From contig NZ_CP091851.1 of NCBI RefSeq assembly GCF_022059845.1, positions 3,968,001 to 4,032,000 of the forward strand: a DNA stretch of 64,000 bases, written 5' to 3'. Shown here one piece after another: positions 1 to 64,000 of the stretch. Below the pieces are notes generated by a model. The model had not been told where the DNA came from and did no database searches. It saw nothing but the letters and a program-made list of their open reading frames with translations. The position numbers were made by a program, and so were the translations under genes. Positions within the stretch are counted from its first letter, which is position 1. Each line of letters starts with the position of its first letter. Source of the DNA: Terrirubrum flagellatum (lineage in GTDB: Bacteria > Pseudomonadota > Alphaproteobacteria > Rhizobiales > Beijerinckiaceae).

Positions 1-944
1 AGCGCCTTGCGGTCAATGCCGAGATCAAAAGCCTGGCGCACGCGCAGATCGCGGAACGGGTTCGCCGGCAGCGGCGATCCATCCTTGGCCGTCACCTGTT
101 TCGTCTGCTCGCGCAGATCGAACTCAATATTGAAGACATAGACCGACTGAACCTTCGAAATCGCGAGCTTGGGATCACGCTCGAGAACCGGAACGTCGGC
201 CGCCGGCGCGCGCACGATCAGATCGACCTGGCCCGCCTTGAGCTGCGCGACGCGCGCGGCGTCGTTTGGAATCTCCTTGCGCACCACACGGGCCCAGGGC
301 GACGGCCCCTGCCAGTAGTCAGGATTGCGCTCGAGAACAAACTCCTCCTTCGGAGTCCATTTGACGAACTTGAAGGGCCCGGTGCCGATCGCGGCCTTGC
401 CGGAATTGAACACCTCGTTGGCGTTCTCGGGCGTCACGCCAGCGGCGGCCTTGTGGCTCACGATAAACAGACGAATGAAATCGTTCGGCAGCGTCGGCGC
501 AGGACCATTCGTGATGACATGAATGGTCAAGGGATCGATGATCTTGGTTTCCTTCACCTGGCGCACATAGATGGATGTCGGATTCGGGCCTTTCAGCGCC
601 GGAATGCGCTCGATCGAGAACTTCACGTCCTCGGCGGTGAAGTCGGAGCCATCATGGAATTTCACGCCCTTGCGCAGCTTGAACTCCCAGGTAGTCGGAT
701 CGATCGCCTTCCAGCTTTCGGCGAGACCCGGCTCGAGCTGAAGCTTGTCGCCGGACCAGACCAGCGTGTCATAGACATGCTTCATCGCCTCGGCGTGAGT
801 GCCCGTGGCGGTGAAATGCGGATCCATCGAGTCCTGACCGGCGCGAATGCCTATTATCAGCGTCTGCGCCGACACGGCGCTCGTCATCAGCAAGGCGGCG
901 GTCAACGCGCCCGCGCGTAAGAAGTTTCTCACATGCATCGTCAT
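1..944 (-). CDS. ABC transporter solute-binding protein, family 5, N-terminal part (cut by window edge)
   Basis: This is the periplasmic substrate receptor of a dipeptide/oligopeptide-type ABC importer. The reading frame is open from an ATG at 944 to the window edge, so about 314 residues are present and the C-terminus is missing. A Sec signal peptide ends near SAVSAQT. The family 5 signature KFHDGSDFTAEDVK is visible, and the last codons read LRVRQAFDLGIDRKAL, also typical. An AGGGGAG ribosome site lies at 951-957. The start is one base after the stop of the MarR-type gene, so the two are co-transcribed. It probably feeds the divergent permease and ATPase genes at 2328-6146, which have no receptor of their own. 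The ligand is unknown. Confidence 0.93.
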   Translation of the reverse strand, partial: MTMHVRNFLRAGALTAALLMTSAVSAQTLIIGIRAGQDSMDPHFTATGTHAEAMKHVYDTLVWSGDKLQLEPGLAESWKAIDPTTWEFKLRKGVKFHDGSDFTAEDVKFSIERIPALKGPNPTSIYVRQVKETKIIDPLTIHVITNGPAPTLPNDFIRLFIVSHKAAAGVTPENANEVFNSGKAAIGTGPFKFVKWTPKEEFVLERNPDYWQGPSPWARVVRKEIPNDAARVAQLKAGQVDLIVRAPAADVPVLERDPKLAISKVQSVYVFNIEFDLREQTKQVTAKDGSPLPANPFRDLRVRQAFDLGIDRKA

Positions 945-945
945 C

Positions 946-1497
946 TCAATTCTCCCCTGCGATCTCCGCCGGCCAATCGCCGGCCTTCAGAATAATCTTC
1001 GTCATGAGGCTTTCGAGCGTCGCCTGCTCGTCCGGCGTCAGCGCGTGCGCCATGAGCTGCTCGCGCGCCACGAGCCGCGGCACCGTGTCCTTGATGATCG
1101 CCTTGCCGCTGGCCGAAAGATAAAGGTGATAGCGGCGGCGATCTTCAGCGTTCTGCTCGCGGCGGATCAGCTTCTTGCGCAAGAGGCTGTTCACCGCGCG
1201 GCTCAACGTGTTCTTCGGCCGCGAAGACGAAGCGACGATGTCCTCCGCCGTGATGCCTTCGCGCAGGCCGAGCGCATAAAGCACGACATGTTCAGGCTGC
1301 GTCAGCCGGTGATTGCGCCAGATGAGCTGATAGATGGGATGATTGAAGTGATGGGCGATATAGTTGACGCGGAAGGACAGCCAGCAAGGATTGTCCCACA
1401 GCTTTGTCGCGACCATGCCGTTGAGTTCGGCCGGGAACGCGTCGCGTTCGCCTGATTGGGCGGCGTTGCGTCGCGAAGCCAGAACCACACGCGCCAT
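946..1497 (-). CDS. MarR-family transcriptional regulator
   Basis: A winged-helix regulator of about 183 residues. The core of the fold is visible: a recognition-helix region near SSRPKNTLSRAVNSLL, followed by the wing RREQNAEDRRRYHLYL, whose DxRR motif is diagnostic of MarR proteins. The ATG at 1497 is preferred over the GTG at 1503 because a GGAAGG ribosome site sits about 7 bases before the ATG. The gene is translationally linked to the solute-binding protein at 944 and divergent from the creatininase-family gene. Two palindromes in the intergenic region are likely its operators, so it probably represses itself and the divergent operon. The inducer is unknown; by neighbourhood it may be the transported compound or a product of it. 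Confidence 0.9.
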   Translation of the reverse strand: MARVVLASRRNAAQSGERDAFPAELNGMVATKLWDNPCWLSFRVNYIAHHFNHPIYQLIWRNHRLTQPEHVVLYALGLREGITAEDIVASSSRPKNTLSRAVNSLLRKKLIRREQNAEDRRRYHLYLSASGKAIIKDTVPRLVAREQLMAHALTPDEQATLESLMTKIILKAGDWPAEIAGEN

Positions 1498-1515
1498 GCG
1501 CACAGCCTTCCGATA

Positions 1516-1529
1516 GTTCCATTTGGAAC
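1516..1529. promoter_or_regulatory. Operator-like palindrome 1 (MarR side)
   Basis: GTTCCATTTGGAAC: arms GTTCCA and TGGAAC separated by two bases, extended by A/T on either side. It ends 18 bases before the MarR start codon. A second copy lies 49 bp away. Size and symmetry suit a dimeric MarR protein; that this regulator binds here is inference. Confidence 0.72.
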
Positions 1530-1564
1530 TTGACGCGACGAATGGCGCCCGTCAAGATCAAAAA

Positions 1565-1578
1565 GTTCCAGATGGAAC
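1565..1578. promoter_or_regulatory. Operator-like palindrome 2 (creatininase side)
   Basis: GTTCCAGATGGAAC, with the same six-base arms as the site at 1516. It ends 19 bases before the ATG of the creatininase-family gene, mirroring the spacing on the MarR side. This suggests repression of both divergent promoters by one protein. Confidence 0.72.
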
Positions 1579-1597
1579 GATCTACGCCGGACCCGCG

Positions 1598-2299
1598 ATG
1601 CGCATCGCCGACATGAACTGGATGCAGACGCAGGCCCAGGTCGCGAAAGACGACCGCTGCGTGATCCCGCTCGGCTCGACGGAGCAGCACGCACATTTGA
1701 GCCTCAGCGTTGACGCGATCCTCTCCTCGCGCGTCGCGGAAGAGGCGGCCGAACCGCTTGCCGTTCCGGTGTTTCCCGTCGTGAATTACGGGCTCGCCAT
1801 CTCCTTCGCTGATTTTCCCGGCACGATCGCGCTTCGCCTCTCCACGCTCGCGGCGATCGTCGAAGACCTGCTCGACAGCGTCCATCGCGCAGGCTTCCGC
1901 CGCATTGTGTTCGTCAACGGCCATGGCGGCAACATTCCCGTCAACGCCGCCGCGCAGGAATGGCTCCATCGCCATCGTGGCGCACAGGTGAAATGGCATG
2001 ACTGGTGGAACGCACCGAAAACCATGGCGAAGGTGAAAGAGATCGATCCCATCGCCTCGCACGCCTCATGGATGGAGAATTTTCCCTGGACGCGGCTGCC
2101 AGGCGTGCAACAGCCGCCAGAGCGCAAGCCGATGATCGATGTCTCCATGCTGCGCCAACTCGATCCCGCCGCGAAGAAGGCGCTGCTCGGCGACGGCAAC
2201 TACGGCGGCTACTATCAGCGTCCTGACGAGGACATGCTGGCGATCTGGGCCGTCGCGGTTGAAGAAACGCGCGAGATCATCCGGGACAACTGGGCGTGA
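1598..2299 (+). CDS. Creatininase-family amidohydrolase
   Basis: A protein of about 233 residues of the creatininase / mycofactocin-protease-E family, metal-dependent hydrolases that act on cyclic or linear amides. The metal-site motifs GSTEQHAHL near the N-terminus and NGHGGN in the middle are present. The ATG at 1598 is chosen because the earlier in-frame TTG at 1523 lies inside an operator. It is the first gene of a rightward operon with an importer 28 bases downstream, so the substrate is probably imported by that transporter. True creatininase activity is not shown; the family also includes formamide, lactam and peptide hydrolases. No signal peptide is seen, so it should act in the cytoplasm. 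Confidence 0.86.
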   Translation: MRIADMNWMQTQAQVAKDDRCVIPLGSTEQHAHLSLSVDAILSSRVAEEAAEPLAVPVFPVVNYGLAISFADFPGTIALRLSTLAAIVEDLLDSVHRAGFRRIVFVNGHGGNIPVNAAAQEWLHRHRGAQVKWHDWWNAPKTMAKVKEIDPIASHASWMENFPWTRLPGVQQPPERKPMIDVSMLRQLDPAAKKALLGDGNYGGYYQRPDEDMLAIWAVAVEETREIIRDNWA

Positions 2300-2327
2300 A
2301 CGTTTCGCGCTCCCGACGTCAGACGCC

Positions 2328-3299
2328 ATGACGGGTTTCGTTATCCAGCGCCTTCTGCAGGCCTGCCTCGTGATGCTTGTGATGTCGGCGCTGGTTTTTA
2401 TCGGCGTTTACGCCATCGGCAATCCGATCGATGTGCTGATCTCGCCGGACGCCGACCAGCGCACGCGCGCCGAGGTGATTGCGCGCTTCGGTCTCGACCG
2501 ACCGCTGTGGGAGCAATATTTCGGCTTTCTCACCCGGCTGCTCCATGGCGATATGGGCAAATCCTTCGTCTTCGGCATGCCGGTCCTCGATCTCATTCTC
2601 TCGCGACTGCCGGCAACGCTTGAATTGACTCTCGCCGCGGTGATCGGCGCGACGCTGATCGGCGTGCCGCTCGGCATGTATGCAGGCTACAGGCCGGAAA
2701 GCCCACTGTCGAAAGCGATCATGGCCGTCTCGATCCTCGGCTTTTCCGTGCCGACATTCTGGGTCGGCATTCTCCTGATCTTCGGCTTCGCCGTGCAGCT
2801 TGGCGTGCTGCCCGCCGGCGGCCGCGGCGAGACCGTCTCGGTCTTTGGCGTCGAATGGAGCTTTCTCACACTCGACGGGCTGAAACATCTCTTCTTGCCC
2901 GCACTCAATCTCTCGCTGTTCAAATTCGCCATGATGGTGCGCCTGTCGCGCGCGGGAACGCGCGAGATCATGCTGACCGACACGGTGAAATTCGCGCGCG
3001 CCGCCGGGCTCTCGGAAGCCGCGATTCTTGGCCGCCATGTGCTGAAGCTGATCTCGATCCCGATCGTCACCGTGTTCGGGCTCGAACTCGGCTCGACAAT
3101 GGCTTTCGCGGTCGTCACCGAGACGATCTTCACCTGGCCCGGCGTCGGCAAGCTGATCATCGACTCGATCTCGACGCTCGATCGGCCTGTGATGGTCGCC
3201 TATCTCGTGCTGGTCGCTTTCCTCTTCATCGTCATCAACCTCTCGGTCGATCTCGTTTATGCGGCGCTCGATCCGCGCCTGCGCAAGGCGAGGGCGTGA
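2328..3299 (+). CDS. ABC transporter permease, DppB type
   Basis: Inner-membrane permease of 323 residues. It starts with the usual membrane helix (residues about 5-27), then a periplasmic loop and about five more helices. The permease-ATPase coupling motif lies around EAAILGRHVLK, and the TETIFTWPGVGKL motif near the C-terminus is characteristic of DppB/OppB. The ATG at 2328 begins MTGFVIQRLL, a canonical family start. Its stop overlaps the start of the next permease (TGATG), indicating translational coupling. Together with the DppC, DppD and DppF type proteins it makes a full importer core. Confidence 0.93.
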   Translation: MTGFVIQRLLQACLVMLVMSALVFIGVYAIGNPIDVLISPDADQRTRAEVIARFGLDRPLWEQYFGFLTRLLHGDMGKSFVFGMPVLDLILSRLPATLELTLAAVIGATLIGVPLGMYAGYRPESPLSKAIMAVSILGFSVPTFWVGILLIFGFAVQLGVLPAGGRGETVSVFGVEWSFLTLDGLKHLFLPALNLSLFKFAMMVRLSRAGTREIMLTDTVKFARAAGLSEAAILGRHVLKLISIPIVTVFGLELGSTMAFAVVTETIFTWPGVGKLIIDSISTLDRPVMVAYLVLVAFLFIVINLSVDLVYAALDPRLRKARA

Positions 3300-4174
3300 T
3301 GGAGCTTGTCGGCCTGCGCGCGTTCTGGCGCGACTTCCGCGAAAGTCGCATCGCGACCGCGGCGCTGATCGTCGTCGCACTGATCCTGCTGCTCGCGATT
3401 CTCGCGCCTTATTTCACGCCGCAAAATCCTTATGACATCGCCAAACTCGATCTCTCGGACGCGCGGCGGCCGCCGGGCTTCGTCGGCTCCGGAGGCTATG
3501 CGCACTGGCTCGGCACCGACGCGCAGGGCCGCGATCTCTGGTCGGCCATTCTCTATGGCCTGCGCATCTCGCTGCAGATGGGGCTCATCGCCGGCGCAGT
3601 GGCGCTAAGCTGCGGCGCGACGCTTGGCGTGCTCGCGGCCTATCTCGGCGGTCGGGCGGAAGCCTTCATCATGCGGATCATTGATCTGCAACTTTCCTTC
3701 CCCGCGATCCTGCTCGCGCTCGTGCTTTCCGCCCTGCTCGGGCAAGGCAAGACGCAGCTCATCATCGCACTCGTCACCGCGCAGTACGCCTATTTCGCGC
3801 GCACCGCTCATGGCGCCGCGACAGCCGAACGCAGCAAGGATTATGTCGAAGCCGCGCTGTCGACGCCGATGCCGACCTACGCCGTGGTGTTCCGCCACAT
3901 CCTGCCGAACTGCCTGCCGCCGCTGATCGTCGTCGCGACCGTGCAGATCGCCAATGCGATCTCGCTCGAGGCCACCCTGTCCTTTCTCGGCCTAGGCCTG
4001 CCGGCGACGGAGCCGTCGCTCGGCATGCTGATCTCGAACGGCTTTCAATACATGCTGTCCGGCCGCTACTGGATATCGATCTATCCCGGCGTCGCGTTGA
4101 TTATCCTCATCGTCGCGATCAATCTCGTCGGCGATCAGATCCGCGACCAGCTCAATCCGAGGCTGAGACGATGA
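3299..4174 (+). CDS. ABC transporter permease, DppC type
   Basis: The second permease, 291 residues. It has an N-terminal cytoplasmic segment and helix (about 20-40), the LGTDAQGRDLWSAILYG motif typical of DppC/OppC, and a coupling region near the helix ending FRHILPNCLPP. The ATSFLGLG-like segment reads EATLSFLGLG. The ATG overlaps the previous stop by one base, and the gene end overlaps the ATPase start (ATGA). The first 148 codons of this reading frame upstream of 3299 are an out-of-frame extension over the first permease and are not used. Confidence 0.93.
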   Translation: MELVGLRAFWRDFRESRIATAALIVVALILLLAILAPYFTPQNPYDIAKLDLSDARRPPGFVGSGGYAHWLGTDAQGRDLWSAILYGLRISLQMGLIAGAVALSCGATLGVLAAYLGGRAEAFIMRIIDLQLSFPAILLALVLSALLGQGKTQLIIALVTAQYAYFARTAHGAATAERSKDYVEAALSTPMPTYAVVFRHILPNCLPPLIVVATVQIANAISLEATLSFLGLGLPATEPSLGMLISNGFQYMLSGRYWISIYPGVALIILIVAINLVGDQIRDQLNPRLRR

Positions 4175-5145
4175 GCGCGCCGGTTCTGGAGGTCAGCGAT
4201 CTCGCAACGCATTTCTTTACGCGCGCTGGCGTCGCGAAAGCGGTCGATGGCGTCTCGTTTGAACTCGCGCGTGGGGAAACGCTCGGGCTCGTGGGCGAAT
4301 CCGGATCAGGCAAGAGCGTCACCGGCTTTTCCCTGCTCGGGCTCATCGATCCGCCCGGACGCGTCGTGCATGGCTCGGTGAGACTGCGCGGCGAAGAACT
4401 CGTGGGCATGCCGATCGAAGCGTTGCGGCGCCTGCGCGGCAAGCGCATCGCGATGATCTTTCAGGACCCCATGATGACGCTGAACCCGGTGCTCAGCATC
4501 GCCCGGCAGATGACGCTCGCCGTCAATGCGCATGACAAGATTTCGCACGTGGAAGCGCGCCAACGCGCCATCGCGGCGCTGACGCGCGTCGGCATTCCCG
4601 ACGCGGCGCGGCGCATCGACGACTATCCCCACCAATTCTCCGGCGGCATGCGCCAGCGCGTCGCGATCGCCATCGCGCTTCTGCACGACCCCGACGTCAT
4701 CGTGGCGGACGAGCCGACGACGGCGCTCGACGTCTCGATTCAGGCGCAGATTCTGGCGGAGATGCGCGGCCTCGTGCGCGAAACCGGGGCCGCGCTGATC
4801 TGGATCAGCCATGATCTCGCGACCGTCTCATCGCTCGCCGACCGCATCGCTGTGATGTACGCCGGCCGCCTGGTCGAGGAAGGCCCGACCGCGCGCGTGC
4901 TGCGCGACCCGCGGCATCCCTACACGCGCGGTTTGATCGATGCGCTGCCGTCGCGCACCGAACCGGGCCGCGACCTGCCACAGATTCCGGGGTCGACGCC
5001 ATCGCTGTTGCGTCTTCCGCAAGGCTGTCCTTTCGCGCCGCGCTGCTCACACGCCGACGATCTCTGCAAAACCGATCCGCCGCGCATGGTTGAAGATTTG
5101 CGCGCCTATCGTTGCCATCATCCTTTCATGGAGCGCGCGGCATGA
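4171..5145 (+). CDS. ABC transporter ATP-binding protein, DppD/OppD type
   Basis: A cytoplasmic ATPase of 324 residues. The Walker A motif GESGSGKS is at about residues 42-49, the signature FSGGMRQR at about 155 and the Walker [13 protein letters not shown] follows. The C-terminal oligopeptide-transporter domain carries the cysteine cluster CPFAPRC...C. It overlaps the permease before it and the ATPase after it by four bases each. It pairs with the DppF-type protein as a heterodimer energising the importer. Confidence 0.94.
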
Positions 5146-6146
5146 GCGCGTTCCTGAAGGTCGAGAATGTCTCCAAGACTTTCGCGCCGCGACTGTCGCT
5201 AGGCGAGCGCGTCGCAGCCGCGCTCGGCGGCGCGGTCGAAACGCGCGCCGTTCATGCGGTCGATCGCGTGTCCTTCGAGATCGCGCGCGGCGAGACGCTG
5301 GGGCTCGTCGGCGAATCGGGTTGCGGCAAATCGACATTGGGCCGCGTCGTCGCCGGCATCCACGAGCCGACATCGGGACGCATCACGCTTGACGGCGCGC
5401 CAGTGATGAGCGGCGGGCGGAAGCTGACGACGCGCGTGCAGACCGTCTTTCAGGATCCGTTCTCGTCGCTCAATCCGCGCATCCGCATCGGCGACATCAT
5501 CGCGGAGGGACCGATCGCGCATGGGCTGACGACAAAGGCGAACGCCGTCGCCTATGCGCGCGACTGGCTGGGCACGGTCGGCCTTGATCCTGATTTCGTC
5601 TCACGCTTTCCGCATCAATTTTCCGGCGGCCAGAGGCAGCGCGTCGCGATCGCGCGCGCGCTTGCGATGAAGCCCGATCTTCTCGTTTGCGACGAACCCG
5701 TCGCATCGCTCGACGTGTCGATCCAGGCGCAGATCATCAATCTCTTCCTGCGTCTGCGTCGTGAACTCAATCTCACCATGCTGTTCATCAGCCACGACAT
5801 CGGCGTGGTGCGTCATCTCTGCGACCGGATCGCGATCATGTATCTCGGCCGCATCGTCGAGATCGGCACGGCGGCTGAGGTGCATGAAGCGCCGCAGCAT
5901 CCCTATTCGCAGGCGCTGCTCGATTCCGTGCCGAAACTGGTGATCCAGGACGGCGCGATCGTTGAGTTCAAGCCGATCGCCGGCGAACTGCCCTCGCCGC
6001 TCTCGCCGCCGAAGGGTTGCCATTTCCATGCGCGATGCCCCCATACGATGTCGATATGCCGAACGACGGCGCCGGATTTGCGCGCCGCGCCGTCCGGCGC
6101 GCTGGCCGCCTGCCATCTGATCGAGAAAGCTGCGGCCGCGGCCTGA
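5142..6146 (+). CDS. ABC transporter ATP-binding protein, DppF/OppF type
   Basis: The second ATPase of the importer, 334 residues from the ATG at 5142, which overlaps the DppD-type stop. Walker A is GESGCGKST, the signature FSGGQRQR and Walker [13 protein letters not shown], with the H-loop in [10 protein letters not shown]. The C-terminus has the cysteine-containing tail [14 protein letters not shown]. An earlier ATG at 5112 would only add residues that overlap the previous gene. The operon probably continues into the dehydrogenase 57 bases downstream. Confidence 0.94.
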
Positions 6147-6203
6147 ATCCGCATTCCCTTTCCCTGCCCAGTTCGTTTAGAAGCGCCCGCAGGGAGACCT
6201 TCG

Positions 6204-6971
6204 ATGTCGATGGAACTGTTCAATCTCGCGGGGAAGATCGCGCTCGTCACCGGATCGAGCCAGGGGATCGGCTATTCGATCGCCAAGGGCCTCGCGCAAG
6301 CCGGCGCGCATGTGGTGCTCAATGGCCGCGACCCCGAAAAGCTCGGCAAGGCGCGCGACGAACTGCTCGCGCTCGGCCTCGTCTGCCATATCTCCGCATT
6401 CGATGTGACTGATGCGAGCGAAGTCTCCGCGGCCGTGCAGGTGATTGAAGAGAAGGTCGGGCCGATCGATATTCTCGTGAACAACGCCGGCATGCAGAAG
6501 CGCGGCCCGTTCGTCGATTACGATCATGCTGACTGGGACAGAATGATTGCAACCAATCTGTCATCCGTTTTCTATGCGGCGCAGGCTGTCGCGAAGCGAA
6601 TGACCGAGCGCGGCCGCGGCAAGATCATCAATATCGGCTCCGTGATGAGCGAGCTCGGCCGCCCAACGATCATTCCCTACACCGCAACGAAGGGCGCAGT
6701 GAAGATGATGACGCGCGGCATGGCCGCCGAGCTCGGCAAGCACAACATTCAGGTCAACGCGATCGGCCCCGGCTATTTCACGACTGAGCTCAACAAGGCG
6801 CTGATCGAGAATGAAGAGTTCAACAGCTGGGTGAAGAACCGCACGCCGGCCGGCCGCTGGGGCGACACCGACGAGTTGATCGGCGCCGCCGTGTTCCTCG
6901 CATCAAAGGCGTCGGACTATGTCAACGGCCATCTGCTGATGGTCGATGGCGGACTGACCAGCGTCGTGTGA
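6204..6971 (+). CDS. Short-chain dehydrogenase/reductase, gluconate 5-dehydrogenase-like
   Basis: A classical SDR of 255 residues using NAD(P). The cofactor motif TGSSQGIG is at residues 16-23, NNAG in the middle, and the catalytic Tyr159 and Lys163 are in YTATK. The C-terminus VDGGLTSVV is typical. Sequence style (FNLAGKIALVTG, GRDPEKL) resembles gluconate 5-dehydrogenase and KduD-type enzymes, which oxidise or reduce sugar acids, but the substrate cannot be fixed by reading. It follows the transporter by 57 bases on the same strand with a GGGAG ribosome site, so it is likely the last gene of the MarR-controlled rightward operon. Confidence 0.88.
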   Translation: MSMELFNLAGKIALVTGSSQGIGYSIAKGLAQAGAHVVLNGRDPEKLGKARDELLALGLVCHISAFDVTDASEVSAAVQVIEEKVGPIDILVNNAGMQKRGPFVDYDHADWDRMIATNLSSVFYAAQAVAKRMTERGRGKIINIGSVMSELGRPTIIPYTATKGAVKMMTRGMAAELGKHNIQVNAIGPGYFTTELNKALIENEEFNSWVKNRTPAGRWGDTDELIGAAVFLASKASDYVNGHLLMVDGGLTSVV

Positions 6972-7026
6972 AGCGCACCCGCAACGATGGAGCGATTTCG
7001 CAAATAGCGAAGCGAAACACTCTCTC

Positions 7027-7209
7027 CGTCCCCGGAACGGTGAAGTGAGGCGAAGCCGAGCGGAACCGTGTCCGGGGTCCAGCGCAAGACATCGCGCCGA
7101 AGGCGCGACGATATTATCGCCAAAGATGTGCTCGCTGCGCTCGCAACTTCTTCGCTAGGCGCCGGACTTCATTTCGCTCGCTGACGCTTGCTCCATGAAT
7201 CCGGGGACG
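7027..7209. repeat. Intergenic inverted-repeat element
   Basis: The ends CGTCCCCGGA (7027-7036) and TCCGGGGACG (7200-7209) are exact reverse complements. An inner copy TCCGGGG near 7072 makes nested hairpins with the left end, and further short stems surround CGCGCCGAAGGCGCG. It lies between converging operons. The style is that of the intergenic palindromes common in Hyphomicrobiales. No convincing gene is inside. Confidence 0.6.
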
Positions 7210-7219
7210 AAACGGGCCT

Positions 7220-8107
7220 CTACTTCGCGCGTGGATCGAGCGCGTCGCGCAGGCCGTCGCCAAGAAGATTGAACGACAGCACCGTGATGAAGATGGCGAC
7301 GCCGGGAAAGATCGCCATCCATGGCGCATTCGAGAGAAAGCGCTGCGCCACGTTGAGCATGCTGCCCCAGGATGGCGCCGGCGGTTGCTGACCAAGGCCG
7401 AGGAATGACAGCGCCGCCTCTGCGATGATCGCGGTCGCGATGGTGATCGTCGCCTGCACGATGAGTTGCGGCATGATGTTCGGCAGGATATGGCGGACCG
7501 CGATGCGCAAGCTCGAATTGCCGACTGCACGCGCCGCCTCGACATAATCCTCGACCTTCACGGACAGCACCTGCCCGCGCGTCAACCGCACGAAGATCGG
7601 CGTCGCGGTGACGCCGATGGCAATCATCGCATTGGTGAGACTCGGCCCCAGAAACGCAGCGAGCGCTATCGCAAGAATGAGGAATGGGCAGGCCAGCATT
7701 GCATCGGCGATGCGGCTGATGATGGCGTCGACCCAGCCGCCGAGATAGCCAGCGGCAAGACCCAACGGTGCGCCAAGCCCCAGCGCGATGCAGACGGAAA
7801 TCACGCCCGCCATCAAAGAAGCGCGCGCGCCGAAAATCACGCGCGAGAAGAGATCGCGGCCGACTTCATCGGTTCCAAACCAGTAGATCGCCGACGGCGC
7901 CTTGCGCACCGCGCTCCAGCTCTGCTTGGCGGGATCGAAGGGCGCGATCCAGGGCGCAAAAACCGCGAGCGCGAGGATCACGAGAAGAATGACGAGCGCG
8001 ACCATGGCGCCCTTGCGCCGGCGCAGCCTGATCCAGGCGCGCCGCATCGGACTGTCCGGCGTCTGCACGGGCGGAGCTGAAATGACGGCGTCAGCGGCGA
8101 GAGTCAT
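7220..8107 (-). CDS. ABC transporter permease, DppC type (second importer)
   Basis: A permease of 295 residues, last gene of the leftward operon. The N-terminal cytoplasmic part precedes the first helix (about 35-55). The motif FGTDEVGRDLFSRVIFG is the DppC/OppC hallmark, and the coupling loop lies near VRHILPNIMPQ. The EAALSFLGLG segment and the end LGDGLRDALDPR are canonical. It overlaps the DppB-type permease by four bases. It differs clearly from the permease at 3299, so the two importers are not a recent duplication. Confidence 0.93.
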   Translation of the reverse strand: MTLAADAVISAPPVQTPDSPMRRAWIRLRRRKGAMVALVILLVILALAVFAPWIAPFDPAKQSWSAVRKAPSAIYWFGTDEVGRDLFSRVIFGARASLMAGVISVCIALGLGAPLGLAAGYLGGWVDAIISRIADAMLACPFLILAIALAAFLGPSLTNAMIAIGVTATPIFVRLTRGQVLSVKVEDYVEAARAVGNSSLRIAVRHILPNIMPQLIVQATITIATAIIAEAALSFLGLGQQPPAPSWGSMLNVAQRFLSNAPWMAIFPGVAIFITVLSFNLLGDGLRDALDPRAK

Positions 8108-9045
8108 TGCCGGAGCCTTGGATTGACAAGGATGTAGCCGATATCGGCCAACAGATTGAGCAGGATGTAGGTCGTGGCCGTGACCAGCACGACGCCCTGC
8201 ACGACGGCGTAATCCCGGTTGAAGACTGCGTCGACAATCAGCTTGCCGAAGCCCGGAATCGTGAAGATCTGTTCGGTGAGCACCGCGCCAGACAAGAGCG
8301 TGCCGAATTCAAGCGCGCCCAGCGTGATCACGGGCGTCAACGCGTTGCGCATGGCGTGCTTGATCACGACGGTCTGCTCGAACAAGCCTTTCGCGCGCGC
8401 CGTGCGGACATAATCGCTGTCGAGCGCCTGCAGCATCGCCGCGCGCGTATGTCGCATCAGCACGCCGGCGAGCGCGTTCCCTAAAACAAAGGCCGGCATG
8501 ATCGTCGTCTTGAGCGACATCCCCAAATCCTCGAACGGGCTGACATAGCCTGACGCCGGCAGCCAACCGAGTTGCACCGAGAAGAAAAGGATCAGCATGA
8601 TCCCGAGCCAGAAATTCGGCGTCGAGATGCCCCAGAGCGACACCACATTGACGAGATAGTCGACCCAGGAATCGCGCTTCACCGCGGAGATCACGCCGGC
8701 GGTGACGCCGATCACCAGCGCGATAATGATCGCCATGGTCGCGAGCTGCAGCGTCACCGGCAGCTTCTGCAGCACGAGCTCGGACACCGGCATCTTGAGC
8801 CGTATGGATTCGCCGAGATCGCCGACCAACACGCCCTTGATCCAGAAGAGATACTGGATGGGGAGCGGCTGATCGAGTCGATATTGCCGGCGAATCTGCG
8901 CGATCACTTCGGGGTCGCGATCCTCGCCGGCCATGACGAGCGCGGGATCGCCCGGCAGCAACTGCTGCAGCAGAAAAATGAGCACCGACACGCAGAACAC
9001 CGTCGGCAACAGCTGCAACAACCTCCGGGCGAGAAGCGACGCCAT
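8104..9045 (-). CDS. ABC transporter permease, DppB type (second importer)
   Basis: A permease of 313 residues beginning MASLLARRLLQLLPT, with a helix at about 10-30. It has the GDLGESIRLK and PVSELVLQKLPVTLQL regions usual in the family and ends with the motif TEQIFTIPGFGKL. It starts 20 bases after the solute-binding protein stop and overlaps the next permease by four bases, which supports one transcript. Confidence 0.93.
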   Translation of the reverse strand: MASLLARRLLQLLPTVFCVSVLIFLLQQLLPGDPALVMAGEDRDPEVIAQIRRQYRLDQPLPIQYLFWIKGVLVGDLGESIRLKMPVSELVLQKLPVTLQLATMAIIIALVIGVTAGVISAVKRDSWVDYLVNVVSLWGISTPNFWLGIMLILFFSVQLGWLPASGYVSPFEDLGMSLKTTIMPAFVLGNALAGVLMRHTRAAMLQALDSDYVRTARAKGLFEQTVVIKHAMRNALTPVITLGALEFGTLLSGAVLTEQIFTIPGFGKLIVDAVFNRDYAVVQGVVLVTATTYILLNLLADIGYILVNPRLRQ

Positions 9046-9065
9046 ACTCGTCTACTCTTTCGACG

Positions 9066-10577
9066 TCAGCTCTTGAACTTCAGCCCGACAACGCGAACGA
9101 GCCCGTCCGAGATCGGCTTGAAGCCTTCAAGACGCGCGCTGTAGGTGATGATGTTCTGGACGTGATAGAGGTAGATGATGCCGCCTTCGGTCGTCAGCTT
9201 CTTCACGATCTTGCCATAGACGGCCTTGCGATCCGGCACGCTTGACTTGAGGCGCGCCTCGTCAAGCGCCGCATCGACCTCCGGATCGGAGTAAGCGCTG
9301 TAATTGTTCGGTTGGCCGGTCTTGGCGAAGGTGTAGATATTGCCGTCGGGATCGGTGCGACCCGACCATCCGATAAGATAGCCCTGATAGCGGCCCGCTT
9401 CCGCCTCGTTCAACGAGGTCGCGAATTCAGTCACCCTGATCTTCATGTCGAATCCGGCTTCCGCCGTCATCGCCTGAAGAATCTCGGCGACCTGCCGCGT
9501 CTCAGGGTTGTTCGGCGTCATGAGATCAATCGCGATCGGCGTCGACACGCCGGACTCTGCGATCAGCTTCTTGGCGCGCGCGAGATCGCGCGCCGGAACC
9601 GGAACGCTTTCCTGATAATAGGGGTGCTTCGGACTGACCCACTGATTGCCCGGCACGAATTCGCCGTTGAACACGACATCGTTGAGCGCCTTGCGATCGA
9701 TCGCCAGCGACAACGCTTCGCGAATGCGCTTGTCGGCGAAGACTTTCGAAGCGTCACCCTTGCCGACGTTGAGGTTGAGGCTGCGATAGCCGAGCTCGAG
9801 CGCGGTCGCGACCTTCAGCTTGGGATCAGCGCGCATATCCTTGAGATCGGTCGCCAGCGGGCGCTCGATCAGGTCAAGCTGGCCGGCGCGCAGATTGGCG
9901 AGGCGCACGGTCGAATCGGTAACCGGCAAATAGGTGATCTTGTCGATAAAGACATTCGCCTTGTTCCAGTAGTCGGCGAACTTCTCGACCACGATGCGAT
10001 CCTGCTGCACGCGCTCGACGAACTTGTAGGGGCCGGCGCATACCGGCTTCAAGCCAAACTTGTCGCCCGCCTCCTTCGCCGCCTTCGGCGACACCATCAT
10101 GCCGGCGCGATCGGTGAGCTGCGCGATCAGCGGCGAGAACGGCGCCTTGAGAACAAGCTTGATGGTGAGAGGATCGACGACCTCCACTTTCTCGATCGAG
10201 GACACTTCCGGCTTGCGGAACGAGCCCTGCATATTCATGTGCCGCTCAAGCGAGAACTTCGCGGCTTCGGCGTCGAAGGCCTCTCCGTCATGGAATTTCA
10301 CGCCGGGGCGGAGCTTGATCAGCACCTGCTTGCCATCGTCCGACGTCTCGCTCGAGAGCGCGAGCTGCGGCACGACGTTGAGCTTCTCATCGATGTCAAA
10401 CAGCTTGTCGCAGATCGATGCGAAGACGATGCGGCCGACGTAAGTGCGCGCCAGCGATGGATCAAGCACATCAGGATCTTCCGCAAGGCCGATGCGCAAA
10501 TGCGTCTGCGCCGATGCGGACAAGGCGCCTGCCGTCAGCGCGAAAACTGCGAATGCGGCGCGGGCGAGATGTTTCAT
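9066..10577 (-). CDS. ABC transporter solute-binding protein, family 5 (second importer)
   Basis: A periplasmic receptor of 503 residues. The signal peptide MKHLARAAFAVFALTAGALSASAQ is followed by LRIGLAEDPDVLDPSL, the common start of mature family 5 proteins, then KFHDGEAFDAEAAKFS and the RIREALSLAIDRKALN region. The ATG at 10577 is chosen over that at 10592 because a GGGAG ribosome site precedes it. It lies between the ATPases and the permeases. The ligand cannot be read from the sequence; the family binds peptides, glutathione, opines and other molecules. Confidence 0.93.
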   Translation of the reverse strand: MKHLARAAFAVFALTAGALSASAQTHLRIGLAEDPDVLDPSLARTYVGRIVFASICDKLFDIDEKLNVVPQLALSSETSDDGKQVLIKLRPGVKFHDGEAFDAEAAKFSLERHMNMQGSFRKPEVSSIEKVEVVDPLTIKLVLKAPFSPLIAQLTDRAGMMVSPKAAKEAGDKFGLKPVCAGPYKFVERVQQDRIVVEKFADYWNKANVFIDKITYLPVTDSTVRLANLRAGQLDLIERPLATDLKDMRADPKLKVATALELGYRSLNLNVGKGDASKVFADKRIREALSLAIDRKALNDVVFNGEFVPGNQWVSPKHPYYQESVPVPARDLARAKKLIAESGVSTPIAIDLMTPNNPETRQVAEILQAMTAEAGFDMKIRVTEFATSLNEAEAGRYQGYLIGWSGRTDPDGNIYTFAKTGQPNNYSAYSDPEVDAALDEARLKSSVPDRKAVYGKIVKKLTTEGGIIYLYHVQNIITYSARLEGFKPISDGLVRVVGLKFKS

Positions 10578-10623
10578 GACCGTCTCCCTCATCCAGACTT
10601 GTTCGTTCTCAAGCCAGCAATTC

Positions 10624-11697
10624 TCATGCCTCGACAGAGGCCGAACGCGCGCCGAAGCGCGCGATCAGATCGGCGACGCGCGGATCGATCTGCTCTTCAA
10701 GCGGTGTCAGCCGCCCAGCCGGCGGCAACTCCTCGGCGCGATGGCAAGCCGCGAGATGCGCATCGGCGATCGAACGCAGCAGCGGACGTTCGACGCGGCA
10801 GCGATCAATCACATGCGGACAGCGCGCGTGGAGATGACAACCGGGCGGCGGATTGATCGGGCTCGGCACGTCGCCCTGCAATATCTGGCGGTTGCGGCTT
10901 GCAGATGGCGACGGAACGGGAATCGCGGACAACAGCGCGCGCGTATAGGGATGGCGCGGATTGTCGAACAGTTCATCGCCTGACGTCGTCTCGACGATAC
11001 GGCCGAGATACATCACGGCGACGCGATCGGCGATATGCTTCACGACAGCGAGGTCATGCGAAATGAAGACGAGCGCGAGGCCAAGCTGACGCTGGAGATC
11101 GCGCAGGAGATTGAGAATCTGCGCGCGAATCGAGACGTCGAGCGCCGAGACCGCTTCATCGCAGACGATCAGCTTCGGCTCGCTCGCCAGCGCGCGCGCG
11201 ATCACTACGCGCTGGCGCTGGCCGCCGGAGAATTCATGGGGATAGCGCGCCGCCTGCTCGGGCTTCAAGCCAACGCGCTGCAACAACTCCTCGACGCGCG
11301 CACGGCGCCCGCTGGCGGGAACAAGACCATGCAGCATCAAAGGCTCCGCGACCGCGTCATAGACGGTCATGCGCGGATTGAGCGATGCGAACGGGTCCTG
11401 AAAAATGAGCTGCATATGCCGACGCAGCGCGCGCATCGCGCCGCCGGATAACTGGAAAATATCCTGTCCCTCGAACGTCACCTTGCCGTCGGTTGGCTCG
11501 AGAAGGCGCAGCAGCAGGCGGCCAACCGTCGATTTGCCGCAGCCGGATTCACCGACGAGCGCCAGCGTCTCACCCGCCGCGACTTCGAGATCGACGCCAT
11601 CAACCGCCTTCACCATCGCCAGCGGACGCCCGATAGCCGAACGCTTCGCGACGAAGTGCTTGACCAGATTCTCGGCGCGCAGCAGCGGCTCGCTCAT
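10624..11697 (-). CDS. ABC transporter ATP-binding protein, OppF type (second importer)
   Basis: An ATPase of 357 residues. Walker A is GESGCGKST, the signature FSGGQRQR and Walker B LIVCDEAVSALD, with the H-loop at VFISHDLAVV. The C-terminal oligopeptide-transporter tail has CHLHARCPHVIDRC. The ATG overlaps the stop of the OppD-type gene (ATGA). The C-terminal extension of about 50 residues after the cysteine cluster is slightly longer than usual. Confidence 0.94.
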   Translation of the reverse strand: MSEPLLRAENLVKHFVAKRSAIGRPLAMVKAVDGVDLEVAAGETLALVGESGCGKSTVGRLLLRLLEPTDGKVTFEGQDIFQLSGGAMRALRRHMQLIFQDPFASLNPRMTVYDAVAEPLMLHGLVPASGRRARVEELLQRVGLKPEQAARYPHEFSGGQRQRVVIARALASEPKLIVCDEAVSALDVSIRAQILNLLRDLQRQLGLALVFISHDLAVVKHIADRVAVMYLGRIVETTSGDELFDNPRHPYTRALLSAIPVPSPSASRNRQILQGDVPSPINPPPGCHLHARCPHVIDRCRVERPLLRSIADAHLAACHRAEELPPAGRLTPLEEQIDPRVADLIARFGARSASVEA

Positions 11698-12680
11698 GCG
11701 ACGAGCCTTTCCAGCGGCGCCTTCCAGCAGCGCGACATGCGGCCGGGCGAAGGCTCGACCATCGGCGGCGGATTGGCGCGGCAGTTCGCATCGGCGAAGG
11801 CGCAGCGCGCGGCGAAGCGGCAGCCTTGCGGCGGCCGGCTCATATCGGGCACAGCGCCTTCGATCGCCGCCAGCCGCTCCTTGCGCACATCAAGGCGCGG
11901 CAGCGAGCCCATGAGGCCGATCGTGTAGGGATGCTGGGGAAAGCGGAAAAGCTCGGCGACCGGCGCGCGCTCCACGATCTCGCCGGCATACATCACGATC
12001 ACATCATCGCACACTTCGGCGACGACGCCGAGATCATGGGTGATGAGAATGATCGCCGCGCCGGATTCCTCACGCAACGCGCGCATCAGATCGAGAATCT
12101 GCGCCTGAATGGTGACGTCGAGCGCAGTCGTCGGCTCGTCCGCGATCAGCAATTCGGGATCGCAGGCGAGCGCCATGGCGATCATCGCGCGCTGACGCAT
12201 GCCTCCGGACAGGCGATGCGGATATTCGTGGAAACGCTGTTCGGGATTGGGAATGCGCACGCGGCGCAGCATCTCGATGGCGCGCTCTTCCGCCTGTTTC
12301 GCATTCGCCTTGCGATGGCGCCTGTAACCTTCGGTGATCTGGTCGCCGATGGTGAAGGACGGGTTGAGCGACGTCATCGGCTCCTGAAAGATCATGGCGA
12401 TGCGATTGCCGCGCAGATCGCGCAACTCGTCCTCGGATATCTTCCGGAGATCCTTTCCCTCGAACAGGATCTCGCCTTCGATTTCGGCGGACGCTTTCGG
12501 CAGAAGCCCCATCACCGAGAGCGAGGTCACGCTCTTGCCGCAGCCGGATTCGCCGACAACGCCGAGCGTGCGGCCGCGACGCGCCTGAAAACTGATTCCA
12601 TCGACGGCGCGCGTGCGCCTGCCATCATGCGCGCGAAAGCCAATCTTCAAATCGCGCACATCGAGCAGGGGCGCATCCAT
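11694..12680 (-). CDS. ABC transporter ATP-binding protein, OppD type (second importer)
   Basis: An ATPase of 328 residues. Walker A GESGCGKS, signature LSGGMRQR and Walker [13 protein letters not shown] are present; the C-terminal cluster is CRFAARCAFADANC. Its ATG shares one base with the stop of the DUF1028 gene (TGATG), so both are translated together. The coupling ties the DUF1028 hydrolase to the importer. Confidence 0.94.
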   Translation of the reverse strand: MDAPLLDVRDLKIGFRAHDGRRTRAVDGISFQARRGRTLGVVGESGCGKSVTSLSVMGLLPKASAEIEGEILFEGKDLRKISEDELRDLRGNRIAMIFQEPMTSLNPSFTIGDQITEGYRRHRKANAKQAEERAIEMLRRVRIPNPEQRFHEYPHRLSGGMRQRAMIAMALACDPELLIADEPTTALDVTIQAQILDLMRALREESGAAIILITHDLGVVAEVCDDVIVMYAGEIVERAPVAELFRFPQHPYTIGLMGSLPRLDVRKERLAAIEGAVPDMSRPPQGCRFAARCAFADANCRANPPPMVEPSPGRMSRCWKAPLERLVA

Positions 12681-13393
12681 CAGCCGCGGCCTTTTTCCAT
12701 GGAGATGGCGATCTGACGCTCGATCTCGGCGCGATCGATGATTCCCGCCGGATTGTCCTTGCTCGGCATGAATTTGCGATAATGCATGAAGCGCCGCCAG
12801 CTTTCCTCTTCAAGGCGCGTGAGTTCGGCGAGTGGATCGACATGATCGTCGACGCGAAGATCGACGCGCGGATATTCCTGTTCGTCATGAATACGGATCG
12901 CCGCGGACTGCTTGCCGCGCTTGTCGCCGCCTGCCGCTTCGCCTGCTTTCAGCGCCGCGAGAAATCGGCGCGCGAGATCAAGATGTTTGTTGGCCTCGAA
13001 CGCTTTCGCGGTCTCATCGATCACGGCTGGGCCGGCAAGCATATTGCCGGCGACGGAGAAATCCTCGCGGATGAGATGGCCGCACCAGTCGACGCAATTC
13101 GCGCCGGTGTAAGCCGCCGAACGTCCCTTCCTATCCATCACATGCATCTGGCGTTCGCCGCGGCCCTCATCATTCGACGTGACGACGCGGATGACATCCT
13201 CGGCCGACGCGCCGGCGCGCAGCAATTCAAGCCCGCGATAGCCGTAATATGGATTGACGAAAGCCTGCGTCGCAATCGCGCCGACGCCGGTCGCGACGAA
13301 GGGAACGCGCGCGCCGACGGCGAAGGCGCAGGTCGAGACGGCGACCCCGATTTGCCCTGTGACGCGATCCCGCGCGACAATCGACCAGGTCAT
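12680..13393 (-). CDS. DUF1028 Ntn-hydrolase-like protein
   Basis: A protein of 237 residues beginning MTWSIVARDRVTGQIGVAVSTCAFAVGARVP, characteristic of the DUF1028 family. The family is predicted to have the Ntn-hydrolase fold and is often found with peptide or amide catabolism, although activities are poorly known. The conserved sections FVNPYYGYRGLELL and GAN-C-VDWCGHL are present. It is the first gene of the leftward operon with the second importer. An operator-like palindrome matching the MarR sites ends 20 bases before its start codon. No signal peptide is visible, so it is probably cytoplasmic and acts on the imported compound. Confidence 0.87.
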   Translation of the reverse strand: MTWSIVARDRVTGQIGVAVSTCAFAVGARVPFVATGVGAIATQAFVNPYYGYRGLELLRAGASAEDVIRVVTSNDEGRGERQMHVMDRKGRSAAYTGANCVDWCGHLIREDFSVAGNMLAGPAVIDETAKAFEANKHLDLARRFLAALKAGEAAGGDKRGKQSAAIRIHDEQEYPRVDLRVDDHVDPLAELTRLEEESWRRFMHYRKFMPSKDNPAGIIDRAEIERQIAISMEKGRG

Positions 13394-13413
13394 TTGAACG
13401 CCCCGCCAAACTC

Positions 13414-13427
13414 GTTCCGATTGGAAC
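13414..13427. promoter_or_regulatory. Operator-like palindrome 3, matching the MarR sites
   Basis: GTTCCGATTGGAAC has the arms GTTCC and GGAAC and differs from the sites at 1516 and 1565 at only one of the twelve arm positions. It lies 20 bases before the DUF1028 start codon, the same geometry as the other two. It suggests that the second transporter operon belongs to the same regulon. Confidence 0.6.
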
Positions 13428-13536
13428 CAATGTGGCCGGAGACGGACCGTCTGTCACCCCGCATTTTGCGGTCAGGCATGCCAGCCGATCACATTTCCTC
13501 TAGTTATGATCCGCCCATGCGGCGGACGACGCGCCG

Positions 13537-15336
13537 TCAGCGTCCGACGGCGTAGCCCTGCATGCCACGCGGGTTCGCAGCGGCCTTGAGCAGAGCGCCA
13601 TCGCGCGCCGCAGCGACGAGGCGTCCTTCCGACCAGTCGGGACCCACCTCAACCTTGTGGCCGCGGCGCCTGAGCTCCTCGATCGTCGCCTTGGGAAAGC
13701 GGCCTTCGAGCACGATCACGCCGGGTCTGGCCATGCGCGGCCAGAAGGAGGTGGGGAAATGTTCGGTGTGCCAGGCCGGCGCATCGATCGCCTCCTGCAG
13801 ATTCATTCGAGCATGGACGTGGCGCAGGAACATCTGCGGGATCCATTGATCCTGCTGGTCGCCACCGGGCGATCCCCAGGCGAGATAGGCTTCGCCGTCA
13901 CGCAGCGCCATGGTCGGTGAAAGCGTCGTGCGCGGACGGCGGCCTTTGCCGAGCGCGGCAGGATGAGATTCGTCGAGCACGAACATCTGCGCGCGCGTTC
14001 CGAGGCAGAAGCCGAGTTCGGGAATCACGGGCGAGGATTGCAGCCAGCCGCCTGACGGCGTCGCCGCGATCATGTTGCCGTGACGATCGATGATGTCGAA
14101 ATGCACGGTGTCGCCGCGCGTTTCGCCAAGGCGCCCAACGGTCGGTTCGCCGACGCCGGTCGCCGACACCGCCGAGCGCGCGCCTTCCGCGACGCGCAGG
14201 CCGAAAGATTTGCCGCGGCCGGGAATAATGCCAGGGCGCTGATCCATGGAGGCCGTCTCGCCAATCAGCTTGCGGCGCTCGTCATTGTAAGCGTCCGACA
14301 GAAGCGTATCGAGCGGCACGTCGACGAAATCAGGGTCGCCGAGGAATGTGTCGCGATCGGCAAAGGCGAGCTTCGCCGCCTCTGTGACGAGATGGACGAA
14401 ATCCGGCCCGCGAACATCGACGCCGTCGAGATTGAATCCCTTGAGCAGCGCGAGCTGCTGCAGCGTCGCGATGCCCTGGCACCAGCCGCCCGGCTTCATC
14501 ACGGTGTAGCGGCCATAGTCGTAGGACGCCGGCGCTTCGACCGTCGCCTGCCACTTCGCCATGTCGTCGCCATTCAGCACGCCGCGATGACGGCGGCCGG
14601 AGGAATCCATCACCTCCTGCTCGCGACAGAAGCGGGCGATGGCTTCCGCAACGAAGCCTTGCGACCAGACTTTTCGCGCCTTCTCGATCTGCGCCTCGCG
14701 CCCCTCGACAGATTCAGCTTCCTTCAGAATCCGCTCATAGGTCGCAGCCAGCGTCGGGTTCGAGAAGACAGAGCCCGGCGCCGGCGGCTTGCCGCCGGGC
14801 AAATAGAGCGCGGCGGATGTCGGCCAGTGATCGCGGAACAGGCCGGCGACCGTTTCGATCGTCGCGGTGATGCGCTCGACGACGGGATAGCCATGGCGGG
14901 CATAGGAGATCGCGGGCTCGAGAACGTCGCGCACCCGCAGCGTGCCATAGTCGCGCAGCAGCAGCATCCAGGCGTCGAAGGTGCCGGGCACGCAAGTCGC
15001 GAGAAGGCCGGTTCCCGGAATGAGATCGAGACCGAGTTCGCGGCAATGGCCGATGGTCAGCCCATTAGGCGCGATCCCCTGCCCGCAGATCACCTCGACC
15101 TTGCCCTTGCGCACGTCACGCACAAGCACTGGCACGTCGCCGCCGGGGCCGTTCAGGTGCGGCTCGACCACCTGAAGCGTGAAGGCGGTGGCGACGCCGG
15201 CGTCGAAGGCGTTGCCGCCGCGCTCCAGCACGCCCATCCCGACCGCCGAGGCGATCCAGTGAGTCGAGGCGACCACGCCGAAAGTCCCCTGGATTTCGGG
15301 GCGCGTGGTGAAAGGGGCGGGATTGACGAAAGACAT
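13537..15336 (-). CDS. ggt: Gamma-glutamyltransferase family protein
   Basis: An Ntn-hydrolase of 599 residues, made as a proenzyme and cleaved before a catalytic threonine. That threonine is Thr410 in GDTVHFDIID, the counterpart of the TTHYS motif. The N-terminal part has GVVASTHWIASAVGMGVLERGGNAFDA, and the small subunit has SPTMALRDG and WGSPGGDQQDQW. The ATG at 15336 is chosen since homologous reading begins there. No signal peptide is seen, unlike periplasmic glutathione hydrolases, so a cytoplasmic role on gamma-glutamyl or acyl-amide substrates is possible. It lies upstream of the DUF1028 operon on the same strand, 143 bases away, but has no matching operator of its own. Confidence 0.88.
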   Translation of the reverse strand: MSFVNPAPFTTRPEIQGTFGVVASTHWIASAVGMGVLERGGNAFDAGVATAFTLQVVEPHLNGPGGDVPVLVRDVRKGKVEVICGQGIAPNGLTIGHCRELGLDLIPGTGLLATCVPGTFDAWMLLLRDYGTLRVRDVLEPAISYARHGYPVVERITATIETVAGLFRDHWPTSAALYLPGGKPPAPGSVFSNPTLAATYERILKEAESVEGREAQIEKARKVWSQGFVAEAIARFCREQEVMDSSGRRHRGVLNGDDMAKWQATVEAPASYDYGRYTVMKPGGWCQGIATLQQLALLKGFNLDGVDVRGPDFVHLVTEAAKLAFADRDTFLGDPDFVDVPLDTLLSDAYNDERRKLIGETASMDQRPGIIPGRGKSFGLRVAEGARSAVSATGVGEPTVGRLGETRGDTVHFDIIDRHGNMIAATPSGGWLQSSPVIPELGFCLGTRAQMFVLDESHPAALGKGRRPRTTLSPTMALRDGEAYLAWGSPGGDQQDQWIPQMFLRHVHARMNLQEAIDAPAWHTEHFPTSFWPRMARPGVIVLEGRFPKATIEELRRRGHKVEVGPDWSEGRLVAAARDGALLKAAANPRGMQGYAVGR

Positions 15337-15561
15337 GGGCGCGGGACCGCTCGAAAGGAGGCCGGACCATGCGCGCGTCGTGCGCAGGGGTAAACAGGCA
15401 AGACCCACGCGCCACGCATGCCGCCTTCCCGCGCCGACGCATGGGCGCTCAGCCGCCCGGCTGCTATGCGCCGCTCAACCGCTGCGGCGCATCGAACCAT
15501 TCATGCTCTTTCATTCCGTTGATTCATGTGGCGCGCCGCCTGCGCGCGCGAGCGACATTCA

Positions 15562-16299
15562 ATGAGCGTCGCACAAGCCGACAGCCCCAGCGGCGGCGCC
15601 ATCGCCGCCACGCTCGCCGGCTTCCGTCACGGCGTCGCGCTCACGCTGCCGCTTCTGCCGGGCTGCTTCTTTTTCGGCGCGGCGTTCGGCGCGCTGGCGG
15701 CGCAGAAGGGGCTCAGCCTGATGGAGGCGACGCTGTTCAGCGGGCTGACCTTCGCCGGCGCCTCGCAGTTCGCCGCGATGGAAGCCTGGTCCGATCACCG
15801 GACTTTGATCGGCGTGCTGACGCTCAGCGTCATCGTCGGCATCGTCAATCTCAGATTCGTGCTGATGGGCGCATCGCTGCGTCCCTGGCTCGCGCCGCTG
15901 CCGCAGGGCTTCGTCTATTCGCAATTTTTCGTGCTCACCGACATCAACTATGTCGTGGCGAGCCGCTATCGCAGCGAAAGCGGCGCAGATGCGGGCGTGA
16001 TCTTCGGCTCCGGCGTCGCGCTGTGGATTATCTGGACGCTCTCGGCCGTACCCGGTTACCTCCTCGGCGCGCTGGTGAGCGATCCCAGGACCTATGCGAT
16101 CGATCTCATCATGCCGATCATGTTCGGCATGATGACAGTGTCGCTCTGGCGGTCGCATCGCGACACGCGCAACTGGTTGATCGCTGGCGCCGTCGCGCTC
16201 GTGATGTCGAAACTGATCCCCGGCCAGTGGCACATCATCGGCGGCGCGATCGCGGGCATGCTTTCCGCCGCCTTCCTCGACAGGGACGAAGCGAAATGA
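15562..16299 (+). CDS. azlC: AzlC-family branched-chain amino acid exporter subunit
   Basis: The large subunit, 245 residues, of an AzlCD-type exporter for branched-chain amino acids. The family hallmark reads GVALTLPLLPGCFFFGAAFGALA, followed by FAGASQFAA and NLRFVLMGASL, with about seven membrane segments. The ATG at 15562 begins MSVAQADSP; the longer reading from 15526 has no ribosome site. It overlaps azlD by four bases. The 225 bases before it, between divergent ggt and azlC, hold no recognisable gene. Confidence 0.9.
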   Translation: MSVAQADSPSGGAIAATLAGFRHGVALTLPLLPGCFFFGAAFGALAAQKGLSLMEATLFSGLTFAGASQFAAMEAWSDHRTLIGVLTLSVIVGIVNLRFVLMGASLRPWLAPLPQGFVYSQFFVLTDINYVVASRYRSESGADAGVIFGSGVALWIIWTLSAVPGYLLGALVSDPRTYAIDLIMPIMFGMMTVSLWRSHRDTRNWLIAGAVALVMSKLIPGQWHIIGGAIAGMLSAAFLDRDEAK

Positions 16300-16622
16300 G
16301 CGCGCTCGACAGCATCGGCGTCACGCCGGCGGCGCTGATCGCGATCCTCGCCGCAACGCTCGTCACCTATCTCTGCCGCATCGGCGGCTATTGGGCGATG
16401 GGTTTTGTGACGCCATCGCCGCGCATCGAACGCGCGCTCGCCGCGCTCCCCGGTTCGATCGTCGCAGCGATCGTTCTGCCCGCGATCGCGCAGACCGGCC
16501 TTGTCGCAGCTATCGCGATCGTGATCGCGCTCGCAATCAAGCTTGTTGCGCGCAACGACATGCTGGCGCTCTGCGCCGGCGTCGCAACCGCGATCGCGCT
16601 GCGCGCGATGGGCGTGTCCTGA
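16296..16622 (+). CDS. azlD: AzlD-family exporter subunit
   Basis: The small membrane subunit, 108 residues, with about four hydrophobic segments. LVTYLCRIGGYWAMGF is typical of AzlD (the TYLxR motif). The ATG at 16296 overlaps the azlC stop as ATGA. An apparent 417-residue reading frame starting at 15369 includes this gene, but its first three quarters lie out of frame over azlC and are not coding. Confidence 0.9.
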   Translation: MSALDSIGVTPAALIAILAATLVTYLCRIGGYWAMGFVTPSPRIERALAALPGSIVAAIVLPAIAQTGLVAAIAIVIALAIKLVARNDMLALCAGVATAIALRAMGVS

Positions 16623-16625
16623 TCT

Positions 16626-17075
16626 TCAGGACTTCAAGCGCTTCAGGATGCGCGTGGTGAGCATGTCGCGCACGTCGCGATAGGCGTCGAGACGCTGGGC
16701 GCGCGTGCCTTCGATAATGGTGGGATCAGGCGTCGGCCAGTATTCGACATCAGCCGCGATGTGGCGCGTGAGATCAAGCGCCTTGTGATGCGCGTCGGGG
16801 CTCAGGCTGATGATCAGATCGAAATTCAGCCCTTCCCACTCTTCGAGCTCTTCGATTGTGCGCGGCCTGTGCTTGGCGGCGTTGACGCCCATCTCATCAA
16901 GCGCCTCGACCGCGAGCGGATCGAGATCGCCCTTGTGGACGCCCGCCGACTGCACATAGATCGACTTGCCGAAATAATGCCGCGCGATGGCTTCAGCCAT
17001 GGGCGAACGCACCGCGTTGTAGGAACAGGCGAACAGCACCGCCTGAAGTTTGCGGGCGGCGGCGGCCTCGCCCAC
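16626..17075 (-). CDS. Low-molecular-weight protein tyrosine phosphatase / ArsC-like protein
   Basis: A protein of 149 residues with the P-loop C-S-Y-N-A-V-R-S, that is CX5R, near residue 16, and the late DP in WPTPDP that supplies the general acid in this fold. It begins at a GTG one base after the stop of the UPF0262 gene, so it is co-translated with hisD and UPF0262. This order is widespread in Hyphomicrobiales, although the substrate of the phosphatase is unknown. Arsenate reduction is less likely because there is no arsenic gene nearby. Confidence 0.86.
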   Translation of the reverse strand: MGEAAAARKLQAVLFACSYNAVRSPMAEAIARHYFGKSIYVQSAGVHKGDLDPLAVEALDEMGVNAAKHRPRTIEELEEWEGLNFDLIISLSPDAHHKALDLTRHIAADVEYWPTPDPTIIEGTRAQRLDAYRDVRDMLTTRILKRLKS

Positions 17076-17076
17076 T

Positions 17077-17556
17077 TCAGCCTTTCCAGTGCAGCGCGGC
17101 GACCAGCGTGAAAAGGCGGCGCGCCGTGTCGTTGTCGATCTCGATCTTGCCGGCGAGTCGCTCGGCCAGAATTCCGGCGGCCTCGTTGTGCAGGCCGCGG
17201 CGGCCCATGTCGATCGCCTCGATCTGACTCGGCGTCTGCGTGCGGATCGCGGCGTAATAGCTGTCGCAGATCATGAAATAATCACGCACCACGCGCCGCA
17301 ACGGGGTCAGCGACAGGATGTGCGTCATCACGGCGTCGCCGCTCTCCGTCTTCACTTCGAAGGACAGCTTCCCCGAAGCGAGCGAAAGATTCAGACAGTA
17401 GGGGCCGCCATCATGATCGATCGGATGAAAATGATTCTCCTCGATCAGGTCATAGATGGCGACGGCGCGCTCATGCTCCTGATCGGGATTACTGGTGGCG
17501 AGCGAATCCGCGTCGAGCGTCACGGACACCAGTCGACGGGCGGAGTCGCGCTTCAT
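17077..17556 (-). CDS. UPF0262 family protein
   Basis: A protein of 159 residues of an uncharacterised alphaproteobacterial family. Recognisable conserved parts are ENHFHP...[25 protein letters not shown] and [10 protein letters not shown]. It starts directly on the base after the hisD stop. No catalytic residues or membrane segments are evident. Its position between hisD and a small phosphatase is conserved in the order, hinting at a shared role that is not known. Confidence 0.86.
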
Positions 17557-18858
17557 CTATCCCCGCGCCGCGTTCGATCTGATCGCGACGGAACTCGCAT
17601 GCGCCCGCAACGATTCCGCCTCGCCAAGCGCGATCGCGGCCGGCGCCAGCGCGGCCAGCGACTCCGCCGTGCAGGCGAGCAGCGATGTGCGCTTCATGAA
17701 ATCGAGCACGTTGAGGCCCGAAGAGAAGCGCGCCGAACGCGCCGTGGGCAGCACATGGTTTGAGCCGCCGACATAATCGCCAATCGCTTCCGGCGTGTGA
17801 TGGCCGAGGAAGATCGCGCCGACATTGCGGATTTTCGCTGCGAGCGCTTCGGGATCGCGCGTCATGATTTCGAGATGCTCGGGCGCGAGGCGATCGGCCA
17901 GCGCGATCGCTTCATCGAGCGCGCCAATTGCGATGATCGCGCCGAAATCGCGCCAGCTTGCGCCGGCGATCTCGGCGCGCGGCAGCGCCGCAAGCTGCGC
18001 GGCGAGCGCGCCTTCCGTCCGCTGCGCTATCTCAGGCGAGGTCGTGATCAGGATCGATTGCGAGGCCGCATCATGTTCGGCCTGCGCGAGAAGATCAGCC
18101 GCGATCCAGTCGGGATTGGCGCTGTCGTCCGCGATGATCACCACTTCGGACGGCCCGGCGATCATGTCGATGCCGACCTGTCCGAACACGCGGCGCTTCG
18201 CAGCGGCCACGAACGCATTGCCGGGGCCGACAATCTTCGCGACGGGCCTGATCGTCGCGGTGCCATAGGCCAACGCCGCGACCGCCTGCGCGCCACCGAT
18301 GCGATAGATCTCGTCGACGCCAGCAAGATCGGCGGCGGCGAGCACCAACGGATTGAGTCTGCCGTCCGGCGATGGAACCACCATCGCGACGCGCGGAACG
18401 CCGGCGACCTTCGCCGGGATTGCATTCATCAGCACAGAGGAGGGATAGCTCGCGGTGCCGCCGGGAACGTAGAGGCCAACAGCCTCGATCGCGGTCCAGC
18501 GCCAACCGAGCGAAACGCCAAGCGCATCAGTGAAACGCTCATCGCGCGGCTTCTGTCTGACATGATAAGCTTCGATACGGTCGCGCGCGAAGCGCAGCGC
18601 GTCGAGTGTCTTCGCGTCACACGAGGCGACCGCCGCTGTGATCTCCTCACGCGAGATGCGCATCGTGGACGGCGTGAGCGACAGACGATCGAAGCGCTGC
18701 GTCGCGTCGATCACCGCCTGATCGCCGCGCGCGATCACATCCTCGATCAGTCCCCGCGCGGCCGCATCGACATCCTCGGAAACTTCGCGCTTCGCCGCCA
18801 GCAATTCGCGAAAGCGCGCTTCGAAATCCGCAGCGCGCGCGTCGAGACGAAGCGCCAT
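17557..18858 (-). CDS. hisD: Histidinol dehydrogenase
   Basis: The enzyme of 433 residues catalyses the last two steps of histidine biosynthesis, oxidising histidinol to histidine with two NAD and a zinc ion. Clear signatures are GLYVPGGTASYPSSVLMNA, VGPGNAFVAAAKR, DMIAGPSE and AEHDAASQ, which holds the catalytic Glu-His pair. LAPEHLEIM is the C-terminal zinc-ligand region. The ATG at 18858 gives the canonical start MALRLD; the extension to 18996 covers the neighbouring gene. It lies one base after DUF2948 and directly before UPF0262. No other his gene is in the window, as is common in this order. Confidence 0.97.
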   Translation of the reverse strand: MALRLDARAADFEARFRELLAAKREVSEDVDAAARGLIEDVIARGDQAVIDATQRFDRLSLTPSTMRISREEITAAVASCDAKTLDALRFARDRIEAYHVRQKPRDERFTDALGVSLGWRWTAIEAVGLYVPGGTASYPSSVLMNAIPAKVAGVPRVAMVVPSPDGRLNPLVLAAADLAGVDEIYRIGGAQAVAALAYGTATIRPVAKIVGPGNAFVAAAKRRVFGQVGIDMIAGPSEVVIIADDSANPDWIAADLLAQAEHDAASQSILITTSPEIAQRTEGALAAQLAALPRAEIAGASWRDFGAIIAIGALDEAIALADRLAPEHLEIMTRDPEALAAKIRNVGAIFLGHHTPEAIGDYVGGSNHVLPTARSARFSSGLNVLDFMKRTSLLACTAESLAALAPAAIALGEAESLRAHASSVAIRSNAARG

Positions 18859-18859
18859 G

Positions 18860-19243
18860 TCAGTCCTGGGACGCCGGAACGAGATCGCGCATGCTGGCGT
18901 CGATGCATTCGACGGAGAGACGCACCGCAGCGCCGCCGTCAAACAGCAATGTGACGAAGCCGGAAGGGGTCTCGCCCGCCTCGAAGCCGAGACCAATCAG
19001 CTTCAGAGGCGCCGCTTCGCCCTGCGGCATGCGCAGCCGCTGCGCCGCAGTGACGAAATTGAAATGCAGCCCGCAGGCGCGATCAGCGCCGCCGCCGACA
19101 TGATCACGCCGCTGGCAGACGAGCGCGAAGCGGCGCTCCTTGGGCTGCCACGCCATGTCGGACGCGATCAGCGCCGCATCCTGGAGATGGGCTGACATCA
19201 CACACAGATCTTCGGCGTCGAAAGCGAGAAGTTTCAGGTCCAT
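18860..19243 (-). CDS. DUF2948 family protein
   Basis: A small protein of 127 residues beginning MDLKLLAFDAEDLCVMSAHLQDA, the standard start of DUF2948. It has several beta-strand-like segments (RRFALVCQR, GLHFNFV, TLLFDGGAAVRLSVECI) and no membrane segment. Function is unknown. It heads the block with hisD, UPF0262 and the phosphatase, separated by single bases. The 67 bases before it to yifB hold no other gene. Confidence 0.87.
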   Translation of the reverse strand: MDLKLLAFDAEDLCVMSAHLQDAALIASDMAWQPKERRFALVCQRRDHVGGGADRACGLHFNFVTAAQRLRMPQGEAAPLKLIGLGFEAGETPSGFVTLLFDGGAAVRLSVECIDASMRDLVPASQD

Positions 19244-19310
19244 GGCGAGCGGCGTCTATCTCAAAGCCCCGTGTAACGGCGGCTCGCCCGGGAGGCAACG
19301 GAGGAGCCGG

Positions 19311-20828
19311 TCAGGCGGTGGCGCGATAGGCCAGAGCCTCGGCCAGATGCACGCGGCCGACCTTCTCCTCGCCATCGAGATCGGCCAGCGTCCGCGCCAC
19401 CTTGAGCACGCGATGATAGCCGCGCGCCGTGAGCTTCATGGTCTCGGCGGCGCTGCGCATGAGGGAAGCGCCGGAACTGTCCGGCTTCGCCACCTCCTCG
19501 ATCAGGGTCGGCGGGCAGGCTGCGTTGGTCGAGGCGCCGGAGAGGCCGGCCCTCTCATAGCGCGCGGCCTGTCGGATGCGGGCGGACGCGACCCGCTTCG
19601 CGGTTTCCACCGAGCCTTCCGCCGGGGCCGGGAGCACGAGATCGGCCGCCGTCACGGCGGGCACCTCGATCGAGAGATCGATGCGATCGAGCAAAGGGCC
19701 TGAAATCCTGGCCTGATATTGCGCCGCGCATTTGTCGTTCGGCGCGCGCTTGCAGGCGAAGCCGGGGTCCATCGCCTTGCCGCAACGGCAGGGATTCATC
19801 GCCGCCACAAGCTGAAACCGCGCGGGATAGGTGACGCGATGATTGGCGCGCGAAATCGCGACTTCGCCGGTCTCCAGCGGCTGGCGCAAGCTGTCGAGCA
19901 CCTGTGGCTGGAATTCCGGCAGCTCATCGAGAAACAGCACGCCGTGATGGGCGAGCGAGACCTCGCCGGGTTTCGCATGCAGCCCACCGCCGACCAGCGC
20001 CGCCATCGAGGCCGAATGATGGGGACTGCGAAAAGGCCTGCGATCGGTCAGCGCGCCGTCGGCGAGAGCGCCGGCGACCGACTGCACCATCGAGATTTCA
20101 AGCAGTTCGGCTGGATTGAGCGGCGGCAGAATGGAGGGAAGCCGCGCCGCCAGCATGGATTTTCCCGCGCCGGGCGGCCCGTTCATCAACAGATTATGCC
20201 CGCCGGCCGCGGCGATCTCGAGCGCGCGCTTGGCGCTCTCCTGCCCCTTCACATCACGTAGATCTGGGAGATCGGCGCCCGGCGCCATCATGCGCGGTTC
20301 GGGCCGGCCAAGCGCCTGCGTTCCCTTGAAATGATTGGCGAGCTGGATCAGCGAGCGCGGCGCCAGCACCTCGATGTCGCGCGAGGCCCAAGCGGCTTCC
20401 GGCCCGGTCGCCGCCGGACAGATCAGGCCGTGGCCGCGCCCGTTGGCGGCGATGGCGGCTGGCAGCACGCCGGCGACGGCGCTGATCGATCCATCGAGCG
20501 CGAGTTCCCCCAGCACGGTGTAGCCTGCGAGCGCGTCCGCCGGAATCGCGCCGATCGCAGCCATGACGCCGAGCGCGATCGGCAGATCGTAATGGCTGCC
20601 TTCCTTCGGCAGATCGGCCGGCGCGAGATTGACGGTGATGCGCTTGTTCGGAAGCGAGAGGCCTGACGCGATCAGCGCCGAGCGCACCCGCTCGCGGCTC
20701 TCGGCCACCGCCTTGTCGGCGAGGCCGACTACAATGAACAGCACCTTGCCGATCGACACCTGGACCTGGACGTCGACGGCGCGCGCCTCGATCCCTTCAA
20801 ACGCCACCGTCGAAACGCGCGTGACCAT
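19311..20828 (-). CDS. comM: YifB/ComM-family Mg-chelatase-like AAA+ ATPase
   Basis: An ATPase of 505 residues. The N-terminal domain (to about 170) resembles a Lon protease S5-like fold, the AAA+ core has Walker A GPPGAGKSM and FLDELPEF as Walker B, and the cysteine-bearing segment NPCRCG...GFAC is typical. The C-terminal region ends LARTLADLDGEEKV. In Vibrio and Haemophilus ComM is a hexameric helicase that promotes branch migration in natural transformation; the family is widespread outside competent species. The start at 20828 (MVTRVSTVAFEGIEA) is canonical, seven codons after the first in-frame start. Confidence 0.92.
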   Translation of the reverse strand: MVTRVSTVAFEGIEARAVDVQVQVSIGKVLFIVVGLADKAVAESRERVRSALIASGLSLPNKRITVNLAPADLPKEGSHYDLPIALGVMAAIGAIPADALAGYTVLGELALDGSISAVAGVLPAAIAANGRGHGLICPAATGPEAAWASRDIEVLAPRSLIQLANHFKGTQALGRPEPRMMAPGADLPDLRDVKGQESAKRALEIAAAGGHNLLMNGPPGAGKSMLAARLPSILPPLNPAELLEISMVQSVAGALADGALTDRRPFRSPHHSASMAALVGGGLHAKPGEVSLAHHGVLFLDELPEFQPQVLDSLRQPLETGEVAISRANHRVTYPARFQLVAAMNPCRCGKAMDPGFACKRAPNDKCAAQYQARISGPLLDRIDLSIEVPAVTAADLVLPAPAEGSVETAKRVASARIRQAARYERAGLSGASTNAACPPTLIEEVAKPDSSGASLMRSAAETMKLTARGYHRVLKVARTLADLDGEEKVGRVHLAEALAYRATA

Positions 20829-20956
20829 CGCCGAAGCCGCCCTGCCCAAGGGAAAGGTAGCGGGCGCTCCGGCGACGTCAAGAACAATTCATGAACATGC
20901 AATTTCTGGTCGCGGCCAAAACGCGCCGCGCGTCGACTTGTTTACGCCAGAATCTG

Positions 20957-20966
20957 ATGTATACAT
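20957..20966. promoter_or_regulatory. Palindrome before toxin-antitoxin operon
   Basis: ATGTATACAT is a perfect ten-base palindrome, 22 bases before the antitoxin ATG and in a locally AT-rich stretch. Antitoxins of this type usually autorepress through such a site, so it is a likely operator overlapping the promoter. Confidence 0.5.
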
Positions 20967-20988
20967 TTACAGCCTGAAAGGCTTCATC

Positions 20989-21315
20989 ATGGCTAGCTCT
21001 GTTCTCTCCGTGCGTGTGTCGGACAAGCTGAAAGATCAGCTTGAATTTCTCAGCAACGCAACAAAGCGTTCCAAGGCTTATCTCGCCGCTGAAGCGCTCG
21101 AACAGTATGTGGCGCGCAACGCCTGGAAGGCGAAGGAACTTCAGGCGGCCATTGAGGAAGCGGACAAAGGTGTCTTCATCTCGCATGACGCGATAATCGA
21201 ATGGGTCGATTCTCTTGGAACCGAACACGAACTCGCGCCGCCAGAACCGGACACGTTCCGCAAGCCAGCAATCTCTAAAGATCGTATGGTTGCGGGCGGC
21301 AAAACGCGATCTTGA
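20989..21315 (+). CDS. RelB/CopG-type antitoxin with ribbon-helix-helix N-terminus
   Basis: A protein of 108 residues. The first 45 residues, SVLSVRVSDKLKDQLEFLS...RSKAYLAAEALEQYV, look like a ribbon-helix-helix DNA-binding domain; the rest is charged and would wrap the toxin. The ATG at 20989 follows the AT-rich operator region. The gene overlaps the ParE-type toxin gene by at least 38 bases. The tail DTFRKPAISKDRMVAGGKTRS is longer than in many partners and lies in the overlap. It should neutralise the toxin and repress the pair. Confidence 0.83.
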   Translation: MASSVLSVRVSDKLKDQLEFLSNATKRSKAYLAAEALEQYVARNAWKAKELQAAIEEADKGVFISHDAIIEWVDSLGTEHELAPPEPDTFRKPAISKDRMVAGGKTRS

Positions 21316-21565
21316 GTCAATCGCCGCTTACCTGAAAAAGGTCGCGAGCAAATCCGTCTCCGACCGCGTGCTCAAACGCATTGCTCACAGCGCGTCGCTA
21401 CTGCGAGATAAACCCTTTATTGGCAGAGCGTCGGAAAGCACTAACGGCGTGCATGAACTCCAGGTGCCGCAACTTCCCTACCTGCTCCCCTATCGCGTGA
21501 ATGAGGGGCAAATAGAAATCCTGCGCGTCTTTCACGAAGCGCAGGATCGGCCTGAATCGTGGTGA
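21215..21565 (+). CDS. ParE/RelE-superfamily toxin (start uncertain)
   Basis: The toxin core LKIVWLRAAKRDLESIAAYLKKVASKSVSDRVLKRI..LLRDKPFIGR...ELQVPQLPYLLPYRV has the conserved ParE layout: a start strand, two helices and strands ending in EILRVFHEAQDRPESW. ParE toxins act on DNA gyrase; RelE relatives cut mRNA. The core begins around 21275-21278 and no ATG or GTG lies there in frame. The only nearby candidate is a TTG at 21215, giving a 20-residue extension before the core and a 101-base overlap with the antitoxin. Expression may rely on translational coupling, or the start may be decayed. Confidence 0.78.
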   Translation: MEPNTNSRRQNRTRSASQQSLKIVWLRAAKRDLESIAAYLKKVASKSVSDRVLKRIAHSASLLRDKPFIGRASESTNGVHELQVPQLPYLLPYRVNEGQIEILRVFHEAQDRPESW

Positions 21566-21578
21566 AGGCGTAGCCGCC

Positions 21579-23861
21579 TCACCCGCCGACGTTGAAGGCT
21601 GCGAGCGCCGCCATGTTGACGAGGTCGGAATCCTTCGCACCGAGCGGCACCACCTGCACGGCGCGGTCGAGGCCGACGATGATCGGCCCGATCACCGTCG
21701 CGCCGCCGAGCTCCTGCAAGAGCTTCGTCGAGATCGACGCGGAGTGAAACGCCGGCATGATGAGCACATTCGCCGGACCCGTCAGACGACAGAACGGATA
21801 TTGCGCCATCAGCTCGCGATTGAGCGCGACGTCGGCCGCCATGTCGCCATCATACTCGAAATCGACGCGCATCGAATCGAGAATGCGCACCGCTTCCTTG
21901 ACCTTCTCCGAGCGCTCGCCCGGGGGATGACCGAAGGTCGAGAAGGCGAGCAGGCCGACGCGCGGATCATAACCCAGGCGCCGCGCGACGCCGGCGGCTT
22001 CAATCGCGATCTCGGCGATCTCTTTCGCCTCCGGCATTTCCGTGATCGCGGTGTCCGCGACCAGCACATTGCGGCCGCGCGCCAGCACCAGCGAGCAGCC
22101 GATGACGCGATGGCCGGGCTTGGCGTCGATCACGCGCCTCACCTCTTCGAGCGCGACGGAATAATTGCGCGTCGCGCCCGTCACCATGCCGTCGGCGTCG
22201 CCGAGCGCCACCATCGCTGCGGCGAAGGTGTTGCGGTCCTGATTGATCATGCGCTGGCAGTCGCGGAAGAGATAGCCGTGACGCTGCAGCCGTTCATAGA
22301 GGAACTGCGCATAGATGCTGTTGCGCTTCGAGAGCCGCGCATTGTGAATCTCAAGGCCCTTGATGCCGAGATCAACGCCGTTCGCCGCGGCCATCTCCCT
22401 GATGCGCTCGTCGCGACCGACAAGGATCGCGGTGCCCATGCCCTGATTGACGAAGGAGAGGGCGGCGCGCACCACCTGCTCTTCCTCGCCCTCCGCGAAC
22501 ACGATGCGCTTGGGATAGCGACGCACGCGCTCGATGATGCGATTGAGCGCGCCGGCGATCGGATCGCGCCGCGCCGAGAGATGCGCCTTATAGGCGGCCA
22601 TATCCGCGATTGGCGCCTGCGCGACGCCCGTCTCCATGGCGGCCTTGGCCACAGCGCATGGAACCGTCGAAATCAAGCGCGGGTCGAACGGCACGGGAAT
22701 GATGTAGTCGCGGCCGAAGCGTGGGCGCGCGCCCTGATAGGCGGCGGCGACTTCGTCCGGCACATCCTCCTGCGCGAGCTTCGCCAGCGCGCGCGCCGCA
22801 GCGACCTTCATCTCCATGTTGATCGCGGTCGCTCGCACGTCGAGCGCGCCGCGGAAGAGATAGGGAAAGCCCAGAACGTTGTTGACCTGGTTGGGATAGT
22901 CGGAACGTCCCGTCGCGACGATGGCGTCGTCGCGCACGGTCGCGACTTCTTCCGGCGTGATTTCAGGATCGGGATTGGCCATGGCGAAGACGATCGGGTC
23001 CTTCGCCATCGATTTGATCATCTCGGCGTTGAACGCGCCTTTCGCGGAAAGGCCAAACGCGATGTCGGCGCCTTTCAGCGCTTCGGCGAGCGTGCGTTTA
23101 GACGTCTTCACCGCATGCGCCGATTTCCACTGGTTCATGCCCTCAGTGCGGCCTTCGTAGATCACGCCTTTGGTGTCGACGAGGGTAAGATTCTCAGGTC
23201 GAAAGCCGATGGCGCGCAAGAGATCGAGACAGGCGATGCCAGCCGCGCCGGCGCCGTTGCAGACGAGAGTCGTCGTCTCCGGCTTGCGGCCCGTGAGTTC
23301 GAGCGCGTTCATGATGCCGGCGGCGGCGATGATCGCGGTGCCATGCTGGTCGTCATGGAAGACGGGAATATCGAGAAGCTCCTTCAGCCGCTCCTCGATG
23401 ATGAAACATTCCGGCGCCTTGATATCTTCGAGATTGATGCCGCCGAATCCCTTGCCGAGATAGCGCACGCAATTGATGAAGGCGTCCGGATCTTCGGTGT
23501 CGACTTCGAGATCGATCGAATCGATGTCGGCGAAGCGCTTGAAGAGAACCGACTTGCCTTCCATCACCGGCTTCGCCGCCAACGCGCCGCGATTGCCGAG
23601 GCCGAGAATCGCCGTGCCATTGGTGATGACGGCGACCATGTTGCCCTTGGTCGTGTAGTCGAACGCCTTCAGCGGATCGTCGGCAATGGCGAGCACAGGA
23701 ACGGCGACGCCGGGCGAATAGGCGAGCGAGAGATCGCGCTGCGTCGCCATCGGCTTGGTGGCGACCACTTCGAGCTTGCCGGGCCGACCCCGCGAATGAA
23801 AGTCGAGCGCTTCCTGGTCCGTGAAGGTCGGGCGCGTGCGACCCTTCGATTGTTCTGACAT
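21579..23861 (-). CDS. maeB: NADP-dependent malic enzyme with phosphotransacetylase-like domain
   Basis: A protein of 760 residues that decarboxylates malate to pyruvate with NADP. The malic enzyme part covers about residues 1-430: the region [15 protein letters not shown], the conserved lysine segment [32 protein letters not shown] and the nucleotide site GAGAAGIAC. The C-terminal 320 residues resemble phosphotransacetylase ([24 protein letters not shown]) and serve in regulation in MaeB enzymes rather than as acetyl transfer. It fits gluconeogenesis with pckA in the window. Two strong palindromes precede it at 23883-23996. It ends 14 bases from the toxin gene on the other strand. Confidence 0.96.
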
Positions 23862-23882
23862 TTCTTATGTTTCCACCCCTAA

Positions 23883-23930
23883 GATCACGATGACCTTGGA
23901 TGTTGTCCATCCAAGGTCATGAACGTGATC
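23883..23930. repeat. 48-bp palindrome before maeB
   Basis: Arms of 20 and 23 bases, GATCACGATGACCTTGGATG and its partner ending ACGTGATC, pair around a short TTGTC loop with a three-base bulge. It would form a long hairpin in the maeB leader or a cruciform. It is directly followed by a second palindrome. Confidence 0.65.
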
Positions 23931-23943
23931 GATTCTTTGACCT

Positions 23944-23996
23944 TGGAGCGGGATTGACGCGAAAAACCGGCTTCCACTTTTTCGCATCCCGCTCCA
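23944..23996. repeat. 53-bp palindromic intergenic repeat
   Basis: The outer arms TGGAGCGGGAT and ATCCCGCTCCA are exact complements, and the inner arms GCGAAAAA and TTTTTCGC also pair. This layout (GGAGCGGGAT...GCGAAAAACCGG...TTTTTCGCATCCCGCTCC) matches a repeat I know as common between genes in Hyphomicrobiales. It lies between divergent maeB and mutS. The remaining bases to 24116 show no other feature. Confidence 0.65.
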
Positions 23997-24116
23997 GGGC
24001 GCGCACATTAGGGACCCGGCCCATGTCGCTCAAGGCTTGAATCTGGTGAATTGGCAGGCGCCTGACGCAGGGCGGGGGCTGTCACGCCGCAAGCCATGCT
24101 CTAGGGTCCGGCCCGC

Positions 24117-26828
24117 ATGCTGAAACGAACCGCCGAGGACGAGAACGGAGCGGGCGCGGCCGAAAAGGTCACGCCCATGATGGCGCAATATCTGGAGATC
24201 AAGGCCGCCAATCCGGACTGCCTCCTGTTCTACCGGATGGGCGATTTCTACGAGCTGTTCTTCGAGGACGCCGAGATCGCCTCGCGCGCGCTCGGCATCG
24301 TTCTGACCAAGCGCGGCAAGCATCGCGGCGAAGACATCCGGATGTGCGGCGTGCCCGTCGAGCGCGCCAACGACTATCTCCAGCGGCTGATCGGCCTCGG
24401 CCATCGCGTCGCGGTCTGCGAGCAGATCGAGGACCCGGCGGAAGCGAAGAAGCGCGGCTCGAAATCGGTGGTGCGCCGCGACGTGGTGCGGCTCGTGACA
24501 CCGGGCACCGTGACCGAGGAGGCGCTGCTCGATCCGTCACGCGCGAGCCTGCTCGTCGCGGTGGCGCGCACGCGCGCCGGCGAAAATCTCTGGAGCTATG
24601 GCCTCGCCGCCGTCGACATCACCACCGGCGCCTTTTCGCTGAGCGAGACGCAGCAGGCCGGCCTCGGCGCCGAACTCGCACGGCTCGACGCCAAGGAAAT
24701 CGTCGTCCCGGATTCGATCTTCGATGACCCCGAACTGAAGGCGCTGTGGCGCGAGATTCGCGCCTCTGTGACGCCGATCCCGCGTGAGGGATTCGATGGC
24801 GCATCGGCCGAAAGGCGGCTGCTCGATTTCTATGGCGTCTCCACGCTCGACGGCTTCGGCCGCTTCTCCCGCGCGCAGATCGCCGCAGCCGCGGCTGCGA
24901 TCGTCTATGTCGAGCGCACGCAGAAAGCTGCGCGGCCGGCGCTGTCGCCGCCGGGCGAATCCAGCGCCGAAAATGTGCTGCGCATCGACGCGGCGACGCG
25001 CGCCAATCTCGAACTCACGCGCACGCTGTCTGGTCAGCGCGAAGGTTCGCTGCTGGCCGCGATCGACCGCACGCTGACGCCGGGGGGCGGCCGTCTCATC
25101 GCCGAGCGACTCGCGGGCCCACTCACTGATCTCGCGCTTATCCATGCGCGCCAGGATTCGATCACCTTCTTCGTTGGCGATGCAAATTTGCGCGAGGAGA
25201 CGCGGCGAAGATTGAAGGCGGCGCCAGACGGCGCGCGCGCCTTGTCCCGCATCGCGCTCGACCGCGGCGGCCCGCGCGATCTCGCCGCCATCCGCGACAT
25301 GGTCGATGCGGCGCGCGACCTCGCCGACATCCTGTCGGACCGCATCGAGATTCCCGCTGAGATCAAGGCGGCCGCTAATGATCTGCGCGCACTTGACCCT
25401 GACATGGCCGGGCGGCTCGCCGCAGCGCTGCGCGATGAGCTGCCGCTGATGAAGCGCGATGGCGGCTTCGTGCGCGAAGGTTTCGAGCCGGCGCTCGATG
25501 AATTGCGCGATCTGCGCGACGAGAGTCGCCGCGTCATCGCCGCTTTGCAGGCGCGCCTCGCTGAGGAGACCGGCGTGCGCCAGTTGCGCATCAAGCATAA
25601 TAATTTTCTCGGCTATTTCATCGAGGTTCCGCAAGCCGCCGGCGAGCAGTTCGCGCGGCCGCCGCTCAATGCGACCTTCATTCATCGCCAGACAATGCAG
25701 GGCGCGATGCGCTTCTCGACGACGGAGCTTGGCGAGCTCGAACAGAAGATCGCTTCAGCCGCCGATCGCGCCCTGTCGCTCGAACTCTCGATCTTCGGCG
25801 ATCTCGCGAACATGGTTCTGCGCGAGGGCGACGCGATCAAGCGCGCAGCGCAGGCGCTCTGCGCGATCGATGTCGCCGCCGCGCTCGCTCATCTCGCCGA
25901 TGATCTCGGCTGGACGCGGCCGCTCGTCGATGACAGCCGCGCCTTCGCGATCGCGGGCGGACGGCACCCGGTCGTCGAAGCCGCATTGCGCAAGGACGGC
26001 GAACCCTTCGTCGCCAATGATTCCGATTTGTCCTCGCCTTCAGGCGCTGATGGCGGCCGCATCCTGCTCGTCACCGGCCCGAACATGGCGGGTAAATCGA
26101 CTTATCTCCGGCAGAACGCGCTGATCGCGGTGCTGGCGCAGATGGGCGCCTATGTCCCGGCGCGCGACGCGCGTCTCGGGGTGGTCGATCGGCTGTTCAG
26201 TCGTGTCGGCGCGGCCGATGATCTCGCGCGCGGGCGTTCGACCTTCATGGTCGAGATGATCGAGACGGCCGCCATCCTCAATCAGGCGACGGGCCGCTCG
26301 CTCGTCATCCTCGATGAAATCGGCCGCGGCACCGCGACTTTCGACGGCCTCTCCATCGCATGGGCGACGATCGAACATCTGCATGAGATCAATCGCTGCC
26401 GCGCTCTGTTCGCGACGCATTTTCATGAGCTGACGCAGCTTGCGAAGAAACTGCCGCGCATCGCCAACGCAACGATGCGCGTGACCGAATTCGAAGGCGA
26501 CGTGGTGTTCCTGCATGAGGTGACGTCGGGCGCGGCCGACCGCTCCTACGGCATTCAGGTGGCGAAGCTGGCGGGGCTGCCGGCGAGCGTGGTCGAGCGC
26601 GCGCGCACCTTGTTGTCGGAGCTCGAAGCGACCGAGCGCGCGCGGCCGGTAAAGGATCTCATTGACGATCTGCCGCTATTCGCAGCGCAGGTCCGGCAGG
26701 TAGCGCCCGCGACGCCGGAGAAAAAGGACGAATTGCGCGAGGCGCTCACCGACGTTCATCCCGACGAGATGACGCCGCGCGAGGCGCTGGAGGCGCTGTA
26801 TAAATTGAAGGGGTTGGCGGCGAAGTAA
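24117..26828 (+). CDS. mutS: DNA mismatch repair protein MutS
   Basis: A protein of 903 residues that recognises mismatches and small loops and recruits MutL. The N-terminal mismatch-binding motif [15 protein letters not shown] holds the Phe-x-Glu that stacks on the mispair. The connector, clamp and ATPase domains follow; Walker A is GPNMAGKST, Walker [18 protein letters not shown], and FATHFHELT is present. The length and the C-terminal helix-turn-helix part (about 800-903) are normal. The ATG at 24117 precedes the first conserved block by about 40 residues. Divergent from maeB. Confidence 0.97.
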
Positions 26829-26832
26829 GCGC

Positions 26833-27014
26833 GTCATCCCGGGCGCGCTGCAACGCAAGGCGTTGCTGCGCAAACCCGGGATCTTTCGCGGGATGAGCCT
26901 CTATCGGCTTGAGGTCCCGGGTCTGCATCGCATCACCATAGGCTGCCTCTGGCGACCGTCTTCGACGCCAACGCATTCGCGTCGGCTATGGCGCTGCGAT
27001 GCGCCCGGGATGAC
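26833..27014. repeat. Intergenic inverted-repeat element
   Basis: The ends GTCATCCCGGGCGC (26833-26846) and GCGCCCGGGATGAC (27001-27014) are perfect 14-base complements. Inside are further CCCGGG stems and the segments TGCAACGCAAGGCGTTGCTGCG and GACGCCAACGCATTCGCGTCGG, which fold on themselves. It fills the gap between convergent mutS and the FAD oxidoreductase and resembles intergenic repeats of this order. No gene was found in it. Confidence 0.65.
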
Positions 27015-27020
27015 GTCTCT

Positions 27021-28121
27021 TCAAGATGCGCCAATCATCTCCGCCACATCCTCCGCAATCGACAGCGACGACGTCAGCCCCGGCGACTCGATGCCGAAGA
27101 GATGCACGACGCCCGCGAGCCCATGTTCCGGCGGCCCGTCGATGACGAAGTCCCGGGGCTGCTCGCCCGGCCCCGTGATTTTGGGGCGAATGCCGGAATA
27201 ATCAGGCACCAGCGATCCATCAGGCAGCGTCGGAAAATAGCGGCGGATCGAAGCGTAGAAGCTCTCGGCGCGCGCCGGATTCACCTCGTAGAATTCGCGA
27301 TCGATCCATTCGACATCGGGGCCGAATTTCATGCGGCCGGAGAGGTCGAGCGTGACATGCGTGCCAAGCCCGCCATCGACGGGCGCGGGATAAATCAGGT
27401 GAGTGAAAACCGGCTTGCCCGCGTATAAGAAATAGTTGCCCTTCGCGAGCACGCGTTTCGGAATGCGCGCGCGCGGATACTCCTCCATCGCGCTCGCAAT
27501 CTCCTGCGCGCCGAGGCCAGCGCTGTTCACGATCGCGTCGAATAAAAATTCGCCGCCTGCGGCGCCGCCGAACGTCACGCGCCATTCCGCGCCGACGCGC
27601 GCAATGCGCTCCACCGGCGTCTCGAAAGCGATCATGCCGCCGTGATCCTCGATCTCGCCCTGCAGCGCGAGCATCATCGCGTGGCTGTCGACGACGCCGG
27701 TCTCCGGCGACCATGCGGCCGCGGTGCATCTCAGCGCCGGCTCCATGGCGCGCGCCTTCGCGCCGTCAATCAGCACAAGCCCTTCGACGCCGTTCGCGAC
27801 GCCCTGCGCCTGGATGGACGCGATCTTCTTCTCTTCCGCTTCGTTCGTTGCGACGATCAGCTTGCCGGTCTTCTTCAGCGGCGCGCCGCGCGCATTGCAA
27901 AATTCATAGAGCATACGCCGGCCACGGACGCAGTGCTTCGCGCGCAGCGAACCCGCGGGATAATACATGCCGCCATGGATCACCTCGCTGTTGCGGGAGG
28001 AGACGCCGGTGCCAATCCCGTCGGCCTTTTCCGCGACGATGACGTCATGGCCGCGCTTCGCCAGCGCCGCAGCGCAGGCGAGGCCCACCACTCCCGCGCC
28101 GATCACCAATGTCGAGGTCAT
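27021..28121 (-). CDS. FAD-dependent oxidoreductase, L-2-hydroxyglutarate dehydrogenase-like
   Basis: A flavoprotein of 366 residues of the DAO family. The dinucleotide motif GAGVVGLACAAALAKRG opens the protein, followed by SSRNSEVIHGGMYY, which is characteristic of LhgO/YgaF-type L-2-hydroxyglutarate oxidases. The C-terminal FAD part is GIESPGLTSSLSIAEDVA. The ATG at 28121 (MTSTLVIGAG) is the family start. It likely oxidises a 2-hydroxy acid and passes electrons to the quinone pool or oxygen. A 2-hydroxyglutarate substrate is a family inference. Confidence 0.88.
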   Translation of the reverse strand: MTSTLVIGAGVVGLACAAALAKRGHDVIVAEKADGIGTGVSSRNSEVIHGGMYYPAGSLRAKHCVRGRRMLYEFCNARGAPLKKTGKLIVATNEAEEKKIASIQAQGVANGVEGLVLIDGAKARAMEPALRCTAAAWSPETGVVDSHAMMLALQGEIEDHGGMIAFETPVERIARVGAEWRVTFGGAAGGEFLFDAIVNSAGLGAQEIASAMEEYPRARIPKRVLAKGNYFLYAGKPVFTHLIYPAPVDGGLGTHVTLDLSGRMKFGPDVEWIDREFYEVNPARAESFYASIRRYFPTLPDGSLVPDYSGIRPKITGPGEQPRDFVIDGPPEHGLAGVVHLFGIESPGLTSSLSIAEDVAEMIGAS

Positions 28122-28242
28122 CCCGTCCGAATCCTGTCTTCCCGATAAAAGCCGGCCGGTCGTCATCGGCGCGTCATCGCGGAGTCATCGCGCCGATAGC
28201 CCGCATGCGCAGATTGCGCAATCACGTTGCTGGGAGCGCCAA

Positions 28243-29598
28243 ATGAAACAATTGTCCCTTCTCTTCGCCCTCGCCGCCGCCACGGCGCTGACGCCGGTCG
28301 CGGCGCGCGCCGATCAGGCCTTTCCGGCCGCCGTCGCCGGCCATGCGATCATGCCCGCCGAGAGCTTTATCGACGCGCCGGCCGACGCGCCGGAGGATCT
28401 GAAGATTTCGGGCAAATACACCACGGGCAAGCGCGTCGATCAGCTCGGTTCGGTGATGGGGCTTTCGGCCGATCGCCCGACCGGCGTGTCCGTTCCGTTC
28501 AAGGGCCAGCCGCTGCAGGGCCATTCCGGCATCAAGACCATGCCCGACGGCACATTCTGGATCATCACCGACAACGGCTTCGGCGCGAAGGCGAACAGCC
28601 AGGATTCGATGCTCTATCTCAACCGCTATCGCATCGACTGGAAGGAAGGAAAGTGGGAGCGCCTCGAAACCATCTTCCTGCATGATCCCGACAAAAAAGT
28701 GCCGTTCCGCATCGTCCATGAAGGCACTGCGAAGCGCTATCTCACCGGCGCGGATTTCGACACCGAGAGCTTCCAGATCATCGGCGACACTATCTGGATC
28801 GGCGACGAGTTCGGCCCCTATCTCCTGAAGACCGACAAATCGGGCAAGGTGCTCGGCTTCTTCGAGACGCTCGCCGACGGCAAGCCGGTGCGCTCGCCCG
28901 ACCATTACACGATGACGGCGCCGGCGACGCCGACCGCGACGCTCGATTTCAATGCGCGCCGCTCGAAGGGCTTTGAAGGTATGGCGGCGTCGAAGGATGG
29001 CAAATTCCTCTACGCCCTGCTCGAAGGTCCGCTGTGGGATAAAGACCGCAAGGACTGGGAGAAGACAGAAGGCGGCCGCGAATATCTGCGCATCCTCGAA
29101 TTCGATGTCGCCGGCGAGAAGTGGACCGGCCGTCACTGGAAATATGTGATGGAGGCCAATGGCAACGCCATCGGCGACTTCAACATGATCGACGCCACGA
29201 CGGGCCTGATCATCGAGCGCGACAATGGTGAAGGCACCGCCGACAAGGCCTGCCCGCAGGGCCAGAAGGCGCCGAATTGCTTCAGCGACGTCGCGAAGTT
29301 CAAGCGCGTCTACAAGGTTGAGCTCAATGACGCCAACGTCGGCGGCGTCGCGCGCAAGATCGGCCATATCGATCTCATGAAGATGCAGGACCCGAACAAA
29401 CTCGCGCGCAAGCCGCTCACCGAAGGCGCGCTCGCTTTCCCCTTCTTCACGATCGAGAATGTCGATGTGGTCGACGCCACGCATATCGTCGTCGGCAACG
29501 ACAACAACCTGCCCTTCTCGTCGAGCCGCGATCCGAACAAGGCCGACGACAATGAGCTGGTGCTGCTCGAGGTCGAGGCGTTCCTGAAGGCGAAGTAA
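28243..29598 (+). CDS. Phytase-like esterase-like family secreted protein
   Basis: A protein of 451 residues with a clear Sec signal peptide (residues 1-23, ending AARADQ). The body belongs to the 'esterase-like activity of phytase' family: FKGQPLQGHSGIKTMPDGTFWIITDNGFGAKAN, DTIWIGDEFGPYLLK, and KGFEGMAAS are typical, with a beta-propeller-like pattern. It is probably periplasmic and may hydrolyse phosphate esters; true phytase activity is unproven in the family. The ATG at 28243 has a GGGAG ribosome site. It is divergent from the FAD oxidoreductase. Confidence 0.87.
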   Translation: MKQLSLLFALAAATALTPVAARADQAFPAAVAGHAIMPAESFIDAPADAPEDLKISGKYTTGKRVDQLGSVMGLSADRPTGVSVPFKGQPLQGHSGIKTMPDGTFWIITDNGFGAKANSQDSMLYLNRYRIDWKEGKWERLETIFLHDPDKKVPFRIVHEGTAKRYLTGADFDTESFQIIGDTIWIGDEFGPYLLKTDKSGKVLGFFETLADGKPVRSPDHYTMTAPATPTATLDFNARRSKGFEGMAASKDGKFLYALLEGPLWDKDRKDWEKTEGGREYLRILEFDVAGEKWTGRHWKYVMEANGNAIGDFNMIDATTGLIIERDNGEGTADKACPQGQKAPNCFSDVAKFKRVYKVELNDANVGGVARKIGHIDLMKMQDPNKLARKPLTEGALAFPFFTIENVDVVDATHIVVGNDNNLPFSSSRDPNKADDNELVLLEVEAFLKAK

Positions 29599-29618
29599 GC
29601 TTTCCGGGATAAAAGTTA

Positions 29619-29769
29619 GGGCGTTTCCCGTTTACGATGATTCAAGGCTTCGTCATCGCCGCGCTTGTCGCGGCCATCCACGTCTTCATTTCTTTCAAAG
29701 ACGTGGATGCGCGGAACAAGTCCGCGCATGACGGCCTCTTTCGTGAATATACCAAAACGGGAAATGCTC
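29619..29769. repeat. Nested 151-bp intergenic palindrome
   Basis: Three sets of complementary arms are nested: 29619-29633 with 29755-29769 (13 of 15 match), CGTCAT 29651-29656 with ATGACG 29728-29733, and CATCCACGTCTT 29675-29686 with AAGACGTGGATG 29698-29709 (perfect). Translating the minus strand gives MRGLVPRIHVF, a familiar false ORF of a Hyphomicrobiales repeat family. It lies after the phytase-like gene. The element can form a very long stem. Confidence 0.7.
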
Positions 29770-29803
29770 TGGAAAATGAAACGCCGCCAATACGGCGGCG
29801 CTT

Positions 29804-30043
29804 TCACATCCACTGTCTGCCGTCGCCAGCGGAACAACCCATCGGCGGCAGGCCGCGGCCGAAATTCTTCTTGAGCTGATCGCAGCCCCATTTGCGAAGC
29901 GGCTGCGGCATCAGGCCATTGAGTCCGATGCCGACTTCATCATAGGGCGTCTGCGTGTTGGTGACGTAGACGTACCAGCGCCAGCCCAGCGTTCCGCCGC
30001 AGGCGATGGCCGCGATGACCAGAATCTGAAAAAGTCTTTTCAT
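29804..30043 (-). CDS. Small membrane-anchored or exported protein, unknown function
   Basis: A protein of 79 residues beginning MKRLFQILVIAAIACGGTLGWRWYVYV, a positively charged start plus one hydrophobic segment. The rest (TQTPYDEVGIGLNGLMPQPLRKWGCDQLKKNF) carries two cysteines, perhaps a periplasmic disulphide. It follows pckA by 22 bases on the same strand. I do not recognise a family. The composition and start look like a real gene rather than a shadow. It overlaps nothing else. Confidence 0.68.
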   Translation of the reverse strand: MKRLFQILVIAAIACGGTLGWRWYVYVTNTQTPYDEVGIGLNGLMPQPLRKWGCDQLKKNFGRGLPPMGCSAGDGRQWM

Positions 30044-30065
30044 CGCGATCGCGCTGAAGATGGCG

Positions 30066-31679
30066 TCAGGCCGCCATCTGGTTTGCGGGAGCGGCGGCCT
30101 TCACCGCCTCATCGACATGGCTTTCGAACTTCTTGAAGTTCGCGCGGAACATGTCGACCAGCTTCTTCGCCGTGTCGGCGAATTCGGCTTTGCTCGCCCA
30201 GGTCTTCACGGGATAGAGGATGTGCGGCTCGACGCCGGGCACCGAGGTCGGCACCGCAAATCCGAAATAGGGATCGCGGCGGAAATCGGCGCGGTTCAGC
30301 GAACCGTCGAGCGCAGCGGTCAAGAGGCGACGCGTGACACGGATCGGCATGCGGCGGCCGACGCCATATTTGCCGCCGGTCCAGCCCGTATTCACGAGCC
30401 AGCAATCGACGTGATGCTTGGCGATCAGTTCGCGCAGCAGGTTCGCATATTCCGAAGGATGGCGCGGAAGAAACGGCGAACCGAAGCAGGTCGAGAATTC
30501 CGGCTCGACGCCGACGAGGCCGCGCTCGGTGCCTGCGACCTTCGCGGTGTAACCGGAGAGAAAGTGATACATCGCTTCCGCCGGCGTCAGCTTCGCGATC
30601 GGCGGCATCACGCCGAACGCATCGGCGGTGAGCATGATGATGTTCTTGGGGACGCCGGCGCGACCGGTGCGCGACGCATTCGGGATGAAGTCGAGAGGAT
30701 AGGCCGAGCGCGTATTCTCGGTCTTCGACTGATCGTCGAAGTCGACCTCACGCGTATTCTCGTCGAACACGACATTCTCGAGCACCGTGCCGAACATCTG
30801 CGACGCGGCATAGATCTGCGGTTCGGCTTCGGCGGAGAGCTTGATCGTCTTGGCGTAGCAGCCGCCTTCGAAATTGAAGACGCCGTCCTTCGACCAGCCA
30901 TGTTCGTCATCGCCGATCAGCGTGCGCTCGGGATCGGCCGAGAGCGTCGTCTTGCCGGTGCCGGAGAGGCCGAAGAAGACTGCGGAATCGCCGCGCGGCC
31001 CGACATTGGCCGAGCAATGCATCGGCACGACGCCCTTCGCCGGCAGCACGTAGTTGAGATAGGTGAAGACCGATTTCTTCATCTCGCCGGCGTAAGCCGA
31101 AGCGCCGATGAGGACGATCTTGCGCGTGAGATCGATCGCAATCACCGTCTCGCTGCGGCAGCCGTGACGCTTCGGATCGGCCTTGAAGCTCGGCAGATCG
31201 ATGATCGTCATCTCGGGCGCGTAATTCGCGAGCTCCCCGGCTTCCGGGCGGATCAGCAGATTGCGGATGAAGAGAGAGTGCCAGGCGAGTTCGGTGAACA
31301 CGCGGGCGCGAACGCGATGCGCCGGATCGGCGCCGCCATAGAGATCCTGCGCGAACAGCTCCTTGCCTTCGCAATGCGCAATGAAATCGGCGTAGAGCAC
31401 GTCGAACTGCTCGGGGCTCATCGCCGCATTGTTGTCCCACCACACGACCTTCTCGGTCGCGGCGTCGCGCACGACGAACTTGTCCTTCGGCGAACGGCCC
31501 GTGTGCTGGCCCGTATCGGCCGCAAGCGCGCCGCCCTTCACCAGCGAGCCTTCGCCGCGACGGATCGATTCTTCCACCAGCCGCGCCGCCTCGAAGTTCC
31601 AGCGCACCGCCTTCAGCTTGCGGAAGCCGCTGACTTCTGCGCCCTGCGCGCTGTTGAAGACGCCGATATTGTCCGTCAC
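30066..31679 (-). CDS. pckA: Phosphoenolpyruvate carboxykinase (ATP)
   Basis: The gluconeogenic enzyme of 537 residues turns oxaloacetate and ATP into phosphoenolpyruvate and CO2. The kinase motifs are [16 protein letters not shown], the divalent metal segment LIGDDEHGW, and the adenine region near the C-terminus ([11 protein letters not shown]). Translation starts at a GTG at 31679, with AGGGAG about 8 bases before; the longer frame to 31775 has no ribosome site. In Rhizobium and Agrobacterium pckA sits next to chvI-chvG and is linked to growth on organic acids; here a HugZ-like gene and an HD gene lie between. Gene position suggests ChvI may regulate it. Confidence 0.97.
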
Positions 31680-31852
31680 GAGTGATCTCCCTGATCGCGA
31701 GCGCCCCGCCCTGGCGTCACGTTCGCGGCCCTCTAGGGCCGCGCAGCGGCGAGCGCAAGCTCGCCCTCGCCGCATGATTCCTCCGGACGAAGGTCCGGCG
31801 CAACGGCTTTCCCGGTGGAAAGTGAATGCGGCCGCAGGCCGGCCGGGTCCGT

Positions 31853-32626
31853 TCAGGCCTTCATCCGCGCCTGTCCCGCGAGATCGACCAGCATCTTCCG
31901 GAGCTCCCCCGCTGTGGCGACGCGCGCGGGAAAGGCCAACCGCAACGTCAGGTCTCCTGCGGAAAGGTCGAGGCCTTCCGGATCGATCCCGACGCAGCGC
32001 CAGGGCGCTTCGGGACCGTTCAGCAGCCGGGTCGCATAGAGGCCGAGCGCCTGGGCATGGTCCTCGTTCATATGGGCGACAGCACCCGCCTCCGCCTCTA
32101 CCAGATCCTCGGCTCCGGCGAGATCGGTCAGGAGGTCGGCGGGCGCGAGCTCATAGGCCCTGCCGAAACCGCCATTGAGGCTCGCCCGCTCAGGCGCGAG
32201 GCGGAAGAACAGGAAGTCGGGAAAATCGACATAGAGTTCGGATTTGGGATGACGCGCGAGGAATCGTCGGCGGACGCGGGCGCCCTCCTCTCCCTCGCGC
32301 GAGACGACGGCGGCGCGCGCGACAAGCGAAACGCGGGGATGGGCGAGCGGATCGCCCTTGCCTGGCTGGCCCAGAAGCAATGAGCAGCGCGCGTCGCCGA
32401 GCAGATTGCCAGTGTGGCCCGACAGACGCGAAACGAGAATCAGCGGCGCGCCATCGCAATCGGTCGCGACGCTGGTCAGGCTGGCGAAGGGGCCGCCCTG
32501 TTGCGCGTCGATCGTCGCAAGCGAGCCGAACCGCGCGGTCCTGATCAGATTTTTGGCGAGCTGGCGGGCGCTTTCATCAGTTTCCCTGAGGACGGAACCC
32601 TTGGGCTCTTCTCTTGCTTCAGACAT
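31853..32626 (-). CDS. HugZ-family haem-utilisation / pyridoxamine-phosphate-oxidase-like protein
   Basis: A protein of 257 residues. The N-terminal split-barrel (about 20-150, [28 protein letters not shown]) is flavin- or haem-binding, and the C-terminal DUF2470 part has [13 protein letters not shown] with the histidines seen in HugZ. HugZ in Helicobacter degrades haem; in many alphaproteobacteria the function is uncertain. It is on the minus strand, upstream of pckA with 173 bases between them, including a GGCGAGC-GCAA-GCTCGCC hairpin at 31748-31765. Divergent from the HD gene. Confidence 0.84.
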
Positions 32627-32674
32627 TGCGTCACACGTTTGATTGACGTTTCACAACACTGCGCCGGATGAGAG

Positions 32675-33112
32675 ATGACTGCGACCATCGAAGACGCGCT
32701 GATGCTCGCCGCCGACAAGCATCGCGGACAGACCGATAAGGCCGGGCTTCCCTACATCCTGCATCCGCTCAGGGTGATGCATCATCTCGGCCTCGACGCA
32801 ACCATGCAGGAGCGCATGGCCGCGCTCCTGCACGATCTCGTCGAGGACACCGACGTCACGCTCGACGATCTGCGCGCGCAGGGCTTTCCCGCCGAAGTCG
32901 TGCAGGCGGTCGACAGCCTGACGAAGCGACCTGAGGAGAAAGAGGACTATTTCGCCGCGGTCCGGCGGGCGGGGGCTGACCCGATCGGCAGGAAGGTCAA
33001 GATCGCCGACCTTACCGATAACATGGATGTGCGCCGAATCCGCTCTCCGACCGACAAGGACCGGCTCCGCATCGAGCGTTACCGGAAGGCTCTCGACCTG
33101 CTACGGTCCTGA
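32675..33112 (+). CDS. HD-domain hydrolase, small (p)ppGpp hydrolase-like
   Basis: A small HD-family protein of 145 residues. The motif H-P-L-R, the HD pair in ALLHDLVEDTD and KIADLTDN match the hydrolase part of RelA/SpoT and the Mesh1-type small alarmone hydrolases. There is no synthetase domain. It may remove (p)ppGpp or another nucleotide; this cannot be settled from sequence. It lies upstream of chvI by 122 bases and is divergent from the HugZ-like gene. Confidence 0.83.
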   Translation: MTATIEDALMLAADKHRGQTDKAGLPYILHPLRVMHHLGLDATMQERMAALLHDLVEDTDVTLDDLRAQGFPAEVVQAVDSLTKRPEEKEDYFAAVRRAGADPIGRKVKIADLTDNMDVRRIRSPTDKDRLRIERYRKALDLLRS

Positions 33113-33234
33113 AAAAGCGGAGAAAAAGCCAGCCGCCACAATTCAACCCCTGTTTGTTCGATTTCCCGCCAAAGAGGGTGTAGAAGGACGGTGTCGAAGC
33201 CGTGCGCCTCCCGCCGCGGCAGCAGAGTGAGTCA

Positions 33235-33930
33235 ATGCCCACGATCGCCCTGGTCGACGACGACCGCAACATCCTCACCTCAGTCTCGATCGCGCTGGAA
33301 GCGGAGGGCTATCGCGTCCAGACCTACAATGACGGCGCCGCCGCCTTCGACGGCCTGCGCCAGAACCCGCCTGACATGGCGATCTTCGACATCAAGATGC
33401 CGCGCATGGACGGCATGGAGCTTCTGCGCCGATTGCGCCAGAAATCCGACCTCCCCGTGATCTTCCTGACCTCGAAAGACGAGGAGATCGACGAGCTGTT
33501 CGGTCTCAAGATGGGGGCCGACGATTTCATCCGGAAACCCTTCTCCCAGCGGCTGCTGGTCGAGCGCGTCAAGGCGATCCTGCGCCGCTCGGGAGCGAAG
33601 GACGTGCAGGGTCCGCGCGAGGGCGACGCCAAGGCGCTGGAGCGCGGCCAGCTCCGCATGGATCCGGAGCGCCACACCTGCACCTGGAAGGGCGAGCCGG
33701 TGGTGCTCACCGTGACCGAATTCCTGATCCTGCAGTCGCTCGCGCAGCGGCCCGGCGTGGTGAAAAGCCGCAATGCGCTGATGGATGCGGCCTATGACGA
33801 TCAGGTCTATGTGGACGACCGCACGATCGACAGCCACATCAAGCGCCTGCGCAAGAAGTTCAAGCAGACCGACGACGATTTCGAGATGATCGAGACGCTT
33901 TACGGCGTTGGCTATCGCTTCAAGGAATGA
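33235..33930 (+). CDS. chvI: Response regulator ChvI (OmpR family)
   Basis: A regulator of 231 residues. The receiver domain has the acidic pocket DDD at 8-10, the phosphorylated Asp52 in [11 protein letters not shown], and Lys102-region KPF. The C-terminal winged helix (about 135-230) reads [32 protein letters not shown]. The ATG at 33235 is the canonical [10 protein letters not shown] start; the upstream GTG is not needed. It is followed by chvG after 47 bases. ChvI controls acid, envelope and symbiosis-related genes in rhizobia and Agrobacterium. Confidence 0.95.
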
Positions 33931-33977
33931 CTGCGCGCCGCGGCGCGCTCTGATAGAGTCGCGCCGACAGACTTAAG

Positions 33978-35750
33978 ATGGCCGCAGAGATTCATAGCCA
34001 CGACACCGTGACGTCCACGCGCCAGGCCGGTTTGCGCGGCGCGTTGTCGCGCATGGCCGGGCGCCTCGCCCATCGCGCCGGCTCGACGCTGACGCGGCGG
34101 ATCGTGCTGCTCAATCTCGCCGGCCTGCTCGCGCTGCTGCTTGGCTATCTCTATCTCAACCAGTTCCGCGCCGGCCTGATCGAGTCGCGCGCGCAGAGCC
34201 TCCTGACCCAGGGCGAGATCATCGCCGGCGCCATCGCAGCGTCCGCCAGCGTCGAGAATGACGGCATCATGCTCGACCCGGACAAGCTGTTCCAACAGCA
34301 GGCCGGAGACAGTTTCGCCGCGCCGGACGAGAACTCCACGCTCGAATTCTCGATCAATCCCGAACGCGTCTCGCCGGTGCTGCGGCGCCTCATCACGCCA
34401 ACGAAAACGCGGGCGCGCGTCTTCGATCGCGACGGCGCCACCGTGGTCGATTCCGCACGCTTCATCTCGCGCGGCGACATCACCCGCTTCGAGCTGCCGC
34501 CGCCGGCGGCGCATGAAGACACCACGGTCATCCAGCGCACGTTCAATCTCTTCCGCAATCGCTTCGGCCGCATCGGCGTGCCGCTGACGAACGATGATTC
34601 AAGCGGCGTTCCCGGCAAACAGCTCGCGGAAGTCAGCAATGCGCTGAAAGGCGAGGCCACAAGCGTGGTGCGCGTCAACCAGCGCGGCGAGACGATCGTT
34701 TCGGTCGCAGTGCCAATCCAGCGCTTCCGCTCGGTGCGCGGCGCGCTGCTGCTGGCGACGCAGGGCGGCGATATCGACGCGATCATCTCGCAAGAGCGCT
34801 GGGCGCTGGTGCAGATCTTCTGCGTCGCCGCCGCCGTGATGCTCGTGCTGTCGCTCCTGCTCGCCAACACGATCGCCGGCCCGATGCGCAAGCTCGCGGC
34901 TGCAGCGGAGAATGTGCGCCGCGGCGTGAAGAAGCGCATCGAGATCCCTGATTATACCGACCGGCGCGACGAGATCGGCCATCTCTCAGGATCGCTGCGC
35001 GATATGACGCAGGCGCTCTACAAGCGCATCGAGGGCACAGAGCGCTTCGCCGCCGATGTCGCCCATGAACTCAAGAATCCGCTGACCTCGCTGCGCAGCG
35101 CGGTCGAGACGCTGCCGCTCGCGAAGACCGACGACGCGCGCAAGCGATTGCTCGCCGTTATTCAACACGATGTGCGCCGTCTCGATCGGCTGATCAGCGA
35201 CATCTCCGACGCGTCGCGCCTCGACGCCGAACTCGCGCGCAGCGAGGCCGATCCCGTCGATGTCGCGCGCCTCGTCGAAGCGGTCGCCAGCGTCGCCAAT
35301 GAAGTGCGCAAGGCCGGCAGCCCGCGCGTCGAGATCGCGACGCCAACAATGCAGGCGGCGCGCGACGCCTGCCTGGTCAACGGACAGGACAGCCGGCTTG
35401 GCCAGGTGCTCACCAATCTGATCGAGAACGCCCGTTCTTTCTCGCCGCCCGACGGCGCGGTGCGCGTGGCGCTCAAGCGCGTGGCGCGCGAAGTCGAGAT
35501 CAGCGTCGAAGATGACGGGCCGGGCATTCCCGATCATGCGCTCGAACGCATCTTCGAGCGCTTCTACACCGACAGGCCCGATCAGGGATTCGGCCAGAAT
35601 TCCGGCCTCGGCCTTTCCATCTCGCGACAGATCGTCGAGGCCCATGGCGGACGCATCTGGGCGGAAAATCGAATGGGGCCGCCCGACGAAACGGGCGAAC
35701 CCCGGAAACTCGGCGCGCGCTTCATCGTGCGCCTGCCCGCGGCGGGATAA
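33978..35750 (+). CDS. chvG: Sensor histidine kinase ChvG
   Basis: A membrane kinase of 590 residues. TM1 is near residues 36-58, a long periplasmic sensor domain follows to about 275, then TM2, HAMP, and the kinase core with the phosphorylated His363 in FAADVAHELKNPLTSLRSAVETL. The ATPase boxes are LTNLIENARSFSPP, DDGPGIPD and NSGLGLSISRQIVEAHGG. In alphaproteobacteria the periplasmic protein ExoR restrains ChvG; no exoR is in this window. Five bases separate its stop from hprK. Confidence 0.95.
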   Translation: MAAEIHSHDTVTSTRQAGLRGALSRMAGRLAHRAGSTLTRRIVLLNLAGLLALLLGYLYLNQFRAGLIESRAQSLLTQGEIIAGAIAASASVENDGIMLDPDKLFQQQAGDSFAAPDENSTLEFSINPERVSPVLRRLITPTKTRARVFDRDGATVVDSARFISRGDITRFELPPPAAHEDTTVIQRTFNLFRNRFGRIGVPLTNDDSSGVPGKQLAEVSNALKGEATSVVRVNQRGETIVSVAVPIQRFRSVRGALLLATQGGDIDAIISQERWALVQIFCVAAAVMLVLSLLLANTIAGPMRKLAAAAENVRRGVKKRIEIPDYTDRRDEIGHLSGSLRDMTQALYKRIEGTERFAADVAHELKNPLTSLRSAVETLPLAKTDDARKRLLAVIQHDVRRLDRLISDISDASRLDAELARSEADPVDVARLVEAVASVANEVRKAGSPRVEIATPTMQAARDACLVNGQDSRLGQVLTNLIENARSFSPPDGAVRVALKRVAREVEISVEDDGPGIPDHALERIFERFYTDRPDQGFGQNSGLGLSISRQIVEAHGGRIWAENRMGPPDETGEPRKLGARFIVRLPAAG

Positions 35751-35755
35751 ACGCA

Positions 35756-36208
35756 ATGACCAGCGAATCCCTTCACGCCACCTGCGTCATCGTCGGCGAA
35801 GACGGCGTGCTGATCCGCGGCCGCTCCGGCGCCGGCAAGAGCAAGCTGGCGCGAGGACTCATCGGCGAAGCGAAGCAGCGCGGCTTCTTCGCCCGTCTCG
35901 TGGGCGATGATCGCGTGATGGTCGAAGCAGCCGACGGCCGCCTGATCGGATCGGGCCATCCAGCGATCGCCGGCTTCATCGAAGCGCGCGGGCTCGGCAT
36001 TCTGCCGGCGGAAACAGAGCAGGCCTGCGTGGTCAGGCTCATCGTCGACCTCGCCGACGAACCGGGACCGCGCCTGCCCGACCACAAGGATAAATGGGTG
36101 ACGGTTTGCGGCACGACCATCGCGCGGCTGATGCTCGGACCGGAAGCGGATCGGCCCGATCTCGTCTTCACGGCGCTCGATCAGCTCAGGGCGAAGCGCC
36201 AAAAATGA
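35756..36208 (+). CDS. hprK: HPr kinase/phosphorylase, short alphaproteobacterial form
   Basis: A protein of 150 residues, covering only the catalytic C-terminal half of the Firmicutes enzyme. Walker A is GRSGAGKSKLARGL, and the segments VGDDRVMVEAADGRLIG and ARGLGILP correspond to the HPr kinase core and signature. It phosphorylates a serine in HPr. The gene is five bases after chvG, tying the PTS and ChvGI. The following 142 bases contain no gene. Confidence 0.93.
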   Translation: MTSESLHATCVIVGEDGVLIRGRSGAGKSKLARGLIGEAKQRGFFARLVGDDRVMVEAADGRLIGSGHPAIAGFIEARGLGILPAETEQACVVRLIVDLADEPGPRLPDHKDKWVTVCGTTIARLMLGPEADRPDLVFTALDQLRAKRQK

Positions 36209-36350
36209 TGCGGGAAGAGAACAAAAATAGTCCAAACAAGCTGAGGGCTCGCCGAAATATCGCCACGATTCGCTCTTGCGCTTTTGCTCGCACTGCACAA
36301 GATACGCGGCTCCAGCCGCCGGATTGGCGGCTCCAGGTTTCAGACCCGAT

Positions 36351-36752
36351 ATGATCGGAATGGTGCTCGTGACCCACGGGCAGCTTGCGACCGAGTTTCG
36401 CGCTGCCCTTGAGCACGTCGTAGGTCCCCAAAATCAACTCGAAACCATCGCCATCGGTCCCGAGGACGATATGGATTCGCGCCGCAACGACATCATGTCG
36501 GCGGTGAAGCACGTCAACACCGGCGACGGCGTGGTGCTGCTGACCGACATGTTCGGCGGCACCCCATCGAACCTCGCGATTTCGTGCATGAGCGGCGCCA
36601 AGGTCGAGGTGGTCGCCGGCATCAACCTGCCGATGCTGATCAAGCTTGCGCGGGTGCGCGAGGACGCCGATCTTACCGAGGCGGTGGCGCAGGCGCAGGA
36701 TGCGGGCCGCAAATACATCAATGTCGCCAGCCGGGTGCTGGCCGGGAAATAG
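36351..36752 (+). CDS. PTS EIIA component, mannose family (regulatory)
   Basis: A protein of 133 residues. The phosphorylated His9 lies in MVLVTHGQLA, and LLTDMFGGTPSNLA is typical of EIIA-Man. There are no EIIB, C or D genes near, so it is a regulatory rather than sugar-transporting unit, as in most alphaproteobacteria. The ATG at 36351 is preferred over 36276. It is separated from ptsH by three bases. Confidence 0.92.
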   Translation: MIGMVLVTHGQLATEFRAALEHVVGPQNQLETIAIGPEDDMDSRRNDIMSAVKHVNTGDGVVLLTDMFGGTPSNLAISCMSGAKVEVVAGINLPMLIKLARVREDADLTEAVAQAQDAGRKYINVASRVLAGK

Positions 36753-36755
36753 CGG

Positions 36756-37091
36756 ATGTCGGGCGCGCCTGATTTCGATGACTTCGACCAGCCCTGCCCG
36801 CCGGCGCCGGTTCCCGACGGGGCGCTCGTCCGTGAAATCAGGATCGTCAACAAGAAGGGCCTGCACGCCCGCGCCACGGCGAAATTCGTGCAATGCGCCG
36901 AGCGTTTCGACGCCGACATCACTGTCACCCGCTGCGGCGAGACGGTCGGCGGCTCCTCGATCATGGGCCTGCTGACGCTCGCCGCCGCCATGGGCACGAC
37001 CATCACGGTGACGGCGAAAGGCGACCAAGCCGAAGCCGCGCTCGACGCGCTGAGCAATCTCGTCGGCGACCGGTTCGGCGAAGGCGAATAG
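36756..37091 (+). CDS. ptsH: HPr phosphocarrier protein with N-terminal extension
   Basis: A protein of 111 residues. The phosphorylated histidine is His37 in NKKGLHARA, and the regulatory serine is Ser68 in GGSSIMGLL, the site for HprK. The N-terminal 22 residues (proline and aspartate rich) are an extension of the usual 85-90 residue protein. Enzyme I is not in the window. It forms an operon with EIIA and probably hprK. Confidence 0.94.
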   Translation: MSGAPDFDDFDQPCPPAPVPDGALVREIRIVNKKGLHARATAKFVQCAERFDADITVTRCGETVGGSSIMGLLTLAAAMGTTITVTAKGDQAEAALDALSNLVGDRFGEGE

Positions 37092-37121
37092 CCGGCGTTC
37101 CTCCCCGGCGGGAATGTCCTC

Positions 37122-37922
37122 ATGAATCTCGAACTCGACGGCAAGGTCGCGATCGTCACCGGCGGCAGCCGCGGCATCGGCAAGGCGATCGTCAACGCGC
37201 TGGCGCGCGAGGGCGTCGATGTCGCGATCGTGGCGCGCGATATGGAAACAGCCGATGCGACCGCGAAGGAGATTTCTGCGGCCACAAGCAGGAAGGTGAA
37301 AGCCTATCGCGCCGACACCGGCGACGACGCCGAGACGCGCGCGGCGACCGCCCAGATCGTCACGGATTTCGGCCGCATCGACATTCTCGTCAACGCCGCT
37401 GCGCAGCCCGGCGGCCAGGCGCCGCCGCCCAAGCTCGCCGAGGTGACGTCGGATTTCTTCCACGCTGACGTGAATGTGAAGGTGATGGGCTATCTGCGCA
37501 TGGCGCGCGAGGCGGCGCCGCACATGATCGCCGGAGGCTTCGGCCGCATCATCAATATCAGCGGGCTTGCAGCGCGGCAGACAGGCGCGATCGTCGGCAG
37601 CATCCGCAATGTCGGGGTCGCGGCGCTGACCAAGAATCTCGCCGACGAACTCGGGCCGCACGGCATCACCGTCAATTGCGTGCATCCCGGTCTGACGCGC
37701 ACGGAGAAGACGGAAGGCGTGATCGCGCGCATGGCCGAGAAGCAGGGCGTCGCGCCGGACGAGATCGAGCGACGCATGGCGTCAGGAAATTCGATCCGCC
37801 GTTTCGTCACGGCGGAGCAGATCGGCGACATCGTCGCTTTTCTCGCCTCGCCGAAATCGATCGCCATCAATGGCGAGTCAATCGGCGCCGGCGGCGGCGC
37901 GCCCGGCGCGATTCACTACTGA
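37122..37922 (+). CDS. SDR-fold protein lacking the usual catalytic Tyr and Lys
   Basis: A protein of 266 residues with the Rossmann cofactor motif TGGSRGIG (13-20) and NAA as the NNAG counterpart (VNAAAQPG). The C-terminus and length are ordinary for SDRs. At the place of the YxxxK active site it reads R162-N-V-G-V166, within GSIRNVGVAALTKNLADELG. So it may bind NAD(P) but not catalyse the normal reaction, or use other residues. It follows ptsH by 30 bases on the same strand. Substrate unknown. Confidence 0.84.
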   Translation: MNLELDGKVAIVTGGSRGIGKAIVNALAREGVDVAIVARDMETADATAKEISAATSRKVKAYRADTGDDAETRAATAQIVTDFGRIDILVNAAAQPGGQAPPPKLAEVTSDFFHADVNVKVMGYLRMAREAAPHMIAGGFGRIINISGLAARQTGAIVGSIRNVGVAALTKNLADELGPHGITVNCVHPGLTRTEKTEGVIARMAEKQGVAPDEIERRMASGNSIRRFVTAEQIGDIVAFLASPKSIAINGESIGAGGGAPGAIHY

Positions 37923-37974
37923 AACCGCTCGGCGGCGCTCATTCTGCGCCGACAGGCTTCCGCGACCAGAAAGG

Positions 37975-39750
37975 CTATGCCGCCGGCTGCGCGTGGGTGA
38001 TCGCCGCGATCTTCTGCTGATGAGCGACGAAACCCTTCGCCGCGTCCGACTGGAAGAGGCTGAGCTTGTCCGCTTCATCATCGGCGACCGGCGCCATCGC
38101 CGCGTCAGCGTAAGTTTTCTGAAGCTCCTTGCGCCGCGAACGGATCACGAGACTGGCCGCGCCATGCTTGCCCCAAAGCCAGGTCCAGCGCGCCTGCTTG
38201 ACGAGCGTTTCGAGCGCAAACTTGGGATAAAACACGAGCGGATGCTCGATCGGCATCCCCGGACGCCGCACGGTCCGCGACTTGCGCCTGACATAGCCGA
38301 CTTCGAGGGGATGGACGCCCTCGATGTCGATCGAGCCCATGAACCACATCTGATAGACGAGCAGCTTGGTCGGCGGGATGCCGACGGACGCCGCGCGCTT
38401 CTGCACCGTCTTCATGTGATCGTCGGAATAATAGAAGCGCCACGCGTCGCGATAGACGCTTTCCCACTCGCTGCGCGACATCTTGGGATGATCCGTGCAG
38501 GTGTGGTTGAGATCGTAGCGGTTCATGTCGGCGTCCATGGCGACGCCCTTCGACCAAAGAACCTTGTGATCTTCCGAACCCGGCAGCGGCGTCAGCAGGA
38601 AGAATTCGAGAATATCGACCGGCAGCTCGGTCTTGATGATCTGCAGGTCGCGCATGATGGAGGCGCGCGTATCGCCGGGGAAGCCGAGGATATAGCCGGC
38701 GTAGGTGATGATGCGATGCTCCTTCCAGTCGAGCAGCATGCGCCGATATTCCGTGATCTTGTTCTGCCGCTTCTTCGCGCCGACGAGGCTTTCCGGATTG
38801 ATGTTCTCGAGGCCGATGAACACGCGCCGCACGCCGGCCAGCGCCGCCTTCTCGATGAAACGCGGAATCTTGTGGCAGAGCGTGTCGACCTGAATGGTCG
38901 CCGAAATCCGGATGCCTTCATCGCGCAGCGCGATCAGGCGATCGAAAATCTGCTCCCAGTCCTTGTTGCGGGCGAAATTATCGTCGGTGATGAAATATTG
39001 ATGCACGCCCGCGGCGTCGTTCTCGCGCACGATGGCTTCGATATCGTCCGCCGAACGACGACGTGAAATCCGGCCCTGCACATTGATGATGGTGCAGAAA
39101 GAACACTGATAAGGACAGCCGCGGCCGGCGTCGAAGCTCGTCATGCGCCCGACCGTTCGGGCGATTTGTTCGCTTGGCAGGTAGGGAATAGGCGTTCCCC
39201 CGACGCCGGGCAGATCCTTCATGTAATTGTAGAGCGGCGCGAGCGCGCCGCGCGCGGCGTCCTGAAGCACGCCTTCGAGACGCCCTTCGGCCTCGCCTGC
39301 GAACAGCGACACGCCAAGCTTCTCGGCGCGCAGCACATCGGGATCGCGCTCGGGCAGCATCGCGATCGTGCCGGAGACATGGAATCCGCCGATGCCGACC
39401 TGCAGGCCGGCGGCGCGGAACTCCGTCGCGAGATCGAGCGCGCGCGGCATCTGGTTGGATTGCACGCCGACCAGCATCACCATGCCGCCGGCGGCCGACG
39501 CCTTCACACGCTGGATGATATCGCCAACCCGAATGCGCGTGTTGGTCTCGTCATAAACTTCAAGCTCGATATCGACATCGTCGCCGAGCACGCGCCGGGA
39601 GGCGCAGTCGCGCGCCAGCCCGTAAAGCGCGGCAAGACTGTTCGAGGGGATCCAGGATTTCCACCACTGGATGACGTAGCCGTCATCGTCATAGTGGGAC
39701 GGCTTGATCAGCACCAATCGGAAGACCGACCGTGGGAGCGTGGTCGACAT
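37975..39750 (-). CDS. B12-binding-domain radical SAM protein
   Basis: A protein of 591 residues. The N-terminal part, about 1-190, has a cobalamin-binding-like fold (GVQSNQM...GGFHVSG), and the radical SAM core has the cluster motif CPYQCSFC at about 215-222. Further conserved parts are TDDNFARNKDWEQIFD and GLENINPESL. The C-terminal 200 residues (YDLNHTCTDHPKMSRSEWESVYRDAW) are characteristic of a subfamily seen in many alphaproteobacteria. Substrate unknown, perhaps lipid or hopanoid modification, which I cannot confirm. Convergent with the SDR-like gene. Confidence 0.88.
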   Translation of the reverse strand: MSTTLPRSVFRLVLIKPSHYDDDGYVIQWWKSWIPSNSLAALYGLARDCASRRVLGDDVDIELEVYDETNTRIRVGDIIQRVKASAAGGMVMLVGVQSNQMPRALDLATEFRAAGLQVGIGGFHVSGTIAMLPERDPDVLRAEKLGVSLFAGEAEGRLEGVLQDAARGALAPLYNYMKDLPGVGGTPIPYLPSEQIARTVGRMTSFDAGRGCPYQCSFCTIINVQGRISRRRSADDIEAIVRENDAAGVHQYFITDDNFARNKDWEQIFDRLIALRDEGIRISATIQVDTLCHKIPRFIEKAALAGVRRVFIGLENINPESLVGAKKRQNKITEYRRMLLDWKEHRIITYAGYILGFPGDTRASIMRDLQIIKTELPVDILEFFLLTPLPGSEDHKVLWSKGVAMDADMNRYDLNHTCTDHPKMSRSEWESVYRDAWRFYYSDDHMKTVQKRAASVGIPPTKLLVYQMWFMGSIDIEGVHPLEVGYVRRKSRTVRRPGMPIEHPLVFYPKFALETLVKQARWTWLWGKHGAASLVIRSRRKELQKTYADAAMAPVADDEADKLSLFQSDAAKGFVAHQQKIAAITHAQPAA

Positions 39751-39995
39751 ATCTCTCCGATCAGGTCGATTGCGTAACCCAATCTATAGATCGCGCCCTC
39801 TGGTCACAAGGCGTCCCTCGCGCCGTCAGTTTCGCTCCACAGGCTGGTCGCCGGCCATGACCTAACGGCGCCCTCTCGCCGCCGGCCTGGCCGTTCGCGA
39901 TGTGTAAAAGAGCACATCCCGGGTGTAGATGCCGGCGCAGCCTTCGCCTTTGGCGGATCGCCCGCGCATTTGATTCAGGCTTCAGGACCCACGCG

Positions 39996-40622
39996 ATGTC
40001 GGATGAATTTTTCGGGCGCGCGCCCATTTCCCGGCGGCAGGCGATGGCCGCTACAGCCGCCGGCGCCGCGCTGATCTCAACCCCTTCCGCCGCCGCGGAG
40101 ACGCTTGCGGGCGCTGTCGCGTCTGTTCGCGGCATGGCTTTCGCCGAGATCGGGCCCGGAACGCGCACCTTGATCGAGGCGGCGGCGGTCTATCTCGACG
40201 ATCTCCTGCGGACAGGAGAAGATTCCAGGCTCGGCGTGAAGCTGACGAACGGCAATCAGGTCAGCCTCGGCGCGCGCGCCAAGCTGAAGATCGATCGCGC
40301 CACGCTCGATGGCGGCGGCGCGCTGACCGTGGATTCCGGATCGCTGATCCTCGATCGGCCCGATCCCACGAAGAAGGGCCGCCTCACGGTGACCTCGCCC
40401 TATGCGGTGATCGCGGTGCGCGGCACAAAGTTCTTCGTTGGCGACGCGGATGGCTATGGCGTGTTCGTCGAGCGCGGCGAGGTGCAAGTCAGCGCGGCCG
40501 GCAAGAGCGTGACGCTGCGCGCCGGGCAGGGAACGACGATCAGCGCCATCGGCGCGCCGCCCGACGCTCCGAAGGAGTGGGGCGCGGCGCGGATCGCGAA
40601 AGCGATTGCGTTAACGAGTTAG
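39996..40622 (+). CDS. FecR-domain protein with Tat-type signal
   Basis: A protein of 208 residues. The N-terminus ISRRQAMAATAAGAALIS has twin arginines and a hydrophobic stretch, so it is probably exported by Tat. The FecR domain spans about 75-160: NGNQVSLGARAKLKIDRATLD, TVTSPYAVIAVRGTKFFVG and VFVERGEVQVSAAGKSVTLRAGQG. FecR domains in such proteins are often paired with CHASE2 cyclases; here a CHASE2 cyclase is at 42232, but two foreign-looking genes separate them. The 265 bases after this gene contain no ORF of note. Confidence 0.86.
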   Translation: MSDEFFGRAPISRRQAMAATAAGAALISTPSAAAETLAGAVASVRGMAFAEIGPGTRTLIEAAAVYLDDLLRTGEDSRLGVKLTNGNQVSLGARAKLKIDRATLDGGGALTVDSGSLILDRPDPTKKGRLTVTSPYAVIAVRGTKFFVGDADGYGVFVERGEVQVSAAGKSVTLRAGQGTTISAIGAPPDAPKEWGAARIAKAIALTS

Positions 40623-40887
40623 CGTAACAAGAACAAAGAAACTCCAACCCTTGGCGCGAACGACTTTCTCGATCTCCGAGCTTCATAAGAAAACAGCTCA
40701 TCTATGACCACGACGTTGTCTTCAGCCGGCTGACTCCGCGAAAACTCTGAAGCGACGAGTTGTGTCCAGACGCAATCGGGATCACTAGAAATTTGAACTG
40801 ATCGCAGCGGCGGTTCGTTTGTGCGGCCGCGCACGCCACGAGTGAAGGCGCGTGGCAGATTGAACGAACCTCATCGGGATCTGCGCC

Positions 40888-41784
40888 ATGGCGGTCGTGT
40901 TCCTGGACCCTGAGCCGTCTACGGGAGACGGTTTTGATGTCGCCGCACAATATCAGATGGTTCCGAGCGGCGGCCATCGGCGCATGGGCCTCTGGGTGCA
41001 AGCTGACGAAACAGAGGATGTAATCATCTATCCTGCCGATCCGAACAAGATCGGGCTGTGGGGTCTTTATACGATTGACGGGCGCCCTGCAGTCACGCGC
41101 GGCGCCGGTTATCAGGTGGCGAGGAATTCAGCGATCCGCTTTTTCATGCGTGGACGCGACCCAGGCCCGACCGCCTTGATCGTCGAAACCGTCTCCGGAA
41201 AGCCACGCAGCTTCCTGCTTGTCTCCGTCAAGACGCAACGGGCCCTCACCTATCAGCTTTATGTCCTCTCGGATGCGGTGCGAAAGCCCAACATTGTCGA
41301 ATCGGGCGGTGAGATGAAAACGATCATGGCGGATGTGGCGCGCCTTTTCATCGAGCAGGCGAACGTCAAGCTGACACAAGTCGGCGACATCGCCAACGCG
41401 GCCGCTCTTCTCGATCTCAATGCGCGCGATCCGCTCAAGAGACGGATCTTTCTCGACGATCCAACGATATTCTCTGCGATCGCATCGGCAGCTCTGGCGG
41501 CGCCACACGCCATCGCCGATCTCTATATTTTCCGCACCTGGGATATCGTCATCGAGTCGAAACCGGACCTCGTTGGACTCGCAACCGGGAACTGCTGCTT
41601 CGTGGAGAATTTTCCACCCGGCAACAGGGCGACCTCCCTCTATGCCCATGAAATCGGACACAATTTGGGCCTGTTTCATGACAACGATGCGCAGCACATC
41701 ATGTTTCCGAATATCGGGGGTTTGTCGTTTTCAATGCATGACATCGAGACGATGAATTTTGGATATCCGATCGGAGCAATCTGA
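40888..41784 (+). CDS. Metzincin-type zinc metalloprotease-like protein
   Basis: A protein of 298 residues. The zinc motif HEIGHNLGLFHD (His254, His258 and His264, with catalytic Glu255) fits HExxHxxGxxH, and Met272 in HIMFPN is placed as the Met-turn. The first about 120 residues form a separate, beta-rich-looking region of unknown kind. No signal peptide is evident, so export may be by another route. Parts are less GC-rich than the neighbours, for example near the 3' end. The next gene begins one base after the stop. Target is unknown. Confidence 0.78.
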   Translation: MAVVFLDPEPSTGDGFDVAAQYQMVPSGGHRRMGLWVQADETEDVIIYPADPNKIGLWGLYTIDGRPAVTRGAGYQVARNSAIRFFMRGRDPGPTALIVETVSGKPRSFLLVSVKTQRALTYQLYVLSDAVRKPNIVESGGEMKTIMADVARLFIEQANVKLTQVGDIANAAALLDLNARDPLKRRIFLDDPTIFSAIASAALAAPHAIADLYIFRTWDIVIESKPDLVGLATGNCCFVENFPPGNRATSLYAHEIGHNLGLFHDNDAQHIMFPNIGGLSFSMHDIETMNFGYPIGAI

Positions 41785-41785
41785 G

Positions 41786-42235
41786 ATGTCGCTCCGTTCG
41801 AATCTTTTCACTGGCGATAAGGCGCTCGAAGCGGCGAGCGCCAACCATAAGGCGCATATTATGCGCGGCGCCATCGGAACACATGTGCGCAGGATTCAGG
41901 TCGCGCTCTCGGTGCTTGATAACGCTGTGATCGCCGAGAATGAAATGGCGTCGTTCATGTTCGGCCCAACCACGGCCGCAGCAGTTCTCGCCTACAAGCG
42001 CGCGCGCGACATCGTCAATCACTCTTATCAGAGCCAAGCGGACGACATCGTCGGGATTATGACGGTGGCGGTGATGGACAAGGAGTTGTTTGAAAATGAA
42101 GTGGCCCCTGAGCGAAGCCGGCAATACTCATGTCGCCGCCGCTGCCTTTGCGTGACGAACAGCGAGCGCAAGCAGGCCGCATTGGCCATTGCGCAGCGGA
42201 TGTCGGCTCATCTTGGGCGGTCGCTTATCAGCTAG
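41786..42235 (+). CDS. Peptidoglycan-binding-domain-like protein
   Basis: A protein of 149 residues. The section HVRRIQVALSVLDNAVI...FGPTTAAAVLAYKRARDI resembles a peptidoglycan-binding type 1 domain (repeat with FGPxTxxAV) between about residues 28 and 85. The last 45 residues, with SRQYSCRRRCLCV, are arginine and cysteine rich and do not look like the rest, so a frameshift may have altered the end. The ATG lies one base after the metzincin stop, and the 3' end overlaps the end of the cyclase gene on the other strand by four bases. Probably a partner of the protease. Confidence 0.62.
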   Translation: MSLRSNLFTGDKALEAASANHKAHIMRGAIGTHVRRIQVALSVLDNAVIAENEMASFMFGPTTAAAVLAYKRARDIVNHSYQSQADDIVGIMTVAVMDKELFENEVAPERSRQYSCRRRCLCVTNSERKQAALAIAQRMSAHLGRSLIS

Positions 42236-44157
42236 CGCCCTGAGGTGTTTTGGGTTTTCGCGTCTGCTGCACCAACGCCGCACGGCTCGCTGACGATCAG
42301 CGACGCAGCGCCCGCAAACGGTTCGATCGTTCCCAGTTCGCGAAAGCGGTGACGCGTCGCGAGCGCGACGCAGCGCGGGCCGACGGCGATCGCCGAACCG
42401 AATTTCTTGTTCGAGGCTTCGAGGCGCGACGCGAGATTGATCGCGGTTCCGTGCGCGGTGTAGTCGAGCTTTCCGCTCGCGCCGACATCGCCAAGGATGG
42501 CGCGGCCCGTCTCGACGCCGATGCGCGTGCGCCCCAGCTTGAGATGCGCATTTTCCGGCGCGATGCGAAACGCTTCCGTCGCAATGTGAATCGACAGCGC
42601 GCAATCGACGGCGCGCGCCGCATGATCGGGCAGCTCCACCGGCGCATTGAAGAAGGCATGCACCGCGTCGCCGACGAATTTGTCGACCATGCCGCCATGT
42701 TCGACGACGATGGCGCAGACGCAGGCGAAATAGCGGTCGAGCAGCGCGACAAGTTCGACCGGGCCGATGCGCTCCGTCATGGCGGTGAAGCCTTCGAGAT
42801 CGGTGAAGAGCGCGGTGATCTCGCGCTCCTCGCCGGCGAGCTTCAACAGTTCAGGATCTTCCGCGAGCCGCGCGACGATCGCCGGCGGCAGTCGCGTCGC
42901 GAAACTGCGCTCAAGCGCGACGCGACGGGCGCGCGCCTCGGCGAAGGCTGCGAAATTCGACGCCTGCCAGGCGCCGAGCGCGGTCACGACAGGCCAGAGC
43001 GGATCGACGAGCAACGCGCGCCAACGCCAGAGGATCACGCAAACCGCGCACCAGAGCGCAGCGACGACGATTGTGGCGACAGCGGCGCGCGCCGGCGTCA
43101 GCTTGATAACCGCAATGACGCCGAGCACAGCCAGCAACGCCGCGACAGCAAGTTCGACCCAGAACGCCGCGGCGGGCCGGATCGGAATTGCGTTGTCGAT
43201 GATTTGCTCGAGCGTGTCGGCCTCGATCTGCACCGTTGGCGTGAAGGCGTCGGCCGCGGTTTCGCGCAATCCGCCGGCTTCGGGCGCGCTCGCGCCAATC
43301 AGGACGAACTTGCCGGTGAATTTTTCGCGCGCAGCGTCGGGCGCGTCGAGCAGACTCGCCGCAGCGACCGTGCGCGCCGCGCGATGCGCCGGCGAGGACG
43401 TCCAGAGCCTGAGACTCGCATCGCGCGCCAGCGGCGCGACATGCCCGCCGACGCGCAAGGTCCGCGCGCGGCCATCGATCAGGAGATTGCCGTCGCCGGA
43501 GCCAATCCGCAGCGTCTCGACCGCGATGCCGCCATAGACCACGCCGCCGCCGGCCGCGAGCAGCGGCACGCGACGCACTGGCTCGCCATCCGACGCGGGG
43601 AGCGTGAGCACGCCAAGGCCTTTCGCCGCATCGATCAGGGGCCGCACCGGCGCGGTGACGCCACGCGTGACGAGGAGATCGGGCAGATCAGGAGGCTCGC
43701 CTTCGAGGCCGAGCGGCGGGCCTTCGGGCGCAGCCGCCGCGGGCGAAGGATCGAGCACGACGCCGAGCGCGACCGGCGCGCCACGAAGAGCTGAAGCCAG
43801 CGCTTCGACATTCGGCGGCGGCGCATCGCCTGCGGCGCGGGCTTCGGCCAGAAGCATATCGAAGCCAATGGCGAGCGGCTTCGCCGCCACGGCCGCGCCT
43901 GCGAGTCGAGCGAGCGTCTCGCGCGGCCAGGGCCAGGAGCCGAAGCGATCGAGCGCGGCGCGATCGATATCGACAACAAGCACGGGGCTCGCGAGAGGCG
44001 CGCGCGGAAACGCTGCGATCAGCCGATCAAACAGCGCCTCGCGAATGCGATCGGCGAAGCCTAGGGGATCAAAGGCCGTGTGCGCGGCGACGAGCGCGAG
44101 CGCCGCGAAGCCGGCGAGCGGCGCCATCCAGCGCGAGCGTCGGGCGAAGCGTCTCAC
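42232..44157 (-). CDS. Adenylate/guanylate cyclase with CHASE2 sensor domain
   Basis: A protein of 641 residues starting at a GTG at 44157, which overlaps the Crp-type stop (GTGA). The N-terminal helix is followed by a CHASE2 extracytoplasmic domain (about 20-340), three membrane segments (about 340-420) and a class III cyclase domain (about 450-580). The metal-binding aspartates are in LFTDLEGFTAMTE and DKFVGDAVHAFF. It makes cAMP or cGMP on sensing an unknown signal. The coupling to a Crp-type gene suggests a local second-messenger circuit. Confidence 0.9.
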   Translation of the reverse strand: MRRFARRSRWMAPLAGFAALALVAAHTAFDPLGFADRIREALFDRLIAAFPRAPLASPVLVVDIDRAALDRFGSWPWPRETLARLAGAAVAAKPLAIGFDMLLAEARAAGDAPPPNVEALASALRGAPVALGVVLDPSPAAAAPEGPPLGLEGEPPDLPDLLVTRGVTAPVRPLIDAAKGLGVLTLPASDGEPVRRVPLLAAGGGVVYGGIAVETLRIGSGDGNLLIDGRARTLRVGGHVAPLARDASLRLWTSSPAHRAARTVAAASLLDAPDAAREKFTGKFVLIGASAPEAGGLRETAADAFTPTVQIEADTLEQIIDNAIPIRPAAAFWVELAVAALLAVLGVIAVIKLTPARAAVATIVVAALWCAVCVILWRWRALLVDPLWPVVTALGAWQASNFAAFAEARARRVALERSFATRLPPAIVARLAEDPELLKLAGEEREITALFTDLEGFTAMTERIGPVELVALLDRYFACVCAIVVEHGGMVDKFVGDAVHAFFNAPVELPDHAARAVDCALSIHIATEAFRIAPENAHLKLGRTRIGVETGRAILGDVGASGKLDYTAHGTAINLASRLEASNKKFGSAIAVGPRCVALATRHRFRELGTIEPFAGAASLIVSEPCGVGAADAKTQNTSGR

Positions 44158-44858
44158 GCATCGTCCTCGCCTTCGACGATGGCGCGCAACGCTTCGAGAT
44201 CGCAATCGCAGCGCCGGCCCTTGCGGCGCATGACGCCGCTTTCGGCCCAGTTCATCAGCACGCGATTGACACGCGGCCGCGTCGCTCCCGCAAGCGCGGC
44301 GAGTTCGCGCTGATCGACGGGAATATCGAAGGATGCGCGCTTTTTCTCCGCCGCGTCAGGGCCAGCGAAGAGCAGAAAGAGATGCGCGACGCGACCTTCG
44401 AGAGGCTTCAGCGCAATCGTTTCGAGTTGATCGGTTGTCGCGCGCAGGCGGCCGCAGAGAACCGCAAGCACCGCATCCTGCATCGCCGGCGTCGCGCGGA
44501 ACGAAGTCTGGAAATCACGACGCGACAGGGACAGCAAGGTCGACGGAGTGACGGCGGCCGCATCTGTCGTGCGGCCGGCGCCGTCGAGCAGCGCGATCTC
44601 GCCGAAAGCCTCGCCCGGGCCGGCGAGGCGGACGGTGAATTCGCGGCCCTGGGCGCTGTCGCGCGCCAGCCGGATCGCGCCGGTCTCGACGATGAACATG
44701 GCGTCGCCAGGATCGTCGCGATGGAACAGCGTCTCGCCGGGCGAGAGTTTGCGGCGCGTCACGCGGCCGGCCAGCACAGTCAGCGCAGCCTCGTCCAGCG
44801 ATGCGAAAAACGCATGGCCCCGCAGGAGCGCCACGATGGAAAGAGGCCCGCTCATCAT
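44154..44858 (-). CDS. Crp/Fnr-family transcriptional regulator
   Basis: A protein of 234 residues. A cyclic-nucleotide-binding domain spans about 15-130 (HAFFASLDEAALTVLAGR, PGDAMFIVETGAIRLA, GEIALLDGAGRTTDA), and the C-terminal winged helix has VDQRELAALAGATRPRVNRVL. The two ATG codons at 44858 and 44855 are equally possible. It overlaps the cyclase start, so the product of the cyclase may be its ligand. No Fnr cysteine cluster is present. Confidence 0.9.
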   Translation of the reverse strand: MMSGPLSIVALLRGHAFFASLDEAALTVLAGRVTRRKLSPGETLFHRDDPGDAMFIVETGAIRLARDSAQGREFTVRLAGPGEAFGEIALLDGAGRTTDAAAVTPSTLLSLSRRDFQTSFRATPAMQDAVLAVLCGRLRATTDQLETIALKPLEGRVAHLFLLFAGPDAAEKKRASFDIPVDQRELAALAGATRPRVNRVLMNWAESGVMRRKGRRCDCDLEALRAIVEGEDDA

Positions 44859-44936
44859 CCCAGCCGGTTCGACGGGGGGAAGCTATCCCAAGGGCGCCCG
44901 GAGGGAAATCCGGCCCGACCGGCCTGCGAAGGCCAC

Positions 44937-44952
44937 ATAAAGAAATCTTTAT
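44937..44952. promoter_or_regulatory. Operator-like palindrome upstream of ahcY
   Basis: ATAAAGA-AA-TCTTTAT has two seven-base arms in perfect complement, followed by another half-site ATATCTTTAT up to 44960. The ahcY ATG lies 72 bases downstream. The motif resembles sites predicted for ArsR-type methionine/SAH regulators (SahR-like) in proteobacteria. The regulator is not in this window and the assignment is inference. Confidence 0.5.
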
Positions 44953-45023
44953 ATCTTTATTGCGAGGTCGGAGAGCCGGTGCTATAGGCCCGGCCGACGC
45001 ACAGGTTTCCCAGAGGAGCGAAC

Positions 45024-46451
45024 ATGGCCCAGGCCGCCGTGAAACCCGCGAACGACGCGGATTATATCGTCAAGGACATCTCGCTCGCCGGCTTCGGCCG
45101 CAAGGAGATCGAGCTCGCCGAGACCGAAATGCCGGGCCTGATGGCCATCCGCGCGGAGTATGGCCCGAAGCAGCCGCTCAAGGGCGCCCGCGTCGCCGGC
45201 TCGCTGCATATGACCATCCAGACGGCGGTGCTGATCGAGACGCTGAAGGCGCTCGGCGCCGACGTCCGCTGGGTCTCCTGCAACATCTTCTCCACCCAGG
45301 ACCACGCCGCAGCCGCGATCGCCGCCGCTGGCACCCCGGTCTTCGCCTACAAGGGCGAGACGCTCACCGAATACTGGGACTACACCGCGAAGCTGTTCGA
45401 CTGGCATGGCGGCGGCACGCCCAACATGATCCTCGACGATGGCGGCGACGCCACAATGCTCGTCCATCACGGCCTGCGCGCCGAGCAGGGCGACACGGCT
45501 TTCCTCGACAAGCCTGAGTCCGAAGAAGAGGAAATCTTCTACGCGCTGCTCAAGCGTCTCCTGAAAGAAAAGCCGAAGGGCTGGTTCGCCGAGGTCGCGA
45601 AGGCGATCAAGGGCGTGTCGGAAGAGACGACGACGGGCGTACATCGCCTCTACAAGCTCGCCGAGCAGGGCAAGCTTCTGTTCCCGGCGTTCAACGTCAA
45701 TGATTCCGTGACGAAATCGAAATTCGACAATCTCTATGGCTGTCGTGAATCGCTCGTCGACGCGCTGCGCCGCGGCACCGACGTGATGATGGCCGGCAAG
45801 GTCGCGTTCGTCGCCGGTTATGGCGATGTCGGCAAGGGCTCGGCCGCGTCGCTGCGTCAGGCCGGCGCGCGCGTGATCGTTGCGGAAGTCGATCCGATCT
45901 GCGCGCTGCAGGCGTCGATGGAAGGCTATGAAGTGACGACGATCGAGGACGCGCTGCCGCGCGCCGACATCTATGTCACCGCGACTGGCAACAAGGACAT
46001 CATCACCGTCGATCACATGCGGGAGATGAAGGATCGCGCCATCGTCTGCAACATCGGCCATTTCGACAATGAGATTCAGGTCTCCGGCCTGAAGAATTTC
46101 AAATGGACGAACATCAAGCCGCAGGTGGACGAGATCGAGTTTCCGAAGGGGAATCGCATCATCCTTCTCTCCGAAGGCCGGCTGGTGAATCTCGGCAACG
46201 CAATGGGGCATCCTTCTTTCGTGATGTCGTCGTCCTTCTCGAACCAGACCCTGGCGCAGATCGAGTTGTGGTCGAACCAGGGCAAGTACGAGAAAAAGGT
46301 CTACACGCTGCCGAAATTCCTCGACGAGAAGGTCGCCGCGCTTCATCTCGCCAAGCTCGGCGTCAAGCTCACGGCGCTGCGCAAGGAGCAGGCGGACTAT
46401 ATCGGCGTGCCGCAGAGCGGCCCGTTCAAACCCGATCACTATCGCTACTGA
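45024..46451 (+). CDS. ahcY: Adenosylhomocysteinase
   Basis: The enzyme of 475 residues splits S-adenosylhomocysteine into adenosine and homocysteine, removing the inhibitor of methyltransferases. Conserved parts are [13 protein letters not shown], the NAD site [20 protein letters not shown], and the C-terminus [10 protein letters not shown]. The bacterial-type insert of about 40 residues near residue 150-190 explains the length. A GAGGAGCG ribosome site precedes the ATG. In rhizobia ahcY often follows the ptsH region. A strong terminator follows. Confidence 0.97.
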
Positions 46452-46507
46452 CGAATAATCCGCGCCGGACCGGCGCGGACTCCTTTCGTTCCAATCAGTG
46501 TCAAGCG

Positions 46508-46538
46508 CGCGCGCCCTCCCGGGCGCGCGATTTTTTTT
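46508..46538 (+). terminator. Rho-independent terminator after ahcY
   Basis: Perfect nine-base stem CGCGCGCCC / GGGCGCGCG with a TCCC loop followed by one A and eight T. It ends ahcY and separates it from divL. Another hairpin, TCCGCGCCG / CGGCGCGGA at 46459-46479, lies just before without a T tract. Confidence 0.85.
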
Positions 46539-46622
46539 GAGTCACGATTCGTTAACCGCTTCCTGACGGAGTCACGCAGCAGTTAAAGTGCAGTGATTCG
46601 GGTTCGGCGGGGCGACGGATTC
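46539..46622. promoter_or_regulatory. Cluster of five GANTC (CcrM) sites before divL
   Basis: GAGTC 46539, GATTC 46546, GAGTC 46569, GATTC 46595 and GATTC 46618 lie within 84 bases, where a GC-rich genome should have less than one on average. GTTAACC at 46551, near a CtrA half-site, is also present. They lie in the probable promoter region of divL. CcrM methylation and CtrA control are known in alphaproteobacteria; their use here is inference. Confidence 0.6.
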
Positions 46623-46673
46623 CGGGCGATGCGGCAACGCCAGTCGTTGCAAGCGGCGGACAAGGATTGGTTC

Positions 46674-49220
46674 ATGGCGGTTCAGGAGACGGGCCGCGCA
46701 TGGGGGCGTTGCGTTGCGCAAGCGCATCAGCGCTGGGCGCGGCGCGCCAGCCATGCGCTCGCGCCTGTCGGATTCAGCATCGGGGCATGGCAGGCCGCCC
46801 TCGCGCCAGCGCGCGCCGACGTCACGGAGATCGGCCGCGAAATCGCCCGCGGCGCCGAATCGCAGAATGTCGTCGCCTTCAGCGTCTTCATCGCGCTCGG
46901 CGTGTTCGCCACCGTTACGGCTTTCCTCTATGTGCGCGAGCGCGATCGCTGGTTCCGCCGCGCCGATCAATATGCCGACGAGATCAATCGCCTGCGCGCG
47001 GAGGCGGATCGCGCCGACATGCTGCTGGCGGGCGACGTCCAGCTCCTGATCTCATGGCCCGGCGCCAACGAGGAGCCGATCATCGAAGGCGACGTCGCGG
47101 CCATCGCCGGGCTTGCGGCGCCGCGCCATGCGCTGGTGTTCGGCACCTGGCTGCCGCCGCTCGAAGCCAGCCGCCTCGAAGACGCCGCATCGCGCCTGCG
47201 CGCCAGCGGCGAACCTTTCCTGTTGCAATTGCGCAGCCGCAACGGCGCCGAGATCGAAGCGATGGGCCGCGTCATCGCCGGCCGCGCGATCATGCGCATC
47301 CGCGATCTCGGCGAAGAGAGACGTCTGCGCAACGATGCGATCGCGGCGCGCGAAGCGGCGGTGCGCGAACGCGACGCGATGCGCGAACTCATCGACGCGA
47401 TTCCGCATCCGGCCTGGATGCGCGACGAGCATCGCCGGCTCACCTGGGTCAATCGCGCTTATGTGCGCGCGGTGGAGGCGTCAGATGCGAGCGACGCGAT
47501 CGGGCGCGAAGCCGAACTGCTCGATCATCGCCATCGCGCCCAGGCAGAGGCGCGTCACGCAGTTGGCGAAAGCTATGCGCAGCGCGTGCCGGCTGTGATG
47601 GCCGGCCGTCGCGCCACTATCGACGTGTTCGAAACAAGTTCCGGAGGCCTGTGCGGCGGCGTGGCCGTCGACATGTCGGAAATCGCTGCGCTGCAGGATG
47701 ATCTGGAAAAGCAGGCGAAGGCGCATTCGCTGACGCTCGACCAGCTTCCGACCGCGGTCGCGATCTTCGATGCGCGCCAGCGGCTGATGTTCCACAATCA
47801 GGCCTATCGCCAGCTCTGGAACATCGATCTCGCCTTCCTCGAATCCCAACCGACGGAAAGCGAACTGCTCGACCGTCTGCGCGCCGAGCGCATGATCCCC
47901 GAACATGATGATTTCCGCGGCTGGAAGACAAGCTGGCTGCAAGGCTATCGCACGCTCGAACCGCGCGATCAGTTCTGGTATCTGCCCGACGGCCGCAACA
48001 TCCGCGTCTTCGCCAATCCGAATCCGCAAGGCGGCATCACCTATCTCTTCGACGATGTCAGCGAGCGTCACGCGCTCGAGCTGCGCTATAATTCACTGAC
48101 GCGCGTGCAGCGCGAAACACTCGACATGCTGAAGGAAGGCGTCGCGGTCTTCGGGCCGGATGGCAAGCTGCGCTTGCATAACCCGTCTTTCGGAAAGATC
48201 TGGGACATTCCCGAAGCGGTGCTGCGCCTCACGCCGCATGTGGACGATGTCGCGCGCATCGCCGCGATTCATGCGCCGGACGCGCCTTTCTGGGCTGACA
48301 TGTCGAGCGCCGTCGCGGGCTTCGTCGATCACAGGCTGAGCACGACGGCGCGCGTGCATCGCCAGGATGGCGGCGTCGTCGATTGCGCCATTGCGCCGCT
48401 GCCTGACGGCGGCACGCTCATCACCTTCACCGACGTCACCGACAGCGCCAAGTTCGAACGCGCGCTGACGGAACGCAACGAAGCCTTGCAACGCGCGCAT
48501 CAGTTGCGCAGCGACTTCGTGCAGAACATGTCCTATGAGCTGCGCTCGCCGCTCAACGTGGTGATCGGCTATACGCAGATGCTGGGCGACGGCATCGGCG
48601 GGCCGCTCAATCCGAAGCAGCGCGAATATGCGAGCCACATCATGCGCGCCTCGAACGCGTTGCTCGCGCTCATCGACAATATCCTCGATCTGCAATCGAT
48701 CGACAGCGGTGTCGTGGCGCTCGAACTCGGTCCCGTCGATCTCAAGGCGAATATCGATGCGGTCGCCGAAGGCGTGCAGGATCGGCTGAGCGACGCCGAC
48801 GTGACGTTCAAGGTGAAGATCGCGCCTGACATCAGAACCTTCATCGCCGACGGGCGGCGACTGCGCACGGTTCTCTTCAACCTGATTTCGAACGCGATCG
48901 GATTTTCACCGGCCGGCGGCGCGGTCGAAGTGGCGGCGGAGCGCGCCGGCGACGAATTGCGCATCTCCCTCTCGGATCAGGGGCCTGGCATCCCTGAAGA
49001 AGCGCGGGCGCGCATCTTCGAGCGTTTCGAGCACCACCCGCAGGGCTCGAAGCATCGCGGCGTCGGCATCGGGCTTTCGATCGTGCGCTCCTTCATTGAG
49101 CTGCATGGCGGGCGCGTGACGGTGGAAAGCGCGCCCGGCGGCGGCGCGCGCTTCGTCTGCGTGCTGCCCTACCGTGAGGGAGATAGCGACACTGGCGCGG
49201 CGGCCCGACTTCTGGCGTAA
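46674..49220 (+). CDS. divL: DivL-type tyrosine pseudo-histidine-kinase
   Basis: A PAS-containing sensor of 848 residues from the ATG at 46674; a GTG at 46593 is also in frame. One membrane segment lies near 60-80, then a coiled-coil-like stretch and several PAS domains (about 230-330 and 345-590). In the HisKA domain the phosphorylation site is Tyr621 instead of His: FVQNMSYELRSPLNVV. The ATPase boxes LISNAIGFSPA, DQGPGIPE and GVGIGLSIV are intact. In Caulobacter DivL, with Tyr550, regulates CckA and so CtrA, and its gene also lies next to tsaE. Position, PAS domains and the tyrosine together make DivL likely. Confidence 0.87.
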   Translation: MAVQETGRAWGRCVAQAHQRWARRASHALAPVGFSIGAWQAALAPARADVTEIGREIARGAESQNVVAFSVFIALGVFATVTAFLYVRERDRWFRRADQYADEINRLRAEADRADMLLAGDVQLLISWPGANEEPIIEGDVAAIAGLAAPRHALVFGTWLPPLEASRLEDAASRLRASGEPFLLQLRSRNGAEIEAMGRVIAGRAIMRIRDLGEERRLRNDAIAAREAAVRERDAMRELIDAIPHPAWMRDEHRRLTWVNRAYVRAVEASDASDAIGREAELLDHRHRAQAEARHAVGESYAQRVPAVMAGRRATIDVFETSSGGLCGGVAVDMSEIAALQDDLEKQAKAHSLTLDQLPTAVAIFDARQRLMFHNQAYRQLWNIDLAFLESQPTESELLDRLRAERMIPEHDDFRGWKTSWLQGYRTLEPRDQFWYLPDGRNIRVFANPNPQGGITYLFDDVSERHALELRYNSLTRVQRETLDMLKEGVAVFGPDGKLRLHNPSFGKIWDIPEAVLRLTPHVDDVARIAAIHAPDAPFWADMSSAVAGFVDHRLSTTARVHRQDGGVVDCAIAPLPDGGTLITFTDVTDSAKFERALTERNEALQRAHQLRSDFVQNMSYELRSPLNVVIGYTQMLGDGIGGPLNPKQREYASHIMRASNALLALIDNILDLQSIDSGVVALELGPVDLKANIDAVAEGVQDRLSDADVTFKVKIAPDIRTFIADGRRLRTVLFNLISNAIGFSPAGGAVEVAAERAGDELRISLSDQGPGIPEEARARIFERFEHHPQGSKHRGVGIGLSIVRSFIELHGGRVTVESAPGGGARFVCVLPYREGDSDTGAAARLLA

Positions 49221-49228
49221 AAGCCGCA

Positions 49229-50764
49229 ATGCCCGAGGCCGATTCGACCACCTCGCCCTGGCGGCTGCTGCTCGCCGATGAACGCGCCACCGCCGGGCTC
49301 GCGAACGAGCTCGCCGGCGTTTTGTCGGCCGGCGACCTTCTGACGCTCTCCGGCGATCTCGGCGCGGGCAAGACGACCTTCGCGCGCGCGCTGATCCGGG
49401 CGCTGACCGGCGATCCCAATGAGGAGACGCCGAGCCCGACCTTCACCCTGATGCAGGAATATCACGGCGAGCATTTCCCGATCATCCATGCCGACCTGTT
49501 CCGCATCGCCAGCGGCGACGAGCTCGCCGAACTCGGCTGGGACGAGGCGTCGGAACAGGCGCTCGTCATCGTCGAATGGCCCGAGCGCGCCGGCGACGCG
49601 CTGACGCAGGAACGCATCGATATCAGGCTCGACATCGCCGAAGACGGTTCGCGCATCGCGACGATCACTGGCGCAGGCGGCTATGTCGCCAAGCTCGCGC
49701 GCTTCCGCGCCACCGGCGAGATGTTGCGCAAGGCGGGCTGGGGCGGATCGCGCCGCGAATTCATGCTCGGCGACGCTTCGACCCGCGCCTATGAGCGGGT
49801 GAAGCGCGAAGATGATTCAGCGGTGCTGATGATTTCGCCGCGCCGGCCTGACGGACCGCCCATCCGTAGCGGCAAACCCTACAGCGCCATCGCCAAACTT
49901 GCGGAAAGCGTGCACGCCTTCGTCGCGCTGGCGCACGGGTTGAAGGAGCGCGGCTTCAGCGCGCCCGATATCTATGCGCAGGATCTCGACGCCGGCCTGC
50001 TGCTGATCGAGGATCTGGGTTCGGAGTCCGTGCTCGAAAGCGGCGCGCCCATTCCCGACCGTTATCTCGCCTCGGTCGAGGCGCTGGCGCTGCTGCATGC
50101 GCAGGAGCTGCCATCTTCGCTGCCGGTTCCTGGCGCCGAGAGCCACGTCATTCCGCCGTATGATCTCGACGCGCTGCTGATCGAAACCGAACTTTTGCTC
50201 GACTGGTATGCGCCGCAGCAGCACGGGCTCGCGATTTCGGCGGCCTCGCGGGCCGAATTCATCCGCTCCTGGACCGAAGCGCTGCGGCCGCTGACGGAAG
50301 CGCCTGTCACCTGGACGCTGCGCGACTACCATTCGCCCAATCTCATCTGGCTGCCGCGCCGCGACGGCGTCGCGCGCGTCGGCCTGATCGACTTCCAGGA
50401 CGCGGTGCTGGGACCGCCGGCCTATGACGTCGCTTCGCTGGCGCAGGATGTGCGCGTGACCGTGCCGGAAGAGCTCGAACTCAAGCTGATCTCGCATTAT
50501 GTCCGGCTTCGCCGCGAGCGCGACCCCGCTTTCGACATGGCCGGCTTCAGCGCCGCCTATGCGATCATGGCGGCGCAGCGCGCCACCAAGATCCTCGGCA
50601 TCTTCGTCCGGCTCGACAAGCGGGACGGGAAGCCGATCTATCTCAAGCATATTCCGCGCATCGAGAAGCTGCTGATCCGCAACCTCTCGCACCCGGTTTT
50701 GTCTGACGTGCGCGGCTGGTATCAGAAGGCCATGCCGAGCCTGTTCGGCGACAGCGAAGCCTAG
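49229..50764 (+). CDS. TsaE-AmgK fusion: tRNA threonylcarbamoylation ATPase plus amino-sugar kinase
   Basis: A fused protein of 511 residues. Residues about 10-150 are TsaE (Walker A SGDLGAGKTTFARA at 41-54, SPTFTLMQEY, DLFRI and the WPERAG region), needed for the t6A base of tRNA. Residues about 170-500 are an aminoglycoside-phosphotransferase fold: DYHSPNLIWL and GLIDFQDAVLGPPAYD carry the catalytic and metal-binding residues. The second half, next to a MurU-like gene, resembles AmgK, a kinase of N-acetylmuramate/N-acetylglucosamine in peptidoglycan recycling. Eight bases separate it from divL and eight from murU. Confidence 0.88.
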   Translation: MPEADSTTSPWRLLLADERATAGLANELAGVLSAGDLLTLSGDLGAGKTTFARALIRALTGDPNEETPSPTFTLMQEYHGEHFPIIHADLFRIASGDELAELGWDEASEQALVIVEWPERAGDALTQERIDIRLDIAEDGSRIATITGAGGYVAKLARFRATGEMLRKAGWGGSRREFMLGDASTRAYERVKREDDSAVLMISPRRPDGPPIRSGKPYSAIAKLAESVHAFVALAHGLKERGFSAPDIYAQDLDAGLLLIEDLGSESVLESGAPIPDRYLASVEALALLHAQELPSSLPVPGAESHVIPPYDLDALLIETELLLDWYAPQQHGLAISAASRAEFIRSWTEALRPLTEAPVTWTLRDYHSPNLIWLPRRDGVARVGLIDFQDAVLGPPAYDVASLAQDVRVTVPEELELKLISHYVRLRRERDPAFDMAGFSAAYAIMAAQRATKILGIFVRLDKRDGKPIYLKHIPRIEKLLIRNLSHPVLSDVRGWYQKAMPSLFGDSEA

Positions 50765-50772
50765 AGCCCATC

Positions 50773-51498
50773 ATGAACTTCGCATCGGGCGCGCGATCGA
50801 CGCGCGCCATCGTGCTCGCCGCCGGAGTAGGCCAGCGCATGCGACCGATCACCGACCGGCTGCCGAAGCCGCTTGTCGAGGTCGGCGGCAAACCCATGCT
50901 CGACCATGCGCTCGACCGGCTCGCACAGGCGGGAATCGAAGAAGCGATCGTCAACGTCCATCACCTCGCGGATCAGGTGGAGCGGCATGCAGCGGGGCGA
51001 CGCGCGCCGCGCATCACGATTTCAGATGAGCGCGCGCAACTCCTCGAAACCGGCGGCGGCGTGAAGAAGGCGCTGCCGCTGCTCGGGCCCGGCCCCTTCA
51101 TCGCCATCAATTCGGATTCGCTGTGGATCGAGCGCGGCGTCTCCGCCATCGCGCGCCTGATCGACGCATGGGACGCGTCGCGTCACGACATGCTGCTGAT
51201 GCTGGCGCGACGCGAAGAGACGTTCGGCTATGACGGCGTCGGCGATTTCGACCGCGATGCGGAAGGGCTGCTGACGCGGCGCGCGGGCGACACCGCGCCC
51301 TTCATCTTCGCCGGCGTTTCGATCATGACGGAAGCGCTGTTCGCCAATACGCCTGATGACGGCTTCTCGCTCAATCTCCTGTTCGATCGCGCCAGCGCGC
51401 GCGGGCGGCTCGGCGGCGCGATCCTCGACGGGCTCTGGCTGCATGTCGGCACGCCTGACGCCATCGCGCCTGCGAACGCATTGTTCGCAAAAGGCTGA
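50773..51498 (+). CDS. murU: MurU-like nucleotidyltransferase
   Basis: A protein of 241 residues of the sugar-1-phosphate nucleotidyltransferase family. The nucleotide-binding motif LAAGVGQRMRPITDRLPKPLVEVGGKPM is at about residues 15-42, and INSDSLWIE holds the metal aspartate. In Pseudomonas, AmgK and MurU convert MurNAc to UDP-MurNAc, bypassing de novo synthesis and fosfomycin. The partner AmgK domain is encoded directly upstream, so the two probably act in one recycling pathway. Confidence 0.87.
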   Translation: MNFASGARSTRAIVLAAGVGQRMRPITDRLPKPLVEVGGKPMLDHALDRLAQAGIEEAIVNVHHLADQVERHAAGRRAPRITISDERAQLLETGGGVKKALPLLGPGPFIAINSDSLWIERGVSAIARLIDAWDASRHDMLLMLARREETFGYDGVGDFDRDAEGLLTRRAGDTAPFIFAGVSIMTEALFANTPDDGFSLNLLFDRASARGRLGGAILDGLWLHVGTPDAIAPANALFAKG

Positions 51499-51507
51499 AC
51501 ATCAGAG

Positions 51508-54500
51508 ATGGCGATGCGTCCCCCTCGCCTGTTCTCGATCCCGCCGGGCGCGCTTTTTCTCGACACGCTGGCGGATGCGCTGATCGACGGAACGCTCGTT
51601 GGCGATATCGGCTGGAAATCGCGTCCGCTCGATGTCGCCGACGTCACCATCTATCTGCCGACGCGGCGCGCGGCGCGCGCTTTCGCCGGCGTGCTGGCGC
51701 TGCGCGCCGACGGACCGGCGATCCTGCCGCGCATCGTGCCGCTCGGCGACGCCGACGAAGCTGAACTCAAACTGATGGGCGATGGCGACGTCGCGCCGGA
51801 GGCCCTGCTGCAGCCGGCAGCGGAATCAGCTGATCGCATGATCTTCCTCGCCGATCTGGTGATGCGCTGGCGCAAGCAGCTCGCTCTGGCGATCACGCCG
51901 CTTGATCGCGCCGAGCATGGGCTGATCGCGGAATCGCCGGCCGAAGCCTTTGCGCTCGCCGGCGACCTCGCGCGCGTGCTCGACATCCTGACGATCGAAG
52001 GCGTCACCCCTAAGCAACTTTCTGACGGCGTGCCCGGCGAACATGATCGCTACTGGGAAATTTCGCGCGCCTTTCTCGGCATCGCCTTCGAGACGTGGCC
52101 GCTCTATCTCGAAACGCGCGGCCTCATCGATCCCACGGCGCGCAACCAGAATGTGCTGCGCGCGCGCGCCGCGCAGATCGCCGCAGGAAAAAGCTCCGGC
52201 CCCGTCATCGCGGCGGGTTCGACCGGCACCAATCCGGCGACGGCGGAGCTTTTGTCAGCGATTGCGCGGCTTGATCGCGGCGCGGTCGTGCTGCCGGGTC
52301 TTGATCTCATCTCATCGAATGACTCCTTCGCAGCGATCCTCGGCGAAGAAGCGCCGCACGAAGTCCATCCGCAGGCGGCGCTGGCGCATCTGCTGCGGCG
52401 ATTACAGGCGCAACGCGGCGATGTCATCCCGCTTGGCCGCGCGCAGAAAGCTCTTCTCGCGCGCGAGCGCGTGCTCAGCGACGCGATGCAGCCGCCTTCA
52501 CAGACAGCGAGCTGGGCGGATGCGCGGGCGGATGCTGCGATCCAGCGCGATATCCGTGACGCGCTTCGCGGCGGCGCCATCATCGAAGCCGACACTGACC
52601 GCGAGGAAGCGCTCGCCATCGCGCTCGCCATGCGCCGCGCCGTGCGGAGGCCGAACCGCAGCGCAGCTCTCGTGACGCCGGATCGCGCGCTCGCCGAACG
52701 CGTCGGCGTGACGCTGGCGCGCTGGGGCCTTGAAGTCGATGATTCCGCCGGACGCGCGCTGTCGCGCGCGCCGCGCGGCGCGCTGGCGATCCTTGCGGCG
52801 CAATGGCTCGCCTCTCCCGCGGACGGCGCGCTGCTTTCGACGCTGCTTGCACATCCCAGCGTCGCGTGCGGATTTGATCGCGCTGGGATGGTTCGCGCCG
52901 CGACGGCGATCGAGATCGGATTGCTGCGCGGCTATCCCGACGCCAGCGATCTCAAGATGCTGCGCGAGTTGTTCGAGCCTCGTCGCAGCAAGGCCAGCGA
53001 TCGTCATGCGATCGGCCCACTCAAGCGTTTGTCGGAAGACGACTGGACGCTGGCGCGCGAAGCGCTCGACAGGCTGATTGCGATTTCCGATCGGTTCGCC
53101 GGCACAGGCGACAAACACGGCTGCGCCTGCGTCGGCGAATGGGCGGCGGCGCACCGCGAGGCGCTGGTCGCGCTGACTGAAAACGCAAGTGAAGAAGACT
53201 GGCTGTTCGACGAACCCGATGGCGACGCGCTGCGAGAGCTGTTCGGCGCGCTGGAAATCGCGGGCGCGGAACGCGCGCCGCTGACGCGCGCAGATTATCC
53301 GCTTGCGATCAAGCAGCTCATGGATGGCGAGACGCTCAACCCGCCGGCGCGCATCCATCCACGCCTCGCGATCTGGGGCCTGCTCGAAGCGCGTCTGTTG
53401 CAGGCCGATGTAATGATCCTCGGCGGACTCAACGAAACCTCCTGGCCGCCGCAGCCCTCGCCTGATCCTTTTCTCAATCGCGCGCTGCGCTCCACGCTGA
53501 AGCTGCCACAGCCGGAGCGGCGCATCGGCCAGACGGCGCATGATTTCGTCGCGGCGTTCGGGGCCGCGCGCCAGGCGATCCTGACGCGCGCGAAAAAATC
53601 CGGCGGCGCGCCAACCATCGCCTCGCGCTTCTGGCAGCGACTGCAGGCCTATGCGGGACCACAGGAGAAACGACCGGAGCATTTCAGCGAGGCCGACCGC
53701 CGCAATCCGTGGGTGCGCGCGACGCGGCGCGGCGACATCTATCTCGCCTATGCGCGCGCGCTCGACGAATCCGGCGAAGCGAAACCGATTTCACAACCGA
53801 GCCCGAAGCCGCCGGCGCGTCTCGCTCCGCGTCAGCTCAGCGTCAGCCGCATCGAGACTTTGGTGCGCGATCCCTATGCGATCTTCGCGCAATCGGTGCT
53901 GAAGCTCGACAGGCTTGAGCCGATCGGTATGGCGGCGGACTTCGCGCTGCGCGGCACGGTGATTCACGATGCGGCCGCGCATTTCTCCAAGACGGTTGAT
54001 CCCTTCGCGGCGAACGCCGTCGAGGAATTCACCCGGATTGGCGAAAAGCTTTTCAAAGAAGCGGGCGTCGACCCTGAACGCATGATGTTCTGGCTGCCCG
54101 GCTTCCGCCGCGCCGCGCGCGCCTATGTCGAATGGGAGCGCTCGCGGCGACCGCATCTCGCGCGATTCGATGTCGAGCAAGGCGGCAAAATCTCGTTTGC
54201 GCTTGGCGACGGCTCTAATTTCACGCTCAGCGGCCGCGCCGACCGTATCGAGCGGTTGAAGGACAGGACGCTCGCTATTGTCGACTTCAAGACCGGAGCG
54301 CCGCCCTCGCGCAAGGAGGTGCTTAAAGGATTGTCGCCGCAGCTCACGCTGGAAGCGGCGATGGCTTCGCGCGGCGGTTTCAATGCAGAAGATCGCGGCC
54401 GCAAAGCGTCATCCCTGATCTATGTCAGGATGTCTGGCGCAAAAAGCGGCGGCTTCGACAATGATCTCGCTGATTCTGCGAAGAAAGATTTTGTCGATCC

Positions 54501-54672
54501 CATCGCAATCCCCGAGAAACATCTCGAACAGTTGCGACGGCGCATGAGCGCGCTTGTCTCGGGCGAACTCGGCTTCACATCGCGCCCGATCCCGAAATAT
54601 GCGCGCGACGAAGGCGACTATGACCATCTCGCCCGCGTGGCGGAGTGGTCGCGCGGAGACGATGATGAGTAG
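51508..54672 (+). CDS. addB: Double-strand break repair protein AddB
   Basis: A protein of 1054 residues of the alphaproteobacterial AddB type. It has an inactive helicase-like N-terminal part (the Walker A region is not conserved, with IYLPTRRAARAFAGVL) and a C-terminal RecB-type nuclease: SRIETLVRDPYAIFAQ, RADRIERLKDRTLAIVDFKTGAPPSRKEV gives the Asp-Lys of the active site. It forms AddAB with the next gene, resecting DNA ends for RecA. It starts nine bases after murU and overlaps addA by eight bases. Confidence 0.95.
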   Translation: MAMRPPRLFSIPPGALFLDTLADALIDGTLVGDIGWKSRPLDVADVTIYLPTRRAARAFAGVLALRADGPAILPRIVPLGDADEAELKLMGDGDVAPEALLQPAAESADRMIFLADLVMRWRKQLALAITPLDRAEHGLIAESPAEAFALAGDLARVLDILTIEGVTPKQLSDGVPGEHDRYWEISRAFLGIAFETWPLYLETRGLIDPTARNQNVLRARAAQIAAGKSSGPVIAAGSTGTNPATAELLSAIARLDRGAVVLPGLDLISSNDSFAAILGEEAPHEVHPQAALAHLLRRLQAQRGDVIPLGRAQKALLARERVLSDAMQPPSQTASWADARADAAIQRDIRDALRGGAIIEADTDREEALAIALAMRRAVRRPNRSAALVTPDRALAERVGVTLARWGLEVDDSAGRALSRAPRGALAILAAQWLASPADGALLSTLLAHPSVACGFDRAGMVRAATAIEIGLLRGYPDASDLKMLRELFEPRRSKASDRHAIGPLKRLSEDDWTLAREALDRLIAISDRFAGTGDKHGCACVGEWAAAHREALVALTENASEEDWLFDEPDGDALRELFGALEIAGAERAPLTRADYPLAIKQLMDGETLNPPARIHPRLAIWGLLEARLLQADVMILGGLNETSWPPQPSPDPFLNRALRSTLKLPQPERRIGQTAHDFVAAFGAARQAILTRAKKSGGAPTIASRFWQRLQAYAGPQEKRPEHFSEADRRNPWVRATRRGDIYLAYARALDESGEAKPISQPSPKPPARLAPRQLSVSRIETLVRDPYAIFAQSVLKLDRLEPIGMAADFALRGTVIHDAAAHFSKTVDPFAANAVEEFTRIGEKLFKEAGVDPERMMFWLPGFRRAARAYVEWERSRRPHLARFDVEQGGKISFALGDGSNFTLSGRADRIERLKDRTLAIVDFKTGAPPSRKEVLKGLSPQLTLEAAMASRGGFNAEDRGRKASSLIYVRMSGAKSGGFDNDLADSAKKDFVDPIAIPEKHLEQLRRRMSALVSGELGFTSRPIPKYARDEGDYDHLARVAEWSRGDDDE

Positions 54673-57600
54673 CGCCGCGCCCTCCCCGCAGTCGCAGACG
54701 CAGCAGCGGCAGCGCGACGCTTCCGATCCGCGCGCGTCGGTCTGGGTGTCCGCCAACGCCGGCTCGGGCAAGACGGAGGTGCTGGCGCGCCGCGTCATCA
54801 GGCTGATGCTCGACGGCGTGACGCCGGATGAGCTGCTCTGTCTCACCTACACCAAGGCGGCCGCAGCGGAGATGACGAACCGCGTCTTCGAGCGGCTTGG
54901 CGCGTGGATCACCTTGGGCGACGAGGAATTGCGCGGCCGCGTCCATGAACTTACAGGCGCTGCGCCATCGCGCGAATTGCTGGTCCGCGCACGACGTTTG
55001 TTCGCCGACGCGCTGGAGACGCCCGGCGGCCTCAAAATCCAGACCATCCACGCCTTCTGCGAAAGGCTGTTGCATCTCTTCCCCTTCGACGCGAAGACGC
55101 CGGCGCATTTCGAGGTGCTCGACGATGTGGCGCAATCGCAACTGATCGACGCCGCCATCGCCTCGGTGGTCGCGGGCCAAGACGGGCCGGAAGCCGCAAC
55201 GGCGTTCGCGCGCGTGGCGGAGGATTTCCCGAAGCAGGATGATTTTCGCGATGTGCTGAAGAAGATGCTGGTGCTGCGGTCGGACATTTCCGATGGCGTC
55301 GCGCCAACCGACCCTCTCGATCAACTCGCCAAAGCGTTGCGCATCTCGCTGGAGGACAGCGTCGACGACGCGATCGCGCGCCACTTCGCGAGCGCATTCT
55401 GGGCTGATCATTGGAATCGGGTCGCCGCCGCCTTGCGCGGCCATCCCGGCGCCACCAATGATGGGACCGCCGATGCGCTCGAACAGGTCGCGCGCGAAAC
55501 CGATCCCGCGATGAAGCTTGCTGCGTTGCGCGGCGTCTTCCTCGGCTCGTCCGGCGCCGAGCTCAAGCCGAACTCGGTGATGACCGCCAAGGCGCGCGGC
55601 GCGAATCCCGGAGCGGCCGAGAAACTCGACGACGAGGCGGCGCGCTTCTCCGCGCTGCTGGAGCGCATCGCCGCGATCGAGGCGCTGGCGCGCAACCGGG
55701 CGATGTTCACGGTCGCCGACGCCATTCTCGCGCATTATCGCGCGGCGAAGGCGCGGCGCGGCGCGCTCGATTTCGCCGATCTCATCGACAAGACGCGCGC
55801 GCTGCTCGCCAATGAGGGCGTCGGCCCCTGGATCCTCTACAAGCTCGATTCGCGCCTCACCCATATTCTCGTCGACGAGGCGCAGGATACAAGCGAAGCG
55901 CAATGGGACATCGTGGTGCGCCTGGCCGAGGAATTCACCACCGGCGAAGGCGCGCGCGAAACGCGCCGCACCATCTTCGCCGTCGGCGACGAGAAGCAGT
56001 CAATTTATGGCTTCCAGGGCGCGGCGCCGAAATCCTTCGCGATGATGCGCGATCTGTTCAAACGGCGTCATGAGGCGGCGGAGCGGCGCTTCGAGAATAT
56101 CCCGCTCACTGTGTCCTTCCGCTCGACTATCGAAGTCCTTTCCGCCGTCGATCGCATTTTCACAGGCGGCGATCGCGCGCGCGGATTGTCGTTCGACGCC
56201 GGCGTCGCGCCGACCCATCAAAGCAACCGGCTTGATCGCGCCGACATCGGCTTCGTCGAACTCTGGCCGTTGATCACGAAGACCGATGAGGCCGAGCCGG
56301 ACGATTATCTCGATCCAGACGAATCCTCCCGTCCCGTCGATGCGCCTTCCGCGGATTCGCCGACCGCGCGGCTCGCGCGCCGCGTCGCCGACCAGACGCG
56401 CCTGCTGATTGCAAATGGCGATCCCACGGGACGGCCGGTGAAGCCCGGCGACGTGATGATTCTCGTGCGCCGCCGCAACGCATTGTTCGAGACCATCATC
56501 TCGGCGCTGAAGCAGGCCGGCGTTCCCGTCGCCGGCGCCGACCGGCTGAAGGTCGCGCAGCATATCGCCGTGCAGGATTGCCTGGCGCTGGCGCGCGCCA
56601 CGCTGATGCGCGACGACGATTACGCGCTCGCCTGCGCGCTGAAGAGCCCGCTTCTCGGCCTCGATGATGATGATCTGATCGCGGTTGCGCCGGAACGCGG
56701 CGATGCGCCACTCGCCGACGCGTTGCGCGATGCAAGCGACAGAAAGATTGCTGCGGCCGCCGCCTTCATCGAGGGCTGGCGCGGACGCGCCACGCTCGGC
56801 CCCTTCGCCTTTTTCGCGCGGCTCCTCGAGGCCGAAGGCGGGCGTCTGAAATTGCTGGCGCGGCTCGGCGCCGAGGCCGGCGATGCGCTCGATGAATTTC
56901 TCGCGCGCGCGCTCGATTTCGAACGACGGGACTCCGCCTCGCTCGCAGCCTTCGTCGCAGCGTTCGAGAACGCCGACATCGAGATCAAGCGCGACCTCGC
57001 GCAGGCTGCGAACGAAGTGCGCGTGATGACCGTGCATGCGGCGAAGGGCCTTGAGGCCCCGATCGTGATTTTGCCTGACACCACGGGAAAACCGGAAGGG
57101 CGGGGGGCTTCGCCTGCACTGCGCGTGCCGCTCGGCGGCGAGTCGCAGCCGCTTGGCGTCTGGGCGCCGCCCGGCCGCGCGCCGGCCGCGATCGACGCCG
57201 CGCGCCGCGCCGCCTCGGCCGACGCAGAGGACGAGCATCGGCGCCTGCTCTATGTCGCGCTGACGCGCGCGCGCAACGGACTGATCATCGCCGGCGCGAC
57301 AGGACTGAAGCAGGCGCCGCCCGCGTCCTGGTATGCGCAGATTTCATCGGCGCTGGAAGAGGGCGACGCGAAGCTCGGCGCCAAACTCGAACAGACGCCG
57401 GCGCGCGGAGGCGAAGGCGAGGTCGGGCGCTGGATCATCGCGGGGCGCGAAAGCACGGCGATGACGAGGCAAGCGGAGCGGGCGACGCTGCCAACCGCTA
57501 CGCGCCTGCCATCCTGGACGCGCGAACAGGCTTCGCCGGAAGCCGTGTGGACGCCGCCGCTCTCGCCCTCGCGCGCCGCAGAGGCGGCCGATCGGCGCGA

Positions 57601-58144
57601 CCGGCCGCTCGACCGACCGGAAGCCGCCGCGGCGCGGGCGCGCGGCCGCCTCATCCACAGGCTGCTAGAAGCGATTCCATCGGCCGATCCTGACCAGCGG
57701 GAGTCTGTCGCGCTGCGCCTTGCCGAACTCAGCGCGCAGCCCGCGGACCTTGCCGAACGTCAGCAACTCGCGCGGAAGGCGCTGGAGATCGTGGCCGATT
57801 CCCGATTCGCCGATCTCTTCGATCCAGGCTCGCGCGCCGAAGTCGCGGTGGCCGGCCCCATCAAGGGCCGCGACGGCGCCGTGCGTCACGCGTCCGGCAA
57901 GATCGACCGGCTGGCGCTCGCCGGCGGGGACGTGCTGATCGGCGATTACAAGACGGGCGCGCGGCCGCCGGCGCATGAAGCCGACATTCCCAAAAGCGTC
58001 ATCGCGCAGCTTGCGGTCTATCGCGCGCTGGTCGCGCCACTCTATCCCGATCGCAAAGTCCGTTGCGTCGTCATCTGGACCGCCGGCCCCCTCGCGCATG
58101 AGATTTCCAACGCGGCGCTCGACGAAGCGCTTCACAGGATTTGA
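54665..58144 (+). CDS. addA: Double-strand break repair helicase-nuclease AddA
   Basis: A UvrD-type helicase with nuclease, 1159 residues. Walker A is SANAGSGKTEVLARRV, Walker B LVDEAQDTSEAQW, and VMTVHAAKGLEAPIV and LLYVALTRARNGLI are later helicase motifs. The C-terminal nuclease has SGKIDRLALAGGDVLIGDYKTGARPP. The ATG at 54665 (MSSAAPS) overlaps addB; an ATG at 54662 is also possible. The frame upstream to 54554 is a shadow of addB. The protein works as the AddAB complex in end resection. Confidence 0.95.
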   Translation: MSSAAPSPQSQTQQRQRDASDPRASVWVSANAGSGKTEVLARRVIRLMLDGVTPDELLCLTYTKAAAAEMTNRVFERLGAWITLGDEELRGRVHELTGAAPSRELLVRARRLFADALETPGGLKIQTIHAFCERLLHLFPFDAKTPAHFEVLDDVAQSQLIDAAIASVVAGQDGPEAATAFARVAEDFPKQDDFRDVLKKMLVLRSDISDGVAPTDPLDQLAKALRISLEDSVDDAIARHFASAFWADHWNRVAAALRGHPGATNDGTADALEQVARETDPAMKLAALRGVFLGSSGAELKPNSVMTAKARGANPGAAEKLDDEAARFSALLERIAAIEALARNRAMFTVADAILAHYRAAKARRGALDFADLIDKTRALLANEGVGPWILYKLDSRLTHILVDEAQDTSEAQWDIVVRLAEEFTTGEGARETRRTIFAVGDEKQSIYGFQGAAPKSFAMMRDLFKRRHEAAERRFENIPLTVSFRSTIEVLSAVDRIFTGGDRARGLSFDAGVAPTHQSNRLDRADIGFVELWPLITKTDEAEPDDYLDPDESSRPVDAPSADSPTARLARRVADQTRLLIANGDPTGRPVKPGDVMILVRRRNALFETIISALKQAGVPVAGADRLKVAQHIAVQDCLALARATLMRDDDYALACALKSPLLGLDDDDLIAVAPERGDAPLADALRDASDRKIAAAAAFIEGWRGRATLGPFAFFARLLEAEGGRLKLLARLGAEAGDALDEFLARALDFERRDSASLAAFVAAFENADIEIKRDLAQAANEVRVMTVHAAKGLEAPIVILPDTTGKPEGRGASPALRVPLGGESQPLGVWAPPGRAPAAIDAARRAASADAEDEHRRLLYVALTRARNGLIIAGATGLKQAPPASWYAQISSALEEGDAKLGAKLEQTPARGGEGEVGRWIIAGRESTAMTRQAERATLPTATRLPSWTREQASPEAVWTPPLSPSRAAEAADRRDRPLDRPEAAAARARGRLIHRLLEAIPSADPDQRESVALRLAELSAQPADLAERQQLARKALEIVADSRFADLFDPGSRAEVAVAGPIKGRDGAVRHASGKIDRLALAGGDVLIGDYKTGARPPAHEADIPKSVIAQLAVYRALVAPLYPDRKVRCVVIWTAGPLAHEISNAALDEALHRI

Positions 58145-58226
58145 TCCTGCGCCCGCCGCGCGTCACGCTCGCGTGAGAGCGGGTTGACCCCCCTTCTCCG
58201 GCTACCTACCTTTTCTCCCACGAGAA

Positions 58227-58250
58227 GCCCGGAGTCGTCCGGGCGTTTTT
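58227..58250 (+). terminator. Terminator-like hairpin directly before trxA
   Basis: Stem GCCCGGA / TCCGGGC with loop GTCG, then G and TTTTT. It lies only 14 bases before the trxA ATG. It may end the addAB transcript, or be an attenuator in the trxA leader. A possible promoter with TTGACC at 58184 and CTACCT at 58206 is upstream of the hairpin; it is weak evidence. Confidence 0.72.
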
Positions 58251-58264
58251 AAGCGAGGCACCCC

Positions 58265-58585
58265 ATGGGCGCGCAAAAGACCAGTGACGCCACCTTTGAA
58301 AGCGACGTCCTGAAATCATCGACTCCCGTCGTCGTCGACTTCTGGGCGGAGTGGTGCGGTCCCTGTCGCATGATCGCCCCGTCGCTCGATGAGATTTCCA
58401 AGGAGCTCGACGGCAAGATCAAGGTCGTGAAGCTCAACGTCGACGAGAATCCCGCGACGGCCGCGAAGTTCGGCATCCGCTCGATTCCGACGCTGATGTT
58501 GTTCAAGAATGGCGAACTCGCCGGGCAGAAAGTCGGCGCCGCGCCGAAGGGCGACCTGTCGAAATGGATTTCCGGCGCGATCTGA
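58265..58585 (+). CDS. trxA: Thioredoxin 1
   Basis: A cytoplasmic thiol-disulphide reductant of 106 residues. The active site WCGPC is in [16 protein letters not shown], and the cis-proline is in SIPTLMLF. Length and the D26-type aspartate region are normal. The ATG at 58265 has a short leader beginning after a terminator-like hairpin. The order addA-trxA is common in alphaproteobacteria. It reduces enzymes such as ribonucleotide reductase. Confidence 0.97.
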
Positions 58586-58618
58586 TTCGATCGCGCTTAT
58601 AGTCGAGGCGACTTTCGA

Positions 58619-58651
58619 GCCCGCGCCGCGTCAGCGGCGCGGGCTTTCCTT
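58619..58651 (+). terminator. Rho-independent terminator after trxA
   Basis: Stem of eleven pairs GCCCGCGCCGC / GCGGCGCGGGC with loop GTCA, followed by TTTCCTTT. It starts 33 bases after the trxA stop. Confidence 0.8.
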
Positions 58652-58899
58652 TGGGCGTGATTAACAGAACCTTTTAGTCGAATTTTCCGAAAATTCTCGA
58701 AATGGCGCGGGAACAAGCGCTTCCGCCGCGAATTGTGGCAAGAAGGTGGTAACTATCCATGCAAATTTGGGCGAAACGACGTGCAATGTGGCAAGGCCAT
58801 GCGTCCGCCGCCTAGCGATGTGGCGCCGGGGTGACAGACATCTCCGCGGGCCGCTGTTAGACCACCGCTCACAAATTGAGTTTCCGAGGACCACAACAA
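58652..58899. other. Non-coding leader and promoter region of the outer-membrane protein
   Basis: The 314 bases between trxA and the porin-like gene hold the trxA terminator and then this stretch without a credible gene. It includes the AT-rich palindrome at 58680-58696 and a GAGGACC ribosome site at 58887-58893. I could not fix a promoter with confidence. Confidence 0.5.
58680..58696. promoter_or_regulatory. 17-bp AT-rich palindrome upstream of omp gene
   Basis: GAATTTTCCGAAAATTC is a perfect palindrome with 8-base arms around one base, 203 bases before the porin-like ATG. It could be an operator for an unidentified regulator. Position and symmetry are the only evidence. Confidence 0.4.
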
Positions 58900-59607
58900 A
58901 TGAAGAAGCTTCTGCTCGCCTCCGCCGCGCTTGTCGCCATCTCTTCCGCTGCGTTCGCGGCCGATCTTCCCTCGCGCAAGGGCCCGCCGCCGGCGCCTGT
59001 CTATGTTCCCGCCTTCTCCTGGACCGGTTTCTATGTCGGTCTTCAGGGCGGCTACTCCTGGGGCCGCGTGACCGGCACGTCGACGACCGCTCCGGGCGGC
59101 CTGTTCCTCGGCAGCTACGGCTATGACGCCAATGGCGGCCTGTTCGGCGCGCATGCCGGCTACAACTATCAGTTCACGCCGAATCTCGTCGCCGGCATCG
59201 AAGGCGACATCGAGTGGGCTGACCTGAAGAAGACCGGCATCGCCAGCACGGGCCTTCTCGCCGAGCGCACCAAGCTCGACTGGCAGGGTTCGGTTCGCGG
59301 CCGCTTCGGCTTCGCTCTCGATCGCGCCCTCATCTACGCCACCGGCGGTGTCGCGTTCGCCGACATCAGCCACAACGTGACGACGATCCCGGGCGGCGTC
59401 AGCGTCCTGAACTACTCCGACACCCGCGCCGGCTGGACGCTCGGCGGCGGTATCGAGTACGCGCTGACCAACAACATCACGGTCCGCGGCGAGTATCGCT
59501 ACACCGACTACGGCCGGATCAGCGCTTCGAACCTCGTGACCGGCGTCGCCGACAGCAAGAAGTTCACGACCAACGCGATCCGCGCTGGCGTCAGCTACAA
59601 GTTCTGA
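58900..59607 (+). CDS. Outer-membrane beta-barrel protein, Omp25/RopB-like
   Basis: A protein of 235 residues. The signal peptide MKKLLLASAALVAISSAAFAADLP is followed by a proline-rich link and FSWTGFYVGLQGGYSWG, the standard start of Omp25/31-type barrels. Alternating strands continue to the end VSYKF, a C-terminal phenylalanine typical for BAM-dependent outer-membrane insertion. It is likely an abundant surface protein. A strong terminator follows. The ATG at 58900 is preceded by GAGGACC. Confidence 0.93.
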   Translation: MKKLLLASAALVAISSAAFAADLPSRKGPPPAPVYVPAFSWTGFYVGLQGGYSWGRVTGTSTTAPGGLFLGSYGYDANGGLFGAHAGYNYQFTPNLVAGIEGDIEWADLKKTGIASTGLLAERTKLDWQGSVRGRFGFALDRALIYATGGVAFADISHNVTTIPGGVSVLNYSDTRAGWTLGGGIEYALTNNITVRGEYRYTDYGRISASNLVTGVADSKKFTTNAIRAGVSYKF

Positions 59608-59630
59608 TCTCCCTTAAAGGGATCAACGAA

Positions 59631-59656
59631 AACCCGGCCGCGAGGCCGGGTTTTTT
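59631..59656 (+). terminator. Rho-independent terminator after the outer-membrane protein
   Basis: Stem AACCCGGCC / GGCCGGGTT with loop GCGA and TTTT following. Convergent folC lies 75 bases away. Confidence 0.88.
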
Positions 59657-59731
59657 GTTGCGCAGAGATCAGGCGAAAGCTGAAGGCCGGAGCGCGATGA
59701 CTTACGCTCAGCGTCAAAAGCGCTCGACATA

Positions 59732-61057
59732 TTAGGTCGGCAATGACCCATTCGCGGCGAGCACATCGCCGGCGAGATAAAGCGATCCGGTGATCAAGAT
59801 GCGCGGCGCAGCGCTCCATGAGCGCGATCCGATGCGGCGCAGCGCATCCTCGATGTCGACCGCCGCCTCGGCCGAAAACCCAAGCGTATCAGCAATCGTC
59901 GCAATGTCCTGCGCCGTGCGCGTGACGCCGCGCTCGCTGACCACGGGCAAAGTGACGATATCGCGCGTCAGATCCTCGAAGGCGTCGAGAAAAGCGCGCG
60001 CATCCTTGGTGCCCTTCATGCCGACGACGAGAATCAGCGGCCGCGACTTCATCTCCTCTATCTCGGCGATGGCGGCGGCGGTGACGCGTCCACCATCGGC
60101 GTTGTGGCTGCCGTCGAGCCATAATTCGGCGCCGGCCGGAAGGAGCGATTGCAACTTGCCTTCGCGCAGCGGCTGAAGGCGCGCCGGCCAAAAGGCCTCG
60201 CGCACGCCGCGCTCGAAGCAGGCGATCGGCAGGTCAGGCAGGTCGTGCGCATGGCGCAGCGCGGCGATCGCGGTTGCAGCGTTCACATGCTGATGACGCC
60301 CCGTGAGACGCGGCAGCGGCAGATCGAACAGGCCGCGCTCGTCCTGATAGACGAGCCGGCCATTCTCTTCATGCGCCGAGAAATCCTGGCCGCCGATGAC
60401 AACAGGCGAGCCGATCGCCTCCGCGCGCGCGGCGACGACGTTGAGCGGCTCCTCATCCTGCGGCGCGATGATGGCGGGCGCGCCACGCTTCAGGATGCCC
60501 GCCTTCTCGCCGGCGATCTTGCTCACGGTGTCGCCAAGGAATTCGGAATGATCCATCGAGATCGGCGTGATCACGGTGGCGACGGGATCGACGATCACAT
60601 TCGTCGTGTCGAAGCGGCCGCCAAGCCCGACCTCGAGCAGCAGCACGTCCGCGGGATTCTCGGCGAACAGCAGGAAGGCTGCGGCCGTGGTGATCTCAAA
60701 GATGGTGATGGCCTCGCCGGCGTTCGCCTCCTCGCAGCGACGGAAGGCGTCGGCGAGTTTCTCCTCATCGACAAGCTGGCCGCCGCCGATGGCGCCAAGA
60801 CGAATGCGCTCGTGGAAACGCACGAGATGCGGCGAGGTGTAGACATGGACGCGCAGGCCCGCCGCTTCGAGAATCGCGCGCATGAAGGCGATCGTCGATC
60901 CCTTGCCGTTGGTGCCGGCGACATGAATCGTCGGCGGCAGGCGCAAATGCGGATCGCCGATCTTTCCCAGGAGCTTCTCGATGCGATGCAGCGACAGATC
61001 GATCAGCTTGGGATGGAGATGCAGGAAGCGGTCGAGATGGGCGGCGGAGTCGTTCAT
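59732..61057 (-). CDS. folC: Bifunctional folylpolyglutamate synthase / dihydrofolate synthase
   Basis: A Mur-ligase-type enzyme of 441 residues that joins glutamate to dihydropteroate and folates. The ATP site is VAGTNGKGSTIAFMRAI, then TSPHLVRFHERIRL, VGLGGRFDTTN, ITPISMDHSEFLG and the C-terminal LWLDGSHNADGGR. It is the last gene of trpA-accD-folC. The 114 bases upstream to accD hold no gene. The 124 bases downstream contain the convergent porin terminator. Confidence 0.95.
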   Translation of the reverse strand: MNDSAAHLDRFLHLHPKLIDLSLHRIEKLLGKIGDPHLRLPPTIHVAGTNGKGSTIAFMRAILEAAGLRVHVYTSPHLVRFHERIRLGAIGGGQLVDEEKLADAFRRCEEANAGEAITIFEITTAAAFLLFAENPADVLLLEVGLGGRFDTTNVIVDPVATVITPISMDHSEFLGDTVSKIAGEKAGILKRGAPAIIAPQDEEPLNVVAARAEAIGSPVVIGGQDFSAHEENGRLVYQDERGLFDLPLPRLTGRHQHVNAATAIAALRHAHDLPDLPIACFERGVREAFWPARLQPLREGKLQSLLPAGAELWLDGSHNADGGRVTAAAIAEIEEMKSRPLILVVGMKGTKDARAFLDAFEDLTRDIVTLPVVSERGVTRTAQDIATIADTLGFSAEAAVDIEDALRRIGSRSWSAAPRILITGSLYLAGDVLAANGSLPT

Positions 61058-61171
61058 GATAAAACAGGCGCTGGCCGTGGTCCGCGCCGGCCGTGACGGA
61101 CGATGAGTGTTAGCCGGTCCCGAAGGCGGCGAACAGAAAAAAGCGGAGCTGCGCCCTGCGGCGCAACGCCG

Positions 61172-62065
61172 TCAGGCGGCTTCGGCCGGAGCCGGCTCCG
61201 TCGTTTCGATCTGACGCGGCGGCAGCTTCATCAGCAGGCGGCACAGGCGCGCGACTGTCGCCTTCATGTCGCGGCGATGGACGACCATGTCCACCATGCC
61301 ATGATCCCTGAGATATTCCGAGCGCTGGAAGCCTTCAGGCAGCTTCTCGCGAATGGTCTGCTCGATCACGCGCGGGCCGGCGAAACCGATCAGCGCGCCG
61401 GGCTCGGCGAGATGGACGTCGCCGAGCATCGCGTAGGATGCGGTGATGCCGCCGGTCGTCGGATTGGTCAGCACGACAATATAGGGAAGCCTCGCCTCCC
61501 TCAGCATGCGCACCGCGATGGTGGTGCGCGGCATCTGCATCAGCGACAGGATCCCCTCCTGCATGCGCGCGCCGCCGCCGGCGGCGAACACGACATAGGG
61601 CGACTTTTTCTCAATCGCCGTCTGCGCGCCCCTGATGAAGGCTTCCCCCGCTGATGTTCCCAGCGATCCCGTGATGAACGCCACATCCTGGACTGCGATC
61701 ACGATCGGCTGGCCCTCAATGCGGCCGAAGCCAATCTTGAACGCGTCCTGCAAGCCGGTTTTGGTTCGCGCCTCCTTCAGGCGATCCGAGTAACGCTTGC
61801 TGTCGCGGAATTTCAGCGGATCGTCCGGCACCCGAGGCAGCGCAACATCGAGCCAGGTCTGCTCGTCGAACATCAGCTTCAGGCGCTGGGTCGAGCTGAT
61901 GTGCAGATGATGATCGGAGCCGGGGATGACCCAGGCGTTCGCCTCGACATCCTTGTGAAACACCATCTGGCCGGTGTCAGGACATTTGATCCAGAGATTC
62001 TCCGGCGTCTCGCGCTTGAACAGCGTCTTGATGCGCGGGGGAACGACGTCGGAAATCCAGTTCAT
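61172..62065 (-). CDS. accD: Acetyl-CoA carboxylase carboxyltransferase subunit beta
   Basis: The beta subunit, 297 residues, transfers CO2 from biotin to acetyl-CoA, working with AccA. The core has [34 protein letters not shown] and [16 protein letters not shown]. At the N-terminal zinc ribbon only one of four cysteines remains: [10 protein letters not shown] and VIPGSDHH replace CxxC pairs. I know the same loss in rhizobial AccD, so it is not a sign of decay. It lies 35 bases downstream of trpA. Confidence 0.96.
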
Positions 62066-62100
62066 GGGATGCTCCTCAGCGAACTCGGCGAGCGCGCTTG

Positions 62101-62940
62101 TCAGGCCGCTGCGGATTTCGGCGCCGAACGCACGCCGGCCGCAAGCTGGGATACGAGATCGGTGACGGCGGAAACGGTCTTTTCCGTGGCCTTGCCTTCA
62201 GCATCAAGCGACGCCTTCAGCGCATCGATCAGCGCCGTGCCGACGACGACGCCATCGGCGCCGCGCGCGACCGCCGCGGCGTGCTGCGCGTTCTTGACGC
62301 CGAAGCCGACGACGACGGGCAGCGCGGTGTGGCGCTTGATGCGCGCAACCGCATTGGCCGTGACGTTGAAATCGGGCGTCGCCGCGCCGGTGATGCCGGT
62401 GATCGAGACGTAATAGACAAAGCCGGACGTATTCTTGAGAACCGCAGGCAGCCGCTTGTCATCCGTCGTCGGCGTCGCCAGGCGAATGAAGGCGACGCCG
62501 GCCTTCAGCGCCGGCAGGCAAAGCTCTTCGTCTTCTTCCGGCGGCAGATCGACGACGATCAAACCATCGACGCCGGCGGCCTTGGCGTCGGCAAGGAATT
62601 TCTCGACGCCATAGATATAGATCGGGTTGTAATAACCCATCAGCACGACGCCGACGCTGTCGTTCGTTTTTCTGAGTTCCGCCACATCCTCGAGCGTTTT
62701 CTTCAGCGACTGGCCGGCTTTCAGCGCGCGCAGGCCGGCGGCCTGGATCGACGGGCCGTCCGCCATGGGATCGGTGAAGGGCATGCCGAACTCGATGATG
62801 TCGGCGCCGGCTTTGGGCAATCCCTTGAGGATTGCGCGCGCGGTCTCACGGTCCGGATCGCCCGCCATAACATAGGTCACGAACGCGGCACGATTCTCGG
62901 CGCGGGCGCGGGCGAAGGCGGCGGTGATGCGATCTGTCAT
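62101..62940 (-). CDS. trpA: Tryptophan synthase alpha chain
   Basis: The alpha subunit of 279 residues cleaves indole-3-glycerol phosphate to indole. The catalytic glutamate and aspartate lie in [15 protein letters not shown], with [14 protein letters not shown] and [11 protein letters not shown] following. It usually partners TrpB, whose gene would be expected upstream but is absent; upstream instead is the divergent GST gene, so trpB lies elsewhere. trpA heads the leftward operon with accD and folC. Confidence 0.96.
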
Positions 62941-63072
62941 CGGATGGTCCGAATGTAAGCCTGATGTAGCGCGGGCCGGTCGCTAGCACAGGGGGGACGC
63001 CGGCGAAACTCTTCTGGACAGGGCGAATGGCCCAACGTAATGTTCTTGATATGTTCTAGTGAGGAGAGCGTG

Positions 63073-63669
63073 ATGAAGCTGTTCTGGTCGCCCAATAGCC
63101 GCGCCATGCGCGCCTTGTGGATGATGGAGGAGATCGGCGAGCCCTATGAGCGCGTGCTGATCGACATCCGGAGCGGCGCGCAGGACAAGCCGGACTATCG
63201 GGCGATCAGCCCGCTGGGGAAAGTGCCTGCGATTGACGATGACGGCGTCATCGTCAGCGAATCCGGCGCGGTGATCGCCTATCTCGCCGACCGCTATCCC
63301 GAAAAGAAGCTGGCGCCTGCGATCGGCGATCCCAGGCGCGGCCCCTATCTCAAATGGCTGTTCTTCTCGCCTGTCATCGAGGGCGCGATCCTGGAGAAAT
63401 TCGCCAAGCTCGAACTGCCGAAATCGACCGTGAGCTGGGGCAGCCACGCGCTGGTGATCGAAGCGCTCGATCAGGCGCTGCAGAAGGGACCGTGGCTGCT
63501 CGGCGATCAGTTCACCGCCGCCGACGTGCTGATCGGCTGCGACCTGCATTTCGCCGTCGACGTCTTCAAGATCTTCGAGAAGAAACCGAGCTTTGAAGCC
63601 TATATCGCCCGCTGCCTCGCCCGGCCGGCGATCAGGCGCGCGAACGAAATCAATGAGAAAGGGGCGTAA
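63073..63669 (+). CDS. Glutathione S-transferase family protein
   Basis: A protein of 198 residues. The thioredoxin-like N-terminal domain begins KLFWSPNSRAMRALWMMEEIG, the helix-strand pair ends with VPAIDDDGVIVSESGAVIAYL (the SES glutathione-contact), and the all-helical C-terminal domain includes LLGDQFTAADVLIGCDL. The ATG at 63073 has a GAGGAGAG ribosome site. Substrate unknown; the short form is typical of bacterial beta- or nu-like enzymes. Confidence 0.89.
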   Translation: MKLFWSPNSRAMRALWMMEEIGEPYERVLIDIRSGAQDKPDYRAISPLGKVPAIDDDGVIVSESGAVIAYLADRYPEKKLAPAIGDPRRGPYLKWLFFSPVIEGAILEKFAKLELPKSTVSWGSHALVIEALDQALQKGPWLLGDQFTAADVLIGCDLHFAVDVFKIFEKKPSFEAYIARCLARPAIRRANEINEKGA

Positions 63670-63699
63670 ATCGGCGTGCGCCAAGCCGGAGCGAGATTC

Positions 63700-63966
63700 A
63701 TGACCGTGGTGACGCTTGCCGAGGCAAGAGCGAAACTGTCTCGTCTTGTGAAGCAAGTCGAAGACGGCTCAATTTCGGAGGTTGTGATCGTTCGAAATCG
63801 CAAACGCGCCGCAAGGCTCGTTCCGATCTCGGATAACCGGGGTGCGGGTCAACGCCTCGGATTGCTCGCTGGTCGTTTCGCGCCTATGGCGCGAGACGAC
63901 TTCGACGCGGATAGCCGCGCCATCGGCGAGTTATTCACCGCCATCGAGAACAAGCCCAAGTCTTGA
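63700..63966 (+). CDS. Phd/YefM-type antitoxin
   Basis: A protein of 88 residues. MTVVTLAEARAKLSRLVKQVEDGSISEVVIVRNRKRAARLVPI is the Phd/YefM fold that binds DNA and a toxin. The ATG at 63700 is the family start; the ORF from 63676 is slightly longer. A toxin gene would be expected downstream but the last 34 bases of the window show no start, so it may lie outside or be absent. Confidence 0.84.
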   Translation: MTVVTLAEARAKLSRLVKQVEDGSISEVVIVRNRKRAARLVPISDNRGAGQRLGLLAGRFAPMARDDFDADSRAIGELFTAIENKPKS

Positions 63967-64000
63967 GACATAAGCAGCAGGCTGAGCGTCAGCCGATTCC

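Follow-up and report, generated by a model that had tools for sequence, protein, structure and literature searches.

A candidate third operator of a MarR-family regulator ahead of a DUF1028 gene in Terrirubrum flagellatum

Three palindromes of the form GTTCCN4GGAAC lie in the window, by which we mean the whole 64-kb stretch of Terrirubrum flagellatum DNA analysed. Two of them occupy the gap between the divergent genes for a MarR-family regulator and a creatininase-family enzyme, and a MarR regulator with these two proximal operators is well supported by comparison with related loci. The third stands between the genes for a gamma-glutamyltransferase (GGT) and a DUF1028 protein, and we regard it as probably, though by no means certainly, a recent, lineage-specific and weaker operator of the same MarR protein at an internal promoter. 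The features are collected in Table 1.

Table 1. Genes, palindromes and putative control elements of the two importer loci
Feature	Position	Strand	Remarks
Importer 1 substrate-binding protein SBP1 (SBP_bac_5)	1..944	-	Runs past window edge
Isoaspartyl peptidase	L012:8323-9333	MarR-SBP1 strand	Just outside window, downstream of SBP1; kept in nearly all relatives' loci
MarR-family regulator (Pfam MarR_2)	946..1497	-	Domain match; only close homologue in genome
O1, MarR operator, GTTCCATTTGGAAC (coding strand GTTCCAAATGGAAC)	1516..1529	-	18 bases from MarR ATG at 1497; overlaps putative -10/+1 of marR promoter
Putative -35 TTGACG, creatininase promoter	1530..1535	+	Read from sequence; -10-like CAAGAT at 1553-1558
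Putative -35 TTGACG, marR promoter	1550..1555	-	Read from sequence
O2, MarR operator, GTTCCAGATGGAAC	1565..1578	+	19 bases from creatininase ATG at 1598; kept in genus mate G019
Creatininase-family enzyme	1598..2299	+	Profile match
Importer 1 permeases and ATPases (OppB, OppC, OppD, OppF type)	2328..6146	+	
Short-chain dehydrogenase	6204..6971	+	After OppF
Importer 2: OppD, OppF, substrate-binding protein, OppB, OppC	7220..12680	-	
DUF1028 protein	12680..13393	-	
Imperfect RNA hairpin with the palindrome as its tip	13398..13444	-	From folding; rival reading
Candidate third operator, GTTCCGATTGGAAC (coding strand GTTCCAATCGGAAC)	13414..13427	-	20 bases from DUF1028 ATG at 13393; G019 without site
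Putative -35 GTGACA, internal promoter before DUF1028	13452..13457	-	Read from sequence; -10-like CACATT at 13429-13434
Gamma-glutamyltransferase (GGT)	13537..15408	-	Upstream of DUF1028; 143-base gap holds third site

The first-pass annotation had reported the sequence and coordinates of the third site, the single arm base that sets it apart from the palindromes at 1516 and 1565, and the similar distances of the three palindromes to their start codons, all of which proved correct on recheck. This likeness in spacing favors an operator, and the O1 distance would become 12 instead of 18 if MarR started at the alternative GTG at 1503. Beyond the arm mismatch, the third site is missing the outer A and T of strong sites. 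The palindrome occurs exactly three times in the window, against 0.02 occurrences expected from shuffled sequence. Pattern searches of the whole genome (6.38 Mb) returned 11 copies, with the GTTCCRNNYGGAAC form confined to the three window sites. Up to one mismatch from GTTCCANNTGGAAC, the genome holds 13 sites and the reversed-pattern control 15; 8 of the 10 sites other than those discussed here fall inside gene-like open reading frames.

A weight matrix trained solely on MarR promoters from other genera gave the three sites scores of 29.3, 21.4, and 16.2, and the next best position in the window scored 8.7, so that the site before DUF1028 stands well above its local background. At the third-site score of 16.16 the probability is 8.7e-7 per position, so that chance would yield 0.010 sites in 12 kb of sequence and 0.00012 in the gap between GGT and DUF1028. 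Genome-wide, about 5.5 sites are expected at this score and at least five were found; the excess over chance is thus local and not genome-wide. The third site is unlikely to have arisen by chance where it stands, and lone sites of such a score are not rare across the genome. In 1.13 Mb of related loci, the training loci included, 45 of the 46 sites scoring at least 16.16 lie in the gap adjoining marR. The remaining one, TTTCCATATGGAAC in Devosia (L058:11406-11419), is found 13 bases before the start of an isoaspartyl peptidase gene. The Devosia site is preceded by a terminator-like hairpin and is perhaps one more extra operator.

The pairing of the palindrome with this particular MarR gene is strong, since motif and gene are coinherited across Bosea and other relatives; the pairing is a comparative argument, made from their co-occurrence across related loci and not from proximity alone. 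The MarR_2 winged-helix domain scores 43 bits against a curated cutoff of 27, and the genome contains a single close homologue of the gene at an E value of 1e-20 or below. A conserved locus, in which SBP1 and MarR face creatininase and OppBCDF, is present in Bosea and, more distantly, in Mesorhizobium, Ensifer, Shinella, and Devosia. Of 46 related loci, 38 have the exact palindrome beside the MarR gene and most of the others have degenerate forms, so the site in the regulator's own promoter gap has been kept with its orthologues. The second operator, O2, is confined to this genus and present in both of its species. The isoaspartyl peptidase that follows SBP1 on the MarR strand was missed by the first-pass annotation.

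Conservation of the third site is another matter. Absence of the palindrome from orthologous loci had been named in the first-pass annotation as grounds for rejecting its proposal, and the palindrome is indeed absent before DUF1028: it is lacking in the only genus mate (G019), where the aligned stretch reads GTTCC-N7-GGAAT and both MarR-side operators are present, and in each of the 27 further loci of the family that allowed a judgment. A matrix scan of the relatives' GGT-DUF1028 loci detected no operator ahead of either gene. Extra GTTCCRNNYGGAAC sites in relatives lie mostly within genes or have no link to these systems. A site reading GTTCCGTACGGAAC was noted in the relative G109 (L170:1958-1971), some 40 bases ahead of a gene for a substrate-binding protein.

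The site had also been described as preceding the DUF1028-importer operon. It does precede the DUF1028 gene, but the same-strand GGT gene lies upstream, and in relatives GGT heads a tight GGT-DUF1028-importer operon with gaps mostly of about 0 to 16 bases. The site is therefore inside the array and not at its head, and transcripts reading through from GGT could bypass it, which argues against an operator. The gap is wide in this genus, at 143 bases and about 116 bases in the two species, and the site stands at a possible internal promoter. The element GGGTGACAG is kept in G019, equally far from the DUF1028 ATG, and could serve as a -35 element in both species. At the divergent locus, TTGAC begins 26 bases before GTTCC in both the window and Bosea, a spacing that would place the operator over -10/+1. 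A consensus promoter scan of the MarR-creatininase and GGT-DUF1028 gaps passed no promoter, so those named here are readings by eye. A second palindrome, AGACGGACCGTCT (window positions 13440-13452), lies between the putative -35 and -10 elements before DUF1028, and the genus mate is without it.

Gene neighborhood and co-occurrence tie the two importer systems together independently of the third site. Another genus supplies three genomes in which the MarR-creatininase-OppBCDF cluster and the GGT-DUF1028-importer cluster adjoin end to end on one strand. DUF1028 is encoded in 29 of the 32 genomes that have the MarR gene, compared with 69 of 199 overall, a genome-level figure that ignores kinship; counted by genus, the two co-occur in 11 of 12. 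In G019 (L013, L135), importer 2 keeps its binding protein and permeases with no ATPase genes beside them, which fits dependence on the ATPases of another importer. The second-importer operon likewise has no ATPase genes in G014 (L146) and in the Bosea loci (L150-L153). The T. flagellatum genome gives 94 matches to the Opp-type ATPase family, which amounts to a very large number of importers of the peptide type, and nearness to an importer is consequently weak evidence when taken alone. The proposal of one regulator for both importers is thus partly sustained: the MarR gene goes with the palindrome, the third site stands out clearly by its motif and is suitably placed, and the importer systems are linked, but conservation before DUF1028 is lacking.

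The main rival to an operator is an RNA structure. The palindrome would then form the tip of a stem-loop in the intercistronic GGT-DUF1028 mRNA, one that hides the ribosome site or governs how stable the mRNA is, and would resemble the MarR motif by coincidence. We consider this unlikely overall, although 14 to 18 imperfect pairs run through the palindrome, the mRNA strand folds more stably than its complement, and no such extension is seen consistently at the two firm operators. Shuffled flanks folded as well in 1 of 1,000 trials with 12-base flanks, in 38 with 17-base flanks, and in 183 with 30-base flanks; however, the flank width was picked after the fact, the sister species' own fold falls short of significance (z of -1.3 and -1.15), and the arms fit the MarR matrix at the per-position probability given above. 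The sister species keeps both arms, GTTCC and GGAAT, around a 7-base loop, a change tolerable for a hairpin but not for a site bound by a dimer, and this is the strongest argument against an operator. That the palindrome is a functionless chance match seems more improbable still: the genome-wide expectation, two other sites of such score with no evident link (L158, L162), and the absence of conservation would all suit it, but the very low local expectations and the agreement in start-codon spacing with the firm operators do not. Very improbable, finally, is binding by a different MarR-type regulator. It is common for MarR paralogues to have similar palindromes, but a single homologue exists in this genome at the E value used, and the motif tracks the gene at 946 in relatives. 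An Rfam search at the third site returned nothing credible.

On the reading we favor, the MarR protein encoded at 946-1497 would act as a repressor of its own divergent locus from two operators overlapping the transcription starts, with MarR, SBP1, and the isoaspartyl peptidase on one side and creatininase, OppBCDF, and the dehydrogenase on the other. It would also bind the third palindrome, just downstream of a putative internal promoter (GTGACA-N17-CACATT) in the GGT-DUF1028 gap, and thereby bring DUF1028 and importer 2 under the same switch. Release of the repressor would come from a peptide-derived ligand. Control of this kind is ordinary, and one switch may govern both the uptake and the breakdown of unusual peptides. 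More tentatively, and with rather less confidence than we place in the operator itself, one MarR may coordinate an isopeptide-salvage regulon made up of two importers, the isoaspartyl peptidase, DUF1028, and the creatininase-family enzyme, with GGT alongside, its operators having spread promoter by promoter within the genus. Were this so, DUF1028, a family without known function, would gain a testable role in isopeptide hydrolysis. DUF1028 and the uncharacterized creatininase-family enzyme would be tied to enzymes that open nonstandard peptide bonds, with one regulator and one DNA motif named, and the locus would offer a small example of regulon growth through one extra operator in one lineage. 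A literature search on DUF1028, PF06267, and the palindrome found no relevant paper.

The arrangement resembles MarR-family autorepressors with a divergent operon, of the MarR, HpaR, and MprA type, in its winged-helix MarR domain, its palindrome in the divergent promoter gap, and its likely autoregulation. It differs in that no NCBIfam equivalog scored above its cutoff for the MarR protein and in the candidate third operator 12 kb away. In Staphylococcus aureus, the glutathione import system GisABCD-Ggt (PMC10355420) likewise encodes an ABC importer with a gamma-glutamyltransferase; DUF1028 is an addition here, and the organism is distant. The Escherichia coli GsiABCD system with iaaA, named in the same paper, is matched by an isoaspartyl peptidase adjoining an importer with GsiB as the best match of its binding protein, although the MarR regulator, the creatininase-family enzyme, and the second importer set our locus apart, and the two binding proteins score 205 and 174 bits, far under the GsiB equivalog cutoff of 594. 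As in the Gis and Gsi systems, Opp-type importers are encoded here with Ggt or iaaA partners, and by analogy with them (PMC10355420) the likely role of the T. flagellatum genes is to take up isoaspartyl or gamma-glutamyl peptides and hydrolyze them.

What the first reader, a model, noticed from the sequence alone, without database searches (positions are those of the whole stretch)
40888..42235. Metzincin plus peptidoglycan-binding-like pair placed between FecR and a CHASE2 cyclase
A HEIGHNLGLFHD protease with a Met-turn but no signal peptide is followed after one base by a small protein with a peptidoglycan-binding-like repeat. The pair separates a FecR protein from a CHASE2 cyclase, genes that are usually neighbours, and parts are less GC-rich than around. 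It may be a recently gained cassette, such as a cell-wall-targeted effector.
Basis: partly seen in the sequence, partly recalled or inferred. Interest (0 to 1): 0.6.

Follow-up and report, generated by a model that had tools for sequence, protein, structure and literature searches.

The report
Probable type VI protease effector pair
Two neighbouring genes in a soil-type bacterium encode a zinc protease and a small cell-wall-binding-fold protein that in relatives are fused together or sit beside the genes of a molecular injection machine, so they are probably a weapon carried by that machine, a variation on a theme already known.

Summary
ORF 40888-41784 is a metzincin-type protease (HEIGHNLGLFHD, Met-turn). 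ORF 41786-42235, one base later, carries a ~107-aa module with a peptidoglycan-binding-domain fold. The pair has the lowest GC of the window's genes. It lies in a 4.2-kb stretch (radical SAM, FecR, protease, module) missing from the same site in the one same-genus genome held.

The module explains the pair. It recurs in Hyphomicrobiales, Beta-, Gamma- and Deltaproteobacteria and Acidobacteria, alone next to a cargo gene or fused to its N-terminus. Of 56 loci with a partner, 23 partners carry HExxH, against 7 of 354 control ORFs. Related metzincins are fused to the module in 3 genomes and split from it, protease first, in 3. Module genomes carry a type VI secretion system (T6SS) in 29 of 31 same-family and 11 of 11 other genomes (background 94/397 and 88/398). 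In 9 of 57 loci the module lies beside T6SS genes, usually right after clpV.

Best reading: a T6SS effector pair, protease plus delivery or wall-anchoring module; export and toxicity are inferred. Close precedent exists: PG_binding_1 domains, alone or fused, in vgrG loci (PMC10673891), reported there only from Gammaproteobacteria. New variant of a known kind.

The parts
40888..41784 (+). metzincin-type zinc protease gene, 298 aa: N-terminal domain with the YQMVP...R motif (aa ~15-130) and catalytic region (aa ~135-298)
   Evidence: family alignment A7 of 7 proteins
41647..41679 (+). zinc motif HEIGHNLGLFH (aa 254-264)
   Evidence: HExxH invariant in 7 of 7 members of A7
41701..41703 (+). Met-turn methionine (aa 272)
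   Evidence: M272 invariant in 7 of 7
41773..41776 (+). ribosome-binding-like GGAG for the second gene
   Evidence: read
41786..42235 (+). PGBD-like module gene, 149 aa; conserved module aa 1-107 (41786-42106) plus a ~42-aa low-confidence tail
37975..39750 (-). radical SAM protein, first gene of the 4.2-kb stretch absent from the same-genus genome
39996..40622 (+). FecR-domain protein with a possible Tat signal; also without a match in the same-genus genome
42232..44205 (-). CHASE2-adenylate/guanylate cyclase; flank of the stretch
37122..37922 (+). short-chain dehydrogenase-like gene; its look-alike adjoins the cyclase directly in the same-genus genome (identified by eye from the N-terminal sequence)

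Best explanation
[quoted passage not shown] The metzincin-like protein is the cargo protease. The small protein is a peptidoglycan-binding-fold module that travels with it, as a loading partner, as a wall anchor in the recipient's periplasm, or both. In relatives the same module is fused to the N-terminus of metzincins and other cargo, so the split form should work as a complex. Neither protein shows a Sec or Tat signal by eye, so export would be in one step through the T6SS encoded elsewhere in the genome. Shown: the module family, its fold, split and fused forms, zinc-protease enrichment, and T6SS co-occurrence and linkage in relatives. Inferred: physical complex, export by T6SS, zinc proteolysis, target and toxicity. 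The target is unknown; no obvious immunity gene adjoins the pair.
For: Pair conserved in Bosea lupini (L013) and in another same-family genome (L118, G495), protease first. Fused module-metzincin proteins in L014, L108 and L122. HExxH and Met-turn invariant in 7 of 7 family proteins. Partner carries HExxH in 23 of 56 loci with a partner, against 7 of 354 control ORFs. 30 partners fused, 26 split, in 18 partner clusters. TssC present in 29 of 31 same-family genomes with a strong module hit, against 94 of 397 overall, and in 11 of 11 module genomes searched outside the family, against 88 of 398 in the phylum sample. In 9 of 57 loci three or more T6SS core genes lie beside the module. The window's genome has a T6SS with TssB, TssC, Hcp, TssE, TssF, ClpV and VgrG. 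Module model: pLDDT 87, PGBD fold. A start codon lies within one residue of module position 1 in 53 of 57 loci, which leaves no room for a signal peptide.
Against: The pair is 1.7 Mb from the genome's TssC, and no T6SS core gene was found in the 64-kb window. Two strong-module genomes, G529 and G815, show no TssC. The third zinc ligand varies in the family (His in 4, Asp in 2, Glu flanked by His in 1) and the motif glycine is replaced in 2 of 7. No adjacent immunity gene was recognised. The protease model failed (pLDDT 31), so its fold rests on sequence. The genomes are related, so the co-occurrence p-values are too small.
Confidence: 0.62

Rival explanations
1. The proteins are T6SS accessories that act on the producer's own wall (anchoring or opening the peptidoglycan, as TagL-type proteins do), not cargo.
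For: PGBD-like fold and position right after clpV in several T6SS clusters. PGB-domain proteins are known T6SS membrane-complex accessories (PMC10433429 and PMC10210955, passages seen).
Against: No signal peptide or membrane segment seen by eye, so no obvious route to the own periplasm. Many different cargo types are fused or adjacent. Many module loci per genome, mostly away from the T6SS operon.
Confidence: 0.1
2. The pair is a low-GC foreign or decaying insertion with no present function.
For: Low GC; absent from the site in the same-genus genome; far from the T6SS.
Against: Both frames are open, with a ribosome-binding site and one-base spacing. HExxH and Met-turn are kept although identity to relatives is only 19-28%. 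The same two-gene layout occurs in two other genomes.
Confidence: 0.15
3. The pair is exported by another route (for example an extracellular contractile injection system or type I secretion) and the T6SS association is by genome type only.
For: The window pair is unlinked to T6SS; 2 of 31 strong-module genomes lack TssC.
Against: Physical linkage to tss operons in 9 loci; 11 of 11 in distant lineages. Other secretion systems were not searched.
Confidence: 0.08

Closest known systems
PG_binding_1 (cl38043) proteins of vgrG loci, one of six stand-alone-or-fused domain families (PMC10673891; abstract, section 11 and passages read)
   Same: PG-binding-type domain, stand-alone or fused to a toxin, proposed to help T6SS effector recruitment. 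Our module also occurs in Thiodictyon (Chromatiaceae) and Povalibacter (Steroidobacteraceae), and the paper names Chromatiaceae and Sinobacteraceae; that these are the same proteins is inference.
   Different: The paper reports it as limited to Gammaproteobacteria, in vgrG loci, and in what I read tested DUF2345 and LysM, not PG_binding_1. Here it is in Alpha-, Beta- and Deltaproteobacteria and Acidobacteria, often after clpV or orphan, with zinc proteases as frequent cargo.
MIX and WHIX T6SS effector domains (PMC12135965, passages read; MIX as described in PMC10673891)
   Same: A conserved domain, alone or fused to varied toxins, found in T6SS genomes.
   Different: A PGBD-like domain, not WHIX or MIX by name or description (no direct sequence comparison was run); no secretion experiment for this module.
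VgrG2b C-terminal metallopeptidase / Tpe1 (PMC6899460, passages read)
   Same: T6SS-delivered HExxH metallopeptidase; periplasmic toxin.
   Different: Those have a cognate immunity protein and, for VgrG2b, fusion to the spike; our pair has a PGBD-like partner and no recognised immunity gene.
PDB 4nso 'Effector protein' (identified from memory as Vibrio cholerae VgrG3 C-terminal region)
   Same: Best solved sequence match to the module profile, E 9e-4.
   Different: Weak match; there the domain carries a glycan hydrolase (recalled).

Membership tests
Metzincin metallopeptidases | HExxHxxGxxH/D zinc motif | tested here: met
   HEIGHNLGLFH in the window protein. In the family HExxH is invariant 7 of 7; G in 5 of 7; third ligand H 4, D 2, E 1.
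Metzincin metallopeptidases | Met-turn | tested here: met
   M272 invariant 7 of 7.
Metzincin metallopeptidases | metzincin fold | tested here: inconclusive
   AlphaFold2 model failed, pLDDT 31, 3 sequences. The family profile hits MMP and adamalysin chains around the motif, best E 7e-5.
Matrixin (Pfam Peptidase_M10) | family-wide similarity above cut-off | tested here: inconclusive
   27.5 bits against cut-off 24, but over 32 motif residues only; 4 of 7 members match at E up to 1.
PG_binding_1 / PGBD | sequence profile match | tested here: inconclusive
   No match for the window copy at E up to 1; 6 of 8 members match, best 1.3e-6; the T6SS-cluster form L093 matches at 4e-13.
PG_binding_1 / PGBD | PGBD fold | tested here: met
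   SleB domain 6tci Z 11.0, rmsd 1.4 over 73; SleC 9h68 Z 11.2, rmsd 1.8 over 84. Foldseek E only 0.05-0.2, probability 0.99-1.00.
PG_binding_1 / PGBD | binds peptidoglycan | not testable with these tools
   No ligand or binding test.
T6SS effectors | genome carries a T6SS | tested here: met
   TssC at G000:C1:2311813; TssB, TssC, Hcp, TssE, TssF, ClpV, VgrG by Pfam.
T6SS effectors | gene lies in or next to a T6SS or vgrG locus | tested here: not met
   Not met for the window pair; met in 9 of 57 family loci. Orphan cargo effectors are known (recalled), so this lowers but does not exclude membership.
T6SS effectors | T6SS-dependent export | not testable with these tools
   Needs a secretion assay.
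T6SS effectors | adjacent immunity gene (antibacterial effectors) | tested here: inconclusive
   Only FecR upstream and a convergent cyclase downstream; anti-eukaryotic effectors need none.
Stand-alone-or-fused T6SS module families (PMC10673891) | found both as its own gene beside cargo and fused to cargo | tested here: met
   26 split and 30 fused of 56 loci with a partner.

The most novel reading that the evidence does not exclude
A PGBD-fold protein, used in trans or as a fused N-terminal domain, is the common delivery module of a polymorphic T6SS effector class spread over Hyphomicrobiales (Bosea, Methylocella, Ancylobacter), other Proteobacteria and Acidobacteria. Its favoured cargo is zinc proteases of several unrelated families, and the same metzincin family has moved between fused and two-gene forms, with gene order reversed when split.
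Probability: 0.4. Interest if true: 0.65.

Novelty: new variant of a known kind. Interest (0 to 1): 0.5.

Why it matters
If true, it gives a searchable marker for T6SS effectors in groups whose effector sets are little known (methanotrophs, Bosea, Acidobacteria), where such effectors are mostly orphan genes far from the T6SS. It points to metalloproteases as a recurrent weapon and offers natural split and fused versions of one effector to test whether the module loads cargo or anchors it in the recipient wall.

Tried and rejected
Plasmid and phage origin: no tblastn match for the protease or for the Bosea module in those collections. Defence-system reading: no PADLOC match. PHROGs gave only endolysin families and one family of unknown function for the module. 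The weak DUF1039 / type III co-chaperone hits of the module cover 24 residues and were set aside. The structure of the protease could not be predicted.

Family-level module search: the 13 weakest genomes (E above 1e-6, up to 1e-3) were separated from the 31 strong ones after seeing the list; only 1 of those 13 has TssC. With all 44, 30 have TssC (p 2e-11 instead of 5e-18). Both p-values ignore relatedness. In the partner table, L097 has no partner under my rule (57 loci in all). Partners of the window, L013, L069 and L118 were assigned by hand because of ORF overlap or protease-first order. Several loci are near-copies (for example L060/L119, L105/L127, L091-L096), so 23 of 56 is not 23 independent cases. 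L124 is only a partial, weak module hit; L069 has a masked stretch; both are kept in the counts. Class-level search found a strong match only in the window's own genome among 385. The metzincin alignment A2 found members in only 3 of 31 module genomes; L108, L118 and L122 were found later as module partners.

Literature: searches. No paper was seen among those listings that describes this pair or a metzincin T6SS effector with a PGBD module; that is a statement about these searches only.

Full report
What is there. The first protein ends in a metzincin-type motif, HEIGHNLGLFHD, with a Met-turn; Pfam Peptidase_M10 scores 27.5 bits (cut-off 24) over the 32 motif residues only. The second has a conserved N-terminal module of about 107 aa. 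GC of the two genes is 56.7% and 58.4%, against a mean of 64.4% (sd 2.8) for 43 ORFs of 150 aa or more in the window; they rank lowest and second lowest.

Where it sits. In the window the order is SDR (+), radical SAM (-), FecR (+), protease (+), module (+), CHASE2 cyclase (-). In G001, the only same-genus genome held, the cyclase look-alike (58% identity) is followed directly by the SDR look-alike. G001 gives no match to the radical SAM (E up to 1e-10) or to FecR (E up to 1e-5). So a 4.2-kb stretch is present in one and absent in the other. It could be gain or loss; the GC of the pair favours gain of at least these two genes, while radical SAM and FecR have ordinary composition. FecR lies within about 1.5 kb of 4 of 18 other cyclase homologues, so I do not support 'usually neighbours' for this pair. 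G001 has one diverged relative of the protease elsewhere (31%) and one module protein elsewhere.

The module is the key. Searching the module in 100 relatives found it as the N-terminus of longer proteins with different C-termini. In Bosea lupini (G052; the contig was named) it occurs as the same two-gene pair, protease first (L013), and fused with a related metzincin in one 533-aa protein (L014). A family-wide profile search found it in 44 of 397 same-family genomes, 31 of them at E up to 1e-6, and in 5 of 385 genomes of the class, strong only in the window's own. A collection scan gave 15 loci, from Alpha-, Beta-, Gamma- and Deltaproteobacteria and Acidobacteria, including Ancylobacter, Propylenella, Methylocella, Reyranella, Paraburkholderia, Thiodictyon and Povalibacter. 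AlphaFold2 with 15 sequences gives pLDDT 87, about 92-98 over residues 1-100. The fold is that of peptidoglycan-binding domains: SleC Z 11.2, SleB Z 11.0 with rmsd 1.4 over 73 residues, phage enzymes Z about 10; Foldseek E-values are modest, 0.05 and up, with probability 0.99-1.00 for the best rows. The best solved sequence match is PDB 4nso 'Effector protein', E 9e-4, which I recall as the VgrG3 C-terminal region.

Cargo. I tabulated 57 module loci. Under a simple rule (C-terminal tail of 120 aa or more, or a same-strand gene within 300 bases; four partners assigned by hand), 56 have a partner: 30 fused, 26 split, in 18 sequence clusters. HExxH is present in 23 of the 56, against 7 of 354 other ORFs of 150-450 aa in the same loci. 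Copies of one locus in related strains inflate this, but at least four different zinc-protease types are seen: the metzincin family of the window; a ~210-aa type with HExxHxxGL (L060, L065, L068, L069, L103, L117, L119); an aspzincin-like type (L066, Pfam Aspzincin_M35 E 7.6e-5, below its cut-off; L105 and L127 in the same cluster); and the C-terminus of the proteins after clpV in g12 genomes, the genus of Bosea lupini (L091-L096). Large non-HExxH cargo families exist too (clusters of 11 and 9 loci), so protease cargo is frequent, not universal. The window's metzincin family has seven members, including split pairs in L013 and L118 (protease first in all three split cases, window included) and fusions in L014, L108 and L122. 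Across the seven, HExxH, the Met-turn methionine, a tryptophan (W218), N159 and N-terminal-domain residues (Q23, P26, R31, G89) are invariant; the third zinc ligand and the motif glycine are not. In the other split loci of the table the cargo was taken downstream of the module.

T6SS link. TssC (PF05943) is in 94 of the same 397 family genomes and in 29 of the 31 strong-module genomes; the exceptions are G529 and G815. Outside the family, 11 of 11 module genomes searched have TssC, against 88 of 398 in a phylum sample. Of 57 loci examined, 9 have three or more T6SS core genes beside the module: L057 (Ancylobacter), L067 (Deltaproteobacteria MAG) and L091-L097 (the stretches examined were 5 to 20 kb, and 64 kb for the window); in L057 and L091-L096 the module gene follows clpV directly or nearly so. 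The window's genome has its own T6SS 1.7 Mb away, with TssB, TssC, Hcp, TssE, TssF, ClpV and VgrG confirmed by Pfam. No T6SS core gene was found in the 64-kb window. A start codon lies within one residue of module position 1 in 53 of 57 loci, stand-alone or fused, so there is no room for an N-terminal signal peptide. A PG-binding-fold protein without a signal peptide fits one-step export.

How it probably works. The protease and module are made together from one operon, form a complex, and are loaded on the T6SS. In the recipient the module either has finished its loading job or holds the protease at the wall, and the protease cuts an envelope or other target. The complex, export and target are inferences. 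VgrG2b/Tpe1 shows that a T6SS can carry a periplasmic HExxH metallopeptidase (PMC6899460, passages). With no recognised immunity gene, a non-bacterial target or a target absent from the producer is possible.

Comparison with what is known. PMC10673891 reports PG_binding_1 among six domain families that are stand-alone or fused in vgrG loci and proposes a role in effector recruitment; by its abstract and the passages I read it tested DUF2345 and LysM, not PG_binding_1, and it states a Gammaproteobacteria-only distribution. Our module occurs in one of the families it names (Chromatiaceae) and in Povalibacter, now Steroidobacteraceae, which I recall as formerly Sinobacteraceae, so it is probably the same kind of thing, here with wider taxonomic range, orphan and post-clpV positions, and zinc-protease cargo. 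Hence 'new variant of a known kind'. PGB domains are also known in T6SS wall-anchoring proteins (PMC10433429, PMC10210955; passages), which I treat as a rival reading.

Limits. Thresholds for 'strong' module hits were set after seeing the list. Counts include related genomes. Signal peptides were judged by eye.

Noticed in passing
L092 and L095 (T6SS clusters of g12 genomes), gene just upstream of the module-protease fusion: A second HExxH protein (HELGHRICR...) of 274-283 aa lies 28-32 bases upstream of the fusion, so the T6SS cluster may carry two metalloproteases.
   Followed up: no
L012, L015, L016, L100, L104, L123, L126, L129, L131: A large cargo family without HExxH, with a shared 'IN(I/L)GG(E)HE...GF.D ... 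SDI(C)(I/F)R'-like signature and no Pfam match in its C-terminus in those scanned, is always fused to the module.
   Followed up: partly
L056, L057, L058, L064, L101, L102, L120, L132, L133, L134, L136: The largest cargo cluster (11 loci), always a separate gene downstream of the module; no Pfam match in the three scanned.
   Followed up: partly
L018 6961-8022 (window genome, contig C3): The window's genome has a second module protein, with a proline-rich linker and an unknown C-terminus, on a 275-kb contig.
   Followed up: partly
window 37975-39750 and G000:C1:2381851-2383608: The radical SAM gene of the 4.2-kb stretch has a 58% paralogue 70 kb from the genome's TssC gene and no match in the same-genus genome.
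   Followed up: no
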